A stretch of 64,000 nt of DNA from Anthocerotibacter panamensis C109. Lineage in GTDB: Bacteria > Cyanobacteriota > Cyanobacteriia > Gloeobacterales > Anthocerotibacteraceae. The notes below the pieces were generated by a model that was not told where the DNA came from, made no database searches, and worked only from the letters and a program-made list of their open reading frames with translations. The stretch lies in the NCBI RefSeq assembly GCF_018389385.1, contig NZ_CP062698.1, forward strand, positions 747,501 through 811,500, in the 5' to 3' direction. Shown piece after piece: positions 1 to 64,000 of this stretch (position 1 is its first letter; the number at the start of each line of letters is the position of its first letter). Position numbers and translations under genes: made by a program.

Positions 1-10
1 TGTTGCTGAA

Positions 11-646
11 TTGGACGCGAGGTGGAGCCCGTTGGCTGGAAAAACGCAAAAATTATTGCTCGGGATCGTAGGTGGACTGGTGGGTTTGGCCTTTATCGGA
101 GCCCCGATGATTGGGCTTGTCAGCAGTCTGCTCAATCCGGTAGCAGCACCCGCTGTTGCAGGCAAGGGTGAGGATGGTGGGGTTTTGCAAAAGCAGGCTT
201 CCGGCTACGAGATCGTTCTCAAGCGTGAGCCGAGTAATCTCAACGCGCTGCTCGGTCTAGCTGAGATTCGCCGTAAGCAAGGACGGGTCCAGGACACGAT
301 TGCGCTGCTCAAACAAGCCCAACAGTCCTCCCCAGACCCCAGCCTGACCATGAATATAGCCCAGCTCTACCAGCAGACCGGCCAGCCGATTCTAGCCCTT
401 GCTGAGTATGATGCGGTCTTGAGGGCGGTCCCCGACTATGCTCCAGCGCTCTTAGGCAAAGCGATCACACTCAAGATTGCAGGACAGATCAAGCCCGCGC
501 AGGAACTCTATCTCAAGGCGCTAGAGAAAGCTCCCAAGGAATTCAAACCCCAGATCACCCAGGCATTTGAGAGCGTTCCTGTCCCGGCACCTGCGCCGCC
601 CGCGCCCGCCTCTGTGCCGCCTGCCCCTGCGCTGCCCAAAAAATAG
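11..646 (+). CDS. TPR-repeat membrane-anchored protein (possibly 5' partial)
   Basis: About 211 residues from a TTG codon. The frame stays open back to the window edge (bases 2-10), so the true start may lie outside. A hydrophobic segment at about residues 14-37 looks like a membrane anchor. Residues ~60-175 carry TPR-like helix pairs with the usual small-residue/Tyr/Pro spacing, and the last 20 residues are a Pro/Ala-rich linker. TPR proteins of this sort act as scaffolds. No enzymatic motif is seen and the partner is unknown. Confidence 0.7.
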   Translation: MDARWSPLAGKTQKLLLGIVGGLVGLAFIGAPMIGLVSSLLNPVAAPAVAGKGEDGGVLQKQASGYEIVLKREPSNLNALLGLAEIRRKQGRVQDTIALLKQAQQSSPDPSLTMNIAQLYQQTGQPILALAEYDAVLRAVPDYAPALLGKAITLKIAGQIKPAQELYLKALEKAPKEFKPQITQAFESVPVPAPAPPAPASVPPAPALPKK

Positions 647-735
647 GAAGTCATCCGCCGTTGAGATTTACGAGCTTCTGCTCGTACACTAAAACTGGAA
701 GCGACTCGTTTTTATCAGCAGGACAACCAAAACCG

Positions 736-1821
736 ATGAATATTGGGGTTCCCAAGGAAATCAAAGACCAGGAATTTCGGGTTGGCTTGACTCCGGCAGC
801 GGCCCAGTACCTGCTTCTGCAAGGCCATCGGGTCTTCGTGGAACAAGGGGCGGGTCTAGGTTCCGGCTTCAGTGATGAACAGTACACTTCCTTGGGGGCG
901 ACGGTGGTGCCCTCTGCTGAGGAGGTCTGGCAGCAGGAGATGGTCGTCAAGGTCAAAGAACCCCTGTCCGAGGAATACGACTACCTATGCTCCGGTCAAC
1001 TGCTTTTTACCTATCTGCATCTAGCGGCTAATCGCCCCCTCACCGAAGCCCTAGTCCAGTCCGGCGCAACCTGCATCGCCTACGAGACCGTCGAACTAGA
1101 AGATGGTCGCCTGCCTTTGCTCACGCCGATGAGCATCATCGCCGGACGCCTCTCCGTCCAATTTGGAGCCCGTTTCCTCGAAAAACAGCAAGGTGGGCGG
1201 GGGGTGCTCCTCGGGGGTATCCCAGGGGTCCGTCCGGCCAATGTCGCCATCCTCGGCGGGGGGACCGTCGGGACGGAGGCTGCCCGTATGGCTGTGGGCT
1301 TGGGTGCACGCGTCCAAATCCTCGACATCAATGTAGACCGGCTCAACTACCTGGAGACCCTGTTCGGTTCGCGGGTCGAGTACCTCTACAGCAGTGCCCA
1401 GACGATCAGCGCCATTGTGCCCGATACGGACCTGTTGGTGGGAGCCGTACTCGTGACGGGCGACCGCGCCCCGACCCTCGTCACCCGTAAACAGGTAACA
1501 GCGATGCGCTCCGGCTCTGTGATTGTCGATGTGGCTGTGGACCAAGGCGGCTGCGTCGAAACCTTGCATACCACCTCGCATTCCCACCCGGTCTATGTCG
1601 AAGAGGGTGTCCTGCATTACGGCGTCCCCAACATGCCTGGAGCCGTACCCTGGACGGCGACCCAGGCACTGACCAATGTCACCCTGCCCTACATTACCCA
1701 ACTGGCGCGTTGGGGCACTGCGGCTCTAGAGCGCAATCCAGCACTGGCAAAGGGGTCCAATGTGGCTGGAGGGCGGGTGACGCACCCGATTGTCAGCCGC
1801 GTCTTCCCGGACCTAGCCTGA
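736..1821 (+). CDS. ald: Alanine dehydrogenase
   Basis: Catalyses NAD-dependent oxidative deamination of L-alanine to pyruvate and ammonia, or the reverse. The 361-residue product starts MNIGVPKEI at ATG 736, matching the family's N-terminus and usual ~370-residue length; in-frame codons upstream (from 661) add sequence not expected in the family. The catalytic Lys in KVKEP and His in YLHLA are visible. The Rossmann NAD site reads ILGGGTVGTEAA near residue 175. The stop overlaps the ATG of the next gene by one base, suggesting translational coupling. Confidence 0.93.
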   Translation: MNIGVPKEIKDQEFRVGLTPAAAQYLLLQGHRVFVEQGAGLGSGFSDEQYTSLGATVVPSAEEVWQQEMVVKVKEPLSEEYDYLCSGQLLFTYLHLAANRPLTEALVQSGATCIAYETVELEDGRLPLLTPMSIIAGRLSVQFGARFLEKQQGGRGVLLGGIPGVRPANVAILGGGTVGTEAARMAVGLGARVQILDINVDRLNYLETLFGSRVEYLYSSAQTISAIVPDTDLLVGAVLVTGDRAPTLVTRKQVTAMRSGSVIVDVAVDQGGCVETLHTTSHSHPVYVEEGVLHYGVPNMPGAVPWTATQALTNVTLPYITQLARWGTAALERNPALAKGSNVAGGRVTHPIVSRVFPDLA

Positions 1822-2294
1822 TGGCCCTCACGTTACCGACGTTTTCGTTCGAGCGGGAGTCCTTGATCGCAGCTCCGGTCGAGCAGGTCTTTGCCTTTCA
1901 CACCGATCCCCAAAATCTGCTGGTGATTACCCCGCCTGAGTATCGGCTCCGGTTACTTCAAGCGCCTACACCCATTGCTCGGGGGACTTTGGTAATCTTT
2001 GAGATCTCTTTTGGTGCTTTCACCTTGCCTTGGCTGTCGCGGATCAGTGAATTCGAGCCCCCTCAGTCCTTCACCGATATCCAGGAGTGGGGACCTTTTG
2101 CCCAGTACCGCCATACCCACCACTTCATCGCTACTACAGACATGCAGACCCTCCTGCGCGACACGGTGGTCTACACCCCGCCCCTCGGCTGGTGGGGACT
2201 CCCTACTGAGCCTTTCCTCATCCGCCCTTTCCTGGAAACCCTCTTTACTTTTCGCCACCAAAAGACCCAAGAACTGCTGCTTGACCGACGCTAA
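1821..2294 (+). CDS. SRPBCC (START-like) family protein
   Basis: 157 residues beginning MALTLPTFSFERES. It shows the SRPBCC pattern: an N-terminal strand leading to PVEQVFAFHTDPQNL, then a central LPWLSRISEFEPP / F.D.Q..GPF..Y.H.H segment and a C-terminal helix. Such folds bind hydrophobic ligands; the ligand here is unknown. The start ATG overlaps the ald stop in TGATG, so the two are probably cotranscribed. Confidence 0.8.
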   Translation: MALTLPTFSFERESLIAAPVEQVFAFHTDPQNLLVITPPEYRLRLLQAPTPIARGTLVIFEISFGAFTLPWLSRISEFEPPQSFTDIQEWGPFAQYRHTHHFIATTDMQTLLRDTVVYTPPLGWWGLPTEPFLIRPFLETLFTFRHQKTQELLLDRR

Positions 2295-2438
2295 AAATGT
2301 CAATTTTTGTATCGAAGAACACCTTTCCTGGGGAAATGGGGCTATAACAAAGGTAGTTCATCCAACGAATTGACTTAGTGAGTGGGCCGGGCGGTTAACA
2401 GACGGTACCACTGGGCCAAAAAAATGACCGATGAGCAG

Positions 2439-2472
2439 CGAGAACCCTAGGACTGATGGCTTAGGGTTCTCG
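2439..2472 (-). terminator. Hairpin between convergent genes
   Basis: An 11-bp perfect inverted repeat CGAGAACCCTA / TAGGGTTCTCG with a 12-base loop lies just past the stop of the HtrA gene. On the minus strand a run of seven T follows about 15 bases later. It probably terminates the htrA transcript and may also serve the convergent ald operon. Confidence 0.6.
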
Positions 2473-2480
2473 TCGTGATG

Positions 2481-3467
2481 CTATTGCGCGCTCTGGAACC
2501 GCGACTCGACCGGAGTGATGGTGAGGGTGATCTTCTCCAGACGACGAATCAAGGTCAGTACTGCGGGTACCCCCACCTGCTGGTCGGTCAAGAGACGGTG
2601 TAGACTGTCGAGGGTAGTGATAGCGTGGTCGCCGTAGCCCACAATCACATCCCCGTCGAGGACACCCGCTTGCTGGGCAGGCCCGCCCGCCTCCACTGAC
2701 ACCACCTGTACGCCCTGCTCCACCCGCAGGCTGTGAAAGCGAGCAATTCGGCGCGGGAGTGGGACATTTTGGCCGCCGATGCCGATGTAGCTGCGGCGCA
2801 CCCGGCCCTCTTTAATGAGCTGTCCGGCGACAAATTTGGCGGTATTAATGGCAATAGCGAAACAGATCCCCTGCGCTGGGAGAATGACCGCTGTGTTGAC
2901 CCCGATGACCTCGCCGTGGGAGTTGACCAAGGGGCCACCGGAATTGCCGGGATTGAGCGCAGCATCGGTCTGGATAATATTGTCGATGAGGCGGCCCGAT
3001 TTGGCCCGTAGCGAACGACCTAAAGCGCTCACCACTCCAGCGGTCACTGTGGTCTGAAATCCATAGGGATTGCCGATGGCGATGACCAGTTGCCCAGGGC
3101 GGATCGCCTGGGAATCGCCCAACTGCGTGTAGGTCAGTCGGGGGGCATCAATACGGACCACAGCGAGGTCTGTGTCTGGGTCGTCACCGACCATCTGGGC
3201 GGGATAGCTACGTCCATCGGACAGGGCGACTTCGATTTTGCCAGCACTGTGGACGACGTGGCTGTTGGTGAGGACGTAGCCATCTGGGGTGAAGATAAAC
3301 CCAGAGCCACTTCCTCGACCCGTGCGGTTGGTGACATCAAGGTTGACCACGGCTGGACTGACGCGCTCCGTGGCGCTGACTACCGCCTGAGAATACGCAT
3401 CTAAAAGCGCTCCGTCGGGGACGGGCTCCGAACTGGGATGGGTTATCCAATGAATAGGATGCTGCAT
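2481..3467 (-). CDS. HtrA/DegP-type serine protease with one PDZ domain
   Basis: 328 residues. The trypsin-like triad is complete: His70 in LTNSHVV, Asp100 in DTDLAVV, Ser176 in GNSGGPL. One PDZ domain follows at about 225-320. Start ATG 3467 has a clear AGGAG about 8 bases upstream. Unlike most HtrA proteins, no signal peptide or membrane anchor precedes the protease domain, so it may be cytoplasmic. It is transcribed divergently from the HxlR regulator at 3578, with about 110 bases shared between them. Confidence 0.9.
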
Positions 3468-3554
3468 AAAGTTTCTCCTGAGACACTCCTGTGGTCTTGA
3501 TCGTGCCCCTATCCGCTATAGTGTCAAAAGCACATTCCAAGCCGCAAGTAGGCA

Positions 3555-3566
3555 CTTACGCGTAAG
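3555..3566. promoter_or_regulatory. Palindromic operator candidate
   Basis: CTTACGCGTAAG is a perfect 12-base palindrome ending 11 bases before the ATG of the HxlR-type gene, in the htrA/HxlR divergent interval. Members of this regulator family often control themselves and a divergent neighbour through such a site. Binding is inferred, not shown. Confidence 0.4.
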
Positions 3567-3577
3567 GTACATACCCC

Positions 3578-3970
3578 ATGGTGCGTGAATCTTCTTCGCC
3601 TAGTATTCTCAATGCCCAGTGCGGCTCCCGGCTAGTCTTGGAGCGCATCGCCGATCGTTGGACCGCGATTCTCGTCTATACGCTAGCCCACGGGACCCGA
3701 CGCTATAGCGAGTTGCAGCGAGAGATCTCCGGGATTTCGCAAAAAATGTTGACCCAGACGCTCAGGAGTCTGGAGCGCGATGGCTTGGTGGAGCGCAAGG
3801 TCTATCCTGTGGTCCCGCCCCGAGTGGAATACACGCTCACGCCCTTGGGACAGACTTTGATCGAGCCGTTGGGGGCTATCTGTCGGTGGGCTGAGACGCA
3901 CTACCCCGAAATGGAGGCTGCACGGACCCGCCACAGCATGGAGCAGGCATTGACAGACCCTGCTGGGTGA
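3578..3970 (+). CDS. HxlR-family winged-helix transcriptional regulator
   Basis: 130 residues. The family pattern is clear: an N-terminal cysteine (AQCGSRLVLERIADRW), the helix-turn-helix RYSELQREISGISQKMLTQ, then LRSLERDGLVERKVYP and the wing VEYTLTPLGQTL. HxlR/HypR proteins often sense electrophiles or oxidants through the N-terminal Cys. The divergent htrA protease gene is the obvious candidate target. Confidence 0.9.
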   Translation: MVRESSSPSILNAQCGSRLVLERIADRWTAILVYTLAHGTRRYSELQREISGISQKMLTQTLRSLERDGLVERKVYPVVPPRVEYTLTPLGQTLIEPLGAICRWAETHYPEMEAARTRHSMEQALTDPAG

Positions 3971-4323
3971 CTTGTGCTACTCTTCATATGCTCTTTACGT
4001 GCCCTTTACGTTAGGTCTCTAAACTAAGAAGCGATTAGATCTAACGGTTCCGCCTCCCGCTTTAGTTGTTCTACCACTTCAGAATTGGGGCAAATAACCA
4101 AAAAGCCTCAGTTTCGACGTAGGTATTCATGCGGCTGGGGCAATATTAGGAAAGCCCTGGGCAAAACCTGTGAATAAACCTCCCAGGGCGTCCATATCTT
4201 CTACGGCTTGATGCAGTCAAGTGGTTTGGGGTTCCGGCAGTAGATACAAATTCCGTTGTACTGACCCCGTAGCGTACTGCTCAGTCTCCATAGCTCAAGG
4301 CGATGATTCCAACAAGAAGCGCC
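3971..4323. other. Intergenic stretch without a recognisable gene
   Basis: About 350 bases between the HxlR gene and the GUN4 gene. It holds an 8-bp inverted repeat GCCCTGGG/CCCAGGGC (4154-4161 and 4182-4189) and a weaker GTTAGGTC/GATCTAAC pair near 4010-4045. No convincing coding frame was seen. Confidence 0.4.
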
Positions 4324-4770
4324 CTACTGCGACCAAACTGGGTGGGCAAGTAGTGAGGCCATGACCCGGACACCACGGAGTTGGTTGCAGGAAGGGAGAT
4401 GGCCTTTGGCGGCGCTGAGGTCCCAGGTGAATTCTTCGGGATAGCGCGTCCATTCGTCGTTTTTGCGCCAGCCGATGAGCGGCCAGAGCTTGTCCCAGTT
4501 TTTTTGGCAGCCCAGCCAAAGCGCCCGTTGCACAGAAAATCCAAAGCGCCCGCCAGAGTGCTCCAGCCAGAGCGTGTTGATGACGCGCAGATCGGTGCTA
4601 GGGAAACGGTCTACTTCCGTGAAATAAAGCCAACTGCGTTTGACTGCTTGGGGTCCGGCCAGTTCACAGAGCTTTTGTAGGGTCAGCCGGTCCGCCCCTT
4701 GAAAATCCTGGCGGGCGAGCAGGTGTTGGAGTTCGGCGTAATCGAGGGTACTGGTGGAGGTGAGGACCAT
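4324..4770 (-). CDS. GUN4-domain protein
   Basis: 148 residues. The GUN4 core is recognisable: YAELQHLLARQDFQGAD near the start, LWLEHSGGRFGFSVQ in the middle and DKLWPLIGW...W toward the end. GUN4 proteins bind protoporphyrin and Mg-protoporphyrin and stimulate magnesium chelatase in chlorophyll synthesis. Cyanobacteria carry several paralogues, and this short single-domain one may not be the principal chelatase activator. It lies 60 bases downstream of pyrB on the same strand. Confidence 0.8.
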   Translation of the reverse strand: MVLTSTSTLDYAELQHLLARQDFQGADRLTLQKLCELAGPQAVKRSWLYFTEVDRFPSTDLRVINTLWLEHSGGRFGFSVQRALWLGCQKNWDKLWPLIGWRKNDEWTRYPEEFTWDLSAAKGHLPSCNQLRGVRVMASLLAHPVWSQ

Positions 4771-4830
4771 GAGAGCGGGTGCCCAGAGGTAGTTTTTGCA
4801 AGATGGAGTCGGGCTGAGGGCAGCCTTGTA

Positions 4831-5796
4831 CTAGGGCTTCCCGCCGCCTAGGAGGTAGAGCAGGGCCATACGCAGGGCGAGCCCTGTAGTCACTTGGCGG
4901 TCAATGAGGCTGAAGTCGGGGTCATCCATCAATTCCGAGGTCACTTCTACATCCCGATTAGTGGGGCCGGGGTGCAGGAATTTGACGGAGGGGGCGCAGA
5001 GCCTGAGGCGCTCATGGTTGAGGCCGAAGAGACGATGATATTCGCGCAGGCTGGGGATCAACTGCTGGTCGATGCGCTCCTGCTGGATACGCAGGGCCAT
5101 GACGAAGTGCGCCCCGCTCAGCGCGGTATCGAGCCGGTGATGGACCGTGGCCCCCAATTCGGTGAAGCCCTTGGGAACCAAAGTCGCCGGTCCTGCGAGG
5201 TGGACCTGTGCCCCGCAGCGCTGGAGTGCCCAGAGGTTGGAACGGGCGACCCTTGAGTGCAGGATATCCCCAACGATGACGACTTTTTTCCCCTCCAGGA
5301 GGCTGGGATGGGGGGCGTCGGGATTGAGGGCGTGGCAGAGCGTGTAGAGGTCGAGTAATCCCTGCGTCGGGTGTTCGTGTTGTCCGTCCCCGGCATTAAA
5401 GACCCGGACACCGCGCCGGTCTACATCCTGAGCGATGAGGTGTGGGACGCCCGGTTCGCGGTGGCGCACGATGAGGATGGCGACTCCCATCGCGCAATAG
5501 GTCCGAGCGGTATCGAGGATCGTCTCGCCCTTGGTGAGCGAGGAGGTTCCAGGATCGAAGTTGAGCACATCTGCCGAAAGCCCCTTGGCTGCCAACTCGA
5601 AGCTAGAGCGGGTGCGCGTCGAACTCTCAAAGAAGAGGTTGACGACAATCTTCCCGGAGAGGGTGGGGACTTTCCAGTTTTGGCGGGCGAGGACTCCCTG
5701 GAAGGTGTGGGTCGTCTTTAGCACAAGCTCGTACTCCTCAGGGGTGAAGTCCCGTAGTCCGAGGATATGCCGCCGCTGCCAGCCCAGTTCACCCAC
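4831..5796 (-). CDS. pyrB: Aspartate carbamoyltransferase catalytic subunit
   Basis: 321 residues. Carries out the committed step of pyrimidine synthesis, carbamoyl phosphate + aspartate to carbamoyl aspartate. The carbamoyl-phosphate loop [10 protein letters not shown] (about 58-67) and the HPTQGLLD motif (142-149) are intact, as are the C-terminal [10 protein letters not shown] and the following segment. Length fits the family. Translation appears to begin at GTG 5796; no upstream in-frame ATG exists. Confidence 0.95.
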
Positions 5797-5983
5797 CTGT
5801 ATGCCATCGCTTGGTTCTAGAGCATTCTAGCAAAGGCACGGACATCTATCGGAAGACAGGAGCGGCAGTGCGTAGATAAACCTATTCGCCCAGTCAAAAC
5901 CGACCGGGGTGCGCCGCAAGCTATCACTTCAAGCAAGGTAAAAAGCTGGAGGGGTATCCAGGAGCATTGCTGGTTGCTTTTAT

Positions 5984-6063
5984 GCGGATGGGGAGACTCG
6001 AACTCCCAAGGACGAATCCACTAGTCCCTCAAACTAGCGCGTATACCATTCCGCCACATCCGC
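5984..6063 (-). tRNA. tRNA-Leu (anticodon GAG)
   Basis: On the minus strand the 7-bp acceptor stem GCGGATG/CATCCGC closes the molecule. The anticodon stem CTAGT/ACTAG holds a loop TTGAGGG, giving anticodon GAG, which reads CUC and CUU codons. A short variable arm and a TTCGAGT T-loop follow, as in class II tRNAs. The 3' CCA is not encoded. No integrase or duplicated 3' end is seen nearby. Confidence 0.92.
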
Positions 6064-6165
6064 GTAGCTTTCCCATGATACGGGGCTGGAGGGGGCATCG
6101 TCAATCTGGACGCTTACACCCCAATTTATCTCAAGTCTAGAAAACCGCTATCGGCTGATCCCGCC

Positions 6166-6945
6166 CTAGTTTTCTAGCAGATCGGGCTGTTCGTGCACAA
6201 TCCGTTGGTACAAAGGCTGAAAACCGAGCCAGCCACTATAGGGATTGCCGACTTGGGTATGGGCGAGCCGCGCCTGTTCCTCTGGTATGGGCAAGGGATG
6301 ACCAGCCGCTTCGGCGAGCAGTTGAGCATGACAGCAGCGGTCCATCGTGATGAACCAATAGGCAGCTTCATCGACACTACCCCCGACGCTTAGCAGTCCG
6401 TGGTTGCGGAGGATGACGGCTTTGTGTGGACCGAGGGCTTCAGCGATGCGCCGCCCTTCGCACAGATCAAGTACCACGCCGGTGTAGTCTTCAAACAGAC
6501 CATGGTCTTCGTAGAAGGCACAGGCATCCTGCGTGAGGGGGTCGAGTTTGCGCCCGAGGCTAGCCCAGGCTTTGCCGTGCAGGGCGTGGGCGTGGGCGGA
6601 GGCCATCACTTCGGGTCGGGCGGCGTGGATCTGGGAGTGGATGGTAAACGCGGCCCGGTTCACGGGTCGGTCCCCCGCGACGACCTCGCCTTCGGCGTTG
6701 ACCAGAAGGAGGTCACGTACCCGGATATGCCCAAAGTAAACGCCAAGCGGATTGACCCAAAAGTGGTCCGGTTGCTCGGGGTCGCGGACGGTGATATGTC
6801 CGGCGATACCCTCGTCGTAGCCATAGAGCGCAAACAGGCGAAATGCTGCCGCCAACCGCTCCTTCAGGTGACGGCGTGCATCGGCAAGCTGCTCGAAGAC
6901 TGGTGGTTCGGGCATGGCGGGATGGGAGCGCGTGAGAAGCTGCAT
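6166..6945 (-). CDS. Class II aldolase/adducin family protein
   Basis: 259 residues. The zinc ligands of the family are present: SAHAHALHG (two His) and the later RNHGLLSVG His, plus GIAGHITVRD near the N-terminus. Relatives include fuculose-phosphate aldolase and ribulose-phosphate epimerase, but many members are uncharacterised, so the substrate cannot be assigned. Start at ATG 6945; an internal ATG at residue 11 is an alternative. Confidence 0.85.
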   Translation of the reverse strand: MQLLTRSHPAMPEPPVFEQLADARRHLKERLAAAFRLFALYGYDEGIAGHITVRDPEQPDHFWVNPLGVYFGHIRVRDLLLVNAEGEVVAGDRPVNRAAFTIHSQIHAARPEVMASAHAHALHGKAWASLGRKLDPLTQDACAFYEDHGLFEDYTGVVLDLCEGRRIAEALGPHKAVILRNHGLLSVGGSVDEAAYWFITMDRCCHAQLLAEAAGHPLPIPEEQARLAHTQVGNPYSGWLGFQPLYQRIVHEQPDLLEN

Positions 6946-7011
6946 GATAGCCCTGTAGATCGGTAGGATTCCTAACCTTTCTAGCCTATGTAGCGTGTAG
7001 CAACACAGCGG

Positions 7012-8067
7012 CTAAAGGACCGTCTTACCTTCCGGGAAAGCAAGATACGCTCCACTGCGCCGGTCATAGAGATGGCAGGTGCTCAAGACCTTCCACAGCA
7101 GCGACCCGCTAAATCGTTCCTCCCGGACCAAGGTGGGGTAGTGGTCGCGGAGGGCACAGTGGGCGCGGCGTAGGTGGTAGAAAGGGATGGTCGGGGCCAT
7201 GTGGTGGGGGATATGGACATTGATATCGTGGACGAGAAATTCTAGCCAGCGTGGGTAGCGGCAGTAGATCGTCGAAGCTAAATTGCTCATGACCGGGGAC
7301 CACTGCTGCCGGACCCAAAAAGGGACTTGCGGGTGCGTGTGGTGCATCAGGGTAATCGTGCTAAACCAAGCATGACCGAGCAGCCAGGGAATAAGCCAGT
7401 ACTTGACTACCCCCCAGACTCCGAGGTGCAGCGTGAGCACTGGGAAGAAGACCAGGGTAAAAATCACCACCCACCCTATCGAGAAGCGGACCTGTTCTTT
7501 TTGGTGCTCCTGCGGAAAATTTTTGAGGTCAAAGGCCATCGTCGCCCACTGATGTAAGGTTCCTGCCCACCAGCAACTGGTTCGGATGAGCCGATAGATA
7601 GCGCGTGGGCGGGGGGGTAGATGGCGGTAGACCGCCGGGGTTACAGGCCGCCAATCAATATCCTGCTCCAGACTGTTGGTATGGGCGTGGTGGTGGTCGT
7701 GGAGCAAGCGCCAGCTATGAAACGGATAGACAAGGGGCGTAAGCAGCAGATGCCCAAAAAAATAATTGAGGGGACGGGAGGTTGAGAATGAGCCGTGACC
7801 GCACTCGTGCCCGATCACAAACAATCCCCAGGCTGCTGTCCCCGCCAGAAACCACAGCACCGGCAACAACCAGGGAAAAGGGTTGATCCAAAGCGCTAAT
7901 TCTGCTCCGGTCAGAGCCATCAAGCTGGTGGCAATAGCCCACAACTGACGACCCACCCGGCACTCAAAACATGCTTTAGGAATAACAGCGATGATTTCGG
8001 AACGCTTGAGCCCGCCGCAGAGGGCTAACTGGTCTGCGGGGCTATGCGCACGCATCTGGGACTTCAT
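7012..8067 (-). CDS. Acyl-lipid fatty acid desaturase (DesA-like)
   Basis: 351 residues, a membrane di-iron desaturase. Its three histidine boxes are HECGH (87-91), HDHHH (123-127) and HIPHH (about residue 286). Four hydrophobic spans surround them. The pattern matches cyanobacterial delta-12 desaturases of glycerolipid acyl chains, which use ferredoxin and adjust membrane fluidity; a delta-15 enzyme is the main alternative. It stands alone between the aldolase gene and the CPBP protease gene, all on the minus strand. Confidence 0.88.
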   Translation of the reverse strand: MKSQMRAHSPADQLALCGGLKRSEIIAVIPKACFECRVGRQLWAIATSLMALTGAELALWINPFPWLLPVLWFLAGTAAWGLFVIGHECGHGSFSTSRPLNYFFGHLLLTPLVYPFHSWRLLHDHHHAHTNSLEQDIDWRPVTPAVYRHLPPRPRAIYRLIRTSCWWAGTLHQWATMAFDLKNFPQEHQKEQVRFSIGWVVIFTLVFFPVLTLHLGVWGVVKYWLIPWLLGHAWFSTITLMHHTHPQVPFWVRQQWSPVMSNLASTIYCRYPRWLEFLVHDINVHIPHHMAPTIPFYHLRRAHCALRDHYPTLVREERFSGSLLWKVLSTCHLYDRRSGAYLAFPEGKTVL

Positions 8068-8136
8068 GGACCACTCACGAATAGGCCATCGCGGTCTTTA
8101 CCCCGCGCTGTCTGCATAGAGTATAGCCGAACAGCT

Positions 8137-9483
8137 TCAGGCTCCGCCCAAGAGGAGTAGGGTGCCAAAAGTCACGCTATTGAAGCAGATATGCAGAAGG
8201 AGGGGGACAGCCAGATTACGCGTCCGGTAGTAACTATAAGCAAGGACGATACCCAAGACCGAAAGGGGCAAAAACTCTGCCGCGCTTTGGTGGATCGCCC
8301 CAAAGATAAACCCAGAGGCCACCATCGCCCAAGGGGCTGACATGACGGTGGTGAACCCCGAGAAGAGGAGCCCCCGAAAGAGCAACTCCTCAGATATCGG
8401 GGCTAGCAGGGCGACCGTCACGAAGAGAAGTACTCCAGCCCATGGGTTTTGGCTCTGTTGAATAACGGAAAGTAAAGGATTCCCGCCCCCGCCCTTGACC
8501 AACCCCTGGGTGAGAAGAGCCGCGCTCCAGACCAAGGGCAAGACAGCCAGATAAGCTCCCACGCCCCAGCTCAAACCCTGTACCCGCAGCCGCAGGATTT
8601 CAGCACGCGGATGAGCCCGCCCTATCCACCACCCAAAAAGAGCCAGCGCAACCAGCGTATCCAGCGCTTTGCTCAAGAAGACAAAGACAGCCAGCTTCAG
8701 ATCTGGAGCAGGGATGAGGCGGTCGAGGAGCGGTGTACCAAAATCGCGCAGGACAAAGGCAAGCATGAAAGAGGCCGTAAGCCAACCCACCACGACTAAA
8801 GTCGCATCGGTCAAGGTCCAGGGCACAGACCAGGATTGCTTCCATGTGCGCTTCTTAGCTGCCCACAGCCAGCCCTCGCGGATGAGCAGCACCAAACCCA
8901 AGAGGGTCGCAACAACCTGGAAACCGTTGACCCCAACTAATCGAAACAACGTATGGCGTGCCAGTTCCTGTTGGGCAGCTTTGCGTCCGGGGAGTGCCTG
9001 ACCTTGGAGGCGGTAGAGATCCGTCAGGCCCTCTTGCTGATACCAGCCCTGCAATGCCTTTCGGAGGATGGCTTCGCTGTTGGGCAACAGGTGGGGTGGT
9101 TGACCGTAAAGCCCGGTCAAGACCTGTCCAGGGGTTCCTGCTTTGGCCCAAAGCGCCAGCGCCTGTTGGGTCTGGCCGGATTTGGCTGCAAGCAATCCGA
9201 GTTTTAGCCGCAGGTCGGTCAGGTCTTCTTTGGCTCCGGCCTCCTGATACCCCTCGCGATAGCGGTCCCGAGTGGCGGCGATCGGGTCTTCAGGGAGCAG
9301 TTTTTGGACTAAACTCCCATACTCGGGGTCATCCTTGAGCCAGAGTAGCTGTAGTTGTAGGTCTTCGGTCGTGAGCGCAAGACTCTTCTGGCGAGCAGGC
9401 TGCAAAAAGGAGCCCAACAGGCTCGTAAGGATGAGGCTGGCAATCAGGATCGTCCAAACAACTACAAAATTGGTGCGCTGCAT
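8137..9483 (-). CDS. CPBP-family intramembrane glutamic protease
   Basis: About 448 residues from ATG 9483, which has AAGGTAAGG just upstream; a TTG at 9504 is a weaker alternative. An N-terminal membrane segment and a soluble TPR-like region (to ~residue 190) precede several membrane spans. The catalytic motifs of the CPBP (Abi/CAAX-protease-like) family follow: EELLFRG at about 365, FGAIHQ about 25 residues later, and HICFN near the C-terminus. The substrate is unknown. Long cyanobacterial members with this N-terminal extension are typical. Confidence 0.87.
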   Translation of the reverse strand: MQRTNFVVVWTILIASLILTSLLGSFLQPARQKSLALTTEDLQLQLLWLKDDPEYGSLVQKLLPEDPIAATRDRYREGYQEAGAKEDLTDLRLKLGLLAAKSGQTQQALALWAKAGTPGQVLTGLYGQPPHLLPNSEAILRKALQGWYQQEGLTDLYRLQGQALPGRKAAQQELARHTLFRLVGVNGFQVVATLLGLVLLIREGWLWAAKKRTWKQSWSVPWTLTDATLVVVGWLTASFMLAFVLRDFGTPLLDRLIPAPDLKLAVFVFLSKALDTLVALALFGWWIGRAHPRAEILRLRVQGLSWGVGAYLAVLPLVWSAALLTQGLVKGGGGNPLLSVIQQSQNPWAGVLLFVTVALLAPISEELLFRGLLFSGFTTVMSAPWAMVASGFIFGAIHQSAAEFLPLSVLGIVLAYSYYRTRNLAVPLLLHICFNSVTFGTLLLLGGA

Positions 9484-9767
9484 CGCCTTACCTTCGGGAA
9501 ACAAACAGAACTTCCAGGAGATTCTTCAGGAAAAAAGTCCTTAAGTTCATCATCTATATATAAAACCTCTGAGGGATTGCTGTATTCTGTAGGTGCTCAT
9601 CCCCTACGTGGCGCACCCCAGCTACTAGGAAATCTTTGCTTTAACCTTGAAGTCCGCTTGAAGTCTGCTGCTTTCCCCAGATCCCAACTCAATAAGCGGC
9701 CCTCTGTACCCCCCCTAGCTGAAGAGCTGCCTTTTGGTACCTTGCTAGCGCGTGTTAGGGGGGTCGT

Positions 9768-10853
9768 GTGTCTATACAGGGTGCGGTCGCTTCCCCCCTG
9801 AGGTTGACGGTGCAAGTCCCCCCTTTTCTGTCTATCGTGATCCCAGTCTATAACGGCGGTGCCGCCTTCGTAGACTGTTTACTCTCGATCAAGTGCTCTA
9901 CGTTCACCGACTGGGAGCTGATCGTCGTAGACGATAGTTCTGAGGACAAGTCGGCTCTTTTGGCGGAAGAACTGGGGGCAATCCTCCTCTACACCGGGGG
10001 GCGACTGGGTCCCGGAGCAGCCCGCAACCTAGGAGCCCAAGCAGCTCAGGGGCTGTATCTGTGCTTTGTGGATGCAGATTGTGAAGTCCTGCCCGAGACC
10101 CTCACCAATCTGGTCCAAACCCTGAAGTTTCACCCAGAAATTGATGCGCTCTTTGGCTCCTACGACGACCAGCCGAAGGCCCTCAACCTCGTTGCTCAGT
10201 ATAAAAATCTCTTTCACCACTACGTCCACCAGCACGGTAACGAAGACGCTTCGACCTTCTGGACCGGATGCGGGACGATCCGCCGCGCCTTATTTCTCAG
10301 CCTTGGTGGTTTTGATGTGGAGCGCTACCAGCGCCCGAGCATTGAGGACATCGACCTTGGATACCGCATCAAGCAGGCAGGGGGCAAGATCTGTCTGGCG
10401 AAAAATGTCCAGGTCAAGCACCACAAAGCCTGGACGCTCTTCGGGCTCATCAAAACGGATGTCCTGGATCGGGGCATCCCTTGGACCAGGCTCATGCTCA
10501 GCCGTAAGTTTTTCAGCAAAGACCTCAATCTGGAGACCCGTAGCCGCGTCAGTGTCGTGGCGATCTATCTGTTGTTGCTCAGCTTGGGGGTAGGGGTGGT
10601 CTTCCGACCAGGATTGGGGCTGGCGCTGGCCTTGGGGTTGGCACTGCTGGGGCTCAACCAGGATGTGTACGGATTTTTCTGGCGCAAGCGGGGGGTGTTC
10701 TTTACCCTCGGGGTGATTCCCTTGCACTGGCTCTACTACTTCTACAGCGGCATTGCTTTTACCTCTGGCCTGATTTTGCATCAGGTAGATCAAACCGTGG
10801 CTAAATCTAGGGGAGCTGGAGTCAAGCAAAAACCAACCGGCCCTCAACTCTAA
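9768..10853 (+). CDS. Family 2 glycosyltransferase with C-terminal membrane segments
   Basis: 361 residues from GTG 9768. The GT-A domain shows LSIVIPVYNGG, VVDDSSEDKS, the DxD-type FVDADCE and IEDIDLGYRI, all diagnostic of GT2. Two or three hydrophobic spans near residues 255-345 suggest membrane attachment. It opens a polysaccharide block running to 15574. The donor and acceptor sugars cannot be read from sequence. Confidence 0.87.
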   Translation: MSIQGAVASPLRLTVQVPPFLSIVIPVYNGGAAFVDCLLSIKCSTFTDWELIVVDDSSEDKSALLAEELGAILLYTGGRLGPGAARNLGAQAAQGLYLCFVDADCEVLPETLTNLVQTLKFHPEIDALFGSYDDQPKALNLVAQYKNLFHHYVHQHGNEDASTFWTGCGTIRRALFLSLGGFDVERYQRPSIEDIDLGYRIKQAGGKICLAKNVQVKHHKAWTLFGLIKTDVLDRGIPWTRLMLSRKFFSKDLNLETRSRVSVVAIYLLLLSLGVGVVFRPGLGLALALGLALLGLNQDVYGFFWRKRGVFFTLGVIPLHWLYYFYSGIAFTSGLILHQVDQTVAKSRGAGVKQKPTGPQL

Positions 10854-10869
10854 CAGGAGAACGAACGAT

Positions 10870-11904
10870 ATGACCTTTTGGAATGGCAAGCGTGTTCTAG
10901 TAACGGGTGGTGCCTCTTTTATCGGCAGCCATCTGGTGGATAAGTTGGTGACCCTTGGTGCTCAGGTTCGGGTCGCCGATGATCTTTCAAGCGGCAGGCT
11001 AGAAAACCTACACGAAAGCCTTAAGAGTATTGAGTTACACCAAGGCGACCTCCGGGACAGGGATTTCACCCGTACCGCCATGATGGGAAGCGAGGTTGTC
11101 TTCCATCTGGCAGCTTGTCACGGAGGAAGAGGGTTTATCGACACCCATCCGGCTGATTGTGCCTCCAATTTGGTGCTCGATGGCATGGTTATTGATCAAG
11201 CTTGGCGCTCAGGCGTTGAGCGGGTTTGCTTTGCAAGCTCTGCTTGCGTTTATCCTGTTGGTCTGCAAGCTGCTCCTGTAGCGGGAAAAACTACTTATCT
11301 CAAAGAGGAGTGGGCCAATCCCTTCAAAGAAGGATGCGCTCATTCGGACGGAGAGTACGGTTGGGCCAAGCTCATGGGGGAGATGACCTTACAGGCTTAC
11401 TACAAGCAGTATGGGCTCAAATCAGTATCTTGCCGTTTGTTCACCGCTTATGGGGAGCGCGAGAATGAAACGCACGCTGTCATTGCCCTCATTGCTAAGG
11501 CATTTGTCCGCATGGACCCCTACGAGATCTGGGGGGACGGGCAGCAAGACCGCAACTTCACCTACGTTGGGGACATTGTAGATGGGATGATCCGGGCGGC
11601 TGAGTGCGTTGAAGATGCTTCCGCCGTGAATATCGGCACTGCTGAACATATCAAGATTATTGATGCAGTAAGGCTGATTTTTGACTTGACGGGTTTTACT
11701 GCTAAAGCGCTTAGTTTCGATACCACTAAGCCTGTCGGGGTCTACAGTCGGGCTGCTGACCTAACGCGTACCCGTGAACGGCTGGACTGGGAACCGGGGA
11801 CGAGCTTTGCCGAGGGACTGGAGCGGACTATCCGCTGGTACTACAGCACCCGCAACCTAGAGAAAGTCAGTGCCCAACTGGGCGTTTTGCTCACTGAGCG
11901 CTAA
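10870..11904 (+). CDS. NAD-dependent sugar epimerase/dehydratase (extended SDR)
   Basis: 344 residues. The nucleotide-binding site is GGASFIGSH and the catalytic pair is YGWAK. The AACHGGRGFID segment and SRLFTAYGERE are like GDP-mannose 3,5-epimerase or UDP-sugar epimerases. It begins 16 bases after the preceding GT2 gene with AGGAGA upstream of the ATG, so it is cotranscribed. It probably makes an activated sugar for the surrounding transferases; the exact sugar is not determinable. Confidence 0.88.
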   Translation: MTFWNGKRVLVTGGASFIGSHLVDKLVTLGAQVRVADDLSSGRLENLHESLKSIELHQGDLRDRDFTRTAMMGSEVVFHLAACHGGRGFIDTHPADCASNLVLDGMVIDQAWRSGVERVCFASSACVYPVGLQAAPVAGKTTYLKEEWANPFKEGCAHSDGEYGWAKLMGEMTLQAYYKQYGLKSVSCRLFTAYGERENETHAVIALIAKAFVRMDPYEIWGDGQQDRNFTYVGDIVDGMIRAAECVEDASAVNIGTAEHIKIIDAVRLIFDLTGFTAKALSFDTTKPVGVYSRAADLTRTRERLDWEPGTSFAEGLERTIRWYYSTRNLEKVSAQLGVLLTER

Positions 11905-11944
11905 GGCGGGCTCGTTTCACCAACCCTTGCGCAGCATTCATGCC

Positions 11945-12970
11945 ATGAAAACTTCTTACCCCTTGGTCACCATTTGTGTCCCGACGTACAACAATGCGGG
12001 GTATTTAGTCCAAAGTCTGTCATCTATTCTTGGACAGTCCTACCGCCATATCGAGGTTTTGGTGGGGGATGATGCCTCGACGGATACAACGGCGCAGGTG
12101 GTCCAATCTTTTACGGATGAGCGGCTGCACTACTTTCGCAATCCGGTCAACTTGGGCCAGTTTGAAAATGTGAATACCTTGGTAAAACGAGCTAAGGGTA
12201 AATATGTCGCGGTCTACCATTCAGACGATCTCTATACCCCCCAAATTGTCGAAAAAGAAGCGGCCTTCTTAGAGGCTAATCCTCGTGCTGGGGCAGTTTT
12301 TGCCCTGGACTGGCGCATTGATTCCCAAGGGCAGATGCTGGGCGAGACTCAGCTCCTACCTGGGGCTACTCCTCGAGTGTGCTTGAGTCTTAAAGAAGTG
12401 CTAGCGGTTCTGCTCAGGTATAAAAACCGACTGTTGCGCGGGCCGACTTTTATGGGACGGGCGCAGATCTTCGAACAGGTGGGCTATTTCTGTGAGGACT
12501 ACGATATTGCTGGGGATCTTGAGATGTGGTTGCGGATCTTGACGGTGTATCCCATCGGTATCCTCGACGAGCCCTTGATGTACTATCGGCACAGTTCGAC
12601 TCAGGTTTCCTCGCGTTATAACTATCTGCGGACTTTTGAGGAGCATTTTTTTACTATCCTTGACTGTTACTTGCCACAGGCGGGCGACCTGAGTGCGGTT
12701 GATTCCGAGGGGATGGCTGAGTACGCTTTCCACCGTCTGGATGATACGACCTTTAGAGCAGCCAATGCGGTTCTGCGAGGCGATACGGCACTGGCGCGTA
12801 GGTTGCTTGACCACCCATTTCCCTGGACGAGCCTGTACCCTTTGAGGAGGCGCAAACTGCGGGTCTTGTTATTGCGTCTGCTGATGGCTGTTGGTCTGAG
12901 GAGCGGGATGCAGCGCCTCTTGTGCATGTTCCTGACCTGGAGTGAATACGAGGGGAGTCTCAAACGATGA
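11945..12970 (+). CDS. Family 2 glycosyltransferase
   Basis: 341 residues from ATG 11945 (MKTSYPLVTICVPTYNN). The GT2 hallmarks are VGDDASTDTT, RNPVNLGQFENVN and the HSDD metal motif, with ISGDLEMWLRI-like acidic residues further on. The frame is open upstream to 11870, but the family alignment begins at 11945. The stop overlaps the next gene by four bases (ATGA). Confidence 0.88.
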   Translation: MKTSYPLVTICVPTYNNAGYLVQSLSSILGQSYRHIEVLVGDDASTDTTAQVVQSFTDERLHYFRNPVNLGQFENVNTLVKRAKGKYVAVYHSDDLYTPQIVEKEAAFLEANPRAGAVFALDWRIDSQGQMLGETQLLPGATPRVCLSLKEVLAVLLRYKNRLLRGPTFMGRAQIFEQVGYFCEDYDIAGDLEMWLRILTVYPIGILDEPLMYYRHSSTQVSSRYNYLRTFEEHFFTILDCYLPQAGDLSAVDSEGMAEYAFHRLDDTTFRAANAVLRGDTALARRLLDHPFPWTSLYPLRRRKLRVLLLRLLMAVGLRSGMQRLLCMFLTWSEYEGSLKR

Positions 12971-14085
12971 CAGCCCCGCAGGATATAGCGCTATTTATTG
13001 ACCCTATTTCGCGGCGCTTCGAGCAAGATGGGTTATTTGATCTCAACAATGCCCGACTCAACGGGGACAATATTCTGGCTCCTTATGTCTATCTCAGGGA
13101 CTGGTTTCAAAGCCGGGGTGTTGCTGTCCATACCGCTGACCGACTCATGGCTGGGGAGTGCGTGCGCGCCTGTAACATCTATATTGCCATGGGTACTCTG
13201 GAGCGCTATCAAGCCCTAGTCCAACGCCCCGATGTAGTATTGAGCGCCTTTTTTGCTCTGGAGTGCCCCATTGTCGAGCCTACGATTTATCGGGCTATTA
13301 GCCAAGTGCAGGATGTCTTCAGGCGTGTCTTTTCTTTTAGTGATACGGATAGTCTCAAGCCTTTCACCAACCGCCCGCTCAAGGTTTTACCCTTTCAGAT
13401 CCCACAGTCTTACGCGTCGGTTAGAGCAGGAATTTGGGAGCGCGAGCAGCGGGATTTTCTGGTCATTATCAATGCCAATAAGCTCCCCCGTGTCTATTAC
13501 CAGGAACTCTACACTGAGCGCCAACGGGCGGTAGAATTTTTTAGCCGCACGAGGGAAGTTGATCTTTATGGCGTAGGCTGGGACCAAGCTCCCAATCGGG
13601 TGGGTAAAACCTGGCTGCCTTACACCGTGCGTGCTTGGCAGCGTCAGCTTTGGGGGCAATGGCTACGGCTGTTCCCGGACCCTTTACTTGTGGCGGCGCA
13701 GCGCGTCTACCGGGGGAGCGTCGATGCCAAGCTCGAAACTCTGGGGCGGTACACTTTTGCCTTGTGTTTTGAGAATATGGTGCTCAAGGGCTGGATTACC
13801 GAGAAAATTTTTGATTGTTTTTTCGCTGGAACCATTCCTATCTACTGGGGAGCCCCGGATATTACCGACTACATTCCCAAGGAATGTTTTATTGACCGGC
13901 GCGACTATGCGGACTATGCGGACCTGCGCCGCTTCTTAAAGGCTTTGGAGCCATCGGATATCCGCCGCTACCGGGACGCCGCCCGCGCTTTTCTGACATC
14001 CCCTGGCTTTCGCCCCTTTACTCAAGAGGCTTTTGTGGAATTAATTGCGGGCCTTGTTATGCAGGACACGGGACTACAACTATGA
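12967..14085 (+). CDS. Family 10 glycosyltransferase (fucosyltransferase-like)
   Basis: 372 residues. The C-terminal half carries the GT10 signature FALCFENMVLKGWITEKIFD, then AGTIPIYWG, IPKECFIDRRDY and a helix-rich end. GT10 enzymes transfer fucose from GDP-fucose, usually alpha-1,3, so a fucosylated or similar surface glycan is plausible. The N-terminal half is poorly conserved, as is normal for the acceptor-binding domain. ATGA overlap with the preceding GT2 gene shows coupling. Confidence 0.87.
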   Translation: MTAPQDIALFIDPISRRFEQDGLFDLNNARLNGDNILAPYVYLRDWFQSRGVAVHTADRLMAGECVRACNIYIAMGTLERYQALVQRPDVVLSAFFALECPIVEPTIYRAISQVQDVFRRVFSFSDTDSLKPFTNRPLKVLPFQIPQSYASVRAGIWEREQRDFLVIINANKLPRVYYQELYTERQRAVEFFSRTREVDLYGVGWDQAPNRVGKTWLPYTVRAWQRQLWGQWLRLFPDPLLVAAQRVYRGSVDAKLETLGRYTFALCFENMVLKGWITEKIFDCFFAGTIPIYWGAPDITDYIPKECFIDRRDYADYADLRRFLKALEPSDIRRYRDAARAFLTSPGFRPFTQEAFVELIAGLVMQDTGLQL

Positions 14086-14092
14086 AACGGCC

Positions 14093-15574
14093 ATGCTAAA
14101 AATCATTGCTGCTATCGCCTCGATTCAGGTGGTAGCAATTCTAGTGAGCCTCTTGCGCTCGAAGCTCCTCGCAGTGCTCTTGGGGCCGGAGGGGATGGGG
14201 GTCATCTCTGTCGTGGATCAGGTGGTGCAACTCATCGCCCAACTGAGTGCCTTCAGTCTGCCCTTCGCGGCCCTCAAATTTCTCTCGCGCTCCCACAGTC
14301 AGGGGCTTGCTCAGTTTCAGCAAAGTTATGCCAGCCTGCTCAAGTTGCTGGTCTTTTTGACTCTTGGGGGGACGACAGTAGGTCTAGGTCTAGTGCTCTG
14401 GCACCCGGAGGTTTTGGGGGCGGACCTCTTGAAATACCGGCACCTGCTGGTGCTGGGTATCCTCACAGTCCCGACGATTGCCCTCCAGGGCTTTTTGCGC
14501 CATACACTGGCGGCGGCTCAGCGCACCCGCTCCGCCGCTTTTTTGGATAGTGTGATTGCCCTGACGATGCTGATGGCGCTGGGTACGGGGGTCTGGTTGG
14601 GTGGGGTGGAGGGCTTTTATTGGAGTGCGCTGGGGGCGGGGGTACTCCTGGTGGTCGGGATATTGGTCTATCTCCGGCGGACCCTGGATTTGCCGCTTTT
14701 TGCAGGTACCTCCAACCTACGGCGGGAATTTCAACAGAATCCTGATATTGTCACGTTCTCGCTGATCCTCTATGCCTCGGCTTTTCTGCATCCTCTGGCC
14801 TATTTCCTCGCCCGCTACGGGGTGCTGTCGCATTCGGGGGAGGCGGGGGCGGGTCTATTGCAGGCGGCGCTCTCGCTGTCGAGTGCGCTTGCGCTTGTGC
14901 TCAATCCAGCCAATGGTCTCTATCTCACCCCAATCCTCAACCGCGCTATCCCTAAGGCTGAGAAGATCCAGGCGGCTTTGGAATTTCAAGGCAAGCTGGT
15001 GATCGCGCTGGGGGCGGTGGCGATGCCTTTAGTCTTATTTGCGCCTTTACTGGTGGTCCTGCTTTTTGCGCCGTCTTTTGCTGGGGCGGGGCAGGTGGTT
15101 TTTTTGTTTGTCATCGCTCAGTGTTTCTTGCAACTAGCCGGGGTCTATCAAGCGCTCATCATCGGCATGGACGACCTGAAGGTATACGGCGTGATTGTGG
15201 CGCTTGGGCATCTGAGCTTTGGGGTGGGGGCATGGTTTTTAGCTGGGCACTACGGGATTGCTGGGGTAGGGTGTGCGCTGATTTTTTCGGGATTGGCGCT
15301 ATTTTTATTGACGTTGGGGCAGTTGACAGTGCGCCATGAGCTGGTTTTACCGAGGCGTTTGGTCGTGGCGATGACCTATTGTCTGGTTGCCCTTCTCGGT
15401 GGTGGGCTCCTCTTTCATGCCTATGACCCCTGGCAGCCCTTGGTCATGCTGAGTAAATTGGGTTTTTATCTGGTGTTTTTGGTGGGGCTGCTGGGCTTTT
15501 TGGGGCGCGACGAGGTACAGCGGTTATTCGGGCGCGGGCAGGCGCTGCTTTTGGCTCGGGCACGCAAGGGGTAG
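14093..15574 (+). CDS. Wzx-like polysaccharide flippase (MOP superfamily)
   Basis: 493 residues from ATG 14093, with about 12 hydrophobic spans. The N-terminus (ASIQVVAILVSLLRSKLLAVLLGPEGMGVISVVDQ) is characteristic of O-antigen/exopolysaccharide translocases. It probably flips lipid-linked oligosaccharide across the plasma membrane for the glycosyltransferases upstream. It is the last gene of the block before the accessory island. Confidence 0.87.
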   Translation: MLKIIAAIASIQVVAILVSLLRSKLLAVLLGPEGMGVISVVDQVVQLIAQLSAFSLPFAALKFLSRSHSQGLAQFQQSYASLLKLLVFLTLGGTTVGLGLVLWHPEVLGADLLKYRHLLVLGILTVPTIALQGFLRHTLAAAQRTRSAAFLDSVIALTMLMALGTGVWLGGVEGFYWSALGAGVLLVVGILVYLRRTLDLPLFAGTSNLRREFQQNPDIVTFSLILYASAFLHPLAYFLARYGVLSHSGEAGAGLLQAALSLSSALALVLNPANGLYLTPILNRAIPKAEKIQAALEFQGKLVIALGAVAMPLVLFAPLLVVLLFAPSFAGAGQVVFLFVIAQCFLQLAGVYQALIIGMDDLKVYGVIVALGHLSFGVGAWFLAGHYGIAGVGCALIFSGLALFLLTLGQLTVRHELVLPRRLVVAMTYCLVALLGGGLLFHAYDPWQPLVMLSKLGFYLVFLVGLLGFLGRDEVQRLFGRGQALLLARARKG

Positions 15575-15584
15575 TTCTGCTCTA

Positions 15585-15597
15585 GTGCCATTGGCAC
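15585..15597 (+). terminator. Weak terminator after the flippase gene
   Basis: GTGCC-ATT-GGCAC forms a short hairpin 11 bases past the stop, followed by a pyrimidine run CTCTTTCTTT. Stem length is marginal. Confidence 0.35.
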
Positions 15598-15672
15598 CTC
15601 TTTCTTTGAAAGATCTACCTTGTTCTTTGATAGAAGTACCTTGATTGAAGATGAAAGTACCTTTTTCTCTAA
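15597..15672. repeat. Short degenerate repeats with A(G/T)TACCTT core
   Basis: Three loosely spaced copies of a CTACCTTG / AGTACCTTG / AGTACCTTT motif, each followed by a TTCTTTGA or TTGAAGA-like spacer. Read on the minus strand they encode a GTSIKEQ/GRSFKER-like heptad pattern. They resemble the short tandemly repeated sequences common between cyanobacterial genes and mark the edge of the accessory island. Confidence 0.4.
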
Positions 15673-15738
15673 AATGCCTATCTATGTGAACGAGGTAGAG
15701 TGACAAAAGAGAAGTCTTGGCAAAAAAGCGGTGCTTGT

Positions 15739-15990
15739 TTAACTACGAGCCGCCTGAGCCCACAGCAAGTCTTCTTGGGCTAACATCCGTGTCAACTCAT
15801 GAACAGAGGGCACTTGCCGCCATAGCAAAGTCAGTACTGCCGCCAACGTTAAAGGTAATGTCAGAATCCGCTCCCGCAAGCCCAAGGTGCGATAGTAAGC
15901 GAATTGGCTGTAGAGCCTGGGCGTCAGTAGGTCTTGCAGGTGTGCGGCAATCGCTTCGTTGTCCGGGCTAGGGGCATGCGCTGCGATCTA
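15739..15990 (-). pseudogene. Transposase N-terminal fragment
   Basis: On the minus strand the open frame reads PDNEAIAAHLQDLLTPRLY, then a segment with RTLGLRERILTLPL, LLWRQVPSVHELTRM and LAQEDLLWAQAAR before a stop. This looks like the N-terminal ~75 residues of a cyanobacterial DDE transposase of the kind annotated IS4-like. The catalytic domain is missing, so it is a relic. Its 5' side runs into the GTTGGGC core at 15998. Confidence 0.6.
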
Positions 15991-16005
15991 ATTACTGGTT
16001 GGGCC
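15989..16005 (+). repeat. attC 3' half-site (GTTGGGC core)
   Basis: TAATTACTGGTTGGGCC carries the core GTTGGGC (15998-16004), a perfect GTTRRRY match, preceded by ACTG as in the arms of the intact sites at 21517 and 27598. A near-identical 17-base word recurs at 28573. The HAD gene begins 16 bases later, as expected at the 5' edge of a cassette. The partner half-site is not evident. Confidence 0.45.
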
Positions 16006-16019
16006 GCAATGGAAACACA

Positions 16020-16862
16020 ATGCACGAAATAATCGCTGTAATTTTTGACTTCGATGACACCCTTGCACCTGATACCACATCAGGTTTCATAACAAAGCAT
16101 GGCATTCATGCTGAAGAGTTCTGGCTAAAGCAGGTGAATCCGCTGTACGCTAACGATTGGGATCCGGTTCCAGCATATCTATACAAAATGATCGAGGCAG
16201 GAAAATCAGGCTTGCTCCCACTCTCCAAAAGCGAACTTGAAAAATGGGGCACTGAAGCACCATTGCATGAAGGAACTGAAACCATTTTCCGGCGGCTTCG
16301 CACTACTGTAGAGGACGTAAACCCCAAGGCTACGTTAGAATTTTATGTAATAAGTAGCGGCATTGGTGATATACTCCGTAGTACGGAAATCGCTACAGAG
16401 TTTAAAGATATTTGGGCTTCAGAGTTGCATTACAGAGAAGATGGTCTTGCTGAATTTCCAAGGAAAGTCATAAGTTTTACTGACAAAACTAGATATTTAT
16501 TTCATATCCAAAAAGGACTCATTGGAAAACTATCACGCGGCAAGCCATTGGATGTAAACCAGAAATTTGGCCTAGAAGACCTTCGCATCCCTTTTTCAAA
16601 TATGATCTTTGTGGGTGACGGCCTAACCGATGTTCCATGTTTTTCACTCCTGACTAAAGAAAAGGGAATGGCAGTCGCTGTTTATGATCGAAAACATGTT
16701 CAGAAATGGGAACGAGCTTATCAATTTATCGCTGAGAAACGAGTGTCAACACTCTATTCTGCAAACTACAGTGAAGGAAGCGACCTTTCAAATTTCTTAG
16801 TCATGGCGGTACGCAATCTTGCAGAGCGAATTGCTGTATCAAAATCAGCGTTCAGAGTATGA
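16020..16862 (+). CDS. HAD-superfamily phosphatase
   Basis: 280 residues from ATG 16020. Motif I is DFDDT (Asp10 nucleophile, Asp12 acid/base), a Ser in VISSG gives motif II, a Lys lies between, and GDGLTD near residue 200 is motif IV. A cap domain of about 90 residues follows motif I. The protein is intact. It is AT-rich compared with the flanking GC-rich genes and sits 145 bases upstream of the methyltransferase/HerA/NurA genes, so it probably belongs with them. HAD enzymes dephosphorylate small molecules or nucleic-acid ends; the substrate here is unknown. Confidence 0.82.
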   Translation: MHEIIAVIFDFDDTLAPDTTSGFITKHGIHAEEFWLKQVNPLYANDWDPVPAYLYKMIEAGKSGLLPLSKSELEKWGTEAPLHEGTETIFRRLRTTVEDVNPKATLEFYVISSGIGDILRSTEIATEFKDIWASELHYREDGLAEFPRKVISFTDKTRYLFHIQKGLIGKLSRGKPLDVNQKFGLEDLRIPFSNMIFVGDGLTDVPCFSLLTKEKGMAVAVYDRKHVQKWERAYQFIAEKRVSTLYSANYSEGSDLSNFLVMAVRNLAERIAVSKSAFRV

Positions 16863-16955
16863 GATCGGCATGACTGAAAGTAGGTGTTGGCTGTTTAGCA
16901 CGATAGTAGGAGATATGCTTGAATTTTCTAGGTTTGGAAAAGCACGTTTACAGTG

Positions 16956-16970
16956 ACTCTTTTAAAGAGT
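16956..16970. promoter_or_regulatory. Inverted repeat upstream of methyltransferase gene
   Basis: ACTCTTTTAAAGAGT is an inverted repeat with 7-base arms around a single central base, 36 bases before the GTG start of the methyltransferase. It could be an operator or part of a terminator for the HAD gene. No controller protein gene is seen beside it. Confidence 0.35.
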
Positions 16971-17006
16971 AAAATACTTTAACAGATACCCACAGGATAA
17001 GGACTA

Positions 17007-18020
17007 GTGATTCTAGCCCAGCGCACAAAATCAGGTCGATACTACGTTGGCCAAAGCGAAACAATTTTGGATTGTCGAGCATTTCGTAGTCTGCGAGGAA
17101 AAATTCAACTGATTTTAACTTCACCTCCTTTTCCATTAAATGAGAAGAAAAGCTATGGCAATATGACTGGTGATAAGTATCTTGAATGGTTTGCCAATTT
17201 AGCGCCCATATTTGCGGAGATGTTGACTGGTGATGGCTCAATCCTCATTGAGATGGGAAATGGGTGGGAACCTCAACGACCCGTCCAATCCTTGTTGCCA
17301 CTTAAGTCTTTGATGAGTTTTGTAGAAAATGAAAGAGCTGGACTTCGGTTGATTCAGCAATTTGTTTGTTATAATCCCTCTCGATTGCCTTCTCCTGCTC
17401 AATGGGTAACTGTTAACCGGATAAGAACGGTAGACAGCTTTACTAATATTTGGTGGATGGCAAAATCTGACTTTCCAAAAGCAGATAATTCAAAAGTTTT
17501 GCGGCCCTATAGCGATTCTATGATTAGACTTTTGGATAAAAAGGATTTTAATTCTGGCAAACGACCATCTGGACATGATATTAGTAGCAGTGCTTTTCTA
17601 CGAGACTGTGGTGGTTCAATTGCACATAATTTCTTTGAAGTTGAGAGCATGGACTCTAATCGTGATGTTCGCTTGCCGGATCCTTTTAATGCTTTTTCAC
17701 TATCAAATACCATCTCAAATGATTTTTTTGCGAGAACCTGTAAAGAGAGGGGAATTAAGAAGCCTCATCCTGCTCGTATGCAAATGGGGTTGGCAGCATT
17801 TTTTATTCAATATCTTACTGATCGTGGAGACTGGGTTCTCGATCCATTTGCTGGAAGTAATACAACTGGATACGCATCTGCTCGACTTGGTCGCAAATGG
17901 CTAGCGATTGATGCAAAAGAAGAATATGTTGAGCAGTCAAAAATTCGTTTTGAAGACCCCGCCTTGGTAAACTTAAAGGAGCCAACCAATGAATATCAGC
18001 AGACAGCTCACTCAAACTAA
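17007..18020 (+). CDS. DNA methyltransferase, N4-cytosine type (PvuII-like)
   Basis: 337 residues from GTG 17007 with AAGGA just upstream. The catalytic motif IV is TSPPF (38-42) near the N-terminus, and the SAM-binding motif I is DPFAGSNTT (279-287) near the C-terminus. This order defines beta-class methylases, and TSPPF plus GSNTT resembles M.PvuII, which makes N4-methylcytosine. No cognate restriction endonuclease gene adjoins it; instead the gene overlaps herA by 32 bases. It may mark self DNA for the HerA-NurA pair. The recognition sequence is unknown. Confidence 0.85.
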   Translation: MILAQRTKSGRYYVGQSETILDCRAFRSLRGKIQLILTSPPFPLNEKKSYGNMTGDKYLEWFANLAPIFAEMLTGDGSILIEMGNGWEPQRPVQSLLPLKSLMSFVENERAGLRLIQQFVCYNPSRLPSPAQWVTVNRIRTVDSFTNIWWMAKSDFPKADNSKVLRPYSDSMIRLLDKKDFNSGKRPSGHDISSSAFLRDCGGSIAHNFFEVESMDSNRDVRLPDPFNAFSLSNTISNDFFARTCKERGIKKPHPARMQMGLAAFFIQYLTDRGDWVLDPFAGSNTTGYASARLGRKWLAIDAKEEYVEQSKIRFEDPALVNLKEPTNEYQQTAHSN

Positions 18021-20139
18021 TCTCTTCAAGCGCAAGCAAGAAGGTGAAGATGTTCGATGGGACACAGGTCTTTTTGTTGGTCGCCCGTTTCGGCTAACTT
18101 ACAGTCGAGCAGAAATTTTAGTTGCTGATGCTTGGAAACAAAGAGCTAAAGGCATTCCACAAGGGTGTTTTCTTCTTGCCTATTATGATAATGAGCCGAA
18201 CGATCAGAAAAATGTTGAAGCAATTCTTCTTCGTGTAATTCAACCAACTAGATTGCCAACCGATCAGGAAGTTATTAGCAGCATGGTTGAGTACTACAAA
18301 GATGATATTCGCACAGGCACAAATCAGCGATCACAACTAGATACATTTACCCGTTATGAGTTTTCATTCAGTGGTCTGGAATGCTCAGTTCTGGGTTCTT
18401 TCTACATTGGCGAGCAAGATAAAACACGCTTCGGCGCAGATCTAGAAAATTTCTACAGCGCCCATAACTATTCCGTAATTAAACCTTCGCCTGATATTTT
18501 GAAAGCCATTGTCAACTATCGAGAAAGTGGTGCGCCTGGAGGCTCTGGCGATATCAAAATTGGGAAGGTTCGTTACAGTTCTAGCCGACGCTTTCAGCAG
18601 ACTGAAGTGGATATGCCTGTATATGTGCAAGCTCCAGACTTTGCTGGCAAACGGACAGCTTTGTTTGGTATGACGAGAACGGGTAAATCTAATACAGTGA
18701 AGAAAATTATTCAATCCTGTGTGGAGATGAGTGATAACGCTCCATTTCAGCTAGATAAAGATACTGAAAGCCCAGAGGAAGTTCTCAAACCTCTTACTGA
18801 AGATAAAAATCCTAAATACCCAATAGGACAAATTATTTTCGATATCAACGGTGAGTATGCTAATCCTAACTTGCAGGATCAAGGTACGGCAATTTTTGAT
18901 CTATATAAAGAGAAGACGGTTAGATATTCGACTGTTCCAAAAGAAGGTTTTAGAGAGATGAAGGTTAACTTTTACGGGGATATTCAAACGGGCTTTGAAC
19001 TAATTCGGTCTTATCCGGGGATTGCAACTGATAATACTAGATTTGCTAGCAACTTTAAGAGTGTTCAATTAGATCCACCTAAAAATTACGAAACAGATAA
19101 GTTTAGCTCTGAAGCTCAACGTTATGAGAGGCGCATTGCAGCATATTTTTGTTGCCTCTATCGTGCTGGGTTTCAACCTCCTAATAATTTGCGTGTACGA
19201 TTTAGCACCAATAAGGAAGTTCGGGATGCAGTCAATCAAATGCCGGGTGTTACTGTAGAGCCCAAAGAAGCGGACAAGCGAAGAGGGATTCTGGATCTTT
19301 CATTAGAACAGGCATCTACTTGGTGGGATAATCTTTGGAAGGCTTACACTCCTACATTAGGGAAAAAGCAGAAAAAAGCCTCACAATCTAGTCCTAATTC
19401 TAATGATGACGATGATCAAGGAGAATCAAAAGAATGGGCTGATGATGATTTAAAAGCACTCTTAGTAATGTTGACTCGACGTAGAGAGCCTGGTGAATCC
19501 TCCTTACTCTGTAATGGATACAGGATTCTATCTAGCATTAAAGAACAGCATACAAGCACAGTCCAAGATCCATTTGAACAGGATATTTTAAAGAATCTGA
19601 GAGAAGGAAAAATTGTGATTGTTGACCTCTCTCTGGGAGATCCAAACATTCAATCTTTATTTAGTGAGCGAATATGTCGAACCGTTTTTAACGATGCAAT
19701 CCTTCGTTTTACGAGTACACTTCCAAATAATTTCATTCAATTCTATTTTGAAGAGGCTCACAACTTGTTCCCTAAAAAAGATGATAAAGATCTTTCTCAA
19801 ATTTATAATCGATTGGCAAAAGAAGGAGCTAAGCTCAATCTTGGACTAATTTATGCAACTCAAGAGGTTAGTTCTATTAGCAGCAACATTTTAAAGGCTA
19901 CACAAAATTGGTTTATTTCTCATCTCAATAATGAAGATGAAATCAAAGAGCTTCGGAAATATTATGACTTTAGCGATTTTACTGAAAGCTTAATTCGCTT
20001 TAGTCAAGATACAGACAAAGGATTTGTTCGAATGAAGACGTACAGTAACCCATTTGTCATTCCAGTTCAGATAGATCGCTTTCCCCCTGAAAAACCTCCC
20101 ACACTTAATCTTCGAGAAAACAATGGGCTATCCAAGTAA
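17989..20139 (+). CDS. herA: HerA-like DNA translocase ATPase
   Basis: 716 residues from ATG 17989, with a strong AAAGGAG site. A HAS-barrel-like N-terminal region (to ~190) is followed by Walker A GMTRTGKS (227-234), Walker B IIFDINGEY (282-290) and the later FYFEEAHNLFP and IYATQEVSSIS motifs, all typical of HerA in the FtsK-HerA class. A charged low-complexity linker (about 465-485) is inserted. HerA hexamers drive DNA through the NurA nuclease. The gene overlaps both the methyltransferase (32 bases) and nurA (17 bases), indicating an operon. Confidence 0.92.
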   Translation: MNISRQLTQTNLFKRKQEGEDVRWDTGLFVGRPFRLTYSRAEILVADAWKQRAKGIPQGCFLLAYYDNEPNDQKNVEAILLRVIQPTRLPTDQEVISSMVEYYKDDIRTGTNQRSQLDTFTRYEFSFSGLECSVLGSFYIGEQDKTRFGADLENFYSAHNYSVIKPSPDILKAIVNYRESGAPGGSGDIKIGKVRYSSSRRFQQTEVDMPVYVQAPDFAGKRTALFGMTRTGKSNTVKKIIQSCVEMSDNAPFQLDKDTESPEEVLKPLTEDKNPKYPIGQIIFDINGEYANPNLQDQGTAIFDLYKEKTVRYSTVPKEGFREMKVNFYGDIQTGFELIRSYPGIATDNTRFASNFKSVQLDPPKNYETDKFSSEAQRYERRIAAYFCCLYRAGFQPPNNLRVRFSTNKEVRDAVNQMPGVTVEPKEADKRRGILDLSLEQASTWWDNLWKAYTPTLGKKQKKASQSSPNSNDDDDQGESKEWADDDLKALLVMLTRRREPGESSLLCNGYRILSSIKEQHTSTVQDPFEQDILKNLREGKIVIVDLSLGDPNIQSLFSERICRTVFNDAILRFTSTLPNNFIQFYFEEAHNLFPKKDDKDLSQIYNRLAKEGAKLNLGLIYATQEVSSISSNILKATQNWFISHLNNEDEIKELRKYYDFSDFTESLIRFSQDTDKGFVRMKTYSNPFVIPVQIDRFPPEKPPTLNLRENNGLSK

Positions 20140-21475
20140 AAATAATCGCCGTCCTTTTGAGGCTGCTAGCAAGGCAGCCCATCATCATATAGTTAATGAT
20201 CCTGAAGTTCAGCGATTAATGAGTAGGATTCATAAACCGCCACGAGCAGAAGAAATCCCTTTAGGAACTATAACTGTCACGTTTGAATCACCTAAAGACA
20301 ATCAAATTGAAGCAATAATTGCTGTGGATGGTGGTTATACAGAAGCCATTCTTGAGAAGGACTTTCCTTCAAGAACTATGCATTTTCTGCAATTTGGAGC
20401 TCTACTATTTAAGCAGGAAGATTTAGCGAAGCTTAACGCTTCTGCATTTATTGCGCCAGAAGATATGGCTAAGTTAAAAAATATAAATCGGCTTAAACTA
20501 GCTTTACCGACAAAAAATGTACGTTTTCAGGATGAAAACACTCTCAAAGGAAGCGTCCTAAAAGCAATTTATGAATTTTTTATAAGAAGCACATTGGCCG
20601 AAGATCAAAGCTTAATAGATACGCTTGCATGGTTTGTTTTTCGGCGATACAAACAAAATCAGAGAACGGAAGATGACAAGAGGTGGAATCTAGCTACAAA
20701 CCCTTTAAGTTCATTTGAAAATTCGATCTTACTTGTTGAGCAAAATATGGACAGAAACTACACTTTTCCTTGCCCTGAAACAGGAGGAAGGATCTATCTG
20801 ACAGATGTCTTTCGATTGCACGAAGTTATAGACGAAGATTTTGGGGCTACAGGGATAATGGGCTATTTAGTCAATGTCGTTGAACATTTAATTATTATCC
20901 ATATAATTCGCCAGCTTCTTCGTTATCAACCAGATACTCTAAAAAAAGTTTTCTTCATTAAAGATGGGCCAACAGGCTTTTTTGGGCAGACAGCTAGGAT
21001 GCACGAACCAATGCGTGATTTGATTAACTGGCTTCTAGATAAACACAACATAGTACTAGCTGGCCTTGAGAAAAGTGGAGCATTTGTAGATCATGCTCAA
21101 TCAATTCAACAAAATTTAGAACCTGGGAAGGTGCTTGTCCTAACCGACGATTATATTTATCGCTATATTCTTCCTGGTCCTGGCGATCCACATCGTCCCT
21201 ACGCTTCCACTAGCAACTATGGTCATAAAGTTATCTTCAAGGCTCGAAATGGTCAAATGTATGTTGTTTCAATTCCAGTGAGAGAGCTGAAAAAACAGCC
21301 AACAATTGATGATTTCCCTAATTTGCAGGTAATATTGTCTAACGTAGAAGCGTTGCATTGTGATATGTACGACTCAGCATTATTCCCAGTAGCTCTGGTC
21401 AATAAATTAGTTAGTTTATCAGCATATCCTAGCCAGAGGATTCTACAGAAATTTGCAAGTCATTCTACGAGTTAA
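20123..21475 (+). CDS. nurA: NurA-domain nuclease
   Basis: 450 residues. NurA metal-site motifs are visible: AVDGG with Asp69, FIKDGPT with Asp281, and GLEKSG at 314-319. A C-terminal LVNKLVSLSAYPSQ segment completes the domain. NurA is a DNA nuclease that works in complex with HerA, and in several bacteria the pair gives anti-phage defence. The start overlaps the herA end by 17 bases. An attC-like site begins 41 bases after the stop. Confidence 0.87.
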   Translation: MGYPSKNNRRPFEAASKAAHHHIVNDPEVQRLMSRIHKPPRAEEIPLGTITVTFESPKDNQIEAIIAVDGGYTEAILEKDFPSRTMHFLQFGALLFKQEDLAKLNASAFIAPEDMAKLKNINRLKLALPTKNVRFQDENTLKGSVLKAIYEFFIRSTLAEDQSLIDTLAWFVFRRYKQNQRTEDDKRWNLATNPLSSFENSILLVEQNMDRNYTFPCPETGGRIYLTDVFRLHEVIDEDFGATGIMGYLVNVVEHLIIIHIIRQLLRYQPDTLKKVFFIKDGPTGFFGQTARMHEPMRDLINWLLDKHNIVLAGLEKSGAFVDHAQSIQQNLEPGKVLVLTDDYIYRYILPGPGDPHRPYASTSNYGHKVIFKARNGQMYVVSIPVRELKKQPTIDDFPNLQVILSNVEALHCDMYDSALFPVALVNKLVSLSAYPSQRILQKFASHSTS

Positions 21476-21516
21476 TTGTTTTTTCACAGCACCAAATAAC
21501 AACAACTTATAAGCCA

Positions 21517-21582
21517 GCCTAACCAGTCGCTTCACCTGACATCGCCCGGAATGGGCGTTGCAGGTGAGCTTGGTTGTTAGAA
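21517..21582 (+). repeat. attC-like integron recombination site
   Basis: A 66-base imperfect palindrome runs from GCCTAAC (an RYYYAAC core) to GTTAGAA (a GTTRRRY core with the last base off). Inside, CACCTGAC and GCAGGTGAG pair as L-boxes, CGCCC/GGGCG closes a short apical loop, and AACCA pairs with TGGTT next to the cores. Sequence and size match 27598-27663 almost base for base. It divides the NurA operon from the giant helicase gene. Confidence 0.78.
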
Positions 21583-21615
21583 ATTGACTCAGCATTGCGC
21601 CAAGAAGAAGGAAAG

Positions 21616-24600
21616 ATGAATTCACCTCGTGACCTGCTCAAGGGCTTGCTCGAATATATCGAAGAGCAAGCAAAAGAAATTGACCCGAAAGGTTATCGCC
21701 TCTCTGCTGCGCAAGGGTTTGTTCATCGCAATACCGACTTCGCGGAGCTGCCCGGCCTTGAGTTTGATCTTCGCCCAGAGGGCGACCACATCTGGCTACA
21801 TCTGGCGCGCCTCGAAGCCCATCGCCCCCCAAGTGCTCCCGACCTGTTCAAGGGGCTATTCAAAGTCAGCAATAACCCGTTTGGTGCGCCTCCCGCACTG
21901 GATGAAGGCCATCTAGTGACTTGGATTGCCCAGCATGAATCCAAGCCGGATCCTCAGTTGGCAAAAACTCATGACGCAAAGCTTAGGCAAGAACAGTTGA
22001 GGCAGAAAGCCAAAGCAGCCCTTCAAGAATACTTGCCTCAATGGAAAGCTTGGGCTGAGGGAGAGCGTCCGCGTCGAAAAAGCATCTCCCTTTATGGCGA
22101 TCTGTTCGCCTTGAAGCATCAGATCGAAGCAGAAGAAACAGCCAAACCACAAGAACTCGTATGGGGTATTGGCGTTGCCTCTTGGCAGATTCCGTTCGGC
22201 GAAAGCACCGTCAGCTTTGAATATCCGCTACTTACTCAAGCCGTCGAAATTTTCATCGACGAGAGAAGCATGGCACTGGAGATTCGTCCCCGATCTACTG
22301 ATACGCGAGTGGAAATGGATGCATTCGTTGCTTGCTCAGTGCCCGGTGCTGCTGATGTTGAGCGCGCCATCAAAGAACAACTCCAAAGACATAACGAGCG
22401 GCCAGTTACCCCATTTGATGCTTCGAGTTATACCGATGTCCTCAAGCTCGCCGCATCAAACTTGGATAGCAATGGCAGCTATCGAGAGGTGCTTACAACG
22501 GGAGACCCTATTCCTGCCCCAGGCACCGACTTGATAGTTGCGGATGCCTGGGTTCTACTTTCACGACCGCGCACTACTCACTATCTGACGGATGACTTAA
22601 AACGCCTGAAGGACAAGTTGCCTTCCGGTTGCGATATTCCAATTGGCCCGCTTGCCCTTGTCACCCCGCCTTCAGACAAACCAGTTGAATTCGAGACCAT
22701 TCATTTCCGGGGACTTTCAAGTCGCGGATCAAGTCACGGCAAGATAGAAGAGCTTTACTTTCCCCTGCCTTACAATGAAGAGCAGGTCACCATCATTCAA
22801 CGGCTGGAAAAAGCTGCGGGCGTGGCTGTACAAGGGCCACCAGGTACAGGCAAGACTCACACTATCGCCAATGTCATTTGTCACTACTTGGCGACTGGTA
22901 GACGGGTTCTCATCACTTCACGCGGAGAACCCGCACTTGAAGTACTACAGTCCAAAATACCAGAGGAAGTCCGCTCCTTGACCGTGGCGCTTATGGCCAG
23001 CGACCGCGAAGGTATCCGTCAATTTCAGGCATCAATCGAAGCAATTCAGCATCAGGTCTCACAGTTAAATCCTGAACAGACACGCCATGCTATCGCAACA
23101 CTGGAAGGCGCCATTGATCGTGCCCATCACGAACTTTCTTCTATTGACACACGCATTGATGCAATTGCGATTGCTCAACTTTCAGAGGTGGAAGTTGATG
23201 GCGTACTGATGCGCGCACAGGAACTTGCTGAGTTGGTTACTTCAGGATTGGAACAGCATGGCTGGTTTGATGATGACATTACACTCGCACCGGAAAATGC
23301 CCCCCCACTGACCGAGGAGGAGTCGGGCAAACTCCGTGAAGTACGACGGAAGGTCGGACAGGATTTGGTTTATGTGCAGGCCAACTACCCATCTGCTGAC
23401 TCACTTCCCACCACAACAGCAATCGCCGAATTGCACGAAGTGCTATCCAGTATGCGGACGATTGAGGCGGAGGTTGAACGAGGCGACCTGATCGATCTGA
23501 AGGCGACAACCGCCGAAGTGCTCATCGCAGCGAGGGAGCTTCTTGAATTGATCGAAGAAGCCCAGGCTTTGGCCGAGGAGTTGGAGTCTACCGATAGTGG
23601 TTGGCCCTTTGATTTGCGAATGAAATGTAGACTGCCGTCGTTTATTTCCGAGCGGCAAGCGCTGGAGTCTTTGTTTTCTGACATTGGGGTACTCATTGAG
23701 GCACGCGCTGAGTTCCTCAAGAGACCAGTGGAATTCCCCGATGCAGGATTGCGCTCCGTAAAAACTCGGGAGGCTGTTGCCCGCGCAGTGGAGACCGGCA
23801 AGCCGTTTGGATTGATTGCCCTTGGGGCGGGCGAGGCGAAAGAGCATATCGCTGCGGTTAGAGTCTCCGGGCTCTCCCCCTCGTCAAAGGAAGACTGGGC
23901 TCATGTGCAGCGGCACGTTGAGCTTGACGAAAAGGTGGTGTCTTTCGTTAGCCGGTGGAACCAGTTTGCAGATGAACTTTCCATCCCCCGCATAGAAGGT
24001 GGCATCCCTGCTTTGCGCCGAATCGAGATGGTTGCCACCATTGCGAAAAAAGCACATCGACTGGCAACAGAATTCGACGCCACATTGCCAAAGAAGGCCG
24101 AGGCTGTGTTCCGTTCGCCTCCAGCCAAAGCGTTGATGGGCGGTTCTGCCGAACTCCATAAAGTCAAGAGCCAGCTACTACGCCACCTTACCAAGGCAGA
24201 ACTATCCAAAGCAGCAACCCAACTCAGCACTTTTCAGGAAAAACTTGCGGGCAAGACGGGGCCTGTATCTATTGCGTTAAAACAGTTCGTCGAACAGCAA
24301 CTTGGATGTCCTGATATTCCTTCTGAGCGTGCCTCCGCACAATACGCAGAGTTCACGGCAGAACTGAGGCGTATTGCGTCGCTATCGGTTGATCTCACAC
24401 GAATCAAGGATTTCGCTGCCCGCATTGAACAAGCGGGCGCTCCAAAACTGGCCTCTCGTGTCCGTTCTCAACCCGTTGAAATGTCCGGCGAAGACACCGT
24501 TTTTCCTGTTGTTTGGCGGCAAGCATGGAACTGGGCTCGTATTCGAACTTACCTCGACAACATTGAGGCCCGAAACGAATTGCTTGCCCTTTCGGCCAGA

Positions 24601-26187
24601 CGCACAGACCTTGAAGGCGGTCTGTCCCGCCTCTACAAGGACTTGGTAGCCAAAGCTGCATGGTTAGCAACCAAACGCAATGCCACGCAAAAGGTACTCC
24701 AAGCTCTTGCGGGCTATGCAACTGCAATCCGCCGTATCGGACAGGGAACAGGGCCAAATGCAACACGATATCGCAGGGATGCAAGGGAGGCGATGTTGGA
24801 TGCCGCAGGCGCTGTCCCTTGCTGGATCATGAGCCACGCACGCATATCGGAGGCCATGCCGCCGGATATTGGAGCGTTCGATCTTGTAATTGTCGATGAA
24901 GCGAGCCAATCCGATCTCTGGGCACTGCCTGCCATTTTGCGCGGCAGAAAGATTCTTGTGGTGGGCGATGATAAACAGGTGTCCCCGGATGGAAGCTTTA
25001 TCGCCGGCCAGCGGATTCAGGAACTAAAGGTTCGCTTCCTTTCCGAGCAGCCTTACGGGACGGAAATGACACCGGAGAAGTCCCTCTATGATCTTGCGGC
25101 CCGCGTATTTGCTGCTGAGCAAGTCATGCTACGCGAGCATTTCCGTTGTGTCCCACCCATCATTGCTTACGCCAATCGCGTATTTTACCAAGGCGGGATT
25201 CAACCGTTACGTATTCCAAGGGCGTCAGAGCGAATTGATCCGCCGCTTGTCGATATTTACGTCACGGATGGCTTCCGTGATAGGCACGACCATAACGATT
25301 ACGAAGCTCAGGCTATCGCCGAGGAAATTTCGGCGATTCTGAAAAATGAGGCTTTTGTAGGTCGCACGATTGGTGTCGTTTCACTGTTGGGAATCGATCA
25401 AGCCAAACACATTGATTCCATCGTGCGCCAACATTGCGATGCCGCCGAATTACTTCACCGCAAGTTTGAATGCGGGGAGGCTCGCACATTCCAAGGTAGT
25501 GAACGGGATATCATGTTCCTGTCGATGGTTGTAGATAGCAAAAATTGTCGCGCACTTTCTGGTCTGAAGTTTGATCAGCGTTTCAACGTAGCGGCCAGTC
25601 GGGCACGAGATCGGATGTATTTGGTTCGCTCCGTAAGTGCGTCCGATTTGTCGGATAAAGATTTACGCCTTACTTTGCTCAGTCACTTCAACAAGCCGAT
25701 GGTGACTGACAAAGAGGAAGCAGAAGTGCTGATTGACCAATGCGAGTCTGGGTTCGAGCGGGAAGTGTTTTCCATTCTTGCATCTCGCGGGTATCGCGTT
25801 ATCCCACAAGTGAAAACTGGCGCTTATCGCATCGACATGGTTGTTGAGGGCACGGGGGATAATCGCCTAGCTATTGAGTTAGATGGTGATGAATATCACG
25901 GTCCAGACAGATGGCAGCATGACATGAACCGTCAGCGCGTTTTGGAACGGGCCGGCTGGGTATTCTGGCGTTGCTTCGCCTCCACATGGTCACGTCGTAA
26001 GGATGATGTCCTACAAGAATTACTGGCTCGCCTTGCAGCAATGGGAATTGAGCCGATGGGAGCCATAGAATATGCGCCAAGCTTGGTAGAAAAACGGACA
26101 TGGAAGCTCACGCCTGTGGAAGACAATGGACAGGCCGTTGATGAAACGCAAGCTGCGCTGGAACTCGCAATTGCAGGTGCAAAGTAG
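21616..26187 (+). CDS. SF1 (Upf1/Dna2-like) helicase fused to a DUF559/Vsr-like nuclease
   Basis: 1523 residues from ATG 21616, preceded by AAGAAGGA; the frame is open to 21574 but that overlaps the attC core. Walker A GPPGTGKT lies near residue 408. A long helical insert of about 680 residues follows, then motif II VIVDEAS (~1090), GDDKQVSP, and the C-terminal RecA motifs FQGSERDI and NVAASRARDR. Residues from ~1380 form a PD-(D/E)XK fold: FEREVF, YRIDMVV, and ELDGDEYHG (~1421). The architecture recalls defence helicase-nucleases such as Mokosh MkoC, which has a phospholipase-D nuclease instead. It is flanked by attC-like sites on both sides. Confidence 0.87.
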   Translation: MNSPRDLLKGLLEYIEEQAKEIDPKGYRLSAAQGFVHRNTDFAELPGLEFDLRPEGDHIWLHLARLEAHRPPSAPDLFKGLFKVSNNPFGAPPALDEGHLVTWIAQHESKPDPQLAKTHDAKLRQEQLRQKAKAALQEYLPQWKAWAEGERPRRKSISLYGDLFALKHQIEAEETAKPQELVWGIGVASWQIPFGESTVSFEYPLLTQAVEIFIDERSMALEIRPRSTDTRVEMDAFVACSVPGAADVERAIKEQLQRHNERPVTPFDASSYTDVLKLAASNLDSNGSYREVLTTGDPIPAPGTDLIVADAWVLLSRPRTTHYLTDDLKRLKDKLPSGCDIPIGPLALVTPPSDKPVEFETIHFRGLSSRGSSHGKIEELYFPLPYNEEQVTIIQRLEKAAGVAVQGPPGTGKTHTIANVICHYLATGRRVLITSRGEPALEVLQSKIPEEVRSLTVALMASDREGIRQFQASIEAIQHQVSQLNPEQTRHAIATLEGAIDRAHHELSSIDTRIDAIAIAQLSEVEVDGVLMRAQELAELVTSGLEQHGWFDDDITLAPENAPPLTEEESGKLREVRRKVGQDLVYVQANYPSADSLPTTTAIAELHEVLSSMRTIEAEVERGDLIDLKATTAEVLIAARELLELIEEAQALAEELESTDSGWPFDLRMKCRLPSFISERQALESLFSDIGVLIEARAEFLKRPVEFPDAGLRSVKTREAVARAVETGKPFGLIALGAGEAKEHIAAVRVSGLSPSSKEDWAHVQRHVELDEKVVSFVSRWNQFADELSIPRIEGGIPALRRIEMVATIAKKAHRLATEFDATLPKKAEAVFRSPPAKALMGGSAELHKVKSQLLRHLTKAELSKAATQLSTFQEKLAGKTGPVSIALKQFVEQQLGCPDIPSERASAQYAEFTAELRRIASLSVDLTRIKDFAARIEQAGAPKLASRVRSQPVEMSGEDTVFPVVWRQAWNWARIRTYLDNIEARNELLALSARRTDLEGGLSRLYKDLVAKAAWLATKRNATQKVLQALAGYATAIRRIGQGTGPNATRYRRDAREAMLDAAGAVPCWIMSHARISEAMPPDIGAFDLVIVDEASQSDLWALPAILRGRKILVVGDDKQVSPDGSFIAGQRIQELKVRFLSEQPYGTEMTPEKSLYDLAARVFAAEQVMLREHFRCVPPIIAYANRVFYQGGIQPLRIPRASERIDPPLVDIYVTDGFRDRHDHNDYEAQAIAEEISAILKNEAFVGRTIGVVSLLGIDQAKHIDSIVRQHCDAAELLHRKFECGEARTFQGSERDIMFLSMVVDSKNCRALSGLKFDQRFNVAASRARDRMYLVRSVSASDLSDKDLRLTLLSHFNKPMVTDKEEAEVLIDQCESGFEREVFSILASRGYRVIPQVKTGAYRIDMVVEGTGDNRLAIELDGDEYHGPDRWQHDMNRQRVLERAGWVFWRCFASTWSRRKDDVLQELLARLAAMGIEPMGAIEYAPSLVEKRTWKLTPVEDNGQAVDETQAALELAIAGAK

Positions 26188-26188
26188 T

Positions 26189-26255
26189 ACCCAAGAATGA
26201 TAGCGTTCGAGAGGGACACACCAAAAGCGGTGTGCCCCTCAACTTTACGTTAGGC
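26189..26255 (+). repeat. attC-like integron recombination site (second type)
   Basis: 67 bases from ACCCAAG (RYYYAAC with the last base changed) to a perfect GTTAGGC core. The arms GAGAGGGACACACC / GGTGTGCCCCTC pair with one bulged position around a short AAAAGC loop. The sequence TAGCGTTCGAGAGGGAC is reminiscent of classical integron sites and differs from the other sites in this window. It starts directly after the helicase stop codon. Confidence 0.68.
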
Positions 26256-26275
26256 TGCTTCACACGCCATTTGCC

Positions 26276-26602
26276 ATGAGCATCGCAGTCCAGACATATC
26301 CGGTGATGCCGACCCGCTCCTGTAGCTTTTGTCTTTGCTTGCAGGGAGGCAGTGTCTTCGCCGACTTTGACACGGACGATGCCGGCATTATTTCCCTCCG
26401 CAGGGTTTCATTCGATGGCTACGGCTGCTGCGAGGTGGAGTCTACCACGAGGATGAGTTCAGGCGATTCACGTTTGCTTTTGGATGCGATTGCTCGCAGC
26501 GAGTTTGAGAGCGTTCAGGTCGAGGAGGTTTTGCGGAGATACTTTCGAGAGAGCAAGGACGTGATTTGGAGTGACGCTCTGGCAGAGCATGATTTACTTT
26601 GA
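26276..26602 (+). CDS. Orphan cassette protein
   Basis: 108 residues, starting 21 bases after the attC core at 26249, the classical spacing for a cassette gene. It has four cysteines near the start (CSFCLC and GCC), an acidic middle (FADFDTDDAG) and helical C-terminal residues. I do not recognise a family and infer no function. The downstream half-site at 26620 supports cassette status. Confidence 0.55.
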   Translation: MSIAVQTYPVMPTRSCSFCLCLQGGSVFADFDTDDAGIISLRRVSFDGYGCCEVESTTRMSSGDSRLLLDAIARSEFESVQVEEVLRRYFRESKDVIWSDALAEHDLL

Positions 26603-26619
26603 GCCATGACCACACAGCG

Positions 26620-26671
26620 GCCTAACCAGTCGCTGCACCTGACACCGCCCCGTAAGCGGGGGACGAAGCTA
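26620..26671 (+). repeat. Degenerate attC-like site (5' half intact)
   Basis: Begins GCCTAACCAGTCGC and continues CACCTGACACCGCCCC, identical in register to the 27598 site. After the apical CGTAAGCGGGG the sequence departs and no GTTRRRY core follows. The 3' half appears deleted or replaced, with the Rpn-type gene starting 39 bases later. Confidence 0.55.
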
Positions 26672-26709
26672 TAGGATTAGGTAGCTGATAACGGTGATAA
26701 AATCCCCTC

Positions 26710-27561
26710 ATGAGCCGGACAAAGTACGACCAGTTTTCTAAAGAGTTTCTAGCCGGACTCCTTGATCCCTTTGGTACGACCGCCATTGATGTCTCGGTCA
26801 GCAGTGAAGTTCGGGAAATCGATCTGCTTTTTACCCCTTTGGCTGGAACTGATCCCTCCCGTTTAGGATTATTGGGTCGAATTGCCCAAACCCCTTGCAT
26901 CATTGAGCCTTACCGGAATCCACCGGATGATGAGGACATACGAATCTGCTTAATGCGTCTGGCTATTTATGAAGGAGGGCAACGGCGCGAAGCTCGTCGA
27001 GAACAAATCACGTTACCCAAGGAAAAGATCCCCTTGGTTTGGGTAGTCGCACCAACACTGTCACCGAGCTTTTTAGAAGGCTTTGGGGCTGCGGTACGAC
27101 CAGATTGGCCTCAAGGGGTATATTTTCTGCCAGAAAGACTGAGGGCAGTATTGGTGGCAGTCCATCAATTACCTGTAGTGCCTGAAACCTTGTGGCTACG
27201 GATCTTGGGACGAGGACGGGTACAGGGTGAAGCAGTGCGTGAACTTTTGGCCCTACCCGAATCCTTGCCAGAGCGGTCACAGGTCTTGCGATTGATAAAA
27301 AACTGGCAAATTAGAGTACAACAGAATCAGGAGCCGGAGGAAGCAGAAATGGCAGTGCAATTGAGCCAAGCCTACCTAGAGTGGGAGCAAAAGACCAAAG
27401 AAGAAGGAAAACTTGAAGGGCGTGCCGAGGGAGAACAGATTGGGGCAGTGCGCGGGAAGCTGGAAGCTGTACCTCCTCTTTTGCAACGAGGTTTCGCGGT
27501 AGAGGAAATTGCCCAAATACTGGGACTAACTGTTGATCAAGTGAAGTCAGTCCAGACCTAA
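26710..27561 (+). CDS. Rpn-family (PD-(D/E)XK) nuclease-like protein
   Basis: 283 residues. The N-terminus (MSRTKYDQFSKEFLAGLLDPFG, split FGTTAIDVS) and the central PCIIEPYRNPPDDEDIRICLMRL, plus a C-terminal helix with LEGRAEGEQIGAVRGKLE, match the abundant cyanobacterial proteins often labelled Rpn recombination-promoting nuclease or FliH-like. These families are promiscuous and linked to mobile DNA. Catalytic residues are not sharply resolved here, so activity is unproven. An intact attC-like site follows 36 bases after the stop. Confidence 0.6.
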   Translation: MSRTKYDQFSKEFLAGLLDPFGTTAIDVSVSSEVREIDLLFTPLAGTDPSRLGLLGRIAQTPCIIEPYRNPPDDEDIRICLMRLAIYEGGQRREARREQITLPKEKIPLVWVVAPTLSPSFLEGFGAAVRPDWPQGVYFLPERLRAVLVAVHQLPVVPETLWLRILGRGRVQGEAVRELLALPESLPERSQVLRLIKNWQIRVQQNQEPEEAEMAVQLSQAYLEWEQKTKEEGKLEGRAEGEQIGAVRGKLEAVPPLLQRGFAVEEIAQILGLTVDQVKSVQT

Positions 27562-27597
27562 AAAACTCTATCTTCCTTGACCAATGAACTCCCAAAT

Positions 27598-27663
27598 GCC
27601 TAACCAGTCGCTTCACCTGACACCGCCCCGAAAGGGCATTGCAGGTGAGCTTGGTTGTTAGGG
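27598..27663 (+). repeat. attC-like integron recombination site
   Basis: 66-base palindrome from GCCTAAC to GTTAGGG. The central CACCTGAC/GCAGGTGAG L-boxes and CGCCC apical stem match the site at 21517 nearly exactly. The R' core carries the TAA stop codon of the inverted vapC gene. Confidence 0.8.
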
Positions 27664-28068
27664 TTCAAGCCAGTTTTCGACTTTTAGCCTTGGAATGCGG
27701 GAAAATTCCCTTATGTTAGCTGTCACGAGGATTAAGTCCAGAGCTAGGGCGTGGGAGGCGATGAGCATATCATTGGGGCCAATGGGTGTGCCGTTATTTT
27801 CTAGATAGACCCGCAGATCGGCGTAGTAGCGGTCAGCATCAACGGTGAGGGGAAAGATCTTGAGGCTAGAGAGTAACTGCTCAATTTTTGTAGAGAGAAT
27901 GGGTACATTCTTTTTTGCAGCTCCAAAACGGAGTTCACATGCAACCACAATACTGATGGCGAGGGTATCTTCTCCTTTTGTTTTGATGTGCTGCACTACG
28001 CGACCAGCGGGATGTTTGATTAAATCGGACACAATATTGGTGTCGAGTAAATAGCGGATATCTTCCAT
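27658..28068 (-). CDS. vapC: VapC-type PIN-domain toxin ribonuclease
   Basis: 136 residues. PIN catalytic acids are Asp9 in LLDTN, Glu45 in ACELRFG and Asp100 in PNDMLIA. The canonical VTxDxxEF appears as VTANIREF, so the last acidic position is relaxed. VapC toxins cleave tRNA or rRNA and are held in check by VapB, encoded just upstream with one base between. Its final codon and stop lie inside the attC core. Transcription runs against the rest of the cassette genes. Confidence 0.85.
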   Translation of the reverse strand: MEDIRYLLDTNIVSDLIKHPAGRVVQHIKTKGEDTLAISIVVACELRFGAAKKNVPILSTKIEQLLSSLKIFPLTVDADRYYADLRVYLENNGTPIGPNDMLIASHALALDLILVTANIREFSRIPRLKVENWLEP

Positions 28069-28069
28069 T

Positions 28070-28309
28070 TCAAAGATCTATGTCATCAATGGGTATTAAA
28101 GCCTCGTCAATGTTAGGGAACTCTTCTGCCACGGGTTCCCAGGTGGCAAGGAGCGCAAGCAGGGCGGGGCGGGGTACAGGTTCGATGATTAGCCGGTCGC
28201 CTTCTTTACGGATGATGGCTTCATTCCCCGGCAATTGAAATTCACGGGGGATGCGTAGGGCTTGGTTGCGTCCGTTGCGGAAAAGACGGATGTGGCGTTC
28301 AGGGTGCAT
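28070..28309 (-). CDS. vapB: VapB-type antitoxin (AbrB-fold)
   Basis: 79 residues. The N-terminal HIRLFRNGRNQALRIPREFQLPGNEAIIRKEGDRLIIEP is a classic AbrB/VapB DNA-binding swapped-hairpin domain. The acidic tail would bind and inhibit VapC. TGA at 28070 is followed by one base and the vapC ATG, giving an antitoxin-first operon that probably represses itself. Confidence 0.85.
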   Translation of the reverse strand: MHPERHIRLFRNGRNQALRIPREFQLPGNEAIIRKEGDRLIIEPVPRPALLALLATWEPVAEEFPNIDEALIPIDDIDL

Positions 28310-28572
28310 GATGACCTCTTTTTATTCTGGCCTATGCCTCGGCCTATGCTAACATGGTGTATTTGTTTTCTGGGCGTAGGGATTCGATCCCGCTTTTAAA
28401 CTAGGGCTTTTCTTGGAACATTACTATTATTTAATATAATTGCTAAACTTTCATTCAACACGAGCCGCCTGACCAAGACAAACCCACTGTCGAGGAGCTT
28501 TCATGACTACCGCTGCTGTATATCCTTACAAACGGCGCGATATCTTCCATGTGGAGATATGCAGAAACTGTA

Positions 28573-28589
28573 TAATTACTGGTTAGGCC
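28573..28589 (+). repeat. attC 3' half-site (GTTAGGC core)
   Basis: TAATTACTGGTTAGGCC holds a perfect GTTRRRY core (28582-28588) and matches 15989-16005 except for one base. It stands 40 bases before the LprI-like gene. A clear 5' partner core was not found within 130 bases. Confidence 0.45.
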
Positions 28590-28627
28590 CCACACATTTA
28601 ACATTTCCTTATTCAGGCGACTCACAA

Positions 28628-29002
28628 ATGAAATCACTTCTCCTTGCCGTTCTCTGTCTCCTCGCGCCACTGCCGACACTCGCGCAGCAGAACTGCGACA
28701 GACCGACAGATGACTTTGATGGTCTTTACTGCCTAAACAAGATCTACATCGAGACTGATGCAGAACTTAATCAGGTCTATAGAGATCTCGCTCCTCGCCT
28801 GACGCCTAAGGGCAGGTCACGGCTGAAGGAGACCCAATTGGCATGGATCGAGGACCGAAACTCATCTTGCTCCAGGAAAATCGACTCCGGCTTCTACGTA
28901 AACCTCTCTTGCGCCACAAGCTTGACTCGAAGCCGTCTTCAGTTTCTTCAAGAGCGTGTTCGTGAGTGCAAGAGCTCCGGCTGCCTGCCGAGCAAGCTCT
29001 AG
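28628..29002 (+). CDS. LprI/DUF1311-family secreted protein
   Basis: 124 residues starting at ATG 28628, with a signal peptide (positive MK, hydrophobic LLLAVLCLLAPLPTLA, cleavage near AQQ). The mature part has CDRPTDDFDGLYCLNKIY, a repeating ADLNQVYRDL-like helix and W(I)EDRNSSC, with six cysteines likely in disulfides. DUF1311/LprI proteins include a lysozyme inhibitor from Mycobacterium and other periplasmic factors. The function here is not established. Confidence 0.75.
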   Translation: MKSLLLAVLCLLAPLPTLAQQNCDRPTDDFDGLYCLNKIYIETDAELNQVYRDLAPRLTPKGRSRLKETQLAWIEDRNSSCSRKIDSGFYVNLSCATSLTRSRLQFLQERVRECKSSGCLPSKL

Positions 29003-29009
29003 TGTCCTG

Positions 29010-29071
29010 GCCTCTTCTCCGCATCGACCAAGTGGCACCTAACTGGTCGTGGACTCGGACCTTCGTTAGGC
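29010..29071 (+). repeat. Degenerate attC-like site after LprI gene
   Basis: Ends in a perfect GTTAGGC core (29065-29071). Upstream, TCCG...CGACCA pairs with TGGTCG...CGGA, giving an interrupted stem as in attC sites. The 5' core is not identifiable (AGTGTCC region). Function as a recombination site is uncertain. Confidence 0.4.
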
Positions 29072-29083
29072 TGCATTAGTCAG

Positions 29084-29271
29084 CGAATAGCGAATTAAGA
29101 AGAGAAGAGCCGCGAATTGTTTGAGTTAGCGGAACAGATTAATCGAATAGCGAATTCAGGAAGAGAAGCGAATTAGTTTCAGGTGGCTGAACAGATCAAT
29201 CGAATAACGAATTTAGGAAGAAAGATGAACTGGTTTACGGTTGCGAAACTCACCAATCGAATAGCGAACAA
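29084..29271. repeat. Imperfect ~57-bp tandem repeat, about 3.3 units
   Basis: Units start at 29084, 29144, 29201 and 29258 with CGAATA(G/A)CGAA and are 60, 57 and 57 bases long. Each holds a GGAAGA-type purine block and a GAACAGATCAATCG-like joint. Read on the plus strand the unit gives a degenerate QINRIANSGR motif interrupted by stops, so it may be a decayed repetitive peptide gene. The array runs straight into the attC-like site at 29272. Confidence 0.55.
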
Positions 29272-29337
29272 GTCTAACCAGTTGCTCCACCTGACACCGC
29301 CCCGCAAGGGCGGTGCCGCTGAGCTTGGTCGATAGAG
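29272..29337 (+). repeat. attC-like site, last of the array
   Basis: 66 bases from GTCTAAC (RYYYAAC) through CACCTGACACCGCCC and its complement GGGCGGTG to a degenerate end GATAGAG in place of GTTRRRY. It has the same size and internal words as the sites at 21517 and 27598. The GT4 gene of the polysaccharide locus starts 14 bases later. Confidence 0.65.
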
Positions 29338-29350
29338 AAGCCACCAACCT

Positions 29351-30556
29351 ATGAACGTCCTGGTTCTTTCACGCAACTATCCCAATCCCGTTCAGCCACA
29401 GCTTGGGCTTTGGGTGGAGGGGTTGGTGCGAGCGAGTAGGCGCTGGTGTCAGGTTCAGGTGGTGGCTGCGGTCCCTTATTGCCCGCCTCTGCCCGATTTT
29501 GTGGGGAGCTTTACACGCTTTCGGTCCGTCCCGATACTTGAACATCAGGACGGCATTTCTGTTTACCATCCTCGTTTTTTCACTGCGCCGGGAGAGTTTT
29601 TTCATGCGGCGTTGGCTGAGTTTTATTACCGGGGGGTCCGCGCCACGGTGGACCTGATCCATGCCCAAACGCCCTTTGACCTGATCCATGCCCATTTCAC
29701 CTACCCGGACGGAGTGGTGGCGGCTCGCTTGGCGCAGCGCTATGGCATCCCCTTGGTGATCACCGAACACACGCTCTGGCGGCCTTGGATGGATAATTAC
29801 CCCCGCGTCCGCGCACAGGCTTTGGCAGCCCACGCCCAAAGTTTTGCACTGATCGCAGCGAGCCGTAGTCTGCGAGCCAGTATCGCCCATTTCACCGGGA
29901 CGGCGGCAAAGCTCAGGGCGGTCCCGATTGGGGTAGACACGGCGCATTTTTACGCCAAACCCGTCCCAAGTTTTGACCCCTGGCAGATCCTCTATGTGGG
30001 CCGTATCCACCGAACCAAAGGCGTGGATGTGCTGCTAGAAGCGATGCACCTTTTGGTGAAACGAGGTCTGCCGTGCCGGTTGGTCCTCGTGGGTGGAGAG
30101 AGCCTCTATCGGGGTTGGCAGCGGGAGGAAGCCCGATTGCGGGCGCGGGCGGCTGAGCAGGTAACTTTTATCGGTCCGCGGAGTCCTGCTCAGGTGGCAC
30201 AGTTGATGCGCGAGAGTGCCTTACTTGTTTTACCAAGCCGCCGGGAGAGCTTCGGGGCGGTTTTGGTGGAGGCGTTGGCCTGTGGAACTCCGGTGGTGGC
30301 GACCCGGTGCGGGGGGCCGGAGGATATCATTGCTGAGGGCTTGGGGCTTTTGGTCCCCCCGGCAGACCCAACGGCTTTGGCTGAAGGTATAGCGACTCTG
30401 CTCAACGAGCGCAGCCATTACGATTCCCGCCACCTCAGTAGCTATGCCCAAGCACGCTATAGCTGGGAGCATGTGGCCCAACAGACCGTGGAACTATACC
30501 AAGAAGCCCTGACCGGCGGACGGACGATAGGAGCAAACCGTGGACCTCGCGATTAA
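29351..30556 (+). CDS. Family 4 glycosyltransferase
   Basis: 401 residues with a GT-B fold. The N-terminal domain opens MNVLVLSRNYPNP; the C-terminal domain carries ILYVGRIHRTKGVDVLLEA and the EX7E-like ESFGAVLVEALACGTPVVATRCGG that binds the nucleotide sugar. Retaining transfer from a nucleotide-diphospho sugar is expected; donor and acceptor are unknown. It is the first gene after the attC array and overlaps the next gene by 17 bases. Confidence 0.92.
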   Translation: MNVLVLSRNYPNPVQPQLGLWVEGLVRASRRWCQVQVVAAVPYCPPLPDFVGSFTRFRSVPILEHQDGISVYHPRFFTAPGEFFHAALAEFYYRGVRATVDLIHAQTPFDLIHAHFTYPDGVVAARLAQRYGIPLVITEHTLWRPWMDNYPRVRAQALAAHAQSFALIAASRSLRASIAHFTGTAAKLRAVPIGVDTAHFYAKPVPSFDPWQILYVGRIHRTKGVDVLLEAMHLLVKRGLPCRLVLVGGESLYRGWQREEARLRARAAEQVTFIGPRSPAQVAQLMRESALLVLPSRRESFGAVLVEALACGTPVVATRCGGPEDIIAEGLGLLVPPADPTALAEGIATLLNERSHYDSRHLSSYAQARYSWEHVAQQTVELYQEALTGGRTIGANRGPRD

Positions 30557-31649
30557 CGGCCTGCGCCTGATGGGTCAGCGCCACGGAGTGGGGCGCTATA
30601 TCGAATATCTGCTGCGCCATTGGGGGACGATAGAGCAACCTTTCCGGCGCATCCGGCTCTACACACCGGCTAAACTGGCAGACCCGGTACCCCTCGCCGG
30701 ACCCATCGAGCACCATATCCTCCCCACTGACCGGGGCAACACCTTTTGGGAGCAGGTCGTCCTGCCCCGCGCCCACGATCCCAAAGCCCTACTTTTTTGC
30801 CCCAGCTATGTGGTTCCTTTCGCGGCGCGCGGGCGGGTGGTGGTCACTCATTTGGGTTCCTATGAAGCCCTGCCTAGTGCCTTTCCGTGGTCAGAGCGCA
30901 TCCGCGCGAAACTTGCCTATCAGCTCAGTGCTCATCGAGCCAACCGGGTCATCACCGTCTCGGAATCCTCCCGTCAGGACATGATCCGCCACTACGGCCT
31001 CAAAGGCGACAAGATCCAGGTGATCCCCTTGGGGGTAGACCCCTGCTTCCGTCCCCTGGAAGAGCCGCCGGGAGCTACGCAGGCACACTATTTCGGCAAG
31101 GAGCGCCCCTATCTGCTGTTTGTGGGCAAGCTTGCCCGCAGGCGCAATATTCCCAACCTGATGACTGCTTTTGCGCGGGTCCGTGAACGCCACAACCTCC
31201 CCCACGGTCTGCTCCTCATCGGTCAGAACTCGGTCGGGCTAGAAGTGGCACCCCTCGCCCAGGAATTGGGGATCGCTGATGCGTTGGTCCATCGTGAGTA
31301 TGCTCCCCACAGCGAGCTGATCCGGGCCTATAATGCGGCGGACCTTTTTGTCTATCCCTCTTCCTACGAGGGGTTTGGCATCCCGGTTCTGGAAGCGATG
31401 GCCTGCGGTACCCCGACCATTGCCCTGGCGAATTCCGCGTTCCTGGAATTTGCTACTGCCTATCTGGCCCAGGATGGCAGTGTCGAGGCCCTTATCCGGG
31501 CGCTGGAAGTGGTGCTCTTTGACCGGGAGTTGCGGGCGCGGATGCGTGTCCAAGGGCCACTTGCTGCCCAGGCATTTGGTTGGGAACGGATTGCTCAGGC
31601 TACGATGACTGTGCTCACCCAAGTGGCTGGATTATCCCCCAAGAATTGA
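30540..31649 (+). CDS. Family 4 glycosyltransferase
   Basis: 369 residues from GTG 30540, with ATAGGAG about 7 bases upstream. The N-terminal GQRHGVGRYIEYLL glycine loop and the C-terminal LFVGKLARRRNI and YEGFGIPVLEAMACGTPTI motifs mark GT4. It resembles mannosyl- or galactosyltransferases of exopolysaccharide loci. It is coupled to both neighbours. Confidence 0.92.
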   Translation: MDLAINGLRLMGQRHGVGRYIEYLLRHWGTIEQPFRRIRLYTPAKLADPVPLAGPIEHHILPTDRGNTFWEQVVLPRAHDPKALLFCPSYVVPFAARGRVVVTHLGSYEALPSAFPWSERIRAKLAYQLSAHRANRVITVSESSRQDMIRHYGLKGDKIQVIPLGVDPCFRPLEEPPGATQAHYFGKERPYLLFVGKLARRRNIPNLMTAFARVRERHNLPHGLLLIGQNSVGLEVAPLAQELGIADALVHREYAPHSELIRAYNAADLFVYPSSYEGFGIPVLEAMACGTPTIALANSAFLEFATAYLAQDGSVEALIRALEVVLFDRELRARMRVQGPLAAQAFGWERIAQATMTVLTQVAGLSPKN

Positions 31650-31661
31650 TGGAGTAAGCTC

Positions 31662-33155
31662 ATGCGTTTCGATAAAGTACTGGTCACCAATCTGCCTAGC
31701 CCCCCTGGCTATGTGGCGAATAAAGACTCTATGGGCGGCTTCGGTCAACTGTTTCCCAAGGGCGCGACGCTCTTCCCGGTGATGGATCTGGTCTATCTGG
31801 CGAGCTATCTGGTGGACAAAGGGATTCCTGTAGAGGTGCTGGAGTGCCTAGGTCTAGAACTGGAGCGCCCGCAACTGCTGGAGCGGGTGCAGGCGTTGGC
31901 GGCTACGGGAGAAACCCTCTTGATGGTGGTGCGGACTTCGGCTCCGACCCTTGATGTGGACCTCGCTCTGTGTCAGGCGCTTAAAGAGCAGGTTCCGGCT
32001 CTGTCTATTGGTATCTATGGACCGGTGGTCCCCCATGTCCTGAAGCGCATCAAGCAAGAAATGACTCTGGACTATATTTTTCAGGGCGACCCGGATGAGA
32101 CGGTCTATGAATTGGTGACCGGGGCGCAGGAGACGCAGATTACGGGGTTGACCCGTCTTCAGGCGGGGACTTGGCAGACCAACTCCAGCCGGGGCTTCCT
32201 TCAGGACCTCGACGGTTTGCCCTTCCCGAAGTGGGAGCTTTTCCCTTACCGCAAGTATCAGTTGCCGCGCTCCTCGGTGCGCGGGGAGACGACCTGTCTA
32301 CCCATGCAGACCTCGCGGGGCTGTCCTGTCGGCTGCCACTACTGCCCCTATCCGGTCGGTCAGGGTCTGGCGTGGCGGCACCGCTCCCCTCAGAATGTAG
32401 TCGATGAATTGGAACATCTGGTCCGTGACCTAGGTGTGCGCTATGTACTCTTTCGGGACCCAATCTTCTCTTTAAATCCCAATCGGACAGTCCAGATCTG
32501 CGAGGAAATCATCCGGCGCAAGCTCCAGGTGGAGTGGCGCTGCGAGACCCGTGTGGACTGCCTCAATCCCAAGACCCTGGAGGCGATGGCGATGGCGGGC
32601 TGCAAGGGGATCAACTTCGGGGTGGAGAGCGCTGAGGTCCAGATCCAGACCAATGTCGGGCGCAGACCCATCACCCAGGAGCAGTTTATCGAGGCGATTG
32701 GCCTGTGTCGGAGTCTGGGGATCAAGACCTTTTGCTTCTTCATTGTGGGCTTGCCGGGGGACACGGTGACGACGATTTTGCGGACGATCAAGTTTGCTAT
32801 CGATATCCGGCCCGATTGGGTCCAATTCACCGCAGCCTCGCCCTTTATCGGGACCAAGCTCCGGGATTGGGCCATTGCACAGGGTCTTGTCGAACAGGAT
32901 GAGTACGCCTATATCAACAGCCATGAGGCGATGATTGGCAATGAGCATCTCTCCAAAGACCAAATCGCTACTCTGTTGCACTTCGCCAAATTCCTGGAGC
33001 GCTATCTCATCAATCGCCGGGGAATCCTGAAAGACGGCAACCGCTCTGACCGGACCTACCGTTGGGCCAAGACAGTTGCAGATGGCGTGAGTAACCGGGC
33101 GGCGCGTGTGGTCTTTGCGCTGGGCAAACGGCAATTCGAGCGCTGGGCCTTGTGA
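31662..33155 (+). CDS. B12-binding radical SAM protein
   Basis: 497 residues. The N-terminal third looks like a cobalamin-binding domain (VYLASYLVDKGIPVEVLE). The iron-sulfur motif CPVGCHYC (CxxxCxxC, near residue 223-230) begins the radical SAM core, followed by FRDPIFSLN and GINFGVES. Relatives perform methylation or ring chemistry. Its place inside a glycan locus suggests modification of a sugar or lipid, but this is inference. The stop overlaps the next start in GTGA. Confidence 0.88.
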   Translation: MRFDKVLVTNLPSPPGYVANKDSMGGFGQLFPKGATLFPVMDLVYLASYLVDKGIPVEVLECLGLELERPQLLERVQALAATGETLLMVVRTSAPTLDVDLALCQALKEQVPALSIGIYGPVVPHVLKRIKQEMTLDYIFQGDPDETVYELVTGAQETQITGLTRLQAGTWQTNSSRGFLQDLDGLPFPKWELFPYRKYQLPRSSVRGETTCLPMQTSRGCPVGCHYCPYPVGQGLAWRHRSPQNVVDELEHLVRDLGVRYVLFRDPIFSLNPNRTVQICEEIIRRKLQVEWRCETRVDCLNPKTLEAMAMAGCKGINFGVESAEVQIQTNVGRRPITQEQFIEAIGLCRSLGIKTFCFFIVGLPGDTVTTILRTIKFAIDIRPDWVQFTAASPFIGTKLRDWAIAQGLVEQDEYAYINSHEAMIGNEHLSKDQIATLLHFAKFLERYLINRRGILKDGNRSDRTYRWAKTVADGVSNRAARVVFALGKRQFERWAL

Positions 33156-34135
33156 AGATTCTGGTCACGGGGGCAACAGGGTTTCTGGGCTCCCATCTCT
33201 GTCGCCGGTTGGTGGCTGCGGGGCACCGGGTAACAATTTTGCGGCGGCCCGGTTCGGATACTGCGCTCCTTGCGGGGCTACAACTTCAGGAAATAATCGG
33301 GGATGTGACGGAGGAAGTAGCCGTAGACCGAGCGATCCACAGCCAGGAAGTAGTCTTCCACACCGCTGCTCATCTGGCCTACTGGCGCGGGTTGCGGGCG
33401 ATTCAGACGCAGGTGAATGTGACCGGGACGCGTCTGGTCGCCCAGTCCTGTCTCAAGCAGGGTGTCCGCCGTCTGGTACATGTGAGCACGGTGGCAGCCA
33501 TTGGGATCCCGCCGCTGGGGAGCATAGCCGACGAGTCCTTTTTGTTTAATTTAGCGACGAGTGGATTGAACTATCACTGCTCGAAGTGGCGGGCGGAGGC
33601 GGAAGTCCAACAACGGGTCGCTCAGGGTTTGGATGCGGTCATCGTCAACCCGGCGACGATTTTAGGCCCTCACGGGCGAGGTTTTCGGGGCGGGGAGATG
33701 CTGAGGAAGGTCCACTGCTCCCGGTGGGTGTCCTACTACCTCGGCGGTATCAATGTGGTCCATGTCGAAGATGTGGTGGCGGGCATGGTCCAGGCATTAG
33801 CTCAGGGGCGGGCGGGGGAGCGCTATATCCTCGGCGGCGAGAACCTCACCTACCGGCAGCTTGTGGAGGTGACCGCTCAAGCCTGGGGTCTGGAGCGGGT
33901 CTTTGTGCCGGTTCCGCCCTTGGTCACGGGGCTGGCGCAGGCAGTCCTGGAGCCGGTGGGGGCTCTGACGGGCAAGCGCCCCTGGATCACCCGCGATGGT
34001 CATTATTGCGCCCACCGCACCCATTTTTACGACTCCAGCAAAGCAACCCGCGAATTGGGCTATACTGCGCGCCCTTTTCGGGCCATCCTCTGGGAATACC
34101 ACCAACCGCTACGTGAGCACACCCATGAATGCTAA
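33152..34135 (+). CDS. NAD-dependent epimerase/dehydratase family protein
   Basis: 327 residues from GTG 33152. The cofactor loop is VTGATGFLGSH and the active site is NYHCSKW with the SxxxxxYxxxK spacing (HVSTVAAIG upstream). It resembles extended SDRs acting on dihydroflavonol or sterol-like or sugar substrates. The four-base overlap with the radical SAM gene suggests shared work in the same pathway. Confidence 0.85.
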   Translation: MKILVTGATGFLGSHLCRRLVAAGHRVTILRRPGSDTALLAGLQLQEIIGDVTEEVAVDRAIHSQEVVFHTAAHLAYWRGLRAIQTQVNVTGTRLVAQSCLKQGVRRLVHVSTVAAIGIPPLGSIADESFLFNLATSGLNYHCSKWRAEAEVQQRVAQGLDAVIVNPATILGPHGRGFRGGEMLRKVHCSRWVSYYLGGINVVHVEDVVAGMVQALAQGRAGERYILGGENLTYRQLVEVTAQAWGLERVFVPVPPLVTGLAQAVLEPVGALTGKRPWITRDGHYCAHRTHFYDSSKATRELGYTARPFRAILWEYHQPLREHTHEC

Positions 34136-34937
34136 TTCTGTCCCCCAAATCTTCGAACCCGACTACTACCAACGTCTCTATGACCTTGAGGAACAGCACT
34201 GGTGGGCTAGGGGTATGCGTGCGGCGATGGTGACCTTGCTGGCGCGTTCTCTGGCCGAAAAGCGGGGGTTGCGGGTCTTGGATGTGGGCTGTGGGACGGG
34301 CTATTTACTGGATTTCCTGAAGGCACATTATCCGCTGGATGGGGAGGTGATGGGGATCGATGTGTCTTCTCATGCGCTCAAATTCTGTGAATTACGCGGG
34401 GCGAAGCGGCTGATGCTGGCGAGTGCTACGGAGTTACCTTTTGCGGATAGTTCCTTTGACTTGATTATCTGTATCGATACGCTTCAGCATTTGGCTGGGG
34501 CTGGGGCGGATCAGGTGGCGCTCGGGGAGTTTGCGCGGGTGCTCGCTGGAGGGGGAGTTTTGTACTTACGGACGAATTCGGCGCTGGGACGCAGGCCCTT
34601 GGCGGGGGTGGACGGGGATCAATATCGGCGCTACACCGTGGAAGACGTGAAGGCGTTATTGACAAGTACTGGGTTTGGGGTGGAGCGGGCGACTTATGTA
34701 AATGCCCTGCCCGGTTTGGTCGGGGCGCTCCGGGAATATCTGCGCCCGCAGCGGCATAGCCATCATGCGAGTGGTCCGGGTTTGGCGATTCGTCCTTACC
34801 CACCGAACTTAGCTTGGTTGAACGAACTAATGTACGGAGTTTCGTCTTTTGAAGCGAAGCTTTTAGGCGGGATGGACCTACCTTTTGGGCATTCGTCAGC
34901 GTTTGTGGCGCGGCGATTACTCGAAAACCATAGTTAG
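34125..34937 (+). CDS. Class I SAM-dependent methyltransferase
   Basis: 270 residues from ATG 34125 (a GTG at 34113 is an alternative); both overlap the preceding SDR end. The SAM site is VLDVGCGTGYLL, followed by GIDVS and the DLIICIDTLQHL motif. Fits methyltransferases of the type-11 family. Substrate is unknown; a sugar or lipid from this cluster is plausible. Confidence 0.87.
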   Translation: MNANSVPQIFEPDYYQRLYDLEEQHWWARGMRAAMVTLLARSLAEKRGLRVLDVGCGTGYLLDFLKAHYPLDGEVMGIDVSSHALKFCELRGAKRLMLASATELPFADSSFDLIICIDTLQHLAGAGADQVALGEFARVLAGGGVLYLRTNSALGRRPLAGVDGDQYRRYTVEDVKALLTSTGFGVERATYVNALPGLVGALREYLRPQRHSHHASGPGLAIRPYPPNLAWLNELMYGVSSFEAKLLGGMDLPFGHSSAFVARRLLENHS

Positions 34938-35090
34938 TAGTAAAGAGTAAGTAAATGGAGCACGATGAGTTACTAAAAGTCTTAAAGAAATTGATTGCAG
35001 TATTCACTGGTTTTTGAGTTTAATAAAAGAGGGCTATAGCAAGCCAGCTAGGATTAGGAAAGTTTTCCATGGCATATAATTTAATAGCAA

Positions 35091-35678
35091 ATGGATGCTC
35101 TTATGACTACCCTGACGCTTTCTCTAGACTCGGTGCTGGAATTGACGGATGTGCAGTTCAGTAAGCTTTGTCAGCGCAATCCTGACCTGAGACTGGAGCG
35201 CACAGCCCAAGGAGAACTCGTCGCGATGGCTCCTACAGGGGGAGAAAGTAGCCGCCGCAATGCGGATCTTTGTTTTGAGTTGGTCGCCTGGAACCGCAAG
35301 CAGAACCTAGGGGTAGTTTTTGATTCCTCGGGTGGTTTTATGCTTCCCAATGGAGCAATCCGCTCTCCTGATGTCGCTTGGGTGCGTTTGGAGCGTTGGG
35401 ATGCCCTCAGCCCACAACAGAGAGAAAAGTTTCTACCGCTCAGTCCTGACTTTGTGCTGGAACTGCGGTCTGTAACGGATAATCTCGCCGCTATCCAAGC
35501 CAAGATGCGCGAGTATATGGCAAATGGGGTCCGTCTAGGTTGGCTGCTTGACCCGCAGACTCAGGGGGTGGAAGTGTACACGGATGGGGCAGTCACGGCA
35601 CTTCAAGCTCCTGAAATACTCTCAGGGGGAGAGGTACTTCCTGGCTTTGTCCTGAAGCTACGGGAGTTCTATAGGTAG
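35091..35678 (+). CDS. Uma2-family nuclease-like protein
   Basis: 195 residues. Core PD-(D/E)XK features are NADLCFELVAWNR, RSPDVAWV (Asp), DFVLELRS (E-x-R variant) and REYMANGVRLGWLLDP. Uma2 proteins are hugely expanded in cyanobacteria and of unclear function. Start is ATG 35091, with an in-frame ATG at 35103 as alternative. Confidence 0.85.
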   Translation: MDALMTTLTLSLDSVLELTDVQFSKLCQRNPDLRLERTAQGELVAMAPTGGESSRRNADLCFELVAWNRKQNLGVVFDSSGGFMLPNGAIRSPDVAWVRLERWDALSPQQREKFLPLSPDFVLELRSVTDNLAAIQAKMREYMANGVRLGWLLDPQTQGVEVYTDGAVTALQAPEILSGGEVLPGFVLKLREFYR

Positions 35679-35756
35679 GAAGCTATTATATGGTCAGAGC
35701 AGCATTGAGGCAAAGCCTATGCAAGCTTCTGTAGTACGGCGACCCTCTTTACGGTC

Positions 35757-36275
35757 GTGGAATATGAGCGGATGGTTGAGGCAGGAATTCTCAGGGAGGA
35801 TGACCGGGTTGAGTTGATTCGGGGCGAGGTAATGGCAATGAGCCCAATTGGAAAGCGACCCGCTGCTTGTGTGAAGCGGATTGTTGCCTTCCTGGGCCGC
35901 AATACGGATCCAACATTTATACTTAGTGTCCAAGACCCGATTCAACTCGATGGATATAACCAACCTCAGCCCGATGTAGCCTTGCTGCACTACCGGGAAG
36001 ACTTTTATGCTCAGGCACATCCCACTCCTAAAGATATCCTGTTACTTATTGAAGTCGCAGATTCCTCCCTTGACTATGACCGGGATGTGAAAATACCGCT
36101 CTATGCTCAGGCTCAAATCCCGGAAGTATGGCTGGTAGATGTACTAGACGAGACAGTAACTGTGTATACTCAGCCGCAAAATGGCTTCTTTCAAAGTGTC
36201 CAACTCTTTCGAAAAAGCCAAACTATCTCTTTTCTCGCCTGCTGCATGTTTGCAGTAGATAGCTTTTTCCTCTGA
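35757..36275 (+). CDS. Uma2-family nuclease-like protein with a shifted N-terminus
   Basis: 172 residues as read from GTG 35757. Core residues are PDVALLHY, DILLLIEVADSSLDYD, and KIPLYAQAQIPEVWLVD. Family members start with MQASVV..FTVVEYERM; here ATG 35719 begins MQASVVRRP in another frame, and FTVVEYERM is in the frame of 35757. A one-base loss near 35743-35747 explains this. Either translation starts at the GTG without about 13 residues, or the gene is inactive. Confidence 0.7.
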   Translation: MEYERMVEAGILREDDRVELIRGEVMAMSPIGKRPAACVKRIVAFLGRNTDPTFILSVQDPIQLDGYNQPQPDVALLHYREDFYAQAHPTPKDILLLIEVADSSLDYDRDVKIPLYAQAQIPEVWLVDVLDETVTVYTQPQNGFFQSVQLFRKSQTISFLACCMFAVDSFFL

Positions 36276-36390
36276 GTACTTGTGTGCAGTTTGAATACGT
36301 AGCCCTGTGCAAAGTGTTTGCTATGCTGGAATCCAACCATTGGCTCGTGCTACAAGAAGTCTACACCCGCATTGTTTTGTCTCAAAAAGC

Positions 36391-37464
36391 ATGATTAGAA
36401 CTGTGATTTTGGGCCTTGGTAAAGTTGCCGAGCGGATTCATCTACCTGCCTGTCAAGCGCTCTCAGCATTGCAGATCGTGGGCGCGAGTGAACCCAATGC
36501 CGAACGGGGTCGGGCCATGCAGCAGCGCTTTGGCTTGCCGGTGGTCTTTGAGGATTCGCAGACCCTCATGGAGAAACTACAGCCGGAACTGGTCATCATC
36601 GGAACACCACCCGATACCCATCGGGAGCTGTGCCTCATGGCTTTTGCCTATGGAGCCGATGTGCTCTGTGAGAAGCCCTTCGTGAGGAATCTGGAAGCAG
36701 CGGATGAAGTCTTGGCGGCGGCTAAACGGACGGGCTGTCTGCTTGCGGTCAATAATCAGTACCGCTATATGGAAATCTATCGCAAGACGCAGGCAGCCTT
36801 GGCACAGGGGGGGTTTGGGCGGTTATTTTTTCTACAGTGCTGGCAGCAGATGTTTCATCCGCCCGCCTTTGAGGGCACGAGTTGGCGGGCTGATTTGAAG
36901 CAGTCCACGCTCTTTGAATTCGGTTCACATCCGCTGGATTTGCTCAGTTTCTTTTTTGGAGCCCTCCCGGAGGCGGTCACTGCCTATATTCCTCGGGTCC
37001 GCCCGGAATATGACGCTGATGTCTTGGTGCAGATGACGCTGCGCTTCCCTGAAGAACGTCTCGCCACCCTTGCGCTCAATCGGGTCAGCCATGCACCGGA
37101 GCGCTATCTAGAGATGCGCCTGGACTGCGAAAAGGCTTCTTTGCGGCTCTCCGTGGGGGGGGTGGCGCGAGCGAGTCTGGATATGGTCCGCCATCAAGGA
37201 CGGAGTATTCCGCGCCCCCGGTTGAGTTTCGTCAAAGGGGGTGAAGCTCGGATTGAAGCGCACGGTCGTTCTCGCATCTTGGCGCAAGAACCCTTAGTAG
37301 CGGTGGCTTCTGCTACAGCGGAGCACTTGAGAGCATTTTTGGCGCTGCGCTCCCGGCGGGATGACCCCATGGCTTATGTAGCGGCGGAACATGCTCGGTC
37401 GGTCCTTAGGGTGGTCTTGGCGGGGTATGAATCAGCCCGGACGGGGCAGACGGTCTTGCTTTAA
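36391..37464 (+). CDS. Gfo/Idh/MocA-family oxidoreductase
   Basis: 357 residues from ATG 36391 (MIRTVILGLGKV); an upstream open frame to 36307 adds residues not expected of the family. The NAD(P) loop is GLGKVAERIH and the family lysine is in DVLCEKPF. Such enzymes oxidise or reduce sugars at C3/C4 in nucleotide-sugar pathways. A second paralogue lies at 46130. Substrate unknown. Confidence 0.88.
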   Translation: MIRTVILGLGKVAERIHLPACQALSALQIVGASEPNAERGRAMQQRFGLPVVFEDSQTLMEKLQPELVIIGTPPDTHRELCLMAFAYGADVLCEKPFVRNLEAADEVLAAAKRTGCLLAVNNQYRYMEIYRKTQAALAQGGFGRLFFLQCWQQMFHPPAFEGTSWRADLKQSTLFEFGSHPLDLLSFFFGALPEAVTAYIPRVRPEYDADVLVQMTLRFPEERLATLALNRVSHAPERYLEMRLDCEKASLRLSVGGVARASLDMVRHQGRSIPRPRLSFVKGGEARIEAHGRSRILAQEPLVAVASATAEHLRAFLALRSRRDDPMAYVAAEHARSVLRVVLAGYESARTGQTVLL

Positions 37465-37473
37465 GATGGTGCG

Positions 37474-38106
37474 ATGTCTCGTTTGCGTAGTCGCGTTCTT
37501 CATCATGGGATCCTCGCTCTGGGCAGTGCGGGGTTGGTTGGAGGCATGTTTGCTTTGGTCTCCTCCCCGGATATCGTTTTTCGGCTGAGTATGGCGACGG
37601 CGTACACAGGGCTGGCGCTTTTGGGCGGGACGCTGCTGCTAGGGCCTTTAAATCTGTGGCGTAAGCGCACCAACCCGGTCTCGACGGACTTGCGCCGGGA
37701 TCTTGGGATCTGGGCAGGGATCGTCGGACTGCTCCATGTATTGATTGGTTTGCAGGTGCATTTTCGGGGGCGAATGTGGCTGTATTTCCTCCCGGAGGCG
37801 GGATTTGGGCCACGCCATGACCCCTTTGGGCTGGCTAATTATGCTGGGTTGGGGGCGGCGCTGATCTTGGCGGTGCTGCTTGCACTCTCCAATGATCTTT
37901 CTTTGCGGCGTCTGGGGGCCAAACGCTGGAAGGCGCTGCAACGCTGGAACTATGGTCTGTTGTTGCTGGTGGTCTTCCACGGTGTGGTCTATCAAATCCT
38001 GGAGAACCGTGAGCCGCCCTATGTTCTGCTGGGGGCGCTGATGGTCGCAGGGGTGGTTGTCTTGCAGGGGTGCGGGGTCTGGTGGAAACGGCAGCAAGCT
38101 CTTTGA
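37474..38106 (+). CDS. Ferric-reductase-like membrane protein
   Basis: 210 residues with about six hydrophobic spans. Histidines in LLHVLIGLQVH and VVFHGVVY sit where heme ligands of the ferric reductase-like/YedZ(MsrQ) domain are found. No flavin domain is attached, so it would need a partner. The context gives no clear functional link to the surrounding glycan genes. Confidence 0.72.
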   Translation: MSRLRSRVLHHGILALGSAGLVGGMFALVSSPDIVFRLSMATAYTGLALLGGTLLLGPLNLWRKRTNPVSTDLRRDLGIWAGIVGLLHVLIGLQVHFRGRMWLYFLPEAGFGPRHDPFGLANYAGLGAALILAVLLALSNDLSLRRLGAKRWKALQRWNYGLLLLVVFHGVVYQILENREPPYVLLGALMVAGVVVLQGCGVWWKRQQAL

Positions 38107-38111
38107 GGTCT

Positions 38112-38994
38112 GTGGAACTGAGTATTGTCATCGGGGCACAGAATGCGGGACGGACGATTCTTCCTTGTCTGCACGAAGTCTTGGTGCAGGCAGGGGGGCA
38201 GGCGGTAGAAGTCATTGTCGTGGCTGCCTCGACGGACGGGACGGGGGGTCTGGTAGCAGGGGAGTTTCCGGGGGGTCTCTCTACTCTGGGGCGAGGCGGG
38301 GGATCTGGTGCCGCAGTTGTGGGGGTTAGGCATTCAACAGAGTCAAGCAGGGCTGGTGGCGCTGACGACGGGGCACTGTGTTCCTACTCCTGGTTGGGTC
38401 GAGGGTATTTTGGCGTGGGGGCGCAGTGAGCCATTGTATGCGGGGCGCGGTGGTCCGATAGCAGGACCGGAGGGCAGGGCGGCGCGGGATTGGGCGGTGT
38501 ACTTCACGCGCTACTCGGCTTTTATGCCACAGGCGGGGCAGGGCAGGGCGGCGCGGGAAATTCCTGGGGACAATGCGGTCTATCGTCGGGCGGACTTGGA
38601 GCGCTTTTGGTTGGACCGCCAAGAGGGTTTTTGGGAGACGCTCTTTCATGAGCGGTTGCGGCAGGCAGGGCGGGGGTTGTACTTCGCGCCTGAGATGCAG
38701 GTACGGTTGGGGGAGACCGCTGGGGCGGGGGATTTTTGGCGGGCGCGCTTTCGGCATGGGGCGCACTATGGTTCGACGCGTCCGGGAACTTCTTGGGGGG
38801 GGAGGATACTGCGGATTGTGGCGGCTCCCTTGTTGCTGCCTTTTTTGATCGCGCGGATTGGCGGGCGGGTGGTCCGTCAGCGCCCGGATTGGCTGGGAAA
38901 GTTTTGCTGGGCGCTACCTTGGCTCGTGATTTTTCTGGGGGCGTGGTCGCTAGGAGAGCTTAAAGGTTATTGGTATCCTCGTGTCCCGTCCTGA
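38112..38994 (+). pseudogene. Family 2 glycosyltransferase with a frameshift in a G run
   Basis: The N-terminal part reads MELSIVIGAQNAGRTI and VIVVAASTDGTGG in one frame; from 38302 the same protein continues in the next frame as DLVPQLWGLGIQQSQAGLVAL, with DWAVYFTRYSAF and a C-terminal membrane span. Removing one G from the run GGGGG at 38298-38302 restores a single ~294-residue protein matching the three paralogues that follow. It may be a pseudogene, a phase-variable gene or a sequencing error. A TTG at 38103 is an alternative start. Confidence 0.75.
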
Positions 38995-39841
38995 TCTCTC
39001 GGTGGTGGTTGCCGTTCAGGAGGAGGGAGGCGCAGTTGCGTCTTTGCTGGCGCAGGAGGGGGGTGCGATTTTGGAACTGATTCTGGTCGTGGCTCCGGGC
39101 TGCCTGATACCGGAGTGTGCCCGGGATATAAAAGTTTTGCAGTCGAAGCACTGGGCTTTACCGTTTCTGTTGGGGGAGGGTTTGGCTGCGGCTATGGGGA
39201 ATTTGATCGCGGTCACAGAGGGCCATTGTACGTTTGCGGCGGATTGGGCACAGCAGGCTATCGCTGCGCACGCTGGGACGGATGTTCCGGTGTTGGGGGG
39301 AGTAGTTGAGCCGGGAGAGGGGCTGACTGCGCTGGATTGGGCGCTTTATTTCTGCGACTATGGGCAGTTTCTCGCGCCTCTAGTGGGTGGGCTGAATTCG
39401 GATCTGCCAGGAAATAATATCGTGTTTAAGCGCCAGATTTTAGCAGGGAAGGAGTTTACGGCTACGGGTTTTTGGAAGACTTTTTTTTGTTATGAACTAC
39501 AGGGCGAAGCGCTACGGGCTGAACCTGCTCTGGTCTGTTTTTATAATCGCCATCTGAAACTGCTGCCGCTGTTGGTGCGACGTTGGCATCATGGGCGCTG
39601 TTTCGGAGCGATGCGGGCGGACAAGTCTTCCTGGTCCCGCAAATTGCTCTATGCGCTGATAGGTCCACTGGTGCCGGGGCTTTTGGTCTATAAATTGTGG
39701 GGGCGGGTCTGGCCTAAAAATCGTTATCGGGGCCGCTTTTTGAGGGTGTTACCGTTGTCTTTGTTGATTTTGACTGCTTGGGCGGTGGGTGAATGGGTAG
39801 GGAATTTGTTTGGGAGTGGGGGGAGTTACCGGCGTTTATGA
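38981..39841 (+). CDS. Family 2 glycosyltransferase
   Basis: 286 residues from GTG 38981, overlapping the preceding gene by 14 bases. Motifs include LSVVVAVQEE, TEGHC in place of the DxD site, LDWALYFCDYGQF, LPGNNIVFKR and WHHGRCFGAMRA, with a C-terminal membrane segment ending in AVGEWVGN. It is clearly homologous to the three neighbours. The DxD position is atypical, so catalytic competence is not assured. Confidence 0.85.
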   Translation: MSRPDLSVVVAVQEEGGAVASLLAQEGGAILELILVVAPGCLIPECARDIKVLQSKHWALPFLLGEGLAAAMGNLIAVTEGHCTFAADWAQQAIAAHAGTDVPVLGGVVEPGEGLTALDWALYFCDYGQFLAPLVGGLNSDLPGNNIVFKRQILAGKEFTATGFWKTFFCYELQGEALRAEPALVCFYNRHLKLLPLLVRRWHHGRCFGAMRADKSSWSRKLLYALIGPLVPGLLVYKLWGRVWPKNRYRGRFLRVLPLSLLILTAWAVGEWVGNLFGSGGSYRRL

Positions 39842-39943
39842 TGATGAAAAGAAAATACTGAGTACGACAGTGGAAGAAGTGAAATTCATAGGCGTAAGAC
39901 TTTGCCTGGATTCCTTATTGCATTACCCACGAGACCTATTCCC

Positions 39944-40840
39944 ATGAACCCCCAACTCTCCGTCGTCATCGCCTCAATCAACGGCTGGTCTTACCTCTCA
40001 GAATGTCTTAGAGCGCTTGCCAAGCAAACCGGCGACATCCCAGCAGAAATCATCGTCGCAGACTGCATCGGTCCGCAAGTCACTGACCGGATCGCAGCAG
40101 CATATCCCGAGGTTCACCTGATCAGCTTTCGGGAGTCCCGGAGCGTCGCGCAACTCCGCGCTGCCGCCATCGCCATCGCCCGAGGGGAAATTATTGCCAT
40201 CACCGAGGACCACTGCATTCCCCCGTCTGATTGGTACACTTCGGTCCTACAGGCGCACGCTAACCATTCTGCCCCGGCCATTGGCGGAGCTGTGGACAAC
40301 GGCGCAACCGAGCGGCTCATTGACTGGGCGGTATTTTTCTGTGAATACAGTACGTTCATTAGCCCGATGCCGCTTGGGGTAGTCCACGACCTGCCCGGAC
40401 CCAACGTCTCCTACAAACAGTCCGCCTTGGTAGCATTAGGCAGCCTCATCAAAGAAGAATTCTGGGAGACCTCGGTGCACAGTGCCTTTGAACAATGCGG
40501 TCAACCCCTATGGTCCGACCCCACCGTGCGCGTCATCCACAAAAAGCACTTCACTTTACAGGACTTCCTCTCGGAGCGCTACCACTACTCGCGAGCCTAT
40601 GCCGGGGGACGCAATGCCGCACTCGGTCCTGGAAAACGGCTGGTCTATTTCCTGGGATCGCCCCTGTTGGCCCCCTTGATGCTGACGCGCATCAGCCAAC
40701 GCGTCCTTACCAAAAAACGCCACCTCGGAACCTACCTCCGTACCCTCCCCTACCTCGGTCTGTTCCTGCTTGCCTGGGTGGTCGGTGAAGCGGTGGGCTA
40801 TGCTCTGGGACCGGGGGATAGCGCCCTGTACTTGAGTTGA
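39944..40840 (+). CDS. Family 2 glycosyltransferase
   Basis: 298 residues from ATG 39944 (MNPQLSVVIASINGW). TEDHC stands at the metal-binding place, followed by IDWAVFFCEYSTF, LPGPNVSYK, and the C-terminal RYHYSRAYAGGRN and VVGEAVGYALGPG. It is a third member of the tandem family. TTGA overlap joins it to the next gene. Confidence 0.87.
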   Translation: MNPQLSVVIASINGWSYLSECLRALAKQTGDIPAEIIVADCIGPQVTDRIAAAYPEVHLISFRESRSVAQLRAAAIAIARGEIIAITEDHCIPPSDWYTSVLQAHANHSAPAIGGAVDNGATERLIDWAVFFCEYSTFISPMPLGVVHDLPGPNVSYKQSALVALGSLIKEEFWETSVHSAFEQCGQPLWSDPTVRVIHKKHFTLQDFLSERYHYSRAYAGGRNAALGPGKRLVYFLGSPLLAPLMLTRISQRVLTKKRHLGTYLRTLPYLGLFLLAWVVGEAVGYALGPGDSALYLS

Positions 40841-41706
40841 AGCTCTCCGTAGTGGTGGTCTCTTTTAGTGCGCCCCACTTGCTGGAACGCACGCTCACAG
40901 CCCTCGCACACCAACAGACCCCCGCAATAGAACTGCTCGTCGTCCGTACTGGAGCAACTCCCCTGTTTCAGCCAGACTTTCCGGGGGTGCGCTGGCTTCA
41001 AGGAGCACCCGTGATGACGGTTCCGCAACTGCGTAGCCTGGGTATCCAGCAGGCGCAGGGCGAAATCGTTGCGCTGTTGGAGGACGATTGTCTGGTCACA
41101 GGAGCTTGGTGTCAGCGAATCATTCAGGCTCATCAAGCACCCCATGCCGTCATTGGTGGAGCCGTCGAGCCTAGTCAATATCAGCGGGGGCGCGATTGGG
41201 CCATATATTTCTGTGACTATGTCCGCTTCATGCAGCCCTTTATGGGGGAAGTCCGGGCCTTGTGCGGGAATCACGTCTCCTATAAGCGGGCTATTCTTGC
41301 CCCCTTACTGGCAAAGAGCGATGGATTTTATGAAGTCTTCGTCCATCAAGAGCTTCAGACCCAAGGCGAAATCCTCTGGGCAGAGCCCGGACTGGTAGTC
41401 CACAACATCAATTCCTGGTCGCTCGACCACGTATGGAGGGTCCCTTTTCATCATGGGCGCGGCTATGCAGGGATGCGGGTGGCAGGTCGCTCTCTAGCAG
41501 CGCGTTTGCCTTTTTTAGGAATCGCCCTCCTGCTGCCGCTACTCCAAACCGTCCGCATCGCACAAGTCGTCCTCACCCGCCGCCGCTATCGACTCCGGTT
41601 CCTGCAAGCCTTACCCTGGGTTCTTAGCTTCTGTAGCAGTTGGGCATTGGGAGAATGTATCGGTTACCTCAAGGGACCGGGCCGAAGTCTGGAATACTGG
41701 CGCTAA
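40837..41706 (+). CDS. Family 2 glycosyltransferase
   Basis: 289 residues from TTG 40837. LSVVVVSFSAP, LLEDDCLV (an acidic metal site), RDWAIYFCDYVRF, CGNHVSYKR, FHHGRGYAGMRVAGR and ALGECIGYLKGPG all align with the three upstream paralogues. Of the four it has the best DxD-like site. Confidence 0.87.
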   Translation: MKLSVVVVSFSAPHLLERTLTALAHQQTPAIELLVVRTGATPLFQPDFPGVRWLQGAPVMTVPQLRSLGIQQAQGEIVALLEDDCLVTGAWCQRIIQAHQAPHAVIGGAVEPSQYQRGRDWAIYFCDYVRFMQPFMGEVRALCGNHVSYKRAILAPLLAKSDGFYEVFVHQELQTQGEILWAEPGLVVHNINSWSLDHVWRVPFHHGRGYAGMRVAGRSLAARLPFLGIALLLPLLQTVRIAQVVLTRRRYRLRFLQALPWVLSFCSSWALGECIGYLKGPGRSLEYWR

Positions 41707-41709
41707 TAA

Positions 41710-43767
41710 ATGAATGGAAGCGTGGGGATGAAAAAAAAGTGGCTGGCGTTGTTATTGGGTCTGCTCCTAGGGGCAGGACCCATCGTTCAGGCGGAGGGGA
41801 GTCGCACCTTGACCATGGACGACCTGTTTCGCGAAAAAGAAGTCAGTGACCCGCAAATCGCTCCGGGCGGGGACTGGGTGGCCTATACCGTCAAGACAAC
41901 AGACCTCAAGGCAGAAAAGAGTTCGAGCGACCTCTGGATGACCAACTGGGAAGGCACCCAACGTCTTCAACTCACCGCGACCCCCAAAGACAGCGAAAGC
42001 ACCCCCCGTTGGAGCCCCGATGGTCGCTATTTGGCCTTTCTCTCCGGGCGTGGCGATGAGCATGAGGCAGACCAACTCTGGCTGCTCAATCGGCTGGGTG
42101 GCGAAGCCCAAAAAATTACTGATCTCAAAGGCTCCGTAGTCGATTTTGTCTGGTCACCCAATGGGAAACAGCTAGCCCTCGTCGTCGAAGACCCCGACCC
42201 CGAAGCCACCCCTCAAGATTCTGCCTCAGAAAAAACACCCAAGCCCATCGTCATCGACCGCTTCCGCTTCAAAGAAGACATCACGGGCTATCTGGGAAAG
42301 CTGCGCCAACATCTTTATCTGTTCGATGTGGAGCGCCGCCAAGCCCAACTGCTCACCCCCGGCGACTACAACGAAATGCTCCCTGCTTGGTCCCCGGACG
42401 GGAAATCCCTAGCTTTTGTGAGCAAGCGCCACCCCGACTTTGACCGCGACGACAACTGGGATATCTATGTCATGCCCGCCATCGTGGGAGCCACTCCCCG
42501 CGCGGTCACCACCTTTGACGGGTCGGACAATGAACCCACCTGGGGCAGCTATCCCGCCTGGAGCCCCGACGGTAAATTTATCGCCTATCTCCAAGGCGGT
42601 CCTCAAAAATTGATCTACTACGCCGTCCACCATCTGGCGGTAGTCCCCGTCGCAGGAGGCCCCGCCCGCGTCCTGACGCAAGCGTTGGACCGCAATGTCC
42701 AAGCCCCCTCCTGGTCCACCGATGGGAAGTCGATTCAGTTTTTGGTGGAAGATGACCGTGCTCAGGTTTTGGCGCGGGTGCCTGCCGCTGGGGGTAAAGT
42801 CGAGCAGTTGGTCAGTGGGCGGCGTGTGATCAGCGCCTACACTGCGGGTCCGGGAGGGAAAGCCGCCCTTCTGGTGAGCACAGCCCAGACTCCTGCCGAA
42901 GTCTTCGCTTGGAATGGCGGCGCGCTTCGCCCCCTCTCGCGCCAAAACGACGATTGGCTCGCTACGATCCGACTGGGAGCTGTCGAAGAAATCAGTTTCC
43001 CGAGCAAGGATGGCACCCTAGTCCACGGCTTTGTCGTCAAGCCCCCCAACTATCAGCCAGGGAAAAAATATCCAACCCTGCTGCGTATCCACGGCGGGCC
43101 GGTCTCCCAGTTTGATTTGAACTTTGATTTCTCCTGGCAACTCTTCGCCGCGCACGGCTATGTAGTAGTTGCGGCGAACCCGAGGGGCAGTTCGGGTCGG
43201 GGGGAGGAATTCACCAAGGCCATCTATGCAGACTGGGGTAACAAAGATGCCCAGGATGTCCTAGCTGCGGTGGACTACCTCGTGGCGCAGGGCATCGCGG
43301 ACCCGGAGCGGCTCGGCGTGGGTGGCTGGAGCTACGGCGGGATGCTCACCAACTACACGATTGCCCAAGACCCCCGCTTCAAGGCAGCCGTGAGTGGAGC
43401 GAGCATCTCCAATATCCTCGCAGGCTATGGCACCGACCAATACATCCACGAATACGAGCAGGAATTGGGCAAACCCTGGGAGAACCCCCAAGGCTGGCTC
43501 AAGATCTCTTTCCCCTTCTACCACGCCGACCGCATTGTCACGCCGACGCTGTTTTTATGTGGGGAGAAAGATTTTAATGTCCCCCTGCTCAACTCCGAGC
43601 AAATGTATCAAGCCCTCAAAAGCCTCGGGCGGGAGACCCAACTCATCATCTATCCCGGTCAGTTCCATGGCATCACCAAACCTAGCTATCTCCAAGACCG
43701 TCTGGAGCGCTACTTGAGCTGGTATGACAAGCATCTCAAGCCGATAGAACGGGCGAGCGTCCAGTGA
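41710..43767 (+). CDS. S9 family prolyl oligopeptidase-type peptidase
   Basis: 685 residues. A signal peptide follows the start (ATG 41728, MKKKWLALLLGLLLGAG, may be the real one). Five or more WSPDGK-type blades form a beta-propeller. The alpha/beta-hydrolase domain then gives GGWSYGGM (Ser), a following Asp and GQFHG (His). Such enzymes cleave peptides in the periplasm. Its presence between glycosyltransferase genes looks incidental. Confidence 0.9.
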   Translation: MNGSVGMKKKWLALLLGLLLGAGPIVQAEGSRTLTMDDLFREKEVSDPQIAPGGDWVAYTVKTTDLKAEKSSSDLWMTNWEGTQRLQLTATPKDSESTPRWSPDGRYLAFLSGRGDEHEADQLWLLNRLGGEAQKITDLKGSVVDFVWSPNGKQLALVVEDPDPEATPQDSASEKTPKPIVIDRFRFKEDITGYLGKLRQHLYLFDVERRQAQLLTPGDYNEMLPAWSPDGKSLAFVSKRHPDFDRDDNWDIYVMPAIVGATPRAVTTFDGSDNEPTWGSYPAWSPDGKFIAYLQGGPQKLIYYAVHHLAVVPVAGGPARVLTQALDRNVQAPSWSTDGKSIQFLVEDDRAQVLARVPAAGGKVEQLVSGRRVISAYTAGPGGKAALLVSTAQTPAEVFAWNGGALRPLSRQNDDWLATIRLGAVEEISFPSKDGTLVHGFVVKPPNYQPGKKYPTLLRIHGGPVSQFDLNFDFSWQLFAAHGYVVVAANPRGSSGRGEEFTKAIYADWGNKDAQDVLAAVDYLVAQGIADPERLGVGGWSYGGMLTNYTIAQDPRFKAAVSGASISNILAGYGTDQYIHEYEQELGKPWENPQGWLKISFPFYHADRIVTPTLFLCGEKDFNVPLLNSEQMYQALKSLGRETQLIIYPGQFHGITKPSYLQDRLERYLSWYDKHLKPIERASVQ

Positions 43768-43782
43768 GGCTAGGAGCGCGTC

Positions 43783-44952
43783 ATGCGTATTGGGGTTGAC
43801 GCAGGCTGCTGGGCCAATCGGCGCGGCTACGGGCGCTTCACTAGGGGCTTGCTGGAGGCGCTGCTCGCCCAGCCGTCGGAGCATGAATACCTCTTTTTCG
43901 TAGATGCCCAGAGCTACGCACAGCAACCATTCCCCCCCAGGGCAAAGCTGGTGGTCGTCCCGACCGGGCAGTCCCCGACTGCGGCGGCTTCGGCAGGGGG
44001 GCGTAGGGCCGTGGGGGACCTCTGGGCTATGGCTGAGGCAGTGCGCCGGACGCCCCTAGATGTCCTTTTTTTTCCGAGTGTGTATACGTATTTCCCCGCT
44101 TGGACCCAGGCTACGGTCATTCTGGGTATCCATGATGTGATTGCCGAAGACTACCCCGACCTGATCTTTCCGGGGGGACAGGGCCGCCGCCTCTGGGCTC
44201 TAAAAGGTTGGCTCGCCCGCCAGCAGGCCAATTATGTCCTCACGGTCTCGGACCATGCCCGTAACGGCATTCTCCGCCGCTTTCATCCCCACTCGGAGCG
44301 GATCTGGGTGGTGGATGAGGCCCCGGACCCGGTATTTCGCCCCCTAAAAAACCTGGATGGAGCACTCCTCCAACGCTACGGTATCCGTCCCGGCGAGCGC
44401 TTTCTTATTTATCTAGGCGGGATCAACCCCCACAAAAACTTGACGATGCTCGTCCAAGCCCTGGCGGATCTGGGGTCTGAATATGCTGATGTGCGTTTGC
44501 TTTTGGTCGGAGACCGGGCTGATGGCTTCACGCCGGGGCTCGACGCGCTGCTGAGCAAGATCACTGCTCTAGATCTTACCCACCGAGTCCACTTCACCGG
44601 CTTTGTCCCCGATCCCGAAGTGGTCCACCTCTTGAATGCTGCGCAGGTCCTGGTTTTGCCCTCCGTGGCTGAAGGATTTGGTCTGCCTGCTGTCGAAGCG
44701 GCAGCCTGTGCAACTCCGGTCATCGCTACGCGCAACAGTCCCCTACCGGATTTGCTGGCGGGCGGCGGGCGCTTCATCGACCCAACCCAACCCGAAGCCC
44801 TGACCCATGCCCTCCGGGAAATCCTCGCCGACCCCCACCTGCGCGAACAGTTAGGCCAAGGAGCCCATGCCCGCGCCAGCCAATTGAGTTGGGCGCGTAC
44901 TGCCCGTCAGATGACAGCCCTACTCGATGCCATCGCTCAAGAGCGCTCGTGA
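43783..44952 (+). CDS. Family 4 glycosyltransferase
   Basis: 389 residues. MRIGVDAGCWANRRGYGRFT at the N-terminus is a typical GT4 acceptor-side glycine loop. The C-terminal half has LIYLGGINPHKNLTMLV and AEGFGLPAVEAAACATPVIATRNS, the donor-binding EX7E block. GTGA at the end overlaps the next gene. The N-terminus is like mannosyltransferases of polysaccharide loci. Confidence 0.92.
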   Translation: MRIGVDAGCWANRRGYGRFTRGLLEALLAQPSEHEYLFFVDAQSYAQQPFPPRAKLVVVPTGQSPTAAASAGGRRAVGDLWAMAEAVRRTPLDVLFFPSVYTYFPAWTQATVILGIHDVIAEDYPDLIFPGGQGRRLWALKGWLARQQANYVLTVSDHARNGILRRFHPHSERIWVVDEAPDPVFRPLKNLDGALLQRYGIRPGERFLIYLGGINPHKNLTMLVQALADLGSEYADVRLLLVGDRADGFTPGLDALLSKITALDLTHRVHFTGFVPDPEVVHLLNAAQVLVLPSVAEGFGLPAVEAAACATPVIATRNSPLPDLLAGGGRFIDPTQPEALTHALREILADPHLREQLGQGAHARASQLSWARTARQMTALLDAIAQERS

Positions 44953-46145
44953 AATTCGGCATGGTCACGACGTTTTATCCGCCCTACAACTTTGGCGGAG
45001 ATGGAATTTTTGTCTATCGACTGGTCCGGGCTCTGGCAGAGCAGGGGCATGAAGTCCATGTGGTCTACCATCCCACAGCCTTCACCGCCCTGGGGGGCAC
45101 GCCTGGAAAAGACTACCCAACGCCCGAGAACGTGACCCTCCATCCACTCCCCGACCAGGGAACGCTCGACTTGCTCCTGACCCACCAACTGGGCCGACCG
45201 GCACTTCAGCACCACTATCTGCAAACTTTATTGGCAGAACTGGCCTGCGATATCCTCCACTTTCACAATATTTCGCTGTTGGGGGGTCCGGGCGTTTTGG
45301 CCTATGGCGGGGGAATCAAGCTGTGCACCCTCCATGACCACTGGTTCGTCTGTGCGATGCATGTGCTGTGGCGCTTTGACCAGGAAGCTTGCTCCGAGCG
45401 GACCTGCTTGCGCTGCACGCTAGCGGGGGGCCGTCCGCCCCAGTTTTGGCGCTACACTCAGGCGGTAGCTCAAGCCGCACAGTCCGTGGACGCCTTTATC
45501 ACCGGCAGTGACTTTGCCCGCACCAGCCACCGCAACAACGGCTTCCCCGCCCCAATTCACACCCTACCCCACTTCATTCCCGACCCCGGCGAACCCGTAG
45601 CCTCTTACCACCATCCGCGCCCCTACTTCCTCTTTGTCGGACGACTGGAGAAGCTCAAGGGAGCGCACGTGCTCCTCGAACACTTCCGTTGCTGGACGGG
45701 GGCTGACTTGCTCATCGCGGGCACCGGCAGTTATGAGGGGGAATTGCGGGAGATGGCCTCTTCTCAGGTGCACTTCCTGGGAAGCCAGACCGCTGCGGCT
45801 TTGGCACGGCTCTATCGCGGGGCGGTGGCGACGGTGATCCCCTCGCTGTGCTATGAAACTTTTGGTCTGGTCGCTCTGGAGAGCTTTGCCCAAAAGACCC
45901 CGGTGGTGGTTCATGACCTGGGAGCCCTGCCCGAAGTGGCCCAGACGGGTGGTCTGACCTATCGCACCCCAGGTGAATTGGGGGCACACTTAGAGACCCT
46001 CGTGACCCGACCCCAGTACCGGCAGCAGCTAGGGGAAGCGGGGTATCAGAGCTACCGACAGCACTACACCGAAGCCGCCCATCTGGAGCGGTATTTCGCC
46101 TTGATCAGTACCCTAAAGGAGGCGGTTGGATGGCAGCAGCATTAG
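44949..46145 (+). CDS. Family 4 glycosyltransferase
   Basis: 398 residues from GTG 44949. KFGMVTTFYPPYNFGGDGIFVYRL is the GT4 N-terminal signature with the GGDG loop. The C-terminal half shows FLFVGRLEKLKGAHVLLEH and CYETFGLVALESFAQKTPVVV. A cysteine cluster (CSERTCLRC) in the middle suggests a zinc-binding or structural insert that several GT4 relatives share. It overlaps the following Gfo/Idh gene by 16 bases. Confidence 0.9.
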   Translation: MKFGMVTTFYPPYNFGGDGIFVYRLVRALAEQGHEVHVVYHPTAFTALGGTPGKDYPTPENVTLHPLPDQGTLDLLLTHQLGRPALQHHYLQTLLAELACDILHFHNISLLGGPGVLAYGGGIKLCTLHDHWFVCAMHVLWRFDQEACSERTCLRCTLAGGRPPQFWRYTQAVAQAAQSVDAFITGSDFARTSHRNNGFPAPIHTLPHFIPDPGEPVASYHHPRPYFLFVGRLEKLKGAHVLLEHFRCWTGADLLIAGTGSYEGELREMASSQVHFLGSQTAAALARLYRGAVATVIPSLCYETFGLVALESFAQKTPVVVHDLGALPEVAQTGGLTYRTPGELGAHLETLVTRPQYRQQLGEAGYQSYRQHYTEAAHLERYFALISTLKEAVGWQQH

Positions 46146-47176
46146 GCGTGGCCCATATCGGCTGTGGAGCCATTGGCATCTTTCGAGCGGAGGCGGTGGC
46201 CCAGACTCCCGGACTCAAGCTAGTTGTCGTGGCGGACGTGCGCCAGGAAGCGGCTGAACCCTTAGCGCGGCGGTTTGGCTGCGCCTGGGCTACAGACTGG
46301 GAAAAGGCCGTGAGCCGCCCTGACGTAGACATGGTGATTGTCTCTACCCCGCCGCATCTCCACGCGACGATGACCCTCACCGCCATCGCTCAAGGCAAGC
46401 ATGTCCTCTGTGAGAAGCCCCTCGCCCACACCCTGGAGGACGCCCATCGTATGTGTGATGCAGCCCAAGCACGGGGAGTCTTCCTCAAGACGGGCTTTAA
46501 CCATCGCTATTTCCCGTCGATGGCCTTTGCCCGGAGTTTGATTGACCAAGGTCGCCTCGGAGACGTCATCAGCGTCCGCGCCTACGCCGGACATCCAGGG
46601 GGCAAGGAATTCGGACCCGCTTGGGTCACCGATGGTCGGGTCACCGGCGGCGGCAGTCTGGTCGATAACGGGATTCATATCCTCGACCTCACCCGCTTTT
46701 TCTTGGGCGAAGTGGCGACGGGTAAGGGCTATGTCGCCAATCTCATCTGGCCTTTCCCCGCTGCGGAGGATAACAGTTTCGCCCTTTTCCGGTCGGCACA
46801 AGGGGCTATCGCTCAGGTCCAGGCCAGTTGGACCGAGTGGCGAGGCTATGTATTTTGGGTCGAGACGGTAGGCACTAAAGGCTATGTCCGGGCTTCCTAC
46901 CCACCCATGTTCGCTGAATGGGGCGAGACCACTCCCGGCAACCGTGCCAAACGCCGCTATAATCTCTTCCCGGCCTTCCAGGTCCAAGAGCGGCTCTTTA
47001 GCTGGCGTTGGACCATCGTGCAATCGTTTGTCCAAGAGATGACCGACTTCGCCCGAGGCATTCAGCGGGGCAATGAAGTCCCGGCTACCGGACAGGATGG
47101 GCTCAAGGCGATGGCGATGGCCCATGCGATTTATCGTTCCTCCCAGCAAGGGGGCGACGAAGTCTCGGTGGGGTAG
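46130..47176 (+). CDS. Gfo/Idh/MocA-family oxidoreductase
   Basis: 348 residues. The Rossmann loop reads VAHIGCGAIGIF, and HVLCEKPLAHT holds the catalytic Lys. GGSLVDNGIHILDLTRFFLG provides the active-site Asp/His pair. It is coupled to the preceding GT4 gene, so it probably builds or modifies the nucleotide sugar used there. It is not closely similar to the paralogue at 36391. Confidence 0.9.
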   Translation: MAAALGVAHIGCGAIGIFRAEAVAQTPGLKLVVVADVRQEAAEPLARRFGCAWATDWEKAVSRPDVDMVIVSTPPHLHATMTLTAIAQGKHVLCEKPLAHTLEDAHRMCDAAQARGVFLKTGFNHRYFPSMAFARSLIDQGRLGDVISVRAYAGHPGGKEFGPAWVTDGRVTGGGSLVDNGIHILDLTRFFLGEVATGKGYVANLIWPFPAAEDNSFALFRSAQGAIAQVQASWTEWRGYVFWVETVGTKGYVRASYPPMFAEWGETTPGNRAKRRYNLFPAFQVQERLFSWRWTIVQSFVQEMTDFARGIQRGNEVPATGQDGLKAMAMAHAIYRSSQQGGDEVSVG

Positions 47177-47198
47177 TACACCCTAGAGGATCGGCAAA

Positions 47199-47644
47199 AT
47201 GACAGCGATAGCAGACGAACCGGTCGCGTTAATGGAGCCCATGCTACTCGAGGAAGGGAACCGCCGCTTGGAGGATCTAGCGGTAGACCTTATTTCCAAG
47301 GCAAGCAGTCTCGCTAGCCAGGTGAATCCTGGAGTGCGCGATGCGATTGGAGACTTGGTTCGCTCCATGAACTGCTATTACAGCAATCTTATTGAAGGAC
47401 ACGATACAACGCCCCAAGAGATTGACCGCACTTTGGCTGAGGATTTTTCGCTTGATCCGAAGCAACGTTCCCTGCAACAGCCCATATCGAAGTCCAGCGG
47501 TTAATTGATATTAGCTCCGATGCGGCAAGCGTCGTCTCAGTTGGGTATATCACATCGAGTAAACCAAAAGGATCGGTGCGGCTTGGATTTCCATTGCATG
47601 TGGTAGAACGATGGTTCCCGAGATTATATCCAGGTTCAATTTGA
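47199..47644 (+). pseudogene. Decayed Fic-domain gene with large internal deletion
   Basis: The N-terminal 80 residues match the Fic_N region (RDAIGDLVRSMNCYYSNLIEGHDTTPQEIDR). After LQ the frame shifts, and the alternative frame continues AHIEVQRLIDISSDA, then jumps to a C-terminal-like piece GYITSSKPKGSVRLGFP...ERWFPRLYP. The catalytic HPFxxGNGR core is missing. The gene is inactive as an AMPylator and its end runs 9 bases into the opposite gene. Confidence 0.75.
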
Positions 47645-49246
47645 TTCATGTCGCATCGAGCTGTTTCGGGAGATAGGGGTGGGTTGAAGCCAATAAATAA
47701 AATATTGCTCGTCGTCAATAATGCTCCGGTCAAATCGGGCTAACTCAGAAGTTTGAAATCCGACACTCACCTTTGTGGGAAGTTTTCCCATAGCTTTATT
47801 AAGGATAAGCAGCACCGGGGTTTTGCGTTCTCGGGCGAGTTGATAGCCCCTTGTAGCAATAGTTTCATTGCTGATATAACGTCGGTTTACCAGAACAAAA
47901 GTTCCTAGCCGTTCGCTATCTGGATAGTAAATCTTACGGTCTAAATAGCCAGAGAGCGGGGGACCAATCAGGTCTGAAGCAACGATAAAAGTATGCTCTA
48001 AATGCCGGGATTGAATGAAATTTGCTGCCGCTTGACCACCGGAGAAAGGATTGGCTAAATCTATCGTATAGGCGATAGCTCCAGCAATGAATTGTGTACT
48101 CAGGATTAGTGTGATAAATCTGGTTTTATACTGCTCTATAAGCTTTCTAAAAGTTCCCTCTGTTTGTTCCTTGGGAGTATAAAAGCTTCCTAGCCATAGA
48201 CATACCATAAACAAGATAAAGAGATGCCCAAAGTGACGAATCGAGCCGTAGTATTTCAAGTACATAAATACAAGCATTTCAAAAGTACCCAATAAGTAAA
48301 GAAACAGCACAACAGGTCTACGTCGAAACAGCATAATTGCAGCTAGAAAGAGTCCTAGAGACAACAGCAAAACAAGAGGCTTTAACAGAGCCAAATTATT
48401 GTAGAGAAAGTTAGTATTCCAGAATTGATAGGTCGAGAAATTTGGAATCGGGACATAGCTCTGCCAAAGTGCAGCAAAGACTTTCAGCGCAAAGAATGGA
48501 TCTAGGCCAGGAGTTACTTCTAAGACGTTGTTTGTATTCCAACCCGCAGCAGCTTTAGGATCGAAAGGCCGAATCATTTGGAGTGCTGAACCCACCATAC
48601 CCAAACCAGCAATAAACCCACTGCTTAAAACATTCGTTAAGCGACTGAGCGCTAGCGTCGAGATATCTCGCTCCATAAAAATTTCAAAAACTAGTGTCAA
48701 CTCCAAAGCAAAAGACAACATCAAACCATAAATGCTTGTGTTCGCTAGTAGAACCAAAACCAATGCTAGCGGCAAATAACTACGTTTGCGCGTCTCAAAA
48801 AGCATACAAAACAAAAAGAGAAACAGCATCCCTAAACCGTAGTTTCGACTTAGCATACCGTATTCATAGAGTGGAAAATAGCTGAATGCAAATAGAATTT
48901 TTTGTAGACGGGTAAAAGGTGCCCAATGAGTAAAAAAGGCTACCGCTAATGTGGCAATCCCCAGGTGAAAAACCTGCATATACGCGGGATTGTGGGTAAA
49001 TGGCGTGATACCGTAAAGCCCCAGATACCACAGGAGTGGATGTGCTTCATAACGCAAGTTACGATAGAGTTCGTCAAGCGAAGCACTATCGCGGGCAAAG
49101 ATCCAGGCCAGGATTTCATCAGACCACAGCTCATGATGGAGCATCCCGAACCCGCCCACAATCAGAAAGGCGAGGACTAGCCCACCGGTAAAAACTCCAT
49201 CACGCTGGAGCGGGCGTTCTAGGGGAGTGGAAGGGACCGTTGCCAT
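47636..49246 (-). CDS. GT-C-like multispan membrane glycosyltransferase
   Basis: 536 residues with about ten hydrophobic spans. Near the N-terminus ELWSDEILAWIFARD gives the acidic loop motif found in polyprenyl-phosphate-dependent GT-C enzymes, and EAHPLLWYLGLYG follows. Such enzymes glycosylate lipids or proteins outside the membrane, which would fit the end of a glycan locus. Its last codons share DNA with the fic remnant. AT content is higher than in neighbours. Confidence 0.75.
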   Translation of the reverse strand: MATVPSTPLERPLQRDGVFTGGLVLAFLIVGGFGMLHHELWSDEILAWIFARDSASLDELYRNLRYEAHPLLWYLGLYGITPFTHNPAYMQVFHLGIATLAVAFFTHWAPFTRLQKILFAFSYFPLYEYGMLSRNYGLGMLFLFLFCMLFETRKRSYLPLALVLVLLANTSIYGLMLSFALELTLVFEIFMERDISTLALSRLTNVLSSGFIAGLGMVGSALQMIRPFDPKAAAGWNTNNVLEVTPGLDPFFALKVFAALWQSYVPIPNFSTYQFWNTNFLYNNLALLKPLVLLLSLGLFLAAIMLFRRRPVVLFLYLLGTFEMLVFMYLKYYGSIRHFGHLFILFMVCLWLGSFYTPKEQTEGTFRKLIEQYKTRFITLILSTQFIAGAIAYTIDLANPFSGGQAAANFIQSRHLEHTFIVASDLIGPPLSGYLDRKIYYPDSERLGTFVLVNRRYISNETIATRGYQLARERKTPVLLILNKAMGKLPTKVSVGFQTSELARFDRSIIDDEQYFIYWLQPTPISRNSSMRHESN

Positions 49247-49359
49247 GACTAAGTCGCAGGAAGAAGGTTGCCCTCATGAATACCCTGGACGCTCTTCGCT
49301 GTCAAGCTATGGGACATAGAGTAGCGTCGCGTCTTTCCTACTGCGAGTCCCAAAACGCT

Positions 49360-50763
49360 TCACCCATTCCGCTGCAACCGGACCATAAAAAAACCATCCA
49401 TATCCTGTTGCTGCGGCCAAATCTTCACCCACCCTTCCGGGGTCGCAGCCACAGCAGCCCCCAACTCCGGCACTGCAACCCGCCACTCAGGATGGCGTCC
49501 CAAAAAATCCTCGATCACCCGCTCATTCTCCGCCGGATGCAAGGTACAGGTGGCATAGACTAGGGTGCCCGTCGCTTTGACCCAAGAAGCTGCCTCCTCC
49601 AGCAACGTCCGCTGAAGCTCAGCGAGTTCCTGTACTGAGTCAGGTGTCTGACGCCAACGCGCATCAGCATGGCGATGGAGCGTACCCAACCCCGAACAAG
49701 GCGCATCCAACAAAACCCGGTCAGCCTGACCCTTAAACTGTGGCAAGTCGCGGCTGTCCCCGACACAGACCTCAAGGCTGTGCATCCCCAACCGTTGGGC
49801 ATTGTGAGCGAGCCTTTTGAGCCGTGCCGGACTGCGGTCACAAGCCCAGACCGTTCCTTCATCCCCCATCAATTCCGCCAAATGGAGTGCTTTCCCTCCC
49901 GGTGCCGCACAGGCATCCACCACTACTTCTCCAGGCTTGGGGTCCAGTAAATGACCCACCCATTGGGCACTGCTATCCTGAACCATCCACCACCCCTGAG
50001 TAAACCCAGGTAGCGAGGGAATTGGACCGACAGCCGACAGCCGTTTTGGATGGAGCCCCTCTCGACCCTCCACCCGCAGGGCCTGCGGAAGTCCCACCCT
50101 CGCGGAGGCGCTCAGACCCGCTGTTTCAAGCGCAGCTTGGACTTGCTCTGTAGTAGCCCGCAGTGGATTGACCCGGATATCGAGATGGGGAGTCCGATTT
50201 AACCAGCAGCAGAGCGCTTCGGTCTGCGATAGCCCCAACAGTTCTAGCCAGACCTCCAAGATCCAGTCAGGGAAGCTGTAGAGGACTCCCAAACGGGCAA
50301 TCGGGTCTTGAGGTAGAACAAGTGGGTCTGCCCCGCCCGCTGCCAAGCGTAGATATTGGCGCAACAGACCATTGACGACCCCCGTCAGACCGCCAAACTT
50401 TTGCTGTCGGGCGAGTTCCACGGTCGTATCGACGGCTGCTGCCTGCGGAATATGGTCGAGATAGCGCAACTGATAAAAGCCCAAGTGCAGGATAGCCCGG
50501 AGGTCCGGCGGTTGTTGGTGGGTCTTTTTGCGCGCGAGCTGGTCAATCAGGGCATCCAATGTCCGCTCCCGCTTGACACAGCCGTAGACCAATTCCGTCA
50601 CCAGCCTGCGGTCCGGGGCACTGAGCCCGCCCGGATGTAGCGCTCGGTCTAGGGCAACATCGGCGAATGCCCCCCGCTGAACCGCCCTCAGGGCAAGAAA
50701 AGCCAAAGTGCGCGGTGCCGCCGCTGTTGTTGGTTCTGTACTGCTCCTGTTGGGCTCATCCAT
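49360..50763 (-). CDS. rsmB: 16S rRNA m5C967 methyltransferase
   Basis: 467 residues. The NusB-like N-terminal domain (AFLALRAVQRGAFADVALDRAL...DRRLVTELVYGCVKRER) is followed by the SAM domain: DACAAPGGKALHLAEL, DRSPARLKRL, the catalytic Cys motif DAPCSGLGTL and YATCTLHPAENE. All are typical of RsmB. Substrate would be C967 in 16S rRNA. Housekeeping, outside the island. Confidence 0.92.
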   Translation of the reverse strand: MDEPNRSSTEPTTAAAPRTLAFLALRAVQRGAFADVALDRALHPGGLSAPDRRLVTELVYGCVKRERTLDALIDQLARKKTHQQPPDLRAILHLGFYQLRYLDHIPQAAAVDTTVELARQQKFGGLTGVVNGLLRQYLRLAAGGADPLVLPQDPIARLGVLYSFPDWILEVWLELLGLSQTEALCCWLNRTPHLDIRVNPLRATTEQVQAALETAGLSASARVGLPQALRVEGREGLHPKRLSAVGPIPSLPGFTQGWWMVQDSSAQWVGHLLDPKPGEVVVDACAAPGGKALHLAELMGDEGTVWACDRSPARLKRLAHNAQRLGMHSLEVCVGDSRDLPQFKGQADRVLLDAPCSGLGTLHRHADARWRQTPDSVQELAELQRTLLEEAASWVKATGTLVYATCTLHPAENERVIEDFLGRHPEWRVAVPELGAAVAATPEGWVKIWPQQQDMDGFFMVRLQRNG

Positions 50764-50867
50764 GATCGTTCCCTACCAGGGCTATACCTTCGATCCAGGA
50801 TAGAGCCCAGCGCTACAGATTGCTTCAGCCTTGGCGCTATGATAGCTATCGGTGTGTGGAGATAGAC

Positions 50868-53123
50868 ATGGCCTTTCGTACTTGGGGTTGGATTAGCTTA
50901 CTGCTTCCGCTGACGCTGGTGGCTCAGGCAGCTCCGGTTGGAGCGCCGCTCATGGGATTTAGCCGCGAAAAGAGCGCGGTGGAGCTCAAGCTAGAGGAGC
51001 AGTTTGACCGCAGTCTTCAACCTGAGGAACTGCGCACTTGGATGAAACGCCTGTCCGCCCGCCCGCACCACCTCGGGTCCGCCTATGACCGAGCCAATGC
51101 CGAGTTTGCCCGCGACCTTTTTAAAAGTTGGGGCTATCAGGCGGAGATCGAAGAATTCCAGGTCCTCTTTCCGACCCCCAAAACCCGGCTTTTGGAGTTG
51201 ACCGCTCCTACAAAATTCACCGCCCGCCTCAGTGAACCCGTCTTGCCTGAGGATGCGACTTCTGCTCAGACCGTAGAGCAGCTTCCTACCTACAATGCCT
51301 ATTCCATTGATGGGGATGTGACTGGAGAGTTGGTCTACGTCAACTACGGCGTTCCCAGAGATTATGAAGTGCTGGCCGAGCATGGTATTGAGGTCAAGGG
51401 TAAAATCGTCATCGCCCGCTATGGCGGCTCCTGGCGCGGGATCAAGCCCAAAGTCGCCGCTGAACATGGGGCTATCGGCTGCATCATCTATTCGGACCCC
51501 CATGAGGATGGCTACTTTCAGGGCGATGTCTATCCCAAGGGGGGCTGGCGCAATGACAGCGGAGCCCAACGTGGCTCCGTAGCAGATATGCCCCTTTTCC
51601 CTGGGGACCCGCTGACTCCTGGGATCGGCGCAACGAAAGACGCCAAGCGACTAGACCGCAAAGATGCCCCGACCCTGACCAAGATCCCGGTGTTACCCCT
51701 TTCTTTTAGCGATGCTCTGCCCCTGCTCCAGGCACTTGGCGGACCCGTGGCTCCCGCCAACTGGCGCGGGTCGCTGCCGCTGACGTATCACCTCGGGGGC
51801 GGACCGGCTAAAGTTCACCTCCAAGTAGCCTTCGACTGGCGTTTGGTCCCGCTCTATGACGTGATTGCCAAATTGCCTGGGACCGAACGCCCGGACCAGT
51901 GGATCATCCGGGGGAACCACCATGACGCCTGGGTCAACGGGGCTAGTGACCCAATCAGCGGGGCAGTCGCCCTCCTGGAAGAAGCCCGCGCCGTCAGTGC
52001 CCTTGCCAAGTCCGGCTGGAAACCCAAACGGACGCTGGTCTACGCCTTATGGGACGGCGAAGAGCCGGGACTGTTAGGCTCGACAGAATGGGTCGAGACC
52101 CACGCCGCCCTGCTCGACAAACATGCAGCGGTCTATATCAACTCCGACTCGAACGCCCGCGGCTTTTTGAATGTCGGTGGCTCACACACGCTAGAGAAAT
52201 TTATCAATGAAGTCGGGCGCGATGTCCCGGACCCGGAACGGGGGATGAGTGTACTGGAGCGGGCGAAGGCGCTGGCGATTGTCCAAGGGACTGCTGAGGA
52301 GCGTCGGGAGGCGCGCGAGCGCTCTGATCTACGCATCGATGCCCTAGGTTCCGGCTCGGATTGGACACCCTTCCTGCAACACCTTGGCGTAGCTTCGCTC
52401 AGCCTCGGTTTCAGTGGCGAGGGGGCAGCGTCCGGCTCCTACCACTCGATCTACGACTCTTTTGACCACTACACCCGCTTTGAGGACCCCGACTTTGCCT
52501 ATGGGATAGCCTTGGCGCGGACCGGGGGGCGCACGGTCCTGCGTCTTGCCAATGCCGAGGTTTTGCCCTTTGAATTCACGGATTTCTCGGATACTATCGC
52601 TCGCTATCTCAAGGAACTTGACCAACTCACCGACGATCTACGCGACCAGACCAAAGAGCAAAACCGCCAACTCCAGGACCGTTCTCTGGAAGCTGTCCGT
52701 GACCCCAAAGAGCCCTACTTCCCCCCCAAACCCCAGCCAGCGGTCCCCTATCTCAACATGGCTCCGCTCCAGAACGCCTTGAGCCGTCTTCAGGAGAGCG
52801 CCCGAAGCTATGACAAGGCAATGGCTACCCTGGTCGCCCAAGACAAACTAACCACCCCCGGCGGAACTCTGGATAATGTCTTGCTGAGAACCGAACGGGT
52901 GATGACCCATCCGCAGGGTCTACCGCGTCGTCCCTGGTTCAAACATCAGATCTACGCACCCGGCTTCTACACCGGCTACGGGGTCAAAACCCTACCCGCT
53001 GTGCGCGAAGCCATCGAAGAGCGCAATTGGACAGAGGCGACCGCCGAGATCGACCGCACCGCCGGAGTCCTTAATCAGCTCGCCACAGAGATTGACCGCG
53101 CTACAGCCCTGCTCAAGTCCTGA
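50868..53123 (+). CDS. M28-family peptidase, glutamate-carboxypeptidase-II-like
   Basis: 751 residues from ATG 50868 with GGAGATAG upstream. A signal peptide (FRTWGWISLLLPLTLVAQA) starts the protein. A PA-like insert precedes the peptidase domain, where GNHHDAW, WDGEEPGLLGSTEW, SDWTPFLQHLG and GSYHSIYDS supply the two-zinc site. A C-terminal helical dimerisation domain completes the GCPII-like layout. It probably removes amino acids from peptides outside the cytoplasm. Confidence 0.9.
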   Translation: MAFRTWGWISLLLPLTLVAQAAPVGAPLMGFSREKSAVELKLEEQFDRSLQPEELRTWMKRLSARPHHLGSAYDRANAEFARDLFKSWGYQAEIEEFQVLFPTPKTRLLELTAPTKFTARLSEPVLPEDATSAQTVEQLPTYNAYSIDGDVTGELVYVNYGVPRDYEVLAEHGIEVKGKIVIARYGGSWRGIKPKVAAEHGAIGCIIYSDPHEDGYFQGDVYPKGGWRNDSGAQRGSVADMPLFPGDPLTPGIGATKDAKRLDRKDAPTLTKIPVLPLSFSDALPLLQALGGPVAPANWRGSLPLTYHLGGGPAKVHLQVAFDWRLVPLYDVIAKLPGTERPDQWIIRGNHHDAWVNGASDPISGAVALLEEARAVSALAKSGWKPKRTLVYALWDGEEPGLLGSTEWVETHAALLDKHAAVYINSDSNARGFLNVGGSHTLEKFINEVGRDVPDPERGMSVLERAKALAIVQGTAEERREARERSDLRIDALGSGSDWTPFLQHLGVASLSLGFSGEGAASGSYHSIYDSFDHYTRFEDPDFAYGIALARTGGRTVLRLANAEVLPFEFTDFSDTIARYLKELDQLTDDLRDQTKEQNRQLQDRSLEAVRDPKEPYFPPKPQPAVPYLNMAPLQNALSRLQESARSYDKAMATLVAQDKLTTPGGTLDNVLLRTERVMTHPQGLPRRPWFKHQIYAPGFYTGYGVKTLPAVREAIEERNWTEATAEIDRTAGVLNQLATEIDRATALLKS

Positions 53124-53162
53124 GAAGCCGATCTCTCCTTTTACTGAATGTGCCTGAGGCTG

Positions 53163-53458
53163 CTAGGTACGCACATCAGGCGTGGCCATCTCGGGCTGTC
53201 CTGGCAAACGGTCCTTTGCCGCACTCCCTGCCTGATGGGTCAATACCGCAAGGACTGTATCCACTCCCACCGTGGCAATCGCCCGCGCTAGATGCTCCGC
53301 TGCCCGGTCTAGGTCTTGCTCTTTGGAATACTTGTGCTGTAACTATCTGTCAAGAAAGCGGGTTCATCACCATAGAGATCTTTCCAGACCTCACGCAACC
53401 ACTCTTCTAAATCCTCTGGAGTATCAAAATCCTGATCAGTCAACTTCTCGTACTGCAT
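53163..53458 (-). pseudogene. Frameshifted small gene
   Basis: From ATG 53458 the minus strand reads MQYEKLTDQDFDTPEDLEEW, continues with LREVWKDLYG and stops at 53309. In a shifted frame the sequence continues YSKEQDLDRAAEHLARAIATV, VDTVLAVLTHQAGSAAKDR and stops at 53163. The two halves look like one decayed ~95-residue gene. I do not recognise its family. Confidence 0.4.
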
Positions 53459-53500
53459 TGGGGTAATAGTATGATGAGATAGCTGATACTAATTGATGGC

Positions 53501-54552
53501 GGGCACTGGTTTAGTAACTAGTGAAACATGAGTAGCCTCGTGCACAGAGCATTTCTAGGATGGTGAGTGGGTGATTGATGAAGCCCATTGCCATGGCGGG
53601 AGTGGTTCCTTCCGCTAATCCATGGCACTCCCTTGACCAGTTATAGACCAGGCGCACCACGGTCAGAATTCGCTGCAAGCCCCCTTGGTTTTTACTATAG
53701 GTGTTAGTGCGACGGCGAAACGGACTACACTTGCGGCGTAGAGCACTATTGAGCGCTTCGTTGTGATTGGCATGGACTTCTGCCACGCTAGCGCTATGGG
53801 GCTGATGGCCGTTGTTCCGACTTCGCCCACACCACCCGAGGTCGTCCCTGCGAACCCTTGATTTTGCAGGCGACCTCCAGCCCTCTTCTGTAGACCTTAT
53901 GGGCACTGCCAGAGACCCATTGTTTGAGGTAGAGCTGGCTAATTTCCATAATTGTTGGGCGTAACGGGTCTGCCCATCCGTAAACCAGCGGATAGTTTGA
54001 CATTGATTCACCCAATCCCAAGCCAACGCTACTGCTTGCTTAAAAAGCCCCAAGGTCTTGAGACCCGCTAGAGCCACAAACCAAAAACGGCTGACACATT
54101 CCACAAAAGTAATAGTCCAGCCCACCGATTCACAGGGGGGGAAGATTACGCTGAACCCGCGTATACACCTCAAGTGACTTCAGCCTGCGGTGGGGCGGGG
54201 GCAGACCAATTAGCTTCATGTTGGCTCAGTCGTTTCTCCCACCGAGCAATGGTGCCGTGACCATGGCCGAGGGAACGGGCCGCAGCGCGTAATCCCAGCC
54301 TCTCACTACGCACTTGTAGGGCTAAAGCTACTTGCTCAGCGGGAGCTCGTAGCCGATGCATGGGGGTGCAGGAGCTTTCACAGAAGCGCTTTTTGCAAGG
54401 ACGACAGAGGAAATTTTGAACCTAGGTACCATCTTTGCGTTTGTGGGAGCCATATTTGATAGCAGGCTGGTTACAGGTGGGGCAATGCATGGTGGGATAA
54501 ATCAGAAGTTCTAACCCTGCAGTATATACCACATCCTAACAAACCAGTGCCC
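53501..54552 (-). mobile_element. IS1-like insertion sequence, degenerate
   Basis: Bounded by GGGCACTGGTTT at 53501-53512 and its complement AAACCAGTGCCC at 54541-54552, likely terminal inverted repeats. The interior encodes an IS1-type transposase in pieces on the minus strand. A clear target duplication was not found. The element is dead. Confidence 0.65.
53511..54490 (-). pseudogene. IS1-family transposase remnants
   Basis: The first ORF begins at ATG 54490 with a zinc-binding start CPTCNQPAIKYGSH...C..C, then an in-frame TAG in KDGT*VQNFLC. The InsA-like helix-turn-helix SERLGLRAAARSLGHGHGT follows (54170-54361). The InsB-like catalytic part (53511-54173) is spread over frames: WTITFVECVSRFWFVALAG, then RGLEVACKIKGSQGRPR in another frame, then LNSALRRKCSPFRRRTNTY. 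At least two frameshifts and one stop make it non-functional. Confidence 0.7.
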
Positions 54553-54556
54553 CGTC

Positions 54557-54920
54557 ATTCTCACAGGATTTCTTAATATTATAAAGAGGCTCAGTCGCCG
54601 ATCTAGATATCGTTCTTTTGAGATCAATAGAAAAAGTACAGAGTAGCCATTATTTAAGCCTACTCTAAAGTTTATCTTTTATTGAACGGAGCATCAGACC
54701 CTTACGCTCTCTGACCTCATGATTTATATTCCTGTTATATCCGCAGGATCAACAATCAATAGCAACAAGAATTGCTGTGTGGGTATGCAATGGCGTTCCG
54801 GTAAGGGAGCAGAAAGCGTGCTAAAATAATAGTCAACATTTCATGAAAAGTCCTGGTTTCCTGTTGTCCATTAGCGGGACCTTGACCCTCTGATTTTTGA
54901 TCCTTACCCGGAGTTTATGG
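54557..54920. other. AT-rich intergenic region before gyrA
   Basis: About 360 bases between the IS element and gyrA with no convincing gene. It probably carries the gyrA promoter (for example GCTAAAATAATAG near 54825 as a -10-like box), but no clear -35 partner is seen. Confidence 0.35.
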
Positions 54921-57500
54921 ATGAGTAGTGCACCGGCTGACCGTATTGTGACGACCAACCTGCGCAATGAGATGCAGCGCTCCTATTTGGAGTACGCCAT
55001 GAGCGTGATCGTTGGTCGCGCGCTACCCGATGGCCGGGACGGGCTCAAGCCGGTCCACCGCCGTATCCTTTTCACGATGCATGAGTTGGGGCTGTCGCCG
55101 GACCGGCCCTTCCGTAAGTGTGCTCGGGTAGTCGGGGATGCCCTTGGTAAATACCATCCCCATGGAGACAGTGCGCTCTACGATGCCCTAGTGCGCATGG
55201 CGCAGGACTTCTCGATGCGGATGCCCCTTATTGAGGGCCATGGCAATTTTGGCTCGATTGATGACGACCCCCCGGCGGCGATGCGCTACACCGAATGCCG
55301 CCTGACCCAACTTTCAGCCCAGACGCTACTCACCGATATTGAGTCGGACACGGTTGATTTCCAGGATAACTTTGATGGTTCGCAGCAGGAACCGACCCTC
55401 TTGCCCGCCCGCTTGCCCCAGTTATTGCTCAATGGCTCTTCGGGGATTGCTGTCGGCATGGCAACCAACATCCCACCCCACAATCTGGGTGAACTGGTCA
55501 GTGGGCTAGTGGCGCTCATCGACCAACCGGATATTTCGATCAGCCAGCTCAATGAGCACATTCTTGGGCCAGATTTCCCGACAGCGGGCGTGGTTTTAGG
55601 CCGTCAGGGTATCCGGGACGCCTACCGCTCTGGTCGTGGCTCGATCACCATCAGGGGCAAAGCCGAAATCGAGACCATCACCCGCAGCAGTGGTGTGGAG
55701 CGCCAAGCTGTGGTCATCACTGAACTGCCCTATCAAGTGAGTTCTCAGTCCCTAGAACTCAAGATCAGCGAATTGGTCAACGATGGTCGTCTGGAGGGTA
55801 TCAGCGACCTGCGCAACGAATCTGATCGCACCGGAGTGCGCATTGTCGTCGAACTCAAACGCGACGCCTATCCCCGCGTCGTCCTCAACAACCTCTACAA
55901 GCTCACGCCCCTCCAGGTCAACTTTGGGGTGACGCTTTTGGCCTTGGTAGGTGGTCGTCCCAAAGTCATGACGATCAAAGAAGCTTTGGAGGTCTTCCTC
56001 AACTTCCGGATTGAAGTGATCGAGCGGCGTACCCGCTACGAACTCAATAAAGTCCGCGACCGCGACCATATCCTCCAAGGGCAGCTCATCGCCCTACAAC
56101 ATCTGGACGCTGTGATCGCTGTGGTCCGTCAAGCTACCGACGTCCCCACCGCCAAAGTCGAGTTGATGGCCCGCTACGAACTCTCAGAGACGCAGGCTGA
56201 CTCGATTCTCAGGATGCAGTTGCGCTCCTTGACCTCTATGGAGGCCGACCGTCTGGTGACCGAGCATGAGGGGCTCCAGATCAAGATCCTGGACCTCGAA
56301 GATATCTTGGCACGTCGCCCCCGCGTTCTTGAGCTTATCAAAGAAGAACTGCTCGACCTCAAAACCCGCTTCACTAGCCCCCGGCGTACCATTATCGAGA
56401 CCGCCGAGGGTGAACTGGAGGACATCGACCTCATCGCCAACCAAGAACTCATCGTCCTTTTCACCGAACAGGGCTACGTCAAAGGGATGCCCTGCAACAC
56501 CTTCAACATCCAAAAACGGGCTACTCGGGGCAAATCCGGCGGCAAGGTCAAGGAAGATGACCAAGTCCAGCACTTCTTCTCTTGTTCCAGCCACGACACG
56601 GTGTTATTTTTCACCAATTTGGGCACGGTTTTTGCGCTGAAGGGCTACCAATTGCCCATGGGCTCCAGGACTACTCGGGGGGTACCAATCGTACAACTGT
56701 TGCCCATTCCCAGCGAGGCCAAGATCACCTCAATGCTGGCTGTCCAAGACTTTAACCGCACCGATGAATACCTGGTGATGCTCACCCGCCAAGGCTATAT
56801 CAAAAAAACCGACCTTAAATCCTTCGCCCACATCCGCACCAATGGCCTCATCGCCATCGATCTGGAAGAGGGAGACGAATTGCGTTGGGTGCGCCTCGCC
56901 AATGAGCAATCTGATATCCTGGTCGGCACCGCCGGGGGCATGGCTATCCGCTTCCACTGCGACAGCGAACAGTTGCGGCCTCTAGGTCGTACTGCGCGTG
57001 GTGTCCGGGCGATGCGTCTCAAAAATGGGCACGATTGCTTGGTCGGCATGGACATCCTGCCTTGGGGACAGGAGGCGGAGGGGGACCTCAGCGAAGTCAG
57101 TGAAAGCACAGACCCCCCAGAGTTGGAGAGCGAAGAAGTACCCGTCAATCAGGGGGTGCCCTGCGTCCTCGTCATCACCCGCAATGGTCTGGGTAAGCGT
57201 GTTCCTGCCGATAAGTTCCGGGCACAGAATCGGGGTGGGCAGGGGGTAAAAGCCATCACCTTGCACCAAAAAGGCGACCAAATGCAGTCCCTCCGGGTGA
57301 TCACGCCTGGAGACGAAATCATGCTGGTCACCAACCGGGGGATCGTCATTCGCCAGTCCAGCGACGAGATCCCACTTCGTTCGCGCAACGCCCAGGGGAT
57401 CAAGGTCCAACGCCTCGATGAGGAAGATGCCATCGTCGGGGTCACAATTGTTGCGGAGTCCGTCGATCTCAGCACCGAGGAGAACAGCGGAGGTTTGTGA
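54921..57500 (+). CDS. gyrA: DNA gyrase subunit A (or ParC-like paralogue)
   Basis: 859 residues from ATG 54921 ([10 protein letters not shown]); an upstream TTG at 54897 would add eight residues. The active-site tyrosine is Tyr123 in AAMRYTECR. The quinolone-determining region [11 protein letters not shown] has wild-type Ser84 and Asp88. A beta-pinwheel C-terminus includes [12 protein letters not shown], a cyanobacterial variant of the GyrA box, and [10 protein letters not shown]. Cyanobacteria often carry two A-subunit paralogues, so this could be the ParC-like one. Confidence 0.92.
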
Positions 57501-57568
57501 TAGGGCTTATCCTCCCTCCGGTTGCTTTTGATAAGATAAACGTAAGCCTCGCGGTCAGGGTCTAGCCG

Positions 57569-57907
57569 ATGCGAAACAAGATCATTGCCTCTATGCTCGC
57601 CTTTTTTCTAGGGTGGTTTGGAGCGCATAAGTTTTATCTGGGGCAGACGGGCTGGGGAATAGCATATCTGCTGCTTTGTTGGACCGGGGTGCCTTTTATT
57701 GCTGGGTTTGTGGAATTTCTCATCCTCCTGTCCACCTCTGACGAAGTGTTTGACCACCGGTTTAACAGCGCCTTGCCGTCGGGGACGAACTTCAACCTCT
57801 TGGAACAGGCCCAGGGTATCGAGAAATTGGCCGAGCTATACAACAAAGGTCTGATTACCGACGAAGAATTCGAAACCAAGCGCAGGCAGTTATTGGAGCG
57901 GATGTAG
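57569..57907 (+). CDS. TM2-domain protein with SHOCT-like tail
   Basis: 112 residues. A TM2 domain (SMLAFFLGWFGAHKFYLGQTGWGIAYLLLC) gives two membrane spans, followed by a C-terminal SHOCT motif (EKLAELYNKGLITDEEFETKRRQLLERM). The SHOCT tail is known in oligomerising small proteins. TAG shares its last base with the GTG of the next gene. Role unknown. Confidence 0.88.
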   Translation: MRNKIIASMLAFFLGWFGAHKFYLGQTGWGIAYLLLCWTGVPFIAGFVEFLILLSTSDEVFDHRFNSALPSGTNFNLLEQAQGIEKLAELYNKGLITDEEFETKRRQLLERM

Positions 57908-58611
57908 TGTCGAAGACACGGTCAGTCCCCAACTGGTTCTACGCCTCGGTCTTGCCTGGAGTAGGCTGGCTGACGCTACTCTGGGCGGGCTATCGGGCTC
58001 GAGAGCGGGCCTGGATTCTGGCAGCACTGGTCTATGGGGCGTTGAGTTTGGTCGGATTGGCGGTCAATCTCTCTCCAATATTTGTCCTCGCCTGGATCGC
58101 TGGGATCGTCCACCTTGCGCTGGTCAAAGACCGCTACAGCACCAACCTTAGCCTCACCGACGCACAGACGGCGATCCGCACCTTGGAGCAGGCGCATCAG
58201 GCTCGCGAAATGGGTGTACGCATTGACGTCAACCAAGCCACGCAGCACGAACTGGTCTATAAGCTCAACCTCCCTATCATCCAAGCCAACAAAATCCTCC
58301 AATTGCGTCAGGCAGGGGTCCTCTTTACCTGCATGGAAGAGCTGTCTGCTTACACCGGCATTCCTCTGGCTAAATTGCAAGCTGTAGCACCAGTGATGCA
58401 CTTTAGCTACTATGAGTTTGGGTCGGGCTTTGAGCGCTGGACTCGGGTCAATGCCCTGAGTGCAGCAGAGATCGTCCGAGAATTTGACCTCAGCCTGGAG
58501 TTGAGCCAGCGTCTGGTCATCGAGCGCGACGAACGCGGCGCTTTCACCTCGTTAGCTCAGTTGCGCGAGCGGATTGCTTTGCCCTATGACCAGTTGGGCA
58601 AAATGGTTTAG
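57907..58611 (+). CDS. Helix-hairpin-helix protein (ComEA-like tail)
   Basis: 234 residues from GTG 57907. Two hydrophobic spans near the N-terminus (WFYASVLPGVGWLTLLWAG; AALVYGALSLVGLAV) anchor it. Residues ~105-225 contain paired HhH-like repeats (IDVNQATQHELVYKLNLPIIQANKILQLR and a second, RVNALSAAEIVREFDLSLE). ComEA-like HhH pairs bind DNA, but this protein may do something else. It is translationally coupled to the TM2 gene. Confidence 0.8.
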   Translation: MSKTRSVPNWFYASVLPGVGWLTLLWAGYRARERAWILAALVYGALSLVGLAVNLSPIFVLAWIAGIVHLALVKDRYSTNLSLTDAQTAIRTLEQAHQAREMGVRIDVNQATQHELVYKLNLPIIQANKILQLRQAGVLFTCMEELSAYTGIPLAKLQAVAPVMHFSYYEFGSGFERWTRVNALSAAEIVREFDLSLELSQRLVIERDERGAFTSLAQLRERIALPYDQLGKMV

Positions 58612-58636
58612 AGACTAGGGCGCTATCGGTTACTGG

Positions 58637-59584
58637 CTAACCCATTCGCTCCAAGAAAGGAGAGCATACTGGATCTGACCAGCGCAGGGGCAAACTTCCT
58701 ACCACCCGGCGGCCTCCGGTCAGATGAAAGCGCAGCAAGCGTTCGGCCCCAGCAAACGCCTGGATTGCTTGCGGCTCCCAAATCAGTTCGGCAGTACCCG
58801 TCAGATAGAGTAGATCCCCCTGCTTAAAGTCGAGGAACAAAAGGCCAGCGTGGGGATCGAGGAGTAGGTTACCCAAAGTATTGAAGTGAAAGTTGCCCGT
58901 GAAATCAGGAATCATGAGGGTGCGCTCATCCTCAATCCGTACAAATCCGGGCTTCCCCCCGCGATGAGAAACATCCACGCCCTTGGCCCTACCGGCGGCG
59001 TCCCCTCGAAAGGCCGTGGCAATAAAAAAGGTATCGGCAGTCCCGATCAATGTGCGTTCTGGAGGGCCTAGAGTGGTCAATTCATAAAGCGGGGGCGCGA
59101 AATCCTCGGCCCGCTCCAGCCATTCAACCGTGCGGGACTGGATATACATCGGGCAATTGCCAAAACTCTGTCCTACCTGGAGGGTAAAACCTGTCGCGTC
59201 GCTTGCTACCACGACCCCATTCAGGCGGTTGCGACGGCGGGTATGGAATTCGATGCCCAGCAAACCCATATCTATGCCCTCGGACAAATGGTGGGCTAGG
59301 GGGTCGCCCAAGAGCGGCCTACTTGCTACGTGCAGCGTACGTTCGTCCGGCGTAGAGAGGAAGCCCGGTTTATCCACCAGGATCGAGGCCCAAGGATGGC
59401 CTTGGACCACTGTACCTACCAATAAGAAGGGCAGTTGTGCGAAAAACAAACGGTGTTGTTCCGGTAGATAATCCCGGACTATCCGGCGAGCCTGCTTGTC
59501 GATTTGGTCGCGCACACCAAGACGCTCTTGGATGGCGATTTCTCCTGCGTGAAAGGGAGATTCCGGGTGGGTCCAGCCTGACAT
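58637..59584 (-). CDS. Pyridoxamine 5'-phosphate oxidase-like FMN-binding protein
   Basis: 315 residues made of two FMN split-barrel halves, each with a pattern seen in the PNPOx-like family (LFFAQLPFLLVGTVVQGHPWASILVD in the first; TFFIATAF and GGKPGFVRIEDERTLMIPDF in the second). Enzymes of this broad group reduce or oxidise small aromatic substrates using FMN, but the natural substrate is unknown. It lies 25 bases after the GST stop in the same direction. Confidence 0.85.
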   Translation of the reverse strand: MSGWTHPESPFHAGEIAIQERLGVRDQIDKQARRIVRDYLPEQHRLFFAQLPFLLVGTVVQGHPWASILVDKPGFLSTPDERTLHVASRPLLGDPLAHHLSEGIDMGLLGIEFHTRRRNRLNGVVVASDATGFTLQVGQSFGNCPMYIQSRTVEWLERAEDFAPPLYELTTLGPPERTLIGTADTFFIATAFRGDAAGRAKGVDVSHRGGKPGFVRIEDERTLMIPDFTGNFHFNTLGNLLLDPHAGLLFLDFKQGDLLYLTGTAELIWEPQAIQAFAGAERLLRFHLTGGRRVVGSLPLRWSDPVCSPFLERMG

Positions 59585-59609
59585 CGGGGCTTCCTCGCTT
59601 TTGCTTAGG

Positions 59610-60233
59610 TTAAACAGCTAAACCAACAGAGGTTTTCACCATGGGTACAAAACCGGGCAATTGCTCGATGCGGGTCAGCCACGCCCGGATCTGAGGATAG
59701 GGCTCCAGGGAGACCTCTCCTTCAGGCGCATGGGCGATATAGGTATAGCCTGCCACATCTGCAATCGTCGGGCTATTTTCGACCAGGAATAGTCGCGTGC
59801 TCAGATGGTCTTCTAAGTGCTTAAACAGTCCGTCAGTAAGGGCCTTGGCCCGTTCGTGGTCCAGCTTGGCTCCGAAGACCTTGACCAAACGCGCCGCAGC
59901 AGGGCCGTAGGCAATCTGACCGGCGGCGACAGAGAGCCAACGTTGGACCGCTGCCGCTCCTTGCGGGTCTCGGGGCAACCAACGGGCATCAGCGTACTTG
60001 GTGGCGAGGTAGACCAGGATGGCGTTGGAGTCGGCAATAATCACGCCATTATCCTCTAGGACAGGCAGTTGACCGAAAGGGTTGAGCTTGAGGAAGTCCG
60101 GTTGTTTGTGCGCGGCAGTCGCGAGGTCAACATCTAACTTTTCAAAGGGCAGATTCAATAGCGACAGGAAAAGTTCAACGCGGTGGGAGTGACCGGAGAG
60201 TGGGTGGCGATAAAGACGGATGGGCTGAGACAT
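59610..60233 (-). CDS. Glutathione S-transferase family protein
   Basis: 207 residues from ATG 60233, with AAGGAG upstream. The thioredoxin-fold N-terminal domain starts RLYRHPLSGHSHRVELFLSLL and has NPFGQLPVLEDNGVIIADSNAIL with the cis-Pro; the C-terminal all-helical domain ends in RAWLTRIEQLPGF. It probably detoxifies electrophiles, and the downstream FMN-barrel protein may act together with it. Confidence 0.9.
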   Translation of the reverse strand: MSQPIRLYRHPLSGHSHRVELFLSLLNLPFEKLDVDLATAAHKQPDFLKLNPFGQLPVLEDNGVIIADSNAILVYLATKYADARWLPRDPQGAAAVQRWLSVAAGQIAYGPAAARLVKVFGAKLDHERAKALTDGLFKHLEDHLSTRLFLVENSPTIADVAGYTYIAHAPEGEVSLEPYPQIRAWLTRIEQLPGFVPMVKTSVGLAV

Positions 60234-60247
60234 GTGGGGCTCCTTAG

Positions 60248-60409
60248 TTAGCGGTTGAGGTGCGGTGCGGCAAGGGCGGATGGAGGACAGGGGCTGATGG
60301 GAGTACCACACAAGGTGGGAAGACCTTCGCGCTCCACGGACAGATGGAGGAATAGCCAATAGAGTTGGATACAGGTATCCACCCAGGACCCAAAATCTTG
60401 ACCGCGCAT
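60248..60409 (-). CDS. Small ORF upstream of GST
   Basis: 53 residues starting at ATG 60409 with GGAGGAG a few bases upstream (AGCAGGAGGAGCG before ATG). The sequence (MRGQDFGSWVDTCIQLYWLF...) has no known family. It may be a leader or a real small protein in the GST operon, ending 14 bases before the gst start. Confidence 0.35.
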   Translation of the reverse strand: MRGQDFGSWVDTCIQLYWLFLHLSVEREGLPTLCGTPISPCPPSALAAPHLNR

Positions 60410-60421
60410 CGCTCCTCCTGC

Positions 60422-60441
60422 TTTATACCGAACATTCAGTA
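60422..60441 (-). promoter_or_regulatory. Operator/promoter candidate for the GST operon
   Basis: TACCGAACATTCAGTA (60426-60441) is an inverted repeat with 6 of 7 arm positions paired (TACTGAA/TTCGGTA on the minus strand). It overlaps a TATAAA box read toward the small ORF and GST. Such operators are typical of TetR/MarR repressors, but no repressor gene is adjacent. Confidence 0.4.
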
Positions 60442-60543
60442 CAATATCATGAGCGCTTAAAATAGGGCAAGGCATGAGCCCAAAATTTTCCTCCCCCTGC
60501 TAGCCCGCTAGGATGACCCCGGATCTAGAGCGTAACGCTATCG

Positions 60544-60876
60544 TTAGTCGGTGGCTGGTCGCTTGCGATAAATCGCGCAGAGGCGGTTGGGCTTGCTGAT
60601 TTTGGCTTTAAACAGGAAGTTGGCTGGGACATTGATGATGGCGTGGTCTGAGGAGCGGTGGTAGGGCTCGAATTCCGGGGCCATTCCGTGGGGCGTTGTC
60701 GGGCTGTAGGGGACTGGTTGGAAGAGCAGTTCCAGAAAGACAACTTCCGCGCAGTCCAAGTTTTGACTGACCTGTTGACGAAAGGACTCGGCGTGGAGGA
60801 GTTGAAAAAGGCTTTGCTTTGCGGATTCTTCCAGTTCGAAAGACCCATCGAAGCTGAGGGGTCGGATAATCGGCAT
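60544..60876 (-). CDS. Hypothetical protein
   Basis: About 110 residues from ATG 60876 (MPIIRPLSFDGSFELEESAK); the frame is open to TTG 60894. Helical N-terminus, then ELLFQPVPYSPTTPHGMAPEF and a basic end. No family was recognised. It is divergent from yceI and the long frame overlapping it on the same strand (60608-61114) lacks protein-like character. Confidence 0.45.
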   Translation of the reverse strand: MPIIRPLSFDGSFELEESAKQSLFQLLHAESFRQQVSQNLDCAEVVFLELLFQPVPYSPTTPHGMAPEFEPYHRSSDHAIINVPANFLFKAKISKPNRLCAIYRKRPATD

Positions 60877-60993
60877 CGGCGGCAGGAATAGCAACTCCGC
60901 AATTGTAGACTGAAGCGTCTGCCTGCTGATCCGGGAGTACGATTTGCTGTGCGCTAGCAGGAAGCACTGGACGGGGGGGCATAAAAGGCTCTG

Positions 60994-61629
60994 GTGTTTC
61001 TACAATGTATTTGGTGTTCTCACGAGTCTTCCTCCTTGCGTTATCCTGCGTTTTTGCTGAGCGCCCTCTTGGCTGTAGCCCTTCCAGTCCAGGCACAGAG
61101 CCGGACTCTGACAATTGAAAAGGGCACAGCCAGCTATCAGAGTCGAGATGTCTTCAGTGCCTGGACGGGTATAACCCCGCAGGTGAGTGGGCTCATTCGC
61201 TTCGAGGACCAGACCGGGGAGCTACAAGAAGGGAAAATTCAGGTCCAATTGGGGAGCATCGATTCTAAAAATGGCGCGCGCGATGCCCGGATGCGCAATG
61301 AATTTCTTCAGACGGAGAAATTCCCGACCGCCACCTTTACCGTCACGGCGCTAGAGGGCTTCCCAAAATTCTCTGACTGGAAGGAATGGGGTAACCGTCA
61401 ACACGGCAAAATCAGCGGGGATCTCACCATCCGTGATATCACCCACCCGGTCATCTTTGAGGGCGAGGCGGTCTATACAGGTCGGGAACTGCGCCTGCAA
61501 GCGACCGGGAAGATCAAGATGTCCGATTTTGGGATTACACCACCCAACCTGCTTTTTGTAACGGTTGACGACACTGTGGGTCTGAAATTGGATGCGGTTG
61601 CCCGTCCGAGTGTCCTCCCCGCCCCCTGA
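60994..61629 (+). CDS. YceI-family lipocalin-like periplasmic protein
   Basis: 211 residues from GTG 60994 (a TTG at 61036 is an alternative). A signal peptide (AFLLSALLAVALPVQAQS) precedes the mature part. The YceI fold shows SGLIRFEDQTGELQEGKIQVQLGSIDS, RDARMRNEFLQTEKFPTATF, and HGKISGDLTIRDITHPVIF. YceI proteins bind isoprenoid lipids. It is nine bases upstream of the XPB helicase gene. Confidence 0.88.
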   Translation: MFLQCIWCSHESSSLRYPAFLLSALLAVALPVQAQSRTLTIEKGTASYQSRDVFSAWTGITPQVSGLIRFEDQTGELQEGKIQVQLGSIDSKNGARDARMRNEFLQTEKFPTATFTVTALEGFPKFSDWKEWGNRQHGKISGDLTIRDITHPVIFEGEAVYTGRELRLQATGKIKMSDFGITPPNLLFVTVDDTVGLKLDAVARPSVLPAP

Positions 61630-61638
61630 ATCATCCCG

Positions 61639-63180
61639 ATGGTCCGCACTCCCACGCTTACCTTTGACCGGGGCACGCTGGTCTTACATCCTCCACCCCG
61701 AGGCAAAAGCTGGCATGATTACGCTACTTGGGATGACCGGATCGAGCGCTTCCGTATCCCGGCGCACCAGTACCGCCACTTAGTCGAGGCTCTTCAGCAA
61801 GAGAATATCTCGTTCACGGACGAGGCGCGGGCTTTTGTGACGCTGGAGTTGGTTGCTAGCTTTCAGCGCACACCCTACCCGCACCAACAAGAAGCCCTCA
61901 CCGCTTGGAGACAGCAGGGGCGTAGGGGGGTGGTCGTCTTGCCCACGGCGAGCGGCAAGACCTATCTCGCCCAATTGGCAATGGAAGCGACCCCGCGCAG
62001 TACCTTGGTCATCGTGCCGACGTTGGACCTGATGCACCAATGGTACGCCCATTTGAGAGCAGCCTTTCCTGACCGGGAGGTGGGGCTGTTGGGGGGTGGG
62101 TCGCGCGATACGAGTCCGCTTTTAGTGGCAACCTATGACAGTGCTGCGATCCACGCCGAGACGCTAGGCAACCGTTATGGTTTGTTGATTTTTGACGAAT
62201 GCCACCATTTGCCTGGAGATTTTTACCGGACAGTGGCAGAATATTCCCTTGCGCCCTATCGCTTGGGACTCACAGCGACCCCAGAGCGGGCAGATGGCAG
62301 ACACACGGATCTAGAAGTGCTGATTGGTCCAGAGGTCTATCGCCGGGGAGCGGAAGCCTTAGCCGGGGATGCCCTCGCGCCCTACGAAGTGGTCCAGATC
62401 CATGTCCGGCTCTCCCTCCAGGAACGGGCTCGCTACGACGAACTTTTGCAGACGCGCAACGCTTTTCTCCAGTCCGCGCAAATCAACTTGAGGACCGGTT
62501 GGCAGGAATTTGTCCGCGCCAGTGCCACCATGCCCGGAGGTCGGCGCGCCATGCTCGCCCACAACGAGGCGCGAGCAATAGCCCTTGGCACACACAGTAA
62601 ACTGCGCGTCCTCGAAGACCTCATCGCCCAGCATTACCCCGAACAGACGCTCATTTTCACCCATGACAACAACACCGTGTACCGCATCTCCCAGGATTTC
62701 CTCATCCCCGCGATTACCCATCAGACCCCTGTGAAAGAGCGCTATCAGATTTTGCAAGCCTTCCGGGAGGGGCGTTATCGTACCTTGGTAGCAGCGCATG
62801 TCCTCGATGAAGGGGTGGATGTGCCCGAGGCGCGCGTGGCGATTTTGTTGGCGGGGAGCGGTTCGACGCGCCAATTTATCCAGCGGTTGGGGCGGGTTTT
62901 GCGCAAAGGGGCGAGCCTCGACAAGCGGGCTATTCTGTATGAAGTCGTGGCTGAGGCTACTCTGGAGGAGGCTACTTCCCAGCGCAGACGCGGTTCGACC
63001 AGCCCTCAGACCGCCTACGAGACCCGAAGCCATGCTGCCCTCCGAGCTGCTGATGCACCGTCCCCATGGGGAGGGGCTAACCCCGAAGCGGTTACCGCTG
63101 ACCCCAGCGAATCTAAAGACCGCTCAGGCTTTGATCGAGATCTTCCAGACGCATCAGGGACGGACGCAGGGGGAACTTGA
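61639..63180 (+). CDS. XPB/RAD25-like SF2 helicase
   Basis: 513 residues as read to the stop at 63180. Motif I is PTASGKT, motif II DECH, motif III LTATPERADG and motif VI FIQRLGRVLRKG, with a damage-recognition-like N-terminal region. The domain ends near residue 450; the last ~50 residues (from GSTSPQTAYE) look like out-of-frame reading of the overlapping DUF790 gene. Archaeal and cyanobacterial XPB pairs with the Bax1/DUF790 nuclease for nucleotide-excision-like repair. Confidence 0.9.
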   Translation: MVRTPTLTFDRGTLVLHPPPRGKSWHDYATWDDRIERFRIPAHQYRHLVEALQQENISFTDEARAFVTLELVASFQRTPYPHQQEALTAWRQQGRRGVVVLPTASGKTYLAQLAMEATPRSTLVIVPTLDLMHQWYAHLRAAFPDREVGLLGGGSRDTSPLLVATYDSAAIHAETLGNRYGLLIFDECHHLPGDFYRTVAEYSLAPYRLGLTATPERADGRHTDLEVLIGPEVYRRGAEALAGDALAPYEVVQIHVRLSLQERARYDELLQTRNAFLQSAQINLRTGWQEFVRASATMPGGRRAMLAHNEARAIALGTHSKLRVLEDLIAQHYPEQTLIFTHDNNTVYRISQDFLIPAITHQTPVKERYQILQAFREGRYRTLVAAHVLDEGVDVPEARVAILLAGSGSTRQFIQRLGRVLRKGASLDKRAILYEVVAEATLEEATSQRRRGSTSPQTAYETRSHAALRAADAPSPWGGANPEAVTADPSESKDRSGFDRDLPDASGTDAGGT

Positions 63181-64000
63181 CCGGGAGTTGGCTGCATGGG
63201 AAGGGGAGCGCTCGGATTATCGCGTCGGGCGTGGATTGGCTCATTTGCTCAGAAGTTTTGGCACGTTTGAAATTCTGGCTCCCCTTGACCCCCAACAATT
63301 ACGTGCACGGGTCTTCGCCCTTGCCGCTGCAACCATTCCCAGCCCCGAGGCGACCCAGGCGGTGCTCATTCGCCTCGCGCTTGTGCTCAGTGAGGAATTG
63401 GGGCATGAAGTCCAACCTGCTGCGATTCAGACCGGACTCTACGCCGACCTCGCGCACAACCGCATCCTGACCCTTTTTGACCCCCCGACGCCCACACAAC
63501 TGCTGCACCGCTATAATCTCGCTCAGGTCCAGGGTATTTTTTATCGCGCGAGTCATGTCACGATCCACGCCTACCGCAATGATCCGGGCGAATATAAGCT
63601 GCTGTTTCGCTATCTAAAACTCTTTGGGCTGATGACGTATATCGAGGGAGACGCCGACCAAGGATTTACCCTGACCATCGACGGTCCGACCAGTCTTTTT
63701 CAGCAGAGTACGCGCTATGGGCTGGCGCTTGCCAAACTCCTGCCCGCCCTCCTCCACGTCACTAAATGGAGCCTCACCGCCCACCTACAGGTCCGCGACC
63801 CCTACACCAAGACCCAGCAAACCCGTATCTTCACCCTGAGTACACCCTGCGACCTTGTGAGCCACTACCCACCGGGAAAACCTTTTGACAGCATGATTGA
63901 GGAATCTTTCGCCAAGGATTGGGGCAAGATCAAAGCGCTGTGGCAGTTGGAGCGGGAGGTGGACCTCTTGCCTATTCCCGGCAGTGTCATGATCCCGGAT
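63032..64000 (+). CDS. DUF790 (Bax1-like) nuclease, 3' partial
   Basis: The frame runs from ATG 63032 to the window end without a stop (323 codons). It begins MLPSELLMHRPHGEGLTP, then TAQALIEIFQTHQGRTQGEL and DYRVGRGLAHLL, the DUF790 N-terminal core. Bax1 is the nuclease partner of XPB-type helicase and cuts bubble DNA. It overlaps the helicase reading frame by 149 bases, much more than usual. The catalytic C-terminus lies past the window. Confidence 0.85.
   Translation, partial: MLPSELLMHRPHGEGLTPKRLPLTPANLKTAQALIEIFQTHQGRTQGELDRELAAWEGERSDYRVGRGLAHLLRSFGTFEILAPLDPQQLRARVFALAAATIPSPEATQAVLIRLALVLSEELGHEVQPAAIQTGLYADLAHNRILTLFDPPTPTQLLHRYNLAQVQGIFYRASHVTIHAYRNDPGEYKLLFRYLKLFGLMTYIEGDADQGFTLTIDGPTSLFQQSTRYGLALAKLLPALLHVTKWSLTAHLQVRDPYTKTQQTRIFTLSTPCDLVSHYPPGKPFDSMIEESFAKDWGKIKALWQLEREVDLLPIPGSVMIPD

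Follow-up and report, generated by a model that had tools for sequence, protein, structure and literature searches.

Can an integron gene cassette carry a whole multi-gene defence system, or does such a system come to lie between recombination sites by some other route? The question is raised by a stretch of DNA of 64,000 nucleotides (the window, which covers bases 747501-811500 of one contig of 4,187,797 bp), in which a preliminary description had seen a HAD-methylase-HerA-NurA operon bracketed by a GTTGGGC core at 15998 and a further site at 21517, had taken both for attC-type cores, and had proposed that one cassette might carry the entire operon. Two attC covariance models were used to follow this up, R1 being built from ten similar sites and R2, a mixed model, from fourteen. 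With filters off, neither revealed an internal attC in 15999-21516: the sole R1 match (6.4 bits, E = 4.3) is at chance level and R2 gave zero, which bears out the bracketing as it had been described. The reading that is favored here, and which is drawn from sequence, is that the unit is probably a true integron cassette of exceptional size, with four genes, placed in first position at an attI remnant. The unit and its borders consist of the following features, in window coordinates.

15749..15976, minus strand: transposase-like gene fragment, outside the cassette; 90% match to C1:100207-100458; open reading frame with one stop
15971..16004, plus strand: attI remnant including the core GTTGGGC; 32/34 identical to the attI at C1:157107-157140 and likewise to the copy at C1:3496818
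15999..21576, plus strand: cassette 1, 5,578 bp, four genes, between a left attI crossover and a right attC crossover
16023..16862, plus strand: HAD-type phosphatase, PADLOC candidate PDC-S34 (PDLC05002 239 bits, E 1.6e-71; Pfam HAD just under the cut-off)
16947..16975, plus strand: promoter-like TTTACA-17-TAAAAT ahead of the methylase gene (consensus scan, 10/12)
17007..18020, plus strand: DNA methyltransferase of the N6/N4 family (PF01555, 97.7 bits)
17989..20139, plus strand: HerA-type ATPase (PF01935 DUF87, 52 bits; PADLOC HerA), with a 32-bp overlap with the methyltransferase gene
20123..21475, plus strand: NurA-type nuclease (Foldseek on an AlphaFold2 model), with a 17-bp overlap with the HerA gene
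21517..21582, plus strand: S1, the attC of cassette 1 (R2 72.6 bits and R1 86.4 bits, scores that are not independent because S1 is among the building sequences of both models; bottom-strand fold z = -5.2, equalled by 0/200 shuffles)

The left core, GTTGGGC at 15998-16004 with the crossover G^TT between 15998 and 15999, proved to be of a kind other than attC. In the window it is preceded by GGGGC.TG.GCTGCGATCTAATTACTG, and this pattern recurs by a complete integrase (C1:157.1 kb) and by a partial one (C1:3496.8 kb), where the attI at C1:157107-157140 adjoins the complete intI and a further copy at C1:3496818, on the minus strand, adjoins the partial intI. The two intI-linked copies are identical at 70/70 bases upstream of the core, and the window copy agrees with them at 19/20 of the nearest bases, after which identity fades at the point where its attI is truncated. 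Three different first cassettes follow the three attI copies, and no sustained identity extends beyond the core. Its match to these copies marks the left core as an attI junction and not an attC, with 34 bp of the genome's own attI still in place, so that the “two attC-type cores” become an attI remnant and an attC, the right-hand member of the pair being correctly named. Only the 34-bp remnant of attI is present at the array locus, and it may no longer be recombinogenic, which counts against the cassette reading. No intI was found in the window, leaving the array without the adjacent intI of a complete integron; the only complete IntI in the genome is at C1:155438-156367 (357 bits against a curated cut-off of 265).

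Outside the remnant, the transposase-like fragment meets attI via a GGGGCA microhomology, and the copy at C1:100207-100458 carries a 24-bp insertion relative to the fragment in the window. Pfam gave no match for the 80-aa piece that was scanned from it, so “transposase” is a reading from sequence appearance. IS-associated boundaries, which had been named as grounds for refuting the cassette proposal, were looked for and none was found at the cassette borders. An IS-bounded operon was considered and rejected, the fragment lying beyond the attI remnant and no right-hand partner of it being seen. A comparison between genomes yielded no empty site: the left-flank gene, a flippase, had 0/8 matches in the other genomes of the order, being absent from all 8 of these members, and matches to a glycosyltransferase in other genomes of the order were set aside as 28-40% paralogues. 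In place of the between-genome comparison, a comparison within the genome was used, based on the three attI copies and on a duplicated LprI cassette (see below).

The right border is an attC in the correct orientation, at the 3′ end of the unit and in the same direction as the cassette genes. S1 reads GCCTAAC (from 21517) ... GTTAGAA (ending at 21582), its core GTTAGAA departing from RRRY by one base, and the copies of this attC type diverge from each other after the R′ core. When R2 was applied to the whole genome, 24 attC sites with E <= 1e-3 were found, all confined to four stretches, one of which contains the only complete integrase gene; 10 of the 24 are absent from the R2 building set and thus provide independent support. 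The S1 type of attC appears to be characteristic of this genome, with nine sites of at least 79 bits here and 0/58 in the other genomes searched (among them the eight further members of the order), where the best score was 46 bits, a contrast that is overstated because all nine sites are among the ten sequences from which the model was built.

Both borders of cassette 1 sit exactly at G^TTRRRY crossover points, and the borders that can be drawn from composition and from homology coincide with the att sites. In 500-bp steps, the GC content shifts abruptly, being 0.52 before and 0.43 after 16000, and 0.39 before and 0.53 after 21500; it is 0.40 in cassette 1 against 0.57 in the window outside the array, and GC3 of the operon is 0.29-0.36, compared with 0.64-0.68 for two genes in the flanks. 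A search for a second copy of cassette 1 found none. Cassette 1 stands first in an array whose further members are listed below.

21577..26249, plus strand: cassette 2, one large gene, 4,673 bp (PDLC05009 212 bits, PF18741 109 bits)
26189..26255, plus strand: attC of cassette 2, of a different attC type (R2 38.1 bits, an R2 building member; bottom-strand z -3.3)
26620..26687, plus strand: decayed attC of the small cassette 3 (R1 43.7 bits, a building member; R2 16.3 bits)
27598..27663, plus strand: S3, the attC after an Rpn-family gene (R2 71.9 bits, an R2 building member)
28573..28588, plus strand: another attI-like junction, at which the LprI cassette begins, TAATTACTGGTTAGGC
28582..29337, plus strand: LprI cassette with an ORF-less tail (98.1% over 751 bp to L022:10263-11013)
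29272-29337, plus strand: S4, the attC of the LprI cassette (R2 57.8 bits, S4 being outside the R2 building set)

The gene of cassette 2 encodes a helicase with an MTES_1575 nuclease domain, PDC-S37-like and of ~1,520 residues, for which the listed open reading frame is 21574-26187 and the likely start 21619; of 390 records with relatives, two from Variovorax plasmids were examined (58% and 40% identity), and these have no convincing attC near them, the best score being 14.0 bits. The decayed attC at 26620-26687 folds no better than shuffles, and a PIN-domain gene lies on the opposite strand between the Rpn cassette and the junction at 28573. The most informative member of the array is the LprI cassette, which is duplicated in the intact integron. 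On the left the two copies part exactly at the core, which is attI-like in the window and belongs to an attC in the intact integron (C1:158263), and on the right the bodies agree as far as the attC, whose sequence differs between the copies. The Rpn cassette also has a relative (83%) in the intact integron. The LprI duplication shows cassette exchange within the genome, for the neighbours in the array rather than for cassette 1 itself. In size, cassette 1 (5.6 kb) is far above the other measured cassettes of the genome, with the exception of cassette 2, and this too counts against the cassette reading: between consecutive sites of the intact integron region cassettes measure 0.3-2.2 kb (n=12), whereas those in the window measure 5.58, 4.67, 0.43, 0.98 and 0.76 kb. 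An integrase match over the cut-off was found in 23/386 genomes of the phylum, and among other cyanobacteria looked at for long cassettes one stretch (L126), scanned with filters off, had attC sites lying close together.

Two of the genes were assigned to a HerA-NurA pair because of a HerA central ATPase domain (PF01935) in one and a NurA fold in the other, the latter from a Foldseek comparison with an AlphaFold2 model of pLDDT 74 and pTM 0.77. Its structural matches were TdpAB (8wfd_G, E 4e-7), the D. radiodurans HerA-NurA (7f6d_G, E 4e-5) and NurA (2ygk, E 1.4e-3), all with TM-scores below 0.5 when normalised by the query; the NurA assignment, resting on a model of middling confidence and on such scores, is thus best taken as a predicted one. 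Pfam gave no match for the NurA protein of the window, PF09376 (NurA) was touched by 3/13 aligned relatives (best E 0.017), and a profile search found nothing among the sequences of solved structures. The methyltransferase (PF01555) stands beside the nuclease, as a cognate methyltransferase does in restriction-modification-like defence.

The genes for the methyltransferase, for HerA and for NurA overlap, and the block that they form is found repeatedly. At 17 foreign loci, a methyltransferase of the same family is upstream of HerA-NurA in eight and a 44% methyltransferase is downstream in two, the remaining loci having HerA-NurA or NurA without such a methyltransferase neighbour in the stretch examined. 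In NurA identity, a partial relative from an Acaryochloris MAG comes closest (93%), and the plasmid-borne NurA relatives are annotated as “DNA double-strand break repair nuclease NurA” in 3/5 cases and as hypothetical in 2/5. No HAD gene came to light at the 17 foreign loci, three of whose contigs (L033, L034 and L036) start inside the operon so that the upstream part is not visible. Relatives of HAD were found in 13/386 genomes of the phylum (its own counted, two of the 13 being very weak) and in nine plasmid records, and none stands beside the methyltransferase-HerA-NurA set in seven further genome neighbourhoods and in four of the nine plasmid neighbourhoods; they are alone or with other genes, such as a Methylocystis copy between a Shedu-family gene and HsdR. 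One stretch with a HAD relative (L063) has a weak partial methyltransferase match ~7 kb off. From these neighbourhoods the methyltransferase, HerA and NurA genes are a recurrent module with HAD as an apparent extra passenger, and the HAD-methylase-HerA-NurA operon of the preliminary description is not supported as a conserved one.

Since HAD is unlinked to the other three genes elsewhere, the unit might have been assembled from two parts. The strongest rival to transfer of the whole unit is that a HAD cassette and a methyltransferase-HerA-NurA cassette were adjacent and became fused in place by loss of the intervening attC, never having moved as one piece. This would agree with the missing HAD gene at the 17 foreign loci examined, and with the 144-bp gap between the HAD and methyltransferase genes, which is the only wide gap among the cassette genes; the genome also has a precedent in the LprI composite, which contains an internal degenerate site at 29037-29071 (R2 14.2 bits). 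However, the gap bears no trace of an attC even with filters off, and the GC content is similarly low in HAD (0.42) and in the other genes (0.38-0.41), so a fusion in place seems unlikely, if clearly worth keeping in mind. What the gap does hold is the promoter-like sequence at 16947-16975, which might drive expression of the methyltransferase; the site is a weak candidate because the scan gave 7 such sites against 14 in shuffles.

The second rival is that the operon entered a pre-existing small cassette by illegitimate or IS-driven insertion, the flanking att sites then being older than its arrival and not its carriers. It would explain the host type of the attC, and the lack of an attC near the homologous methyltransferase-HerA-NurA operons of other genomes, which suggests that this module normally moves by other means: scans with filters off turned up none at any of the 17 foreign loci (best 13.0 bits, E 0.92), and R2 with default filters gave no match at E <= 0.01 in any of them. 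As a positive control, the same model recovered attC at E <= 0.01 in 9/25 stretches from 17 other integrase-bearing genomes, i.e., it is sensitive but incomplete. In viral contigs, neither a NurA relative nor the attC pattern was found. Insertion into an older cassette is, however, rendered doubtful by the fact that there is hardly any non-operon sequence between the borders: HAD starts 24 bp past the left crossover, the NurA stop is 41 bp ahead of the attC, and nothing in between is clearly left over from an older cassette, while the right end is devoid of IS sequences and the left-hand transposase-like fragment is beyond the attI remnant. It is therefore given a lower probability than fusion in place, and appears improbable.

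The last rival, a chance placement of the operon between unrelated look-alike cores, draws on the frequency of GTTRRRY in the window (123 occurrences against 103 expected from shuffles), which is why the core motif alone is no evidence and the flanks have to decide, and is ruled out for practical purposes by these flanks, i.e., the attI flank match, the attC model scores, the attC folding and the composition borders.

The reading of the unit as a genuine four-gene cassette is thus well supported by its anatomy and by the movement of a neighbouring cassette, whereas movement of cassette 1 as a single unit is what we infer from these. The original proposal of a cassette carrying a whole operon survives in that exact integron crossovers bound a multi-gene unit, and has to be amended in that the left core is an attI and the operon is not conserved with HAD. 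In the simplest reading, the operon would have arrived from outside and gained a host-type attC in this lineage, as would follow from an AT-rich operon, 17 foreign loci free of attC and the contrast in S1-type sites; the host-type attC suggests a cassette made in this lineage from the incoming operon. The integrase would have joined the four-gene unit to attI by attI × attC recombination, and the integrase gene and most of attI would later have been lost at the array, where the transposase-like fragment is now at the break. For the function of the unit, it may be envisaged that the methyltransferase methylates the host DNA as a self-mark and that invading DNA without this mark is fed by a ring of HerA to the NurA nuclease, in a manner comparable to the TdpA-TdpB complex, with HAD as an added passenger or accessory.

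The mark in the Tdp system is phosphorothioate DNA. The cassette encodes a methyltransferase instead, the proposed self-mark being methylation, and a phosphorothioation enzyme, as expected of a Tdp system, is absent from its four open reading frames (HAD, methyltransferase, HerA and NurA). TdpAB (PDB 8wfd), a HerA/NurA-like pair, nevertheless provides the closest structural match to the modelled nuclease. The HerA-NurA end-resection complex (PDB 7f6d, 2ygk) has the same combination of a HerA ATPase with a NurA-fold nuclease, to which the cassette adds a DNA methyltransferase in the same gene string. No description of the HAD-methyltransferase-HerA-NurA combination is contained in the available part of PMC10853773, and a search of the open-access literature found no paper on this combination or on a multi-gene defence cassette.

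As an array of attC sites without an adjoining integrase, the locus resembles a CALIN, defined in the accessible text of PMC9668308 as a cluster of attC sites lacking an integrase, and differs from it in having retained an attI remnant. The same text mentions integrons in Cyanobacteria and gives the survey rule that attC sites be < 4 kb apart. The sites from 26189 to 29337 satisfy this rule, but the end of S1 at 21582 and the next attC at 26189 are 4.6 kb apart, so that cassettes 1 and 2 would fall outside the called CALIN cluster; the rule can therefore hide units such as the four-gene cassette. In general, one open reading frame is present per cassette, and two or none are also observed (PMC8618304, in the portion available), whereas the defence systems of integrons are described in the accessible sections of PMC12409362 as streamlined to small size, with systems of more than two genes notably absent. 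The four-gene unit would be an exception to this statement. It is about an even bet that integrons can acquire a whole multi-gene modification-and-degradation defence of 5.6 kb and place it at attI as one cassette, in which case the reported absence of systems with more than two genes would be in part a detection effect, since attC sites further than 4 kb apart are not joined in surveys. Integrons may then be able to carry entire defences of several genes, far exceeding in size their usual small single-gene cargo, and the genome also offers material on the birth of cassettes and on the loss of the integrase platform. Anti-phage cassettes in sedentary and mobile integrons are treated in section 5 of PMC12409362, which in its available part summarises Darracq et al. 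2025, Getz et al. 2025 and a concomitant study of mobile integrons. The locus shares with them defence-type genes held in an array as attC-bounded cassettes, and differs from them in scale, with four genes in 5.6 kb standing beside a single-gene cassette of 4.7 kb.

The LprI cassette of the window's array, which has no adjoining integrase gene, occurs twice in the genome, at window 28582-29331 and at L022:10263-11013 (L022 being C1:148001-168000 of the whole genome contig, C1, the region of the intact integron). Sequence comparison showed that the two bodies are almost the same and the right-end attC sites unlike, as if the attC had been swapped, or were changing more quickly than the cassette body. 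Internal to the moved LprI composite there is a short, degenerate attC-like site (window 29037-29071): the composite appears to be two cassettes travelling as one. Repeats of GAATAGCGAA are abundant in an ORF-less cassette tail, which was found again ahead of several attC sites, including one in another stretch, L025.

Window 29064-29335; L022:10745-11019; L022:14045-14212; L025:8753-8934: ORF-less, repeat-rich tail
Window 28573-28588: second attI-like junction, inside the array
L022:2845-3966: TIR-domain protein (PF10137, PDC-S35), intact integron region
L022:11047-12912: PDC-S39 protein (861 bits), intact integron region
Window 21577-26249: cassette 2, 4.7 kb, a single helicase-nuclease gene, adjoining the four-gene cassette 1

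Three variants of the second junction (TAATCACTGGTTAG) are located at C1:154113, 2677648 and 150800, with upstream sequence in common. Several relict integron platforms were seen within this single genome. To the left of the array, window 15593-15674 matches repeated units at C1:2332548-2332836 and 2601648-2601803.

The intact integron, whose IntI falls within a long, 447-aa open frame, carries the additional defence-type cassettes listed. For cassette 2, a search with the attC model used here found no convincing attC at its relatives on Variovorax plasmids, which match over the full length (58% identity).

Follow-up and report, generated by a model that had tools for sequence, protein, structure and literature searches.

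A methylase-HerA-NurA gene trio related to TdpAB and its candidate role as a methylation-guarded defence system

In Thermus, a restriction system based on phosphorothioate has TdpAB as its translocase-nuclease and TdpC as its modifier. A HerA-class ATPase is also found in ICETh1 of Thermus thermophilus, where a single operon codes for the type IIG enzyme TthHB27I, a NurA-like nuclease, the HerA-class protein TdtA and an N4/N6 methylase (PMC5365140). TdtA and NurA are both required for transjugation, and the effect of the methylase is minor (PMC5365140, PMC7767461). In addition, the anti-phage systems SIR2-HerA (Nezha) and DUF4297-HerA pair a HerA-class hexamer with an effector enzyme (PMC11291478). 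The present analysis concerns a set of three genes of a cyanobacterium, coding for a methylase, a HerA-class translocase and a NurA-type nuclease. No model naming this trio was found in PADLOC (2023), NCBIfam (2026) or Pfam. The author of the earlier note on this DNA, who took four genes together, knew of no described system with exactly that makeup. No description of methylase-HerA-NurA was found in the literature searched, which takes in few subscription papers, so that an earlier description is possible, and NurA is not mentioned in two surveys of HerA/FtsK capture. The trio is thus apparently undescribed.

Composition of the locus and kinship with TdpAB

The window, that is, the whole stretch of 64,000 nucleotides that was analysed, contains the following features at the locus.

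16020-16862, + strand: HAD phosphatase, judged a neighbour of the trio (ATG start; in-frame TTG at 15999)
16947-16975, + strand: promoter-like site TTTACA-17-TAAAAT in the gap between the HAD and methylase genes, weak, from a consensus scan
17007-18020, + strand: M.PvuII-family N4-cytosine methylase, the predicted self-marking enzyme (Pfam and M.PvuII structure match)
17989-20139, + strand: HerA/FtsK-class DNA translocase, predicted to be hexameric (Pfam DUF87 and TdpA match)
20123-21475, + strand: NurA-type nuclease, TdpB-like (predicted fold and synteny with HerA)
21574-26187: SF1 helicase with a C-terminal MTES_1575 nuclease domain, the next gene after the trio

The first four open reading frames lie where the earlier note had placed them, all on the + strand. 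Its description of the block as AT-rich also agrees with the base composition (37-42% GC vs about 52-60% in both flanks), which makes a recent acquisition plausible. According to the ORF coordinates, the methylase and HerA genes overlap by 32 bases and the HerA and NurA genes by 17 bases, as had been described. The end of the HAD gene is separated from the methylase start by a gap of 144 bases, which places the HAD gene outside the overlapping set. Promoter-like sites in the region are no more numerous than expected by chance, so the site at 16947-16975 is compatible with HAD-independent transcription of the trio and could conceivably allow it. A perfect inverted repeat, ACTCTTTTAAAGAGT, lies at 16956-16970 within the span of this site. 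It was considered as a conserved operator 5' of the methylase and rejected, because it was not found 5' of six related methylases.

The first gene of the trio codes for a methylase that matches Pfam N6_N4_Mtase (E 1.3e-27) and the M.PvuII structure 1boo (E 5e-63), and its motifs are in the beta order, with TSPPF before DPFAGSNTTG. Across 61 orthologues, the mean frequency of the commonest residue in the target-recognition segment (residues 184-214) is 0.76, compared with 0.74-0.80 in the catalytic parts. This segment is therefore conserved like the catalytic parts, suggesting that the enzyme may have a single fixed methylation target, which is probably PvuII-like. The locus resembles PvuII restriction-modification in having an M.PvuII-type methylase with such a conserved segment; however, no PvuII-type endonuclease lies beside the methylase, and a translocase-nuclease pair takes the place of the restriction enzyme. 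A search of the source genome with the R.PvuII profile PF09225 gave zero matches, and control genomes gave none either.

The HerA protein matches Pfam DUF87/HerA (E 1.3e-13) and carries the Walker A motif GMTRTGKSN and the Walker B motif EEAH. Its best sequence match among solved structures is TdpA (8wet), with E 4e-24 in the profile search and E 2e-19 with the single sequence. The top Foldseek matches of its AlphaFold model are all TdpA (E 6e-22), followed by the next family at 5e-16. With VIA-align the match to TdpA (Z 20.8) is similar to those to other HerAs (up to 22.4). The NCBIfam models for anti-phage HerA proteins score 40-47 on it, against cut-offs of 800 and 850, and it is less similar to the HerAs of SIR2-HerA and DUF4297-HerA than to TdpA. 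These two systems share with the trio the principle of a HerA-class hexamer and an effector enzyme, but their partners are SIR2 or DUF4297 and they include no methylase, whereas the partner in the trio has a NurA fold.

The NurA protein has no match in Pfam, PADLOC or NCBIfam, although its homologues carry the name NurA at NCBI. Comparison of its sequence with solved structures gave nothing significant, so the predicted fold was used. In the AlphaFold model (pLDDT 85), the best fold match by both programs is TdpB (8wfd_G), with Z 19.6 over 314 residues at 12% sequence identity, and the next fold family is that of Sulfolobus (Sso) NurA (Z 13.0). All 65 homologues share residues D69, D228, E254 and H324, and 63 of them share D281; Asp69 had already been singled out in the earlier note. 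In most relatives an inserted segment forms a zinc-ribbon-like element with two CxxC motifs; in the window copy this element is degenerate.

Two independent proteins, HerA through TdpA and NurA through TdpB, thus both point to the TdpAB complex, and by sequence and predicted fold the nearest characterised relatives of the pair are the two TdpAB subunits. Like TdpABC, the trio combines a TdpA-type translocase and a TdpB-type nuclease with a modification gene alongside. The modifier differs, being an M.PvuII-family N4-cytosine methylase here and the phosphorothioate enzyme TdpC in the Tdp system. The trio proteins are also longer (716 vs 586 residues for HerA, and 450 vs 358 in the structure for NurA), most relatives of the window NurA have the inserted zinc-ribbon-like segment, and identity to the Tdp proteins is about 12-20%.

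Conservation of the trio and the proposed mechanism

Species genomes were scanned with a HerA alignment; from the 351 relatives that this gave, the best 80 were taken as loci, and they cover 14 named phyla. Among these 80, NurA follows HerA in 79, the exception being cut by a contig end, and a methylase 56-81% identical to that of the window lies directly 5' of HerA in 64; the other 16 include two loci (L031, L092) that begin at a contig end. Gaps between the genes in trio loci are mostly -8 to +30 bases. Because the order and the tight packing recur in 64 of the best 80 of the 351, the arrangement goes far past what chance would give. The same 80 loci comprise 19 from Bacteroidota, 18 from Cyanobacteriota, 11 from Pseudomonadota, 10 from Bacillota, 5 from Chloroflexota and 3 from Planctomycetota, together with loci from several candidate phyla and one from a methanogen bin. 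Within the phylum of the source genome, NurA is present in 3 of 292 genomes, exactly the three that have the methylase at 58% identity or more. The HerA subfamily was found in none of the 38 nearest relatives of the source genome, two of which have a distant partial HerA match only. No DNA match to a gammaproteobacterial copy was found in complete E. coli genomes, and a search of a plasmid collection found no Thermus relatives. Of two scans of viral contigs, the first gave no relative and the second gave one; its contig (L129, 7893-10684) carries tail genes, and the relative, a HerA at 35%, precedes a NurA that bears a two-CxxC motif.

We consider it probable that genes 17007-21475 form a restriction(-modification)-type defence system that is TdpAB-like and guarded by methylation. 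In this system, the methylase would mark host DNA by placing N4-methylcytosine at a short, fixed site that is probably PvuII-like, the hexameric HerA ring would pump double-stranded DNA into a NurA dimer, and the dimer would cut up the DNA that it receives. DNA without the mark, such as that of an entering phage or plasmid, would be degraded, and marked host DNA would be spared. The mark could be read in two ways. HerA-NurA might sense it directly, in the way proposed for TdpAB and phosphorothioate, or the methylase might recruit HerA-NurA at unmethylated sites. The data themselves show the three-gene unit, its spread, its relation to TdpAB and the swapping of methylases on a constant HerA-NurA pair; we infer the formation of a complex, the degradation, the use of methylation as a self mark and the defence role. 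The earlier note had likewise taken HerA-NurA as the destroyer of DNA and methylation as the mark of self, and this is the reading best supported by the kinship with TdpAB and by the exchange of methylases on a constant HerA-NurA pair.

More tentatively, and at somewhat less than even confidence, the trio may stand for a widespread restriction-modification class in which a TdpAB-like pump and nuclease, with no sequence-specific endonuclease, destroys DNA that lacks N4-methylcytosine at one fixed site, one effector having been wired in evolution to phosphorothioate and methyl marks. If the proposed reading is true, phosphorothioate in Thermus and base methylation in many other lineages would guard one and the same family of translocase-nuclease effectors, and the way in which a DNA pump distinguishes marked DNA from unmarked would become open to direct testing. 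A common system present in at least 14 named phyla would then have been missed by the 2023 PADLOC and current NCBIfam models.

Exchange of the methylase, mobility and competing functions

On the HerA tree there are 9 changes of methylase state, with HerA-NurA retained throughout. In the clade that holds the window, one locus (L015) has a true M.PvuII-type enzyme on the 3' side instead (M.PvuII E 1e-111), and M.PvuII-type replacement enzymes of the same kind occur in L021 and L038. Circularly permuted N4/N6 methylases are found in L042 and L089 and in the distant L006 and L007, and a type III-like Mod methylase with a Res-like protein in L016, L018 and L019. Pairwise distances of HerA and NurA are closely correlated (r 0.90), and each correlates with the methylase at 0.61-0.66. 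Together, the swapping of the methylase on a retained HerA-NurA pair and the agreement of the distances indicate that motor and nuclease are the constant core and the methylase is the exchangeable part. Such a pattern is expected if what matters is the modification and not one given protein contact. That unrelated methylases replace one another argues against a specific contact, while the conservation of the target segment argues for a fixed site. The swaps may also offer natural experiments on the mark that the effector recognises. The three loci with the Mod methylase also have, 5' of HerA, an HTH regulator, a GajB/UvrD-like helicase of ~970 aa, Mod, and the Res-like protein with a TnsA-like end; L046 has this block too, 5' of a canonical trio, and L048 has part of it.

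Several observations count against the proposed system. Five Nostocales loci (L020, L029, L030, L032, L033) have HerA-NurA with no methylase nearby, if such different methylases can serve, the reading of the mark by HerA-NurA is hard to explain, and the Thermus ICETh1 HerA, with NurA and a methylase alongside, serves DNA donation. In one alternative, HerA-NurA is a defence nuclease that follows another cue of invasion, such as DNA ends or replication state, and the methylase acts independently, for example by shielding the element from other restriction enzymes. Several loci do keep HerA-NurA with no adjacent methylase, and since the substitutes come from unrelated families, no single mark seems to be required. 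However, the orthologous methylase is the first gene of a tight set in 64 of the best 80 of 351 loci, and where a locus lacks a methylase, its genome still codes for an M.PvuII-type enzyme. Such an enzyme lies elsewhere in all six genomes without an adjacent orthologue (those of L018, L020, L029, L030, L032 and L033), and in the phylum it occurs in 31 of 292 genomes, mostly of one family. As these enzymes are frequent in the Nostocales group, this is no more than a hint that the methylase-less Nostocales may draw on such an enzyme in trans. Overall, a nuclease answering to another cue is an unlikely explanation that still deserves some weight.

The trio is mobile. In genome G056, a complete-looking type V-K CAST (L013, 5226-14970; TnsB E 3e-228, TnsC/TniB, TniQ, and Cas12k E 1e-187) has as cargo, between TniQ and Cas12k, the methylase-HerA-NurA trio together with a MerR-type regulator. 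In the temperate Vibrio phage 10N.286.55.C4_PE001 (L095, 1-5750), a more distant version of HerA and a NurA homologue adjoin the integrase, and a PD-Lambda-5_B-type Dam methylase lies on the opposite strand. Plasmid copies are cyanobacterial, Deferribacter and haloarchaeal, the cyanobacterial ones having no methylase. The phylum labels on the HerA tree need 24 changes against a minimum of 13, which fits horizontal transfer. On the Deferribacter plasmid (L006, 5126-8924), an IS200/IS605 element carrying tnpA and tnpB is inserted in herA.

The company of the trio includes other defence genes. Two co-directional genes lie directly 3' of NurA in 12 Bacteroidota loci (L056, L065, L068, L069, L080, L086, L088 and L090-L094). 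In L088 they code for Septu PtuA (E 3e-257) and PtuB (E 2e-114), and in the other 11 the pair was assigned by BLAST clustering. In these 12 loci the trio, PtuA and PtuB make up a five-gene composite. Flanking proteins include CBASS, Pycsar, DndC, AbiEii, PD-T4-6, KwaB and type I restriction-modification components, listed as raw occurrences. A DndC-like phosphorothioation gene also stands divergent from a canonical trio at a contig end (L039, 2-820).

The main rival, and the strongest specific one, is DNA donation as in ICETh1: HerA would move the cell's own DNA out or along, NurA would trim it, and the methylase would have a minor part. The tdtA operon unites the same enzyme classes in a mobile operon and needs its HerA-class and NurA-like proteins for transfer, and the fold of the HerA model is moderately similar to those of conjugative coupling proteins. 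The likeness to that operon is one of described gene content. The operon differs from the trio in its gene order, its extra type IIG restriction enzyme and its documented role in donation (PMC5365140), and its methylase is nearly dispensable for that role (PMC7767461). Against donation, the trio is spread over many phyla and no shared transfer genes adjoin it, and none of its settings, as prophage cargo by an integrase, as CAST cargo or in the company of Septu, calls for donation. We therefore regard donation as improbable.

The HAD gene and other neighbours

The earlier note had read all four genes as one system, with the HAD phosphatase acting on nucleotides or DNA ends, and had named homologous neighbourhoods without the HAD gene as one finding that would refute this. 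Such neighbourhoods are what was found: the gene is missing from all of the best 80 of 351 HerA-relative loci and from all ten whole genomes with the trio that were searched. What holds up is HerA-NurA with the methylase as a conserved, mobile and defence-like unit (64 of the best 80 of 351 loci); a system that includes HAD does not. HAD relatives occur in 9 of 292 genomes of the phylum, and only in the genome of the window does the trio occur too. The closest relatives stand alone amid housekeeping genes, near aroA or near amylase and transporter genes. For these reasons the gene was rejected as a component; the four-gene composition fails, the unit is the last three genes, and the proposed composition is corrected by removing HAD.

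Some features of the gene speak for a four-gene system. It shares the strand and the low GC content and ends 144 bases 5' of the methylase, PADLOC lists its family as a single-gene defence candidate (PDC-S34, E 2e-71 over nearly the whole protein), and one more distant relative lies inside an operon of type I restriction-modification and Shedu. The protein belongs to the HAD superfamily, with its DFDDT and GDG motifs intact. Set against its absence from related loci and the solitary position of its nearest relatives, these features leave a true four-gene system very unlikely, and the HAD gene is judged a neighbour with the look of a bystander.

Ordinary double-strand-break repair with a methylase adjacent by chance is scarcely credible, for although the trio shares HerA with NurA, and thus the enzyme classes, with archaeal and Deinococcus repair, it is sporadic (3 of 292 genomes of the phylum) and mobile, has in TdpAB a nearer relative than repair HerA-NurA and is linked to a methylase across phyla, and the mre11/rad50 linkage of the archaeal type was not seen, the neighbours being the HAD gene and the SF1 helicase-nuclease in the window and the recurrent partner elsewhere being the methylase.

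The SF1 helicase-nuclease that follows the trio in the window is PADLOC PDC-S37-like and kin to the anti-phage proteins Hhe and ProA; it was found in none of the best 80 of 351 HerA-relative loci. Further along, at 26710-28068, a 283-aa ORF resembling a recombination-promoting nuclease (no Pfam match) lies with a PIN-domain toxin-like gene on the minus strand, suggesting a small defence and toxin-antitoxin cluster.
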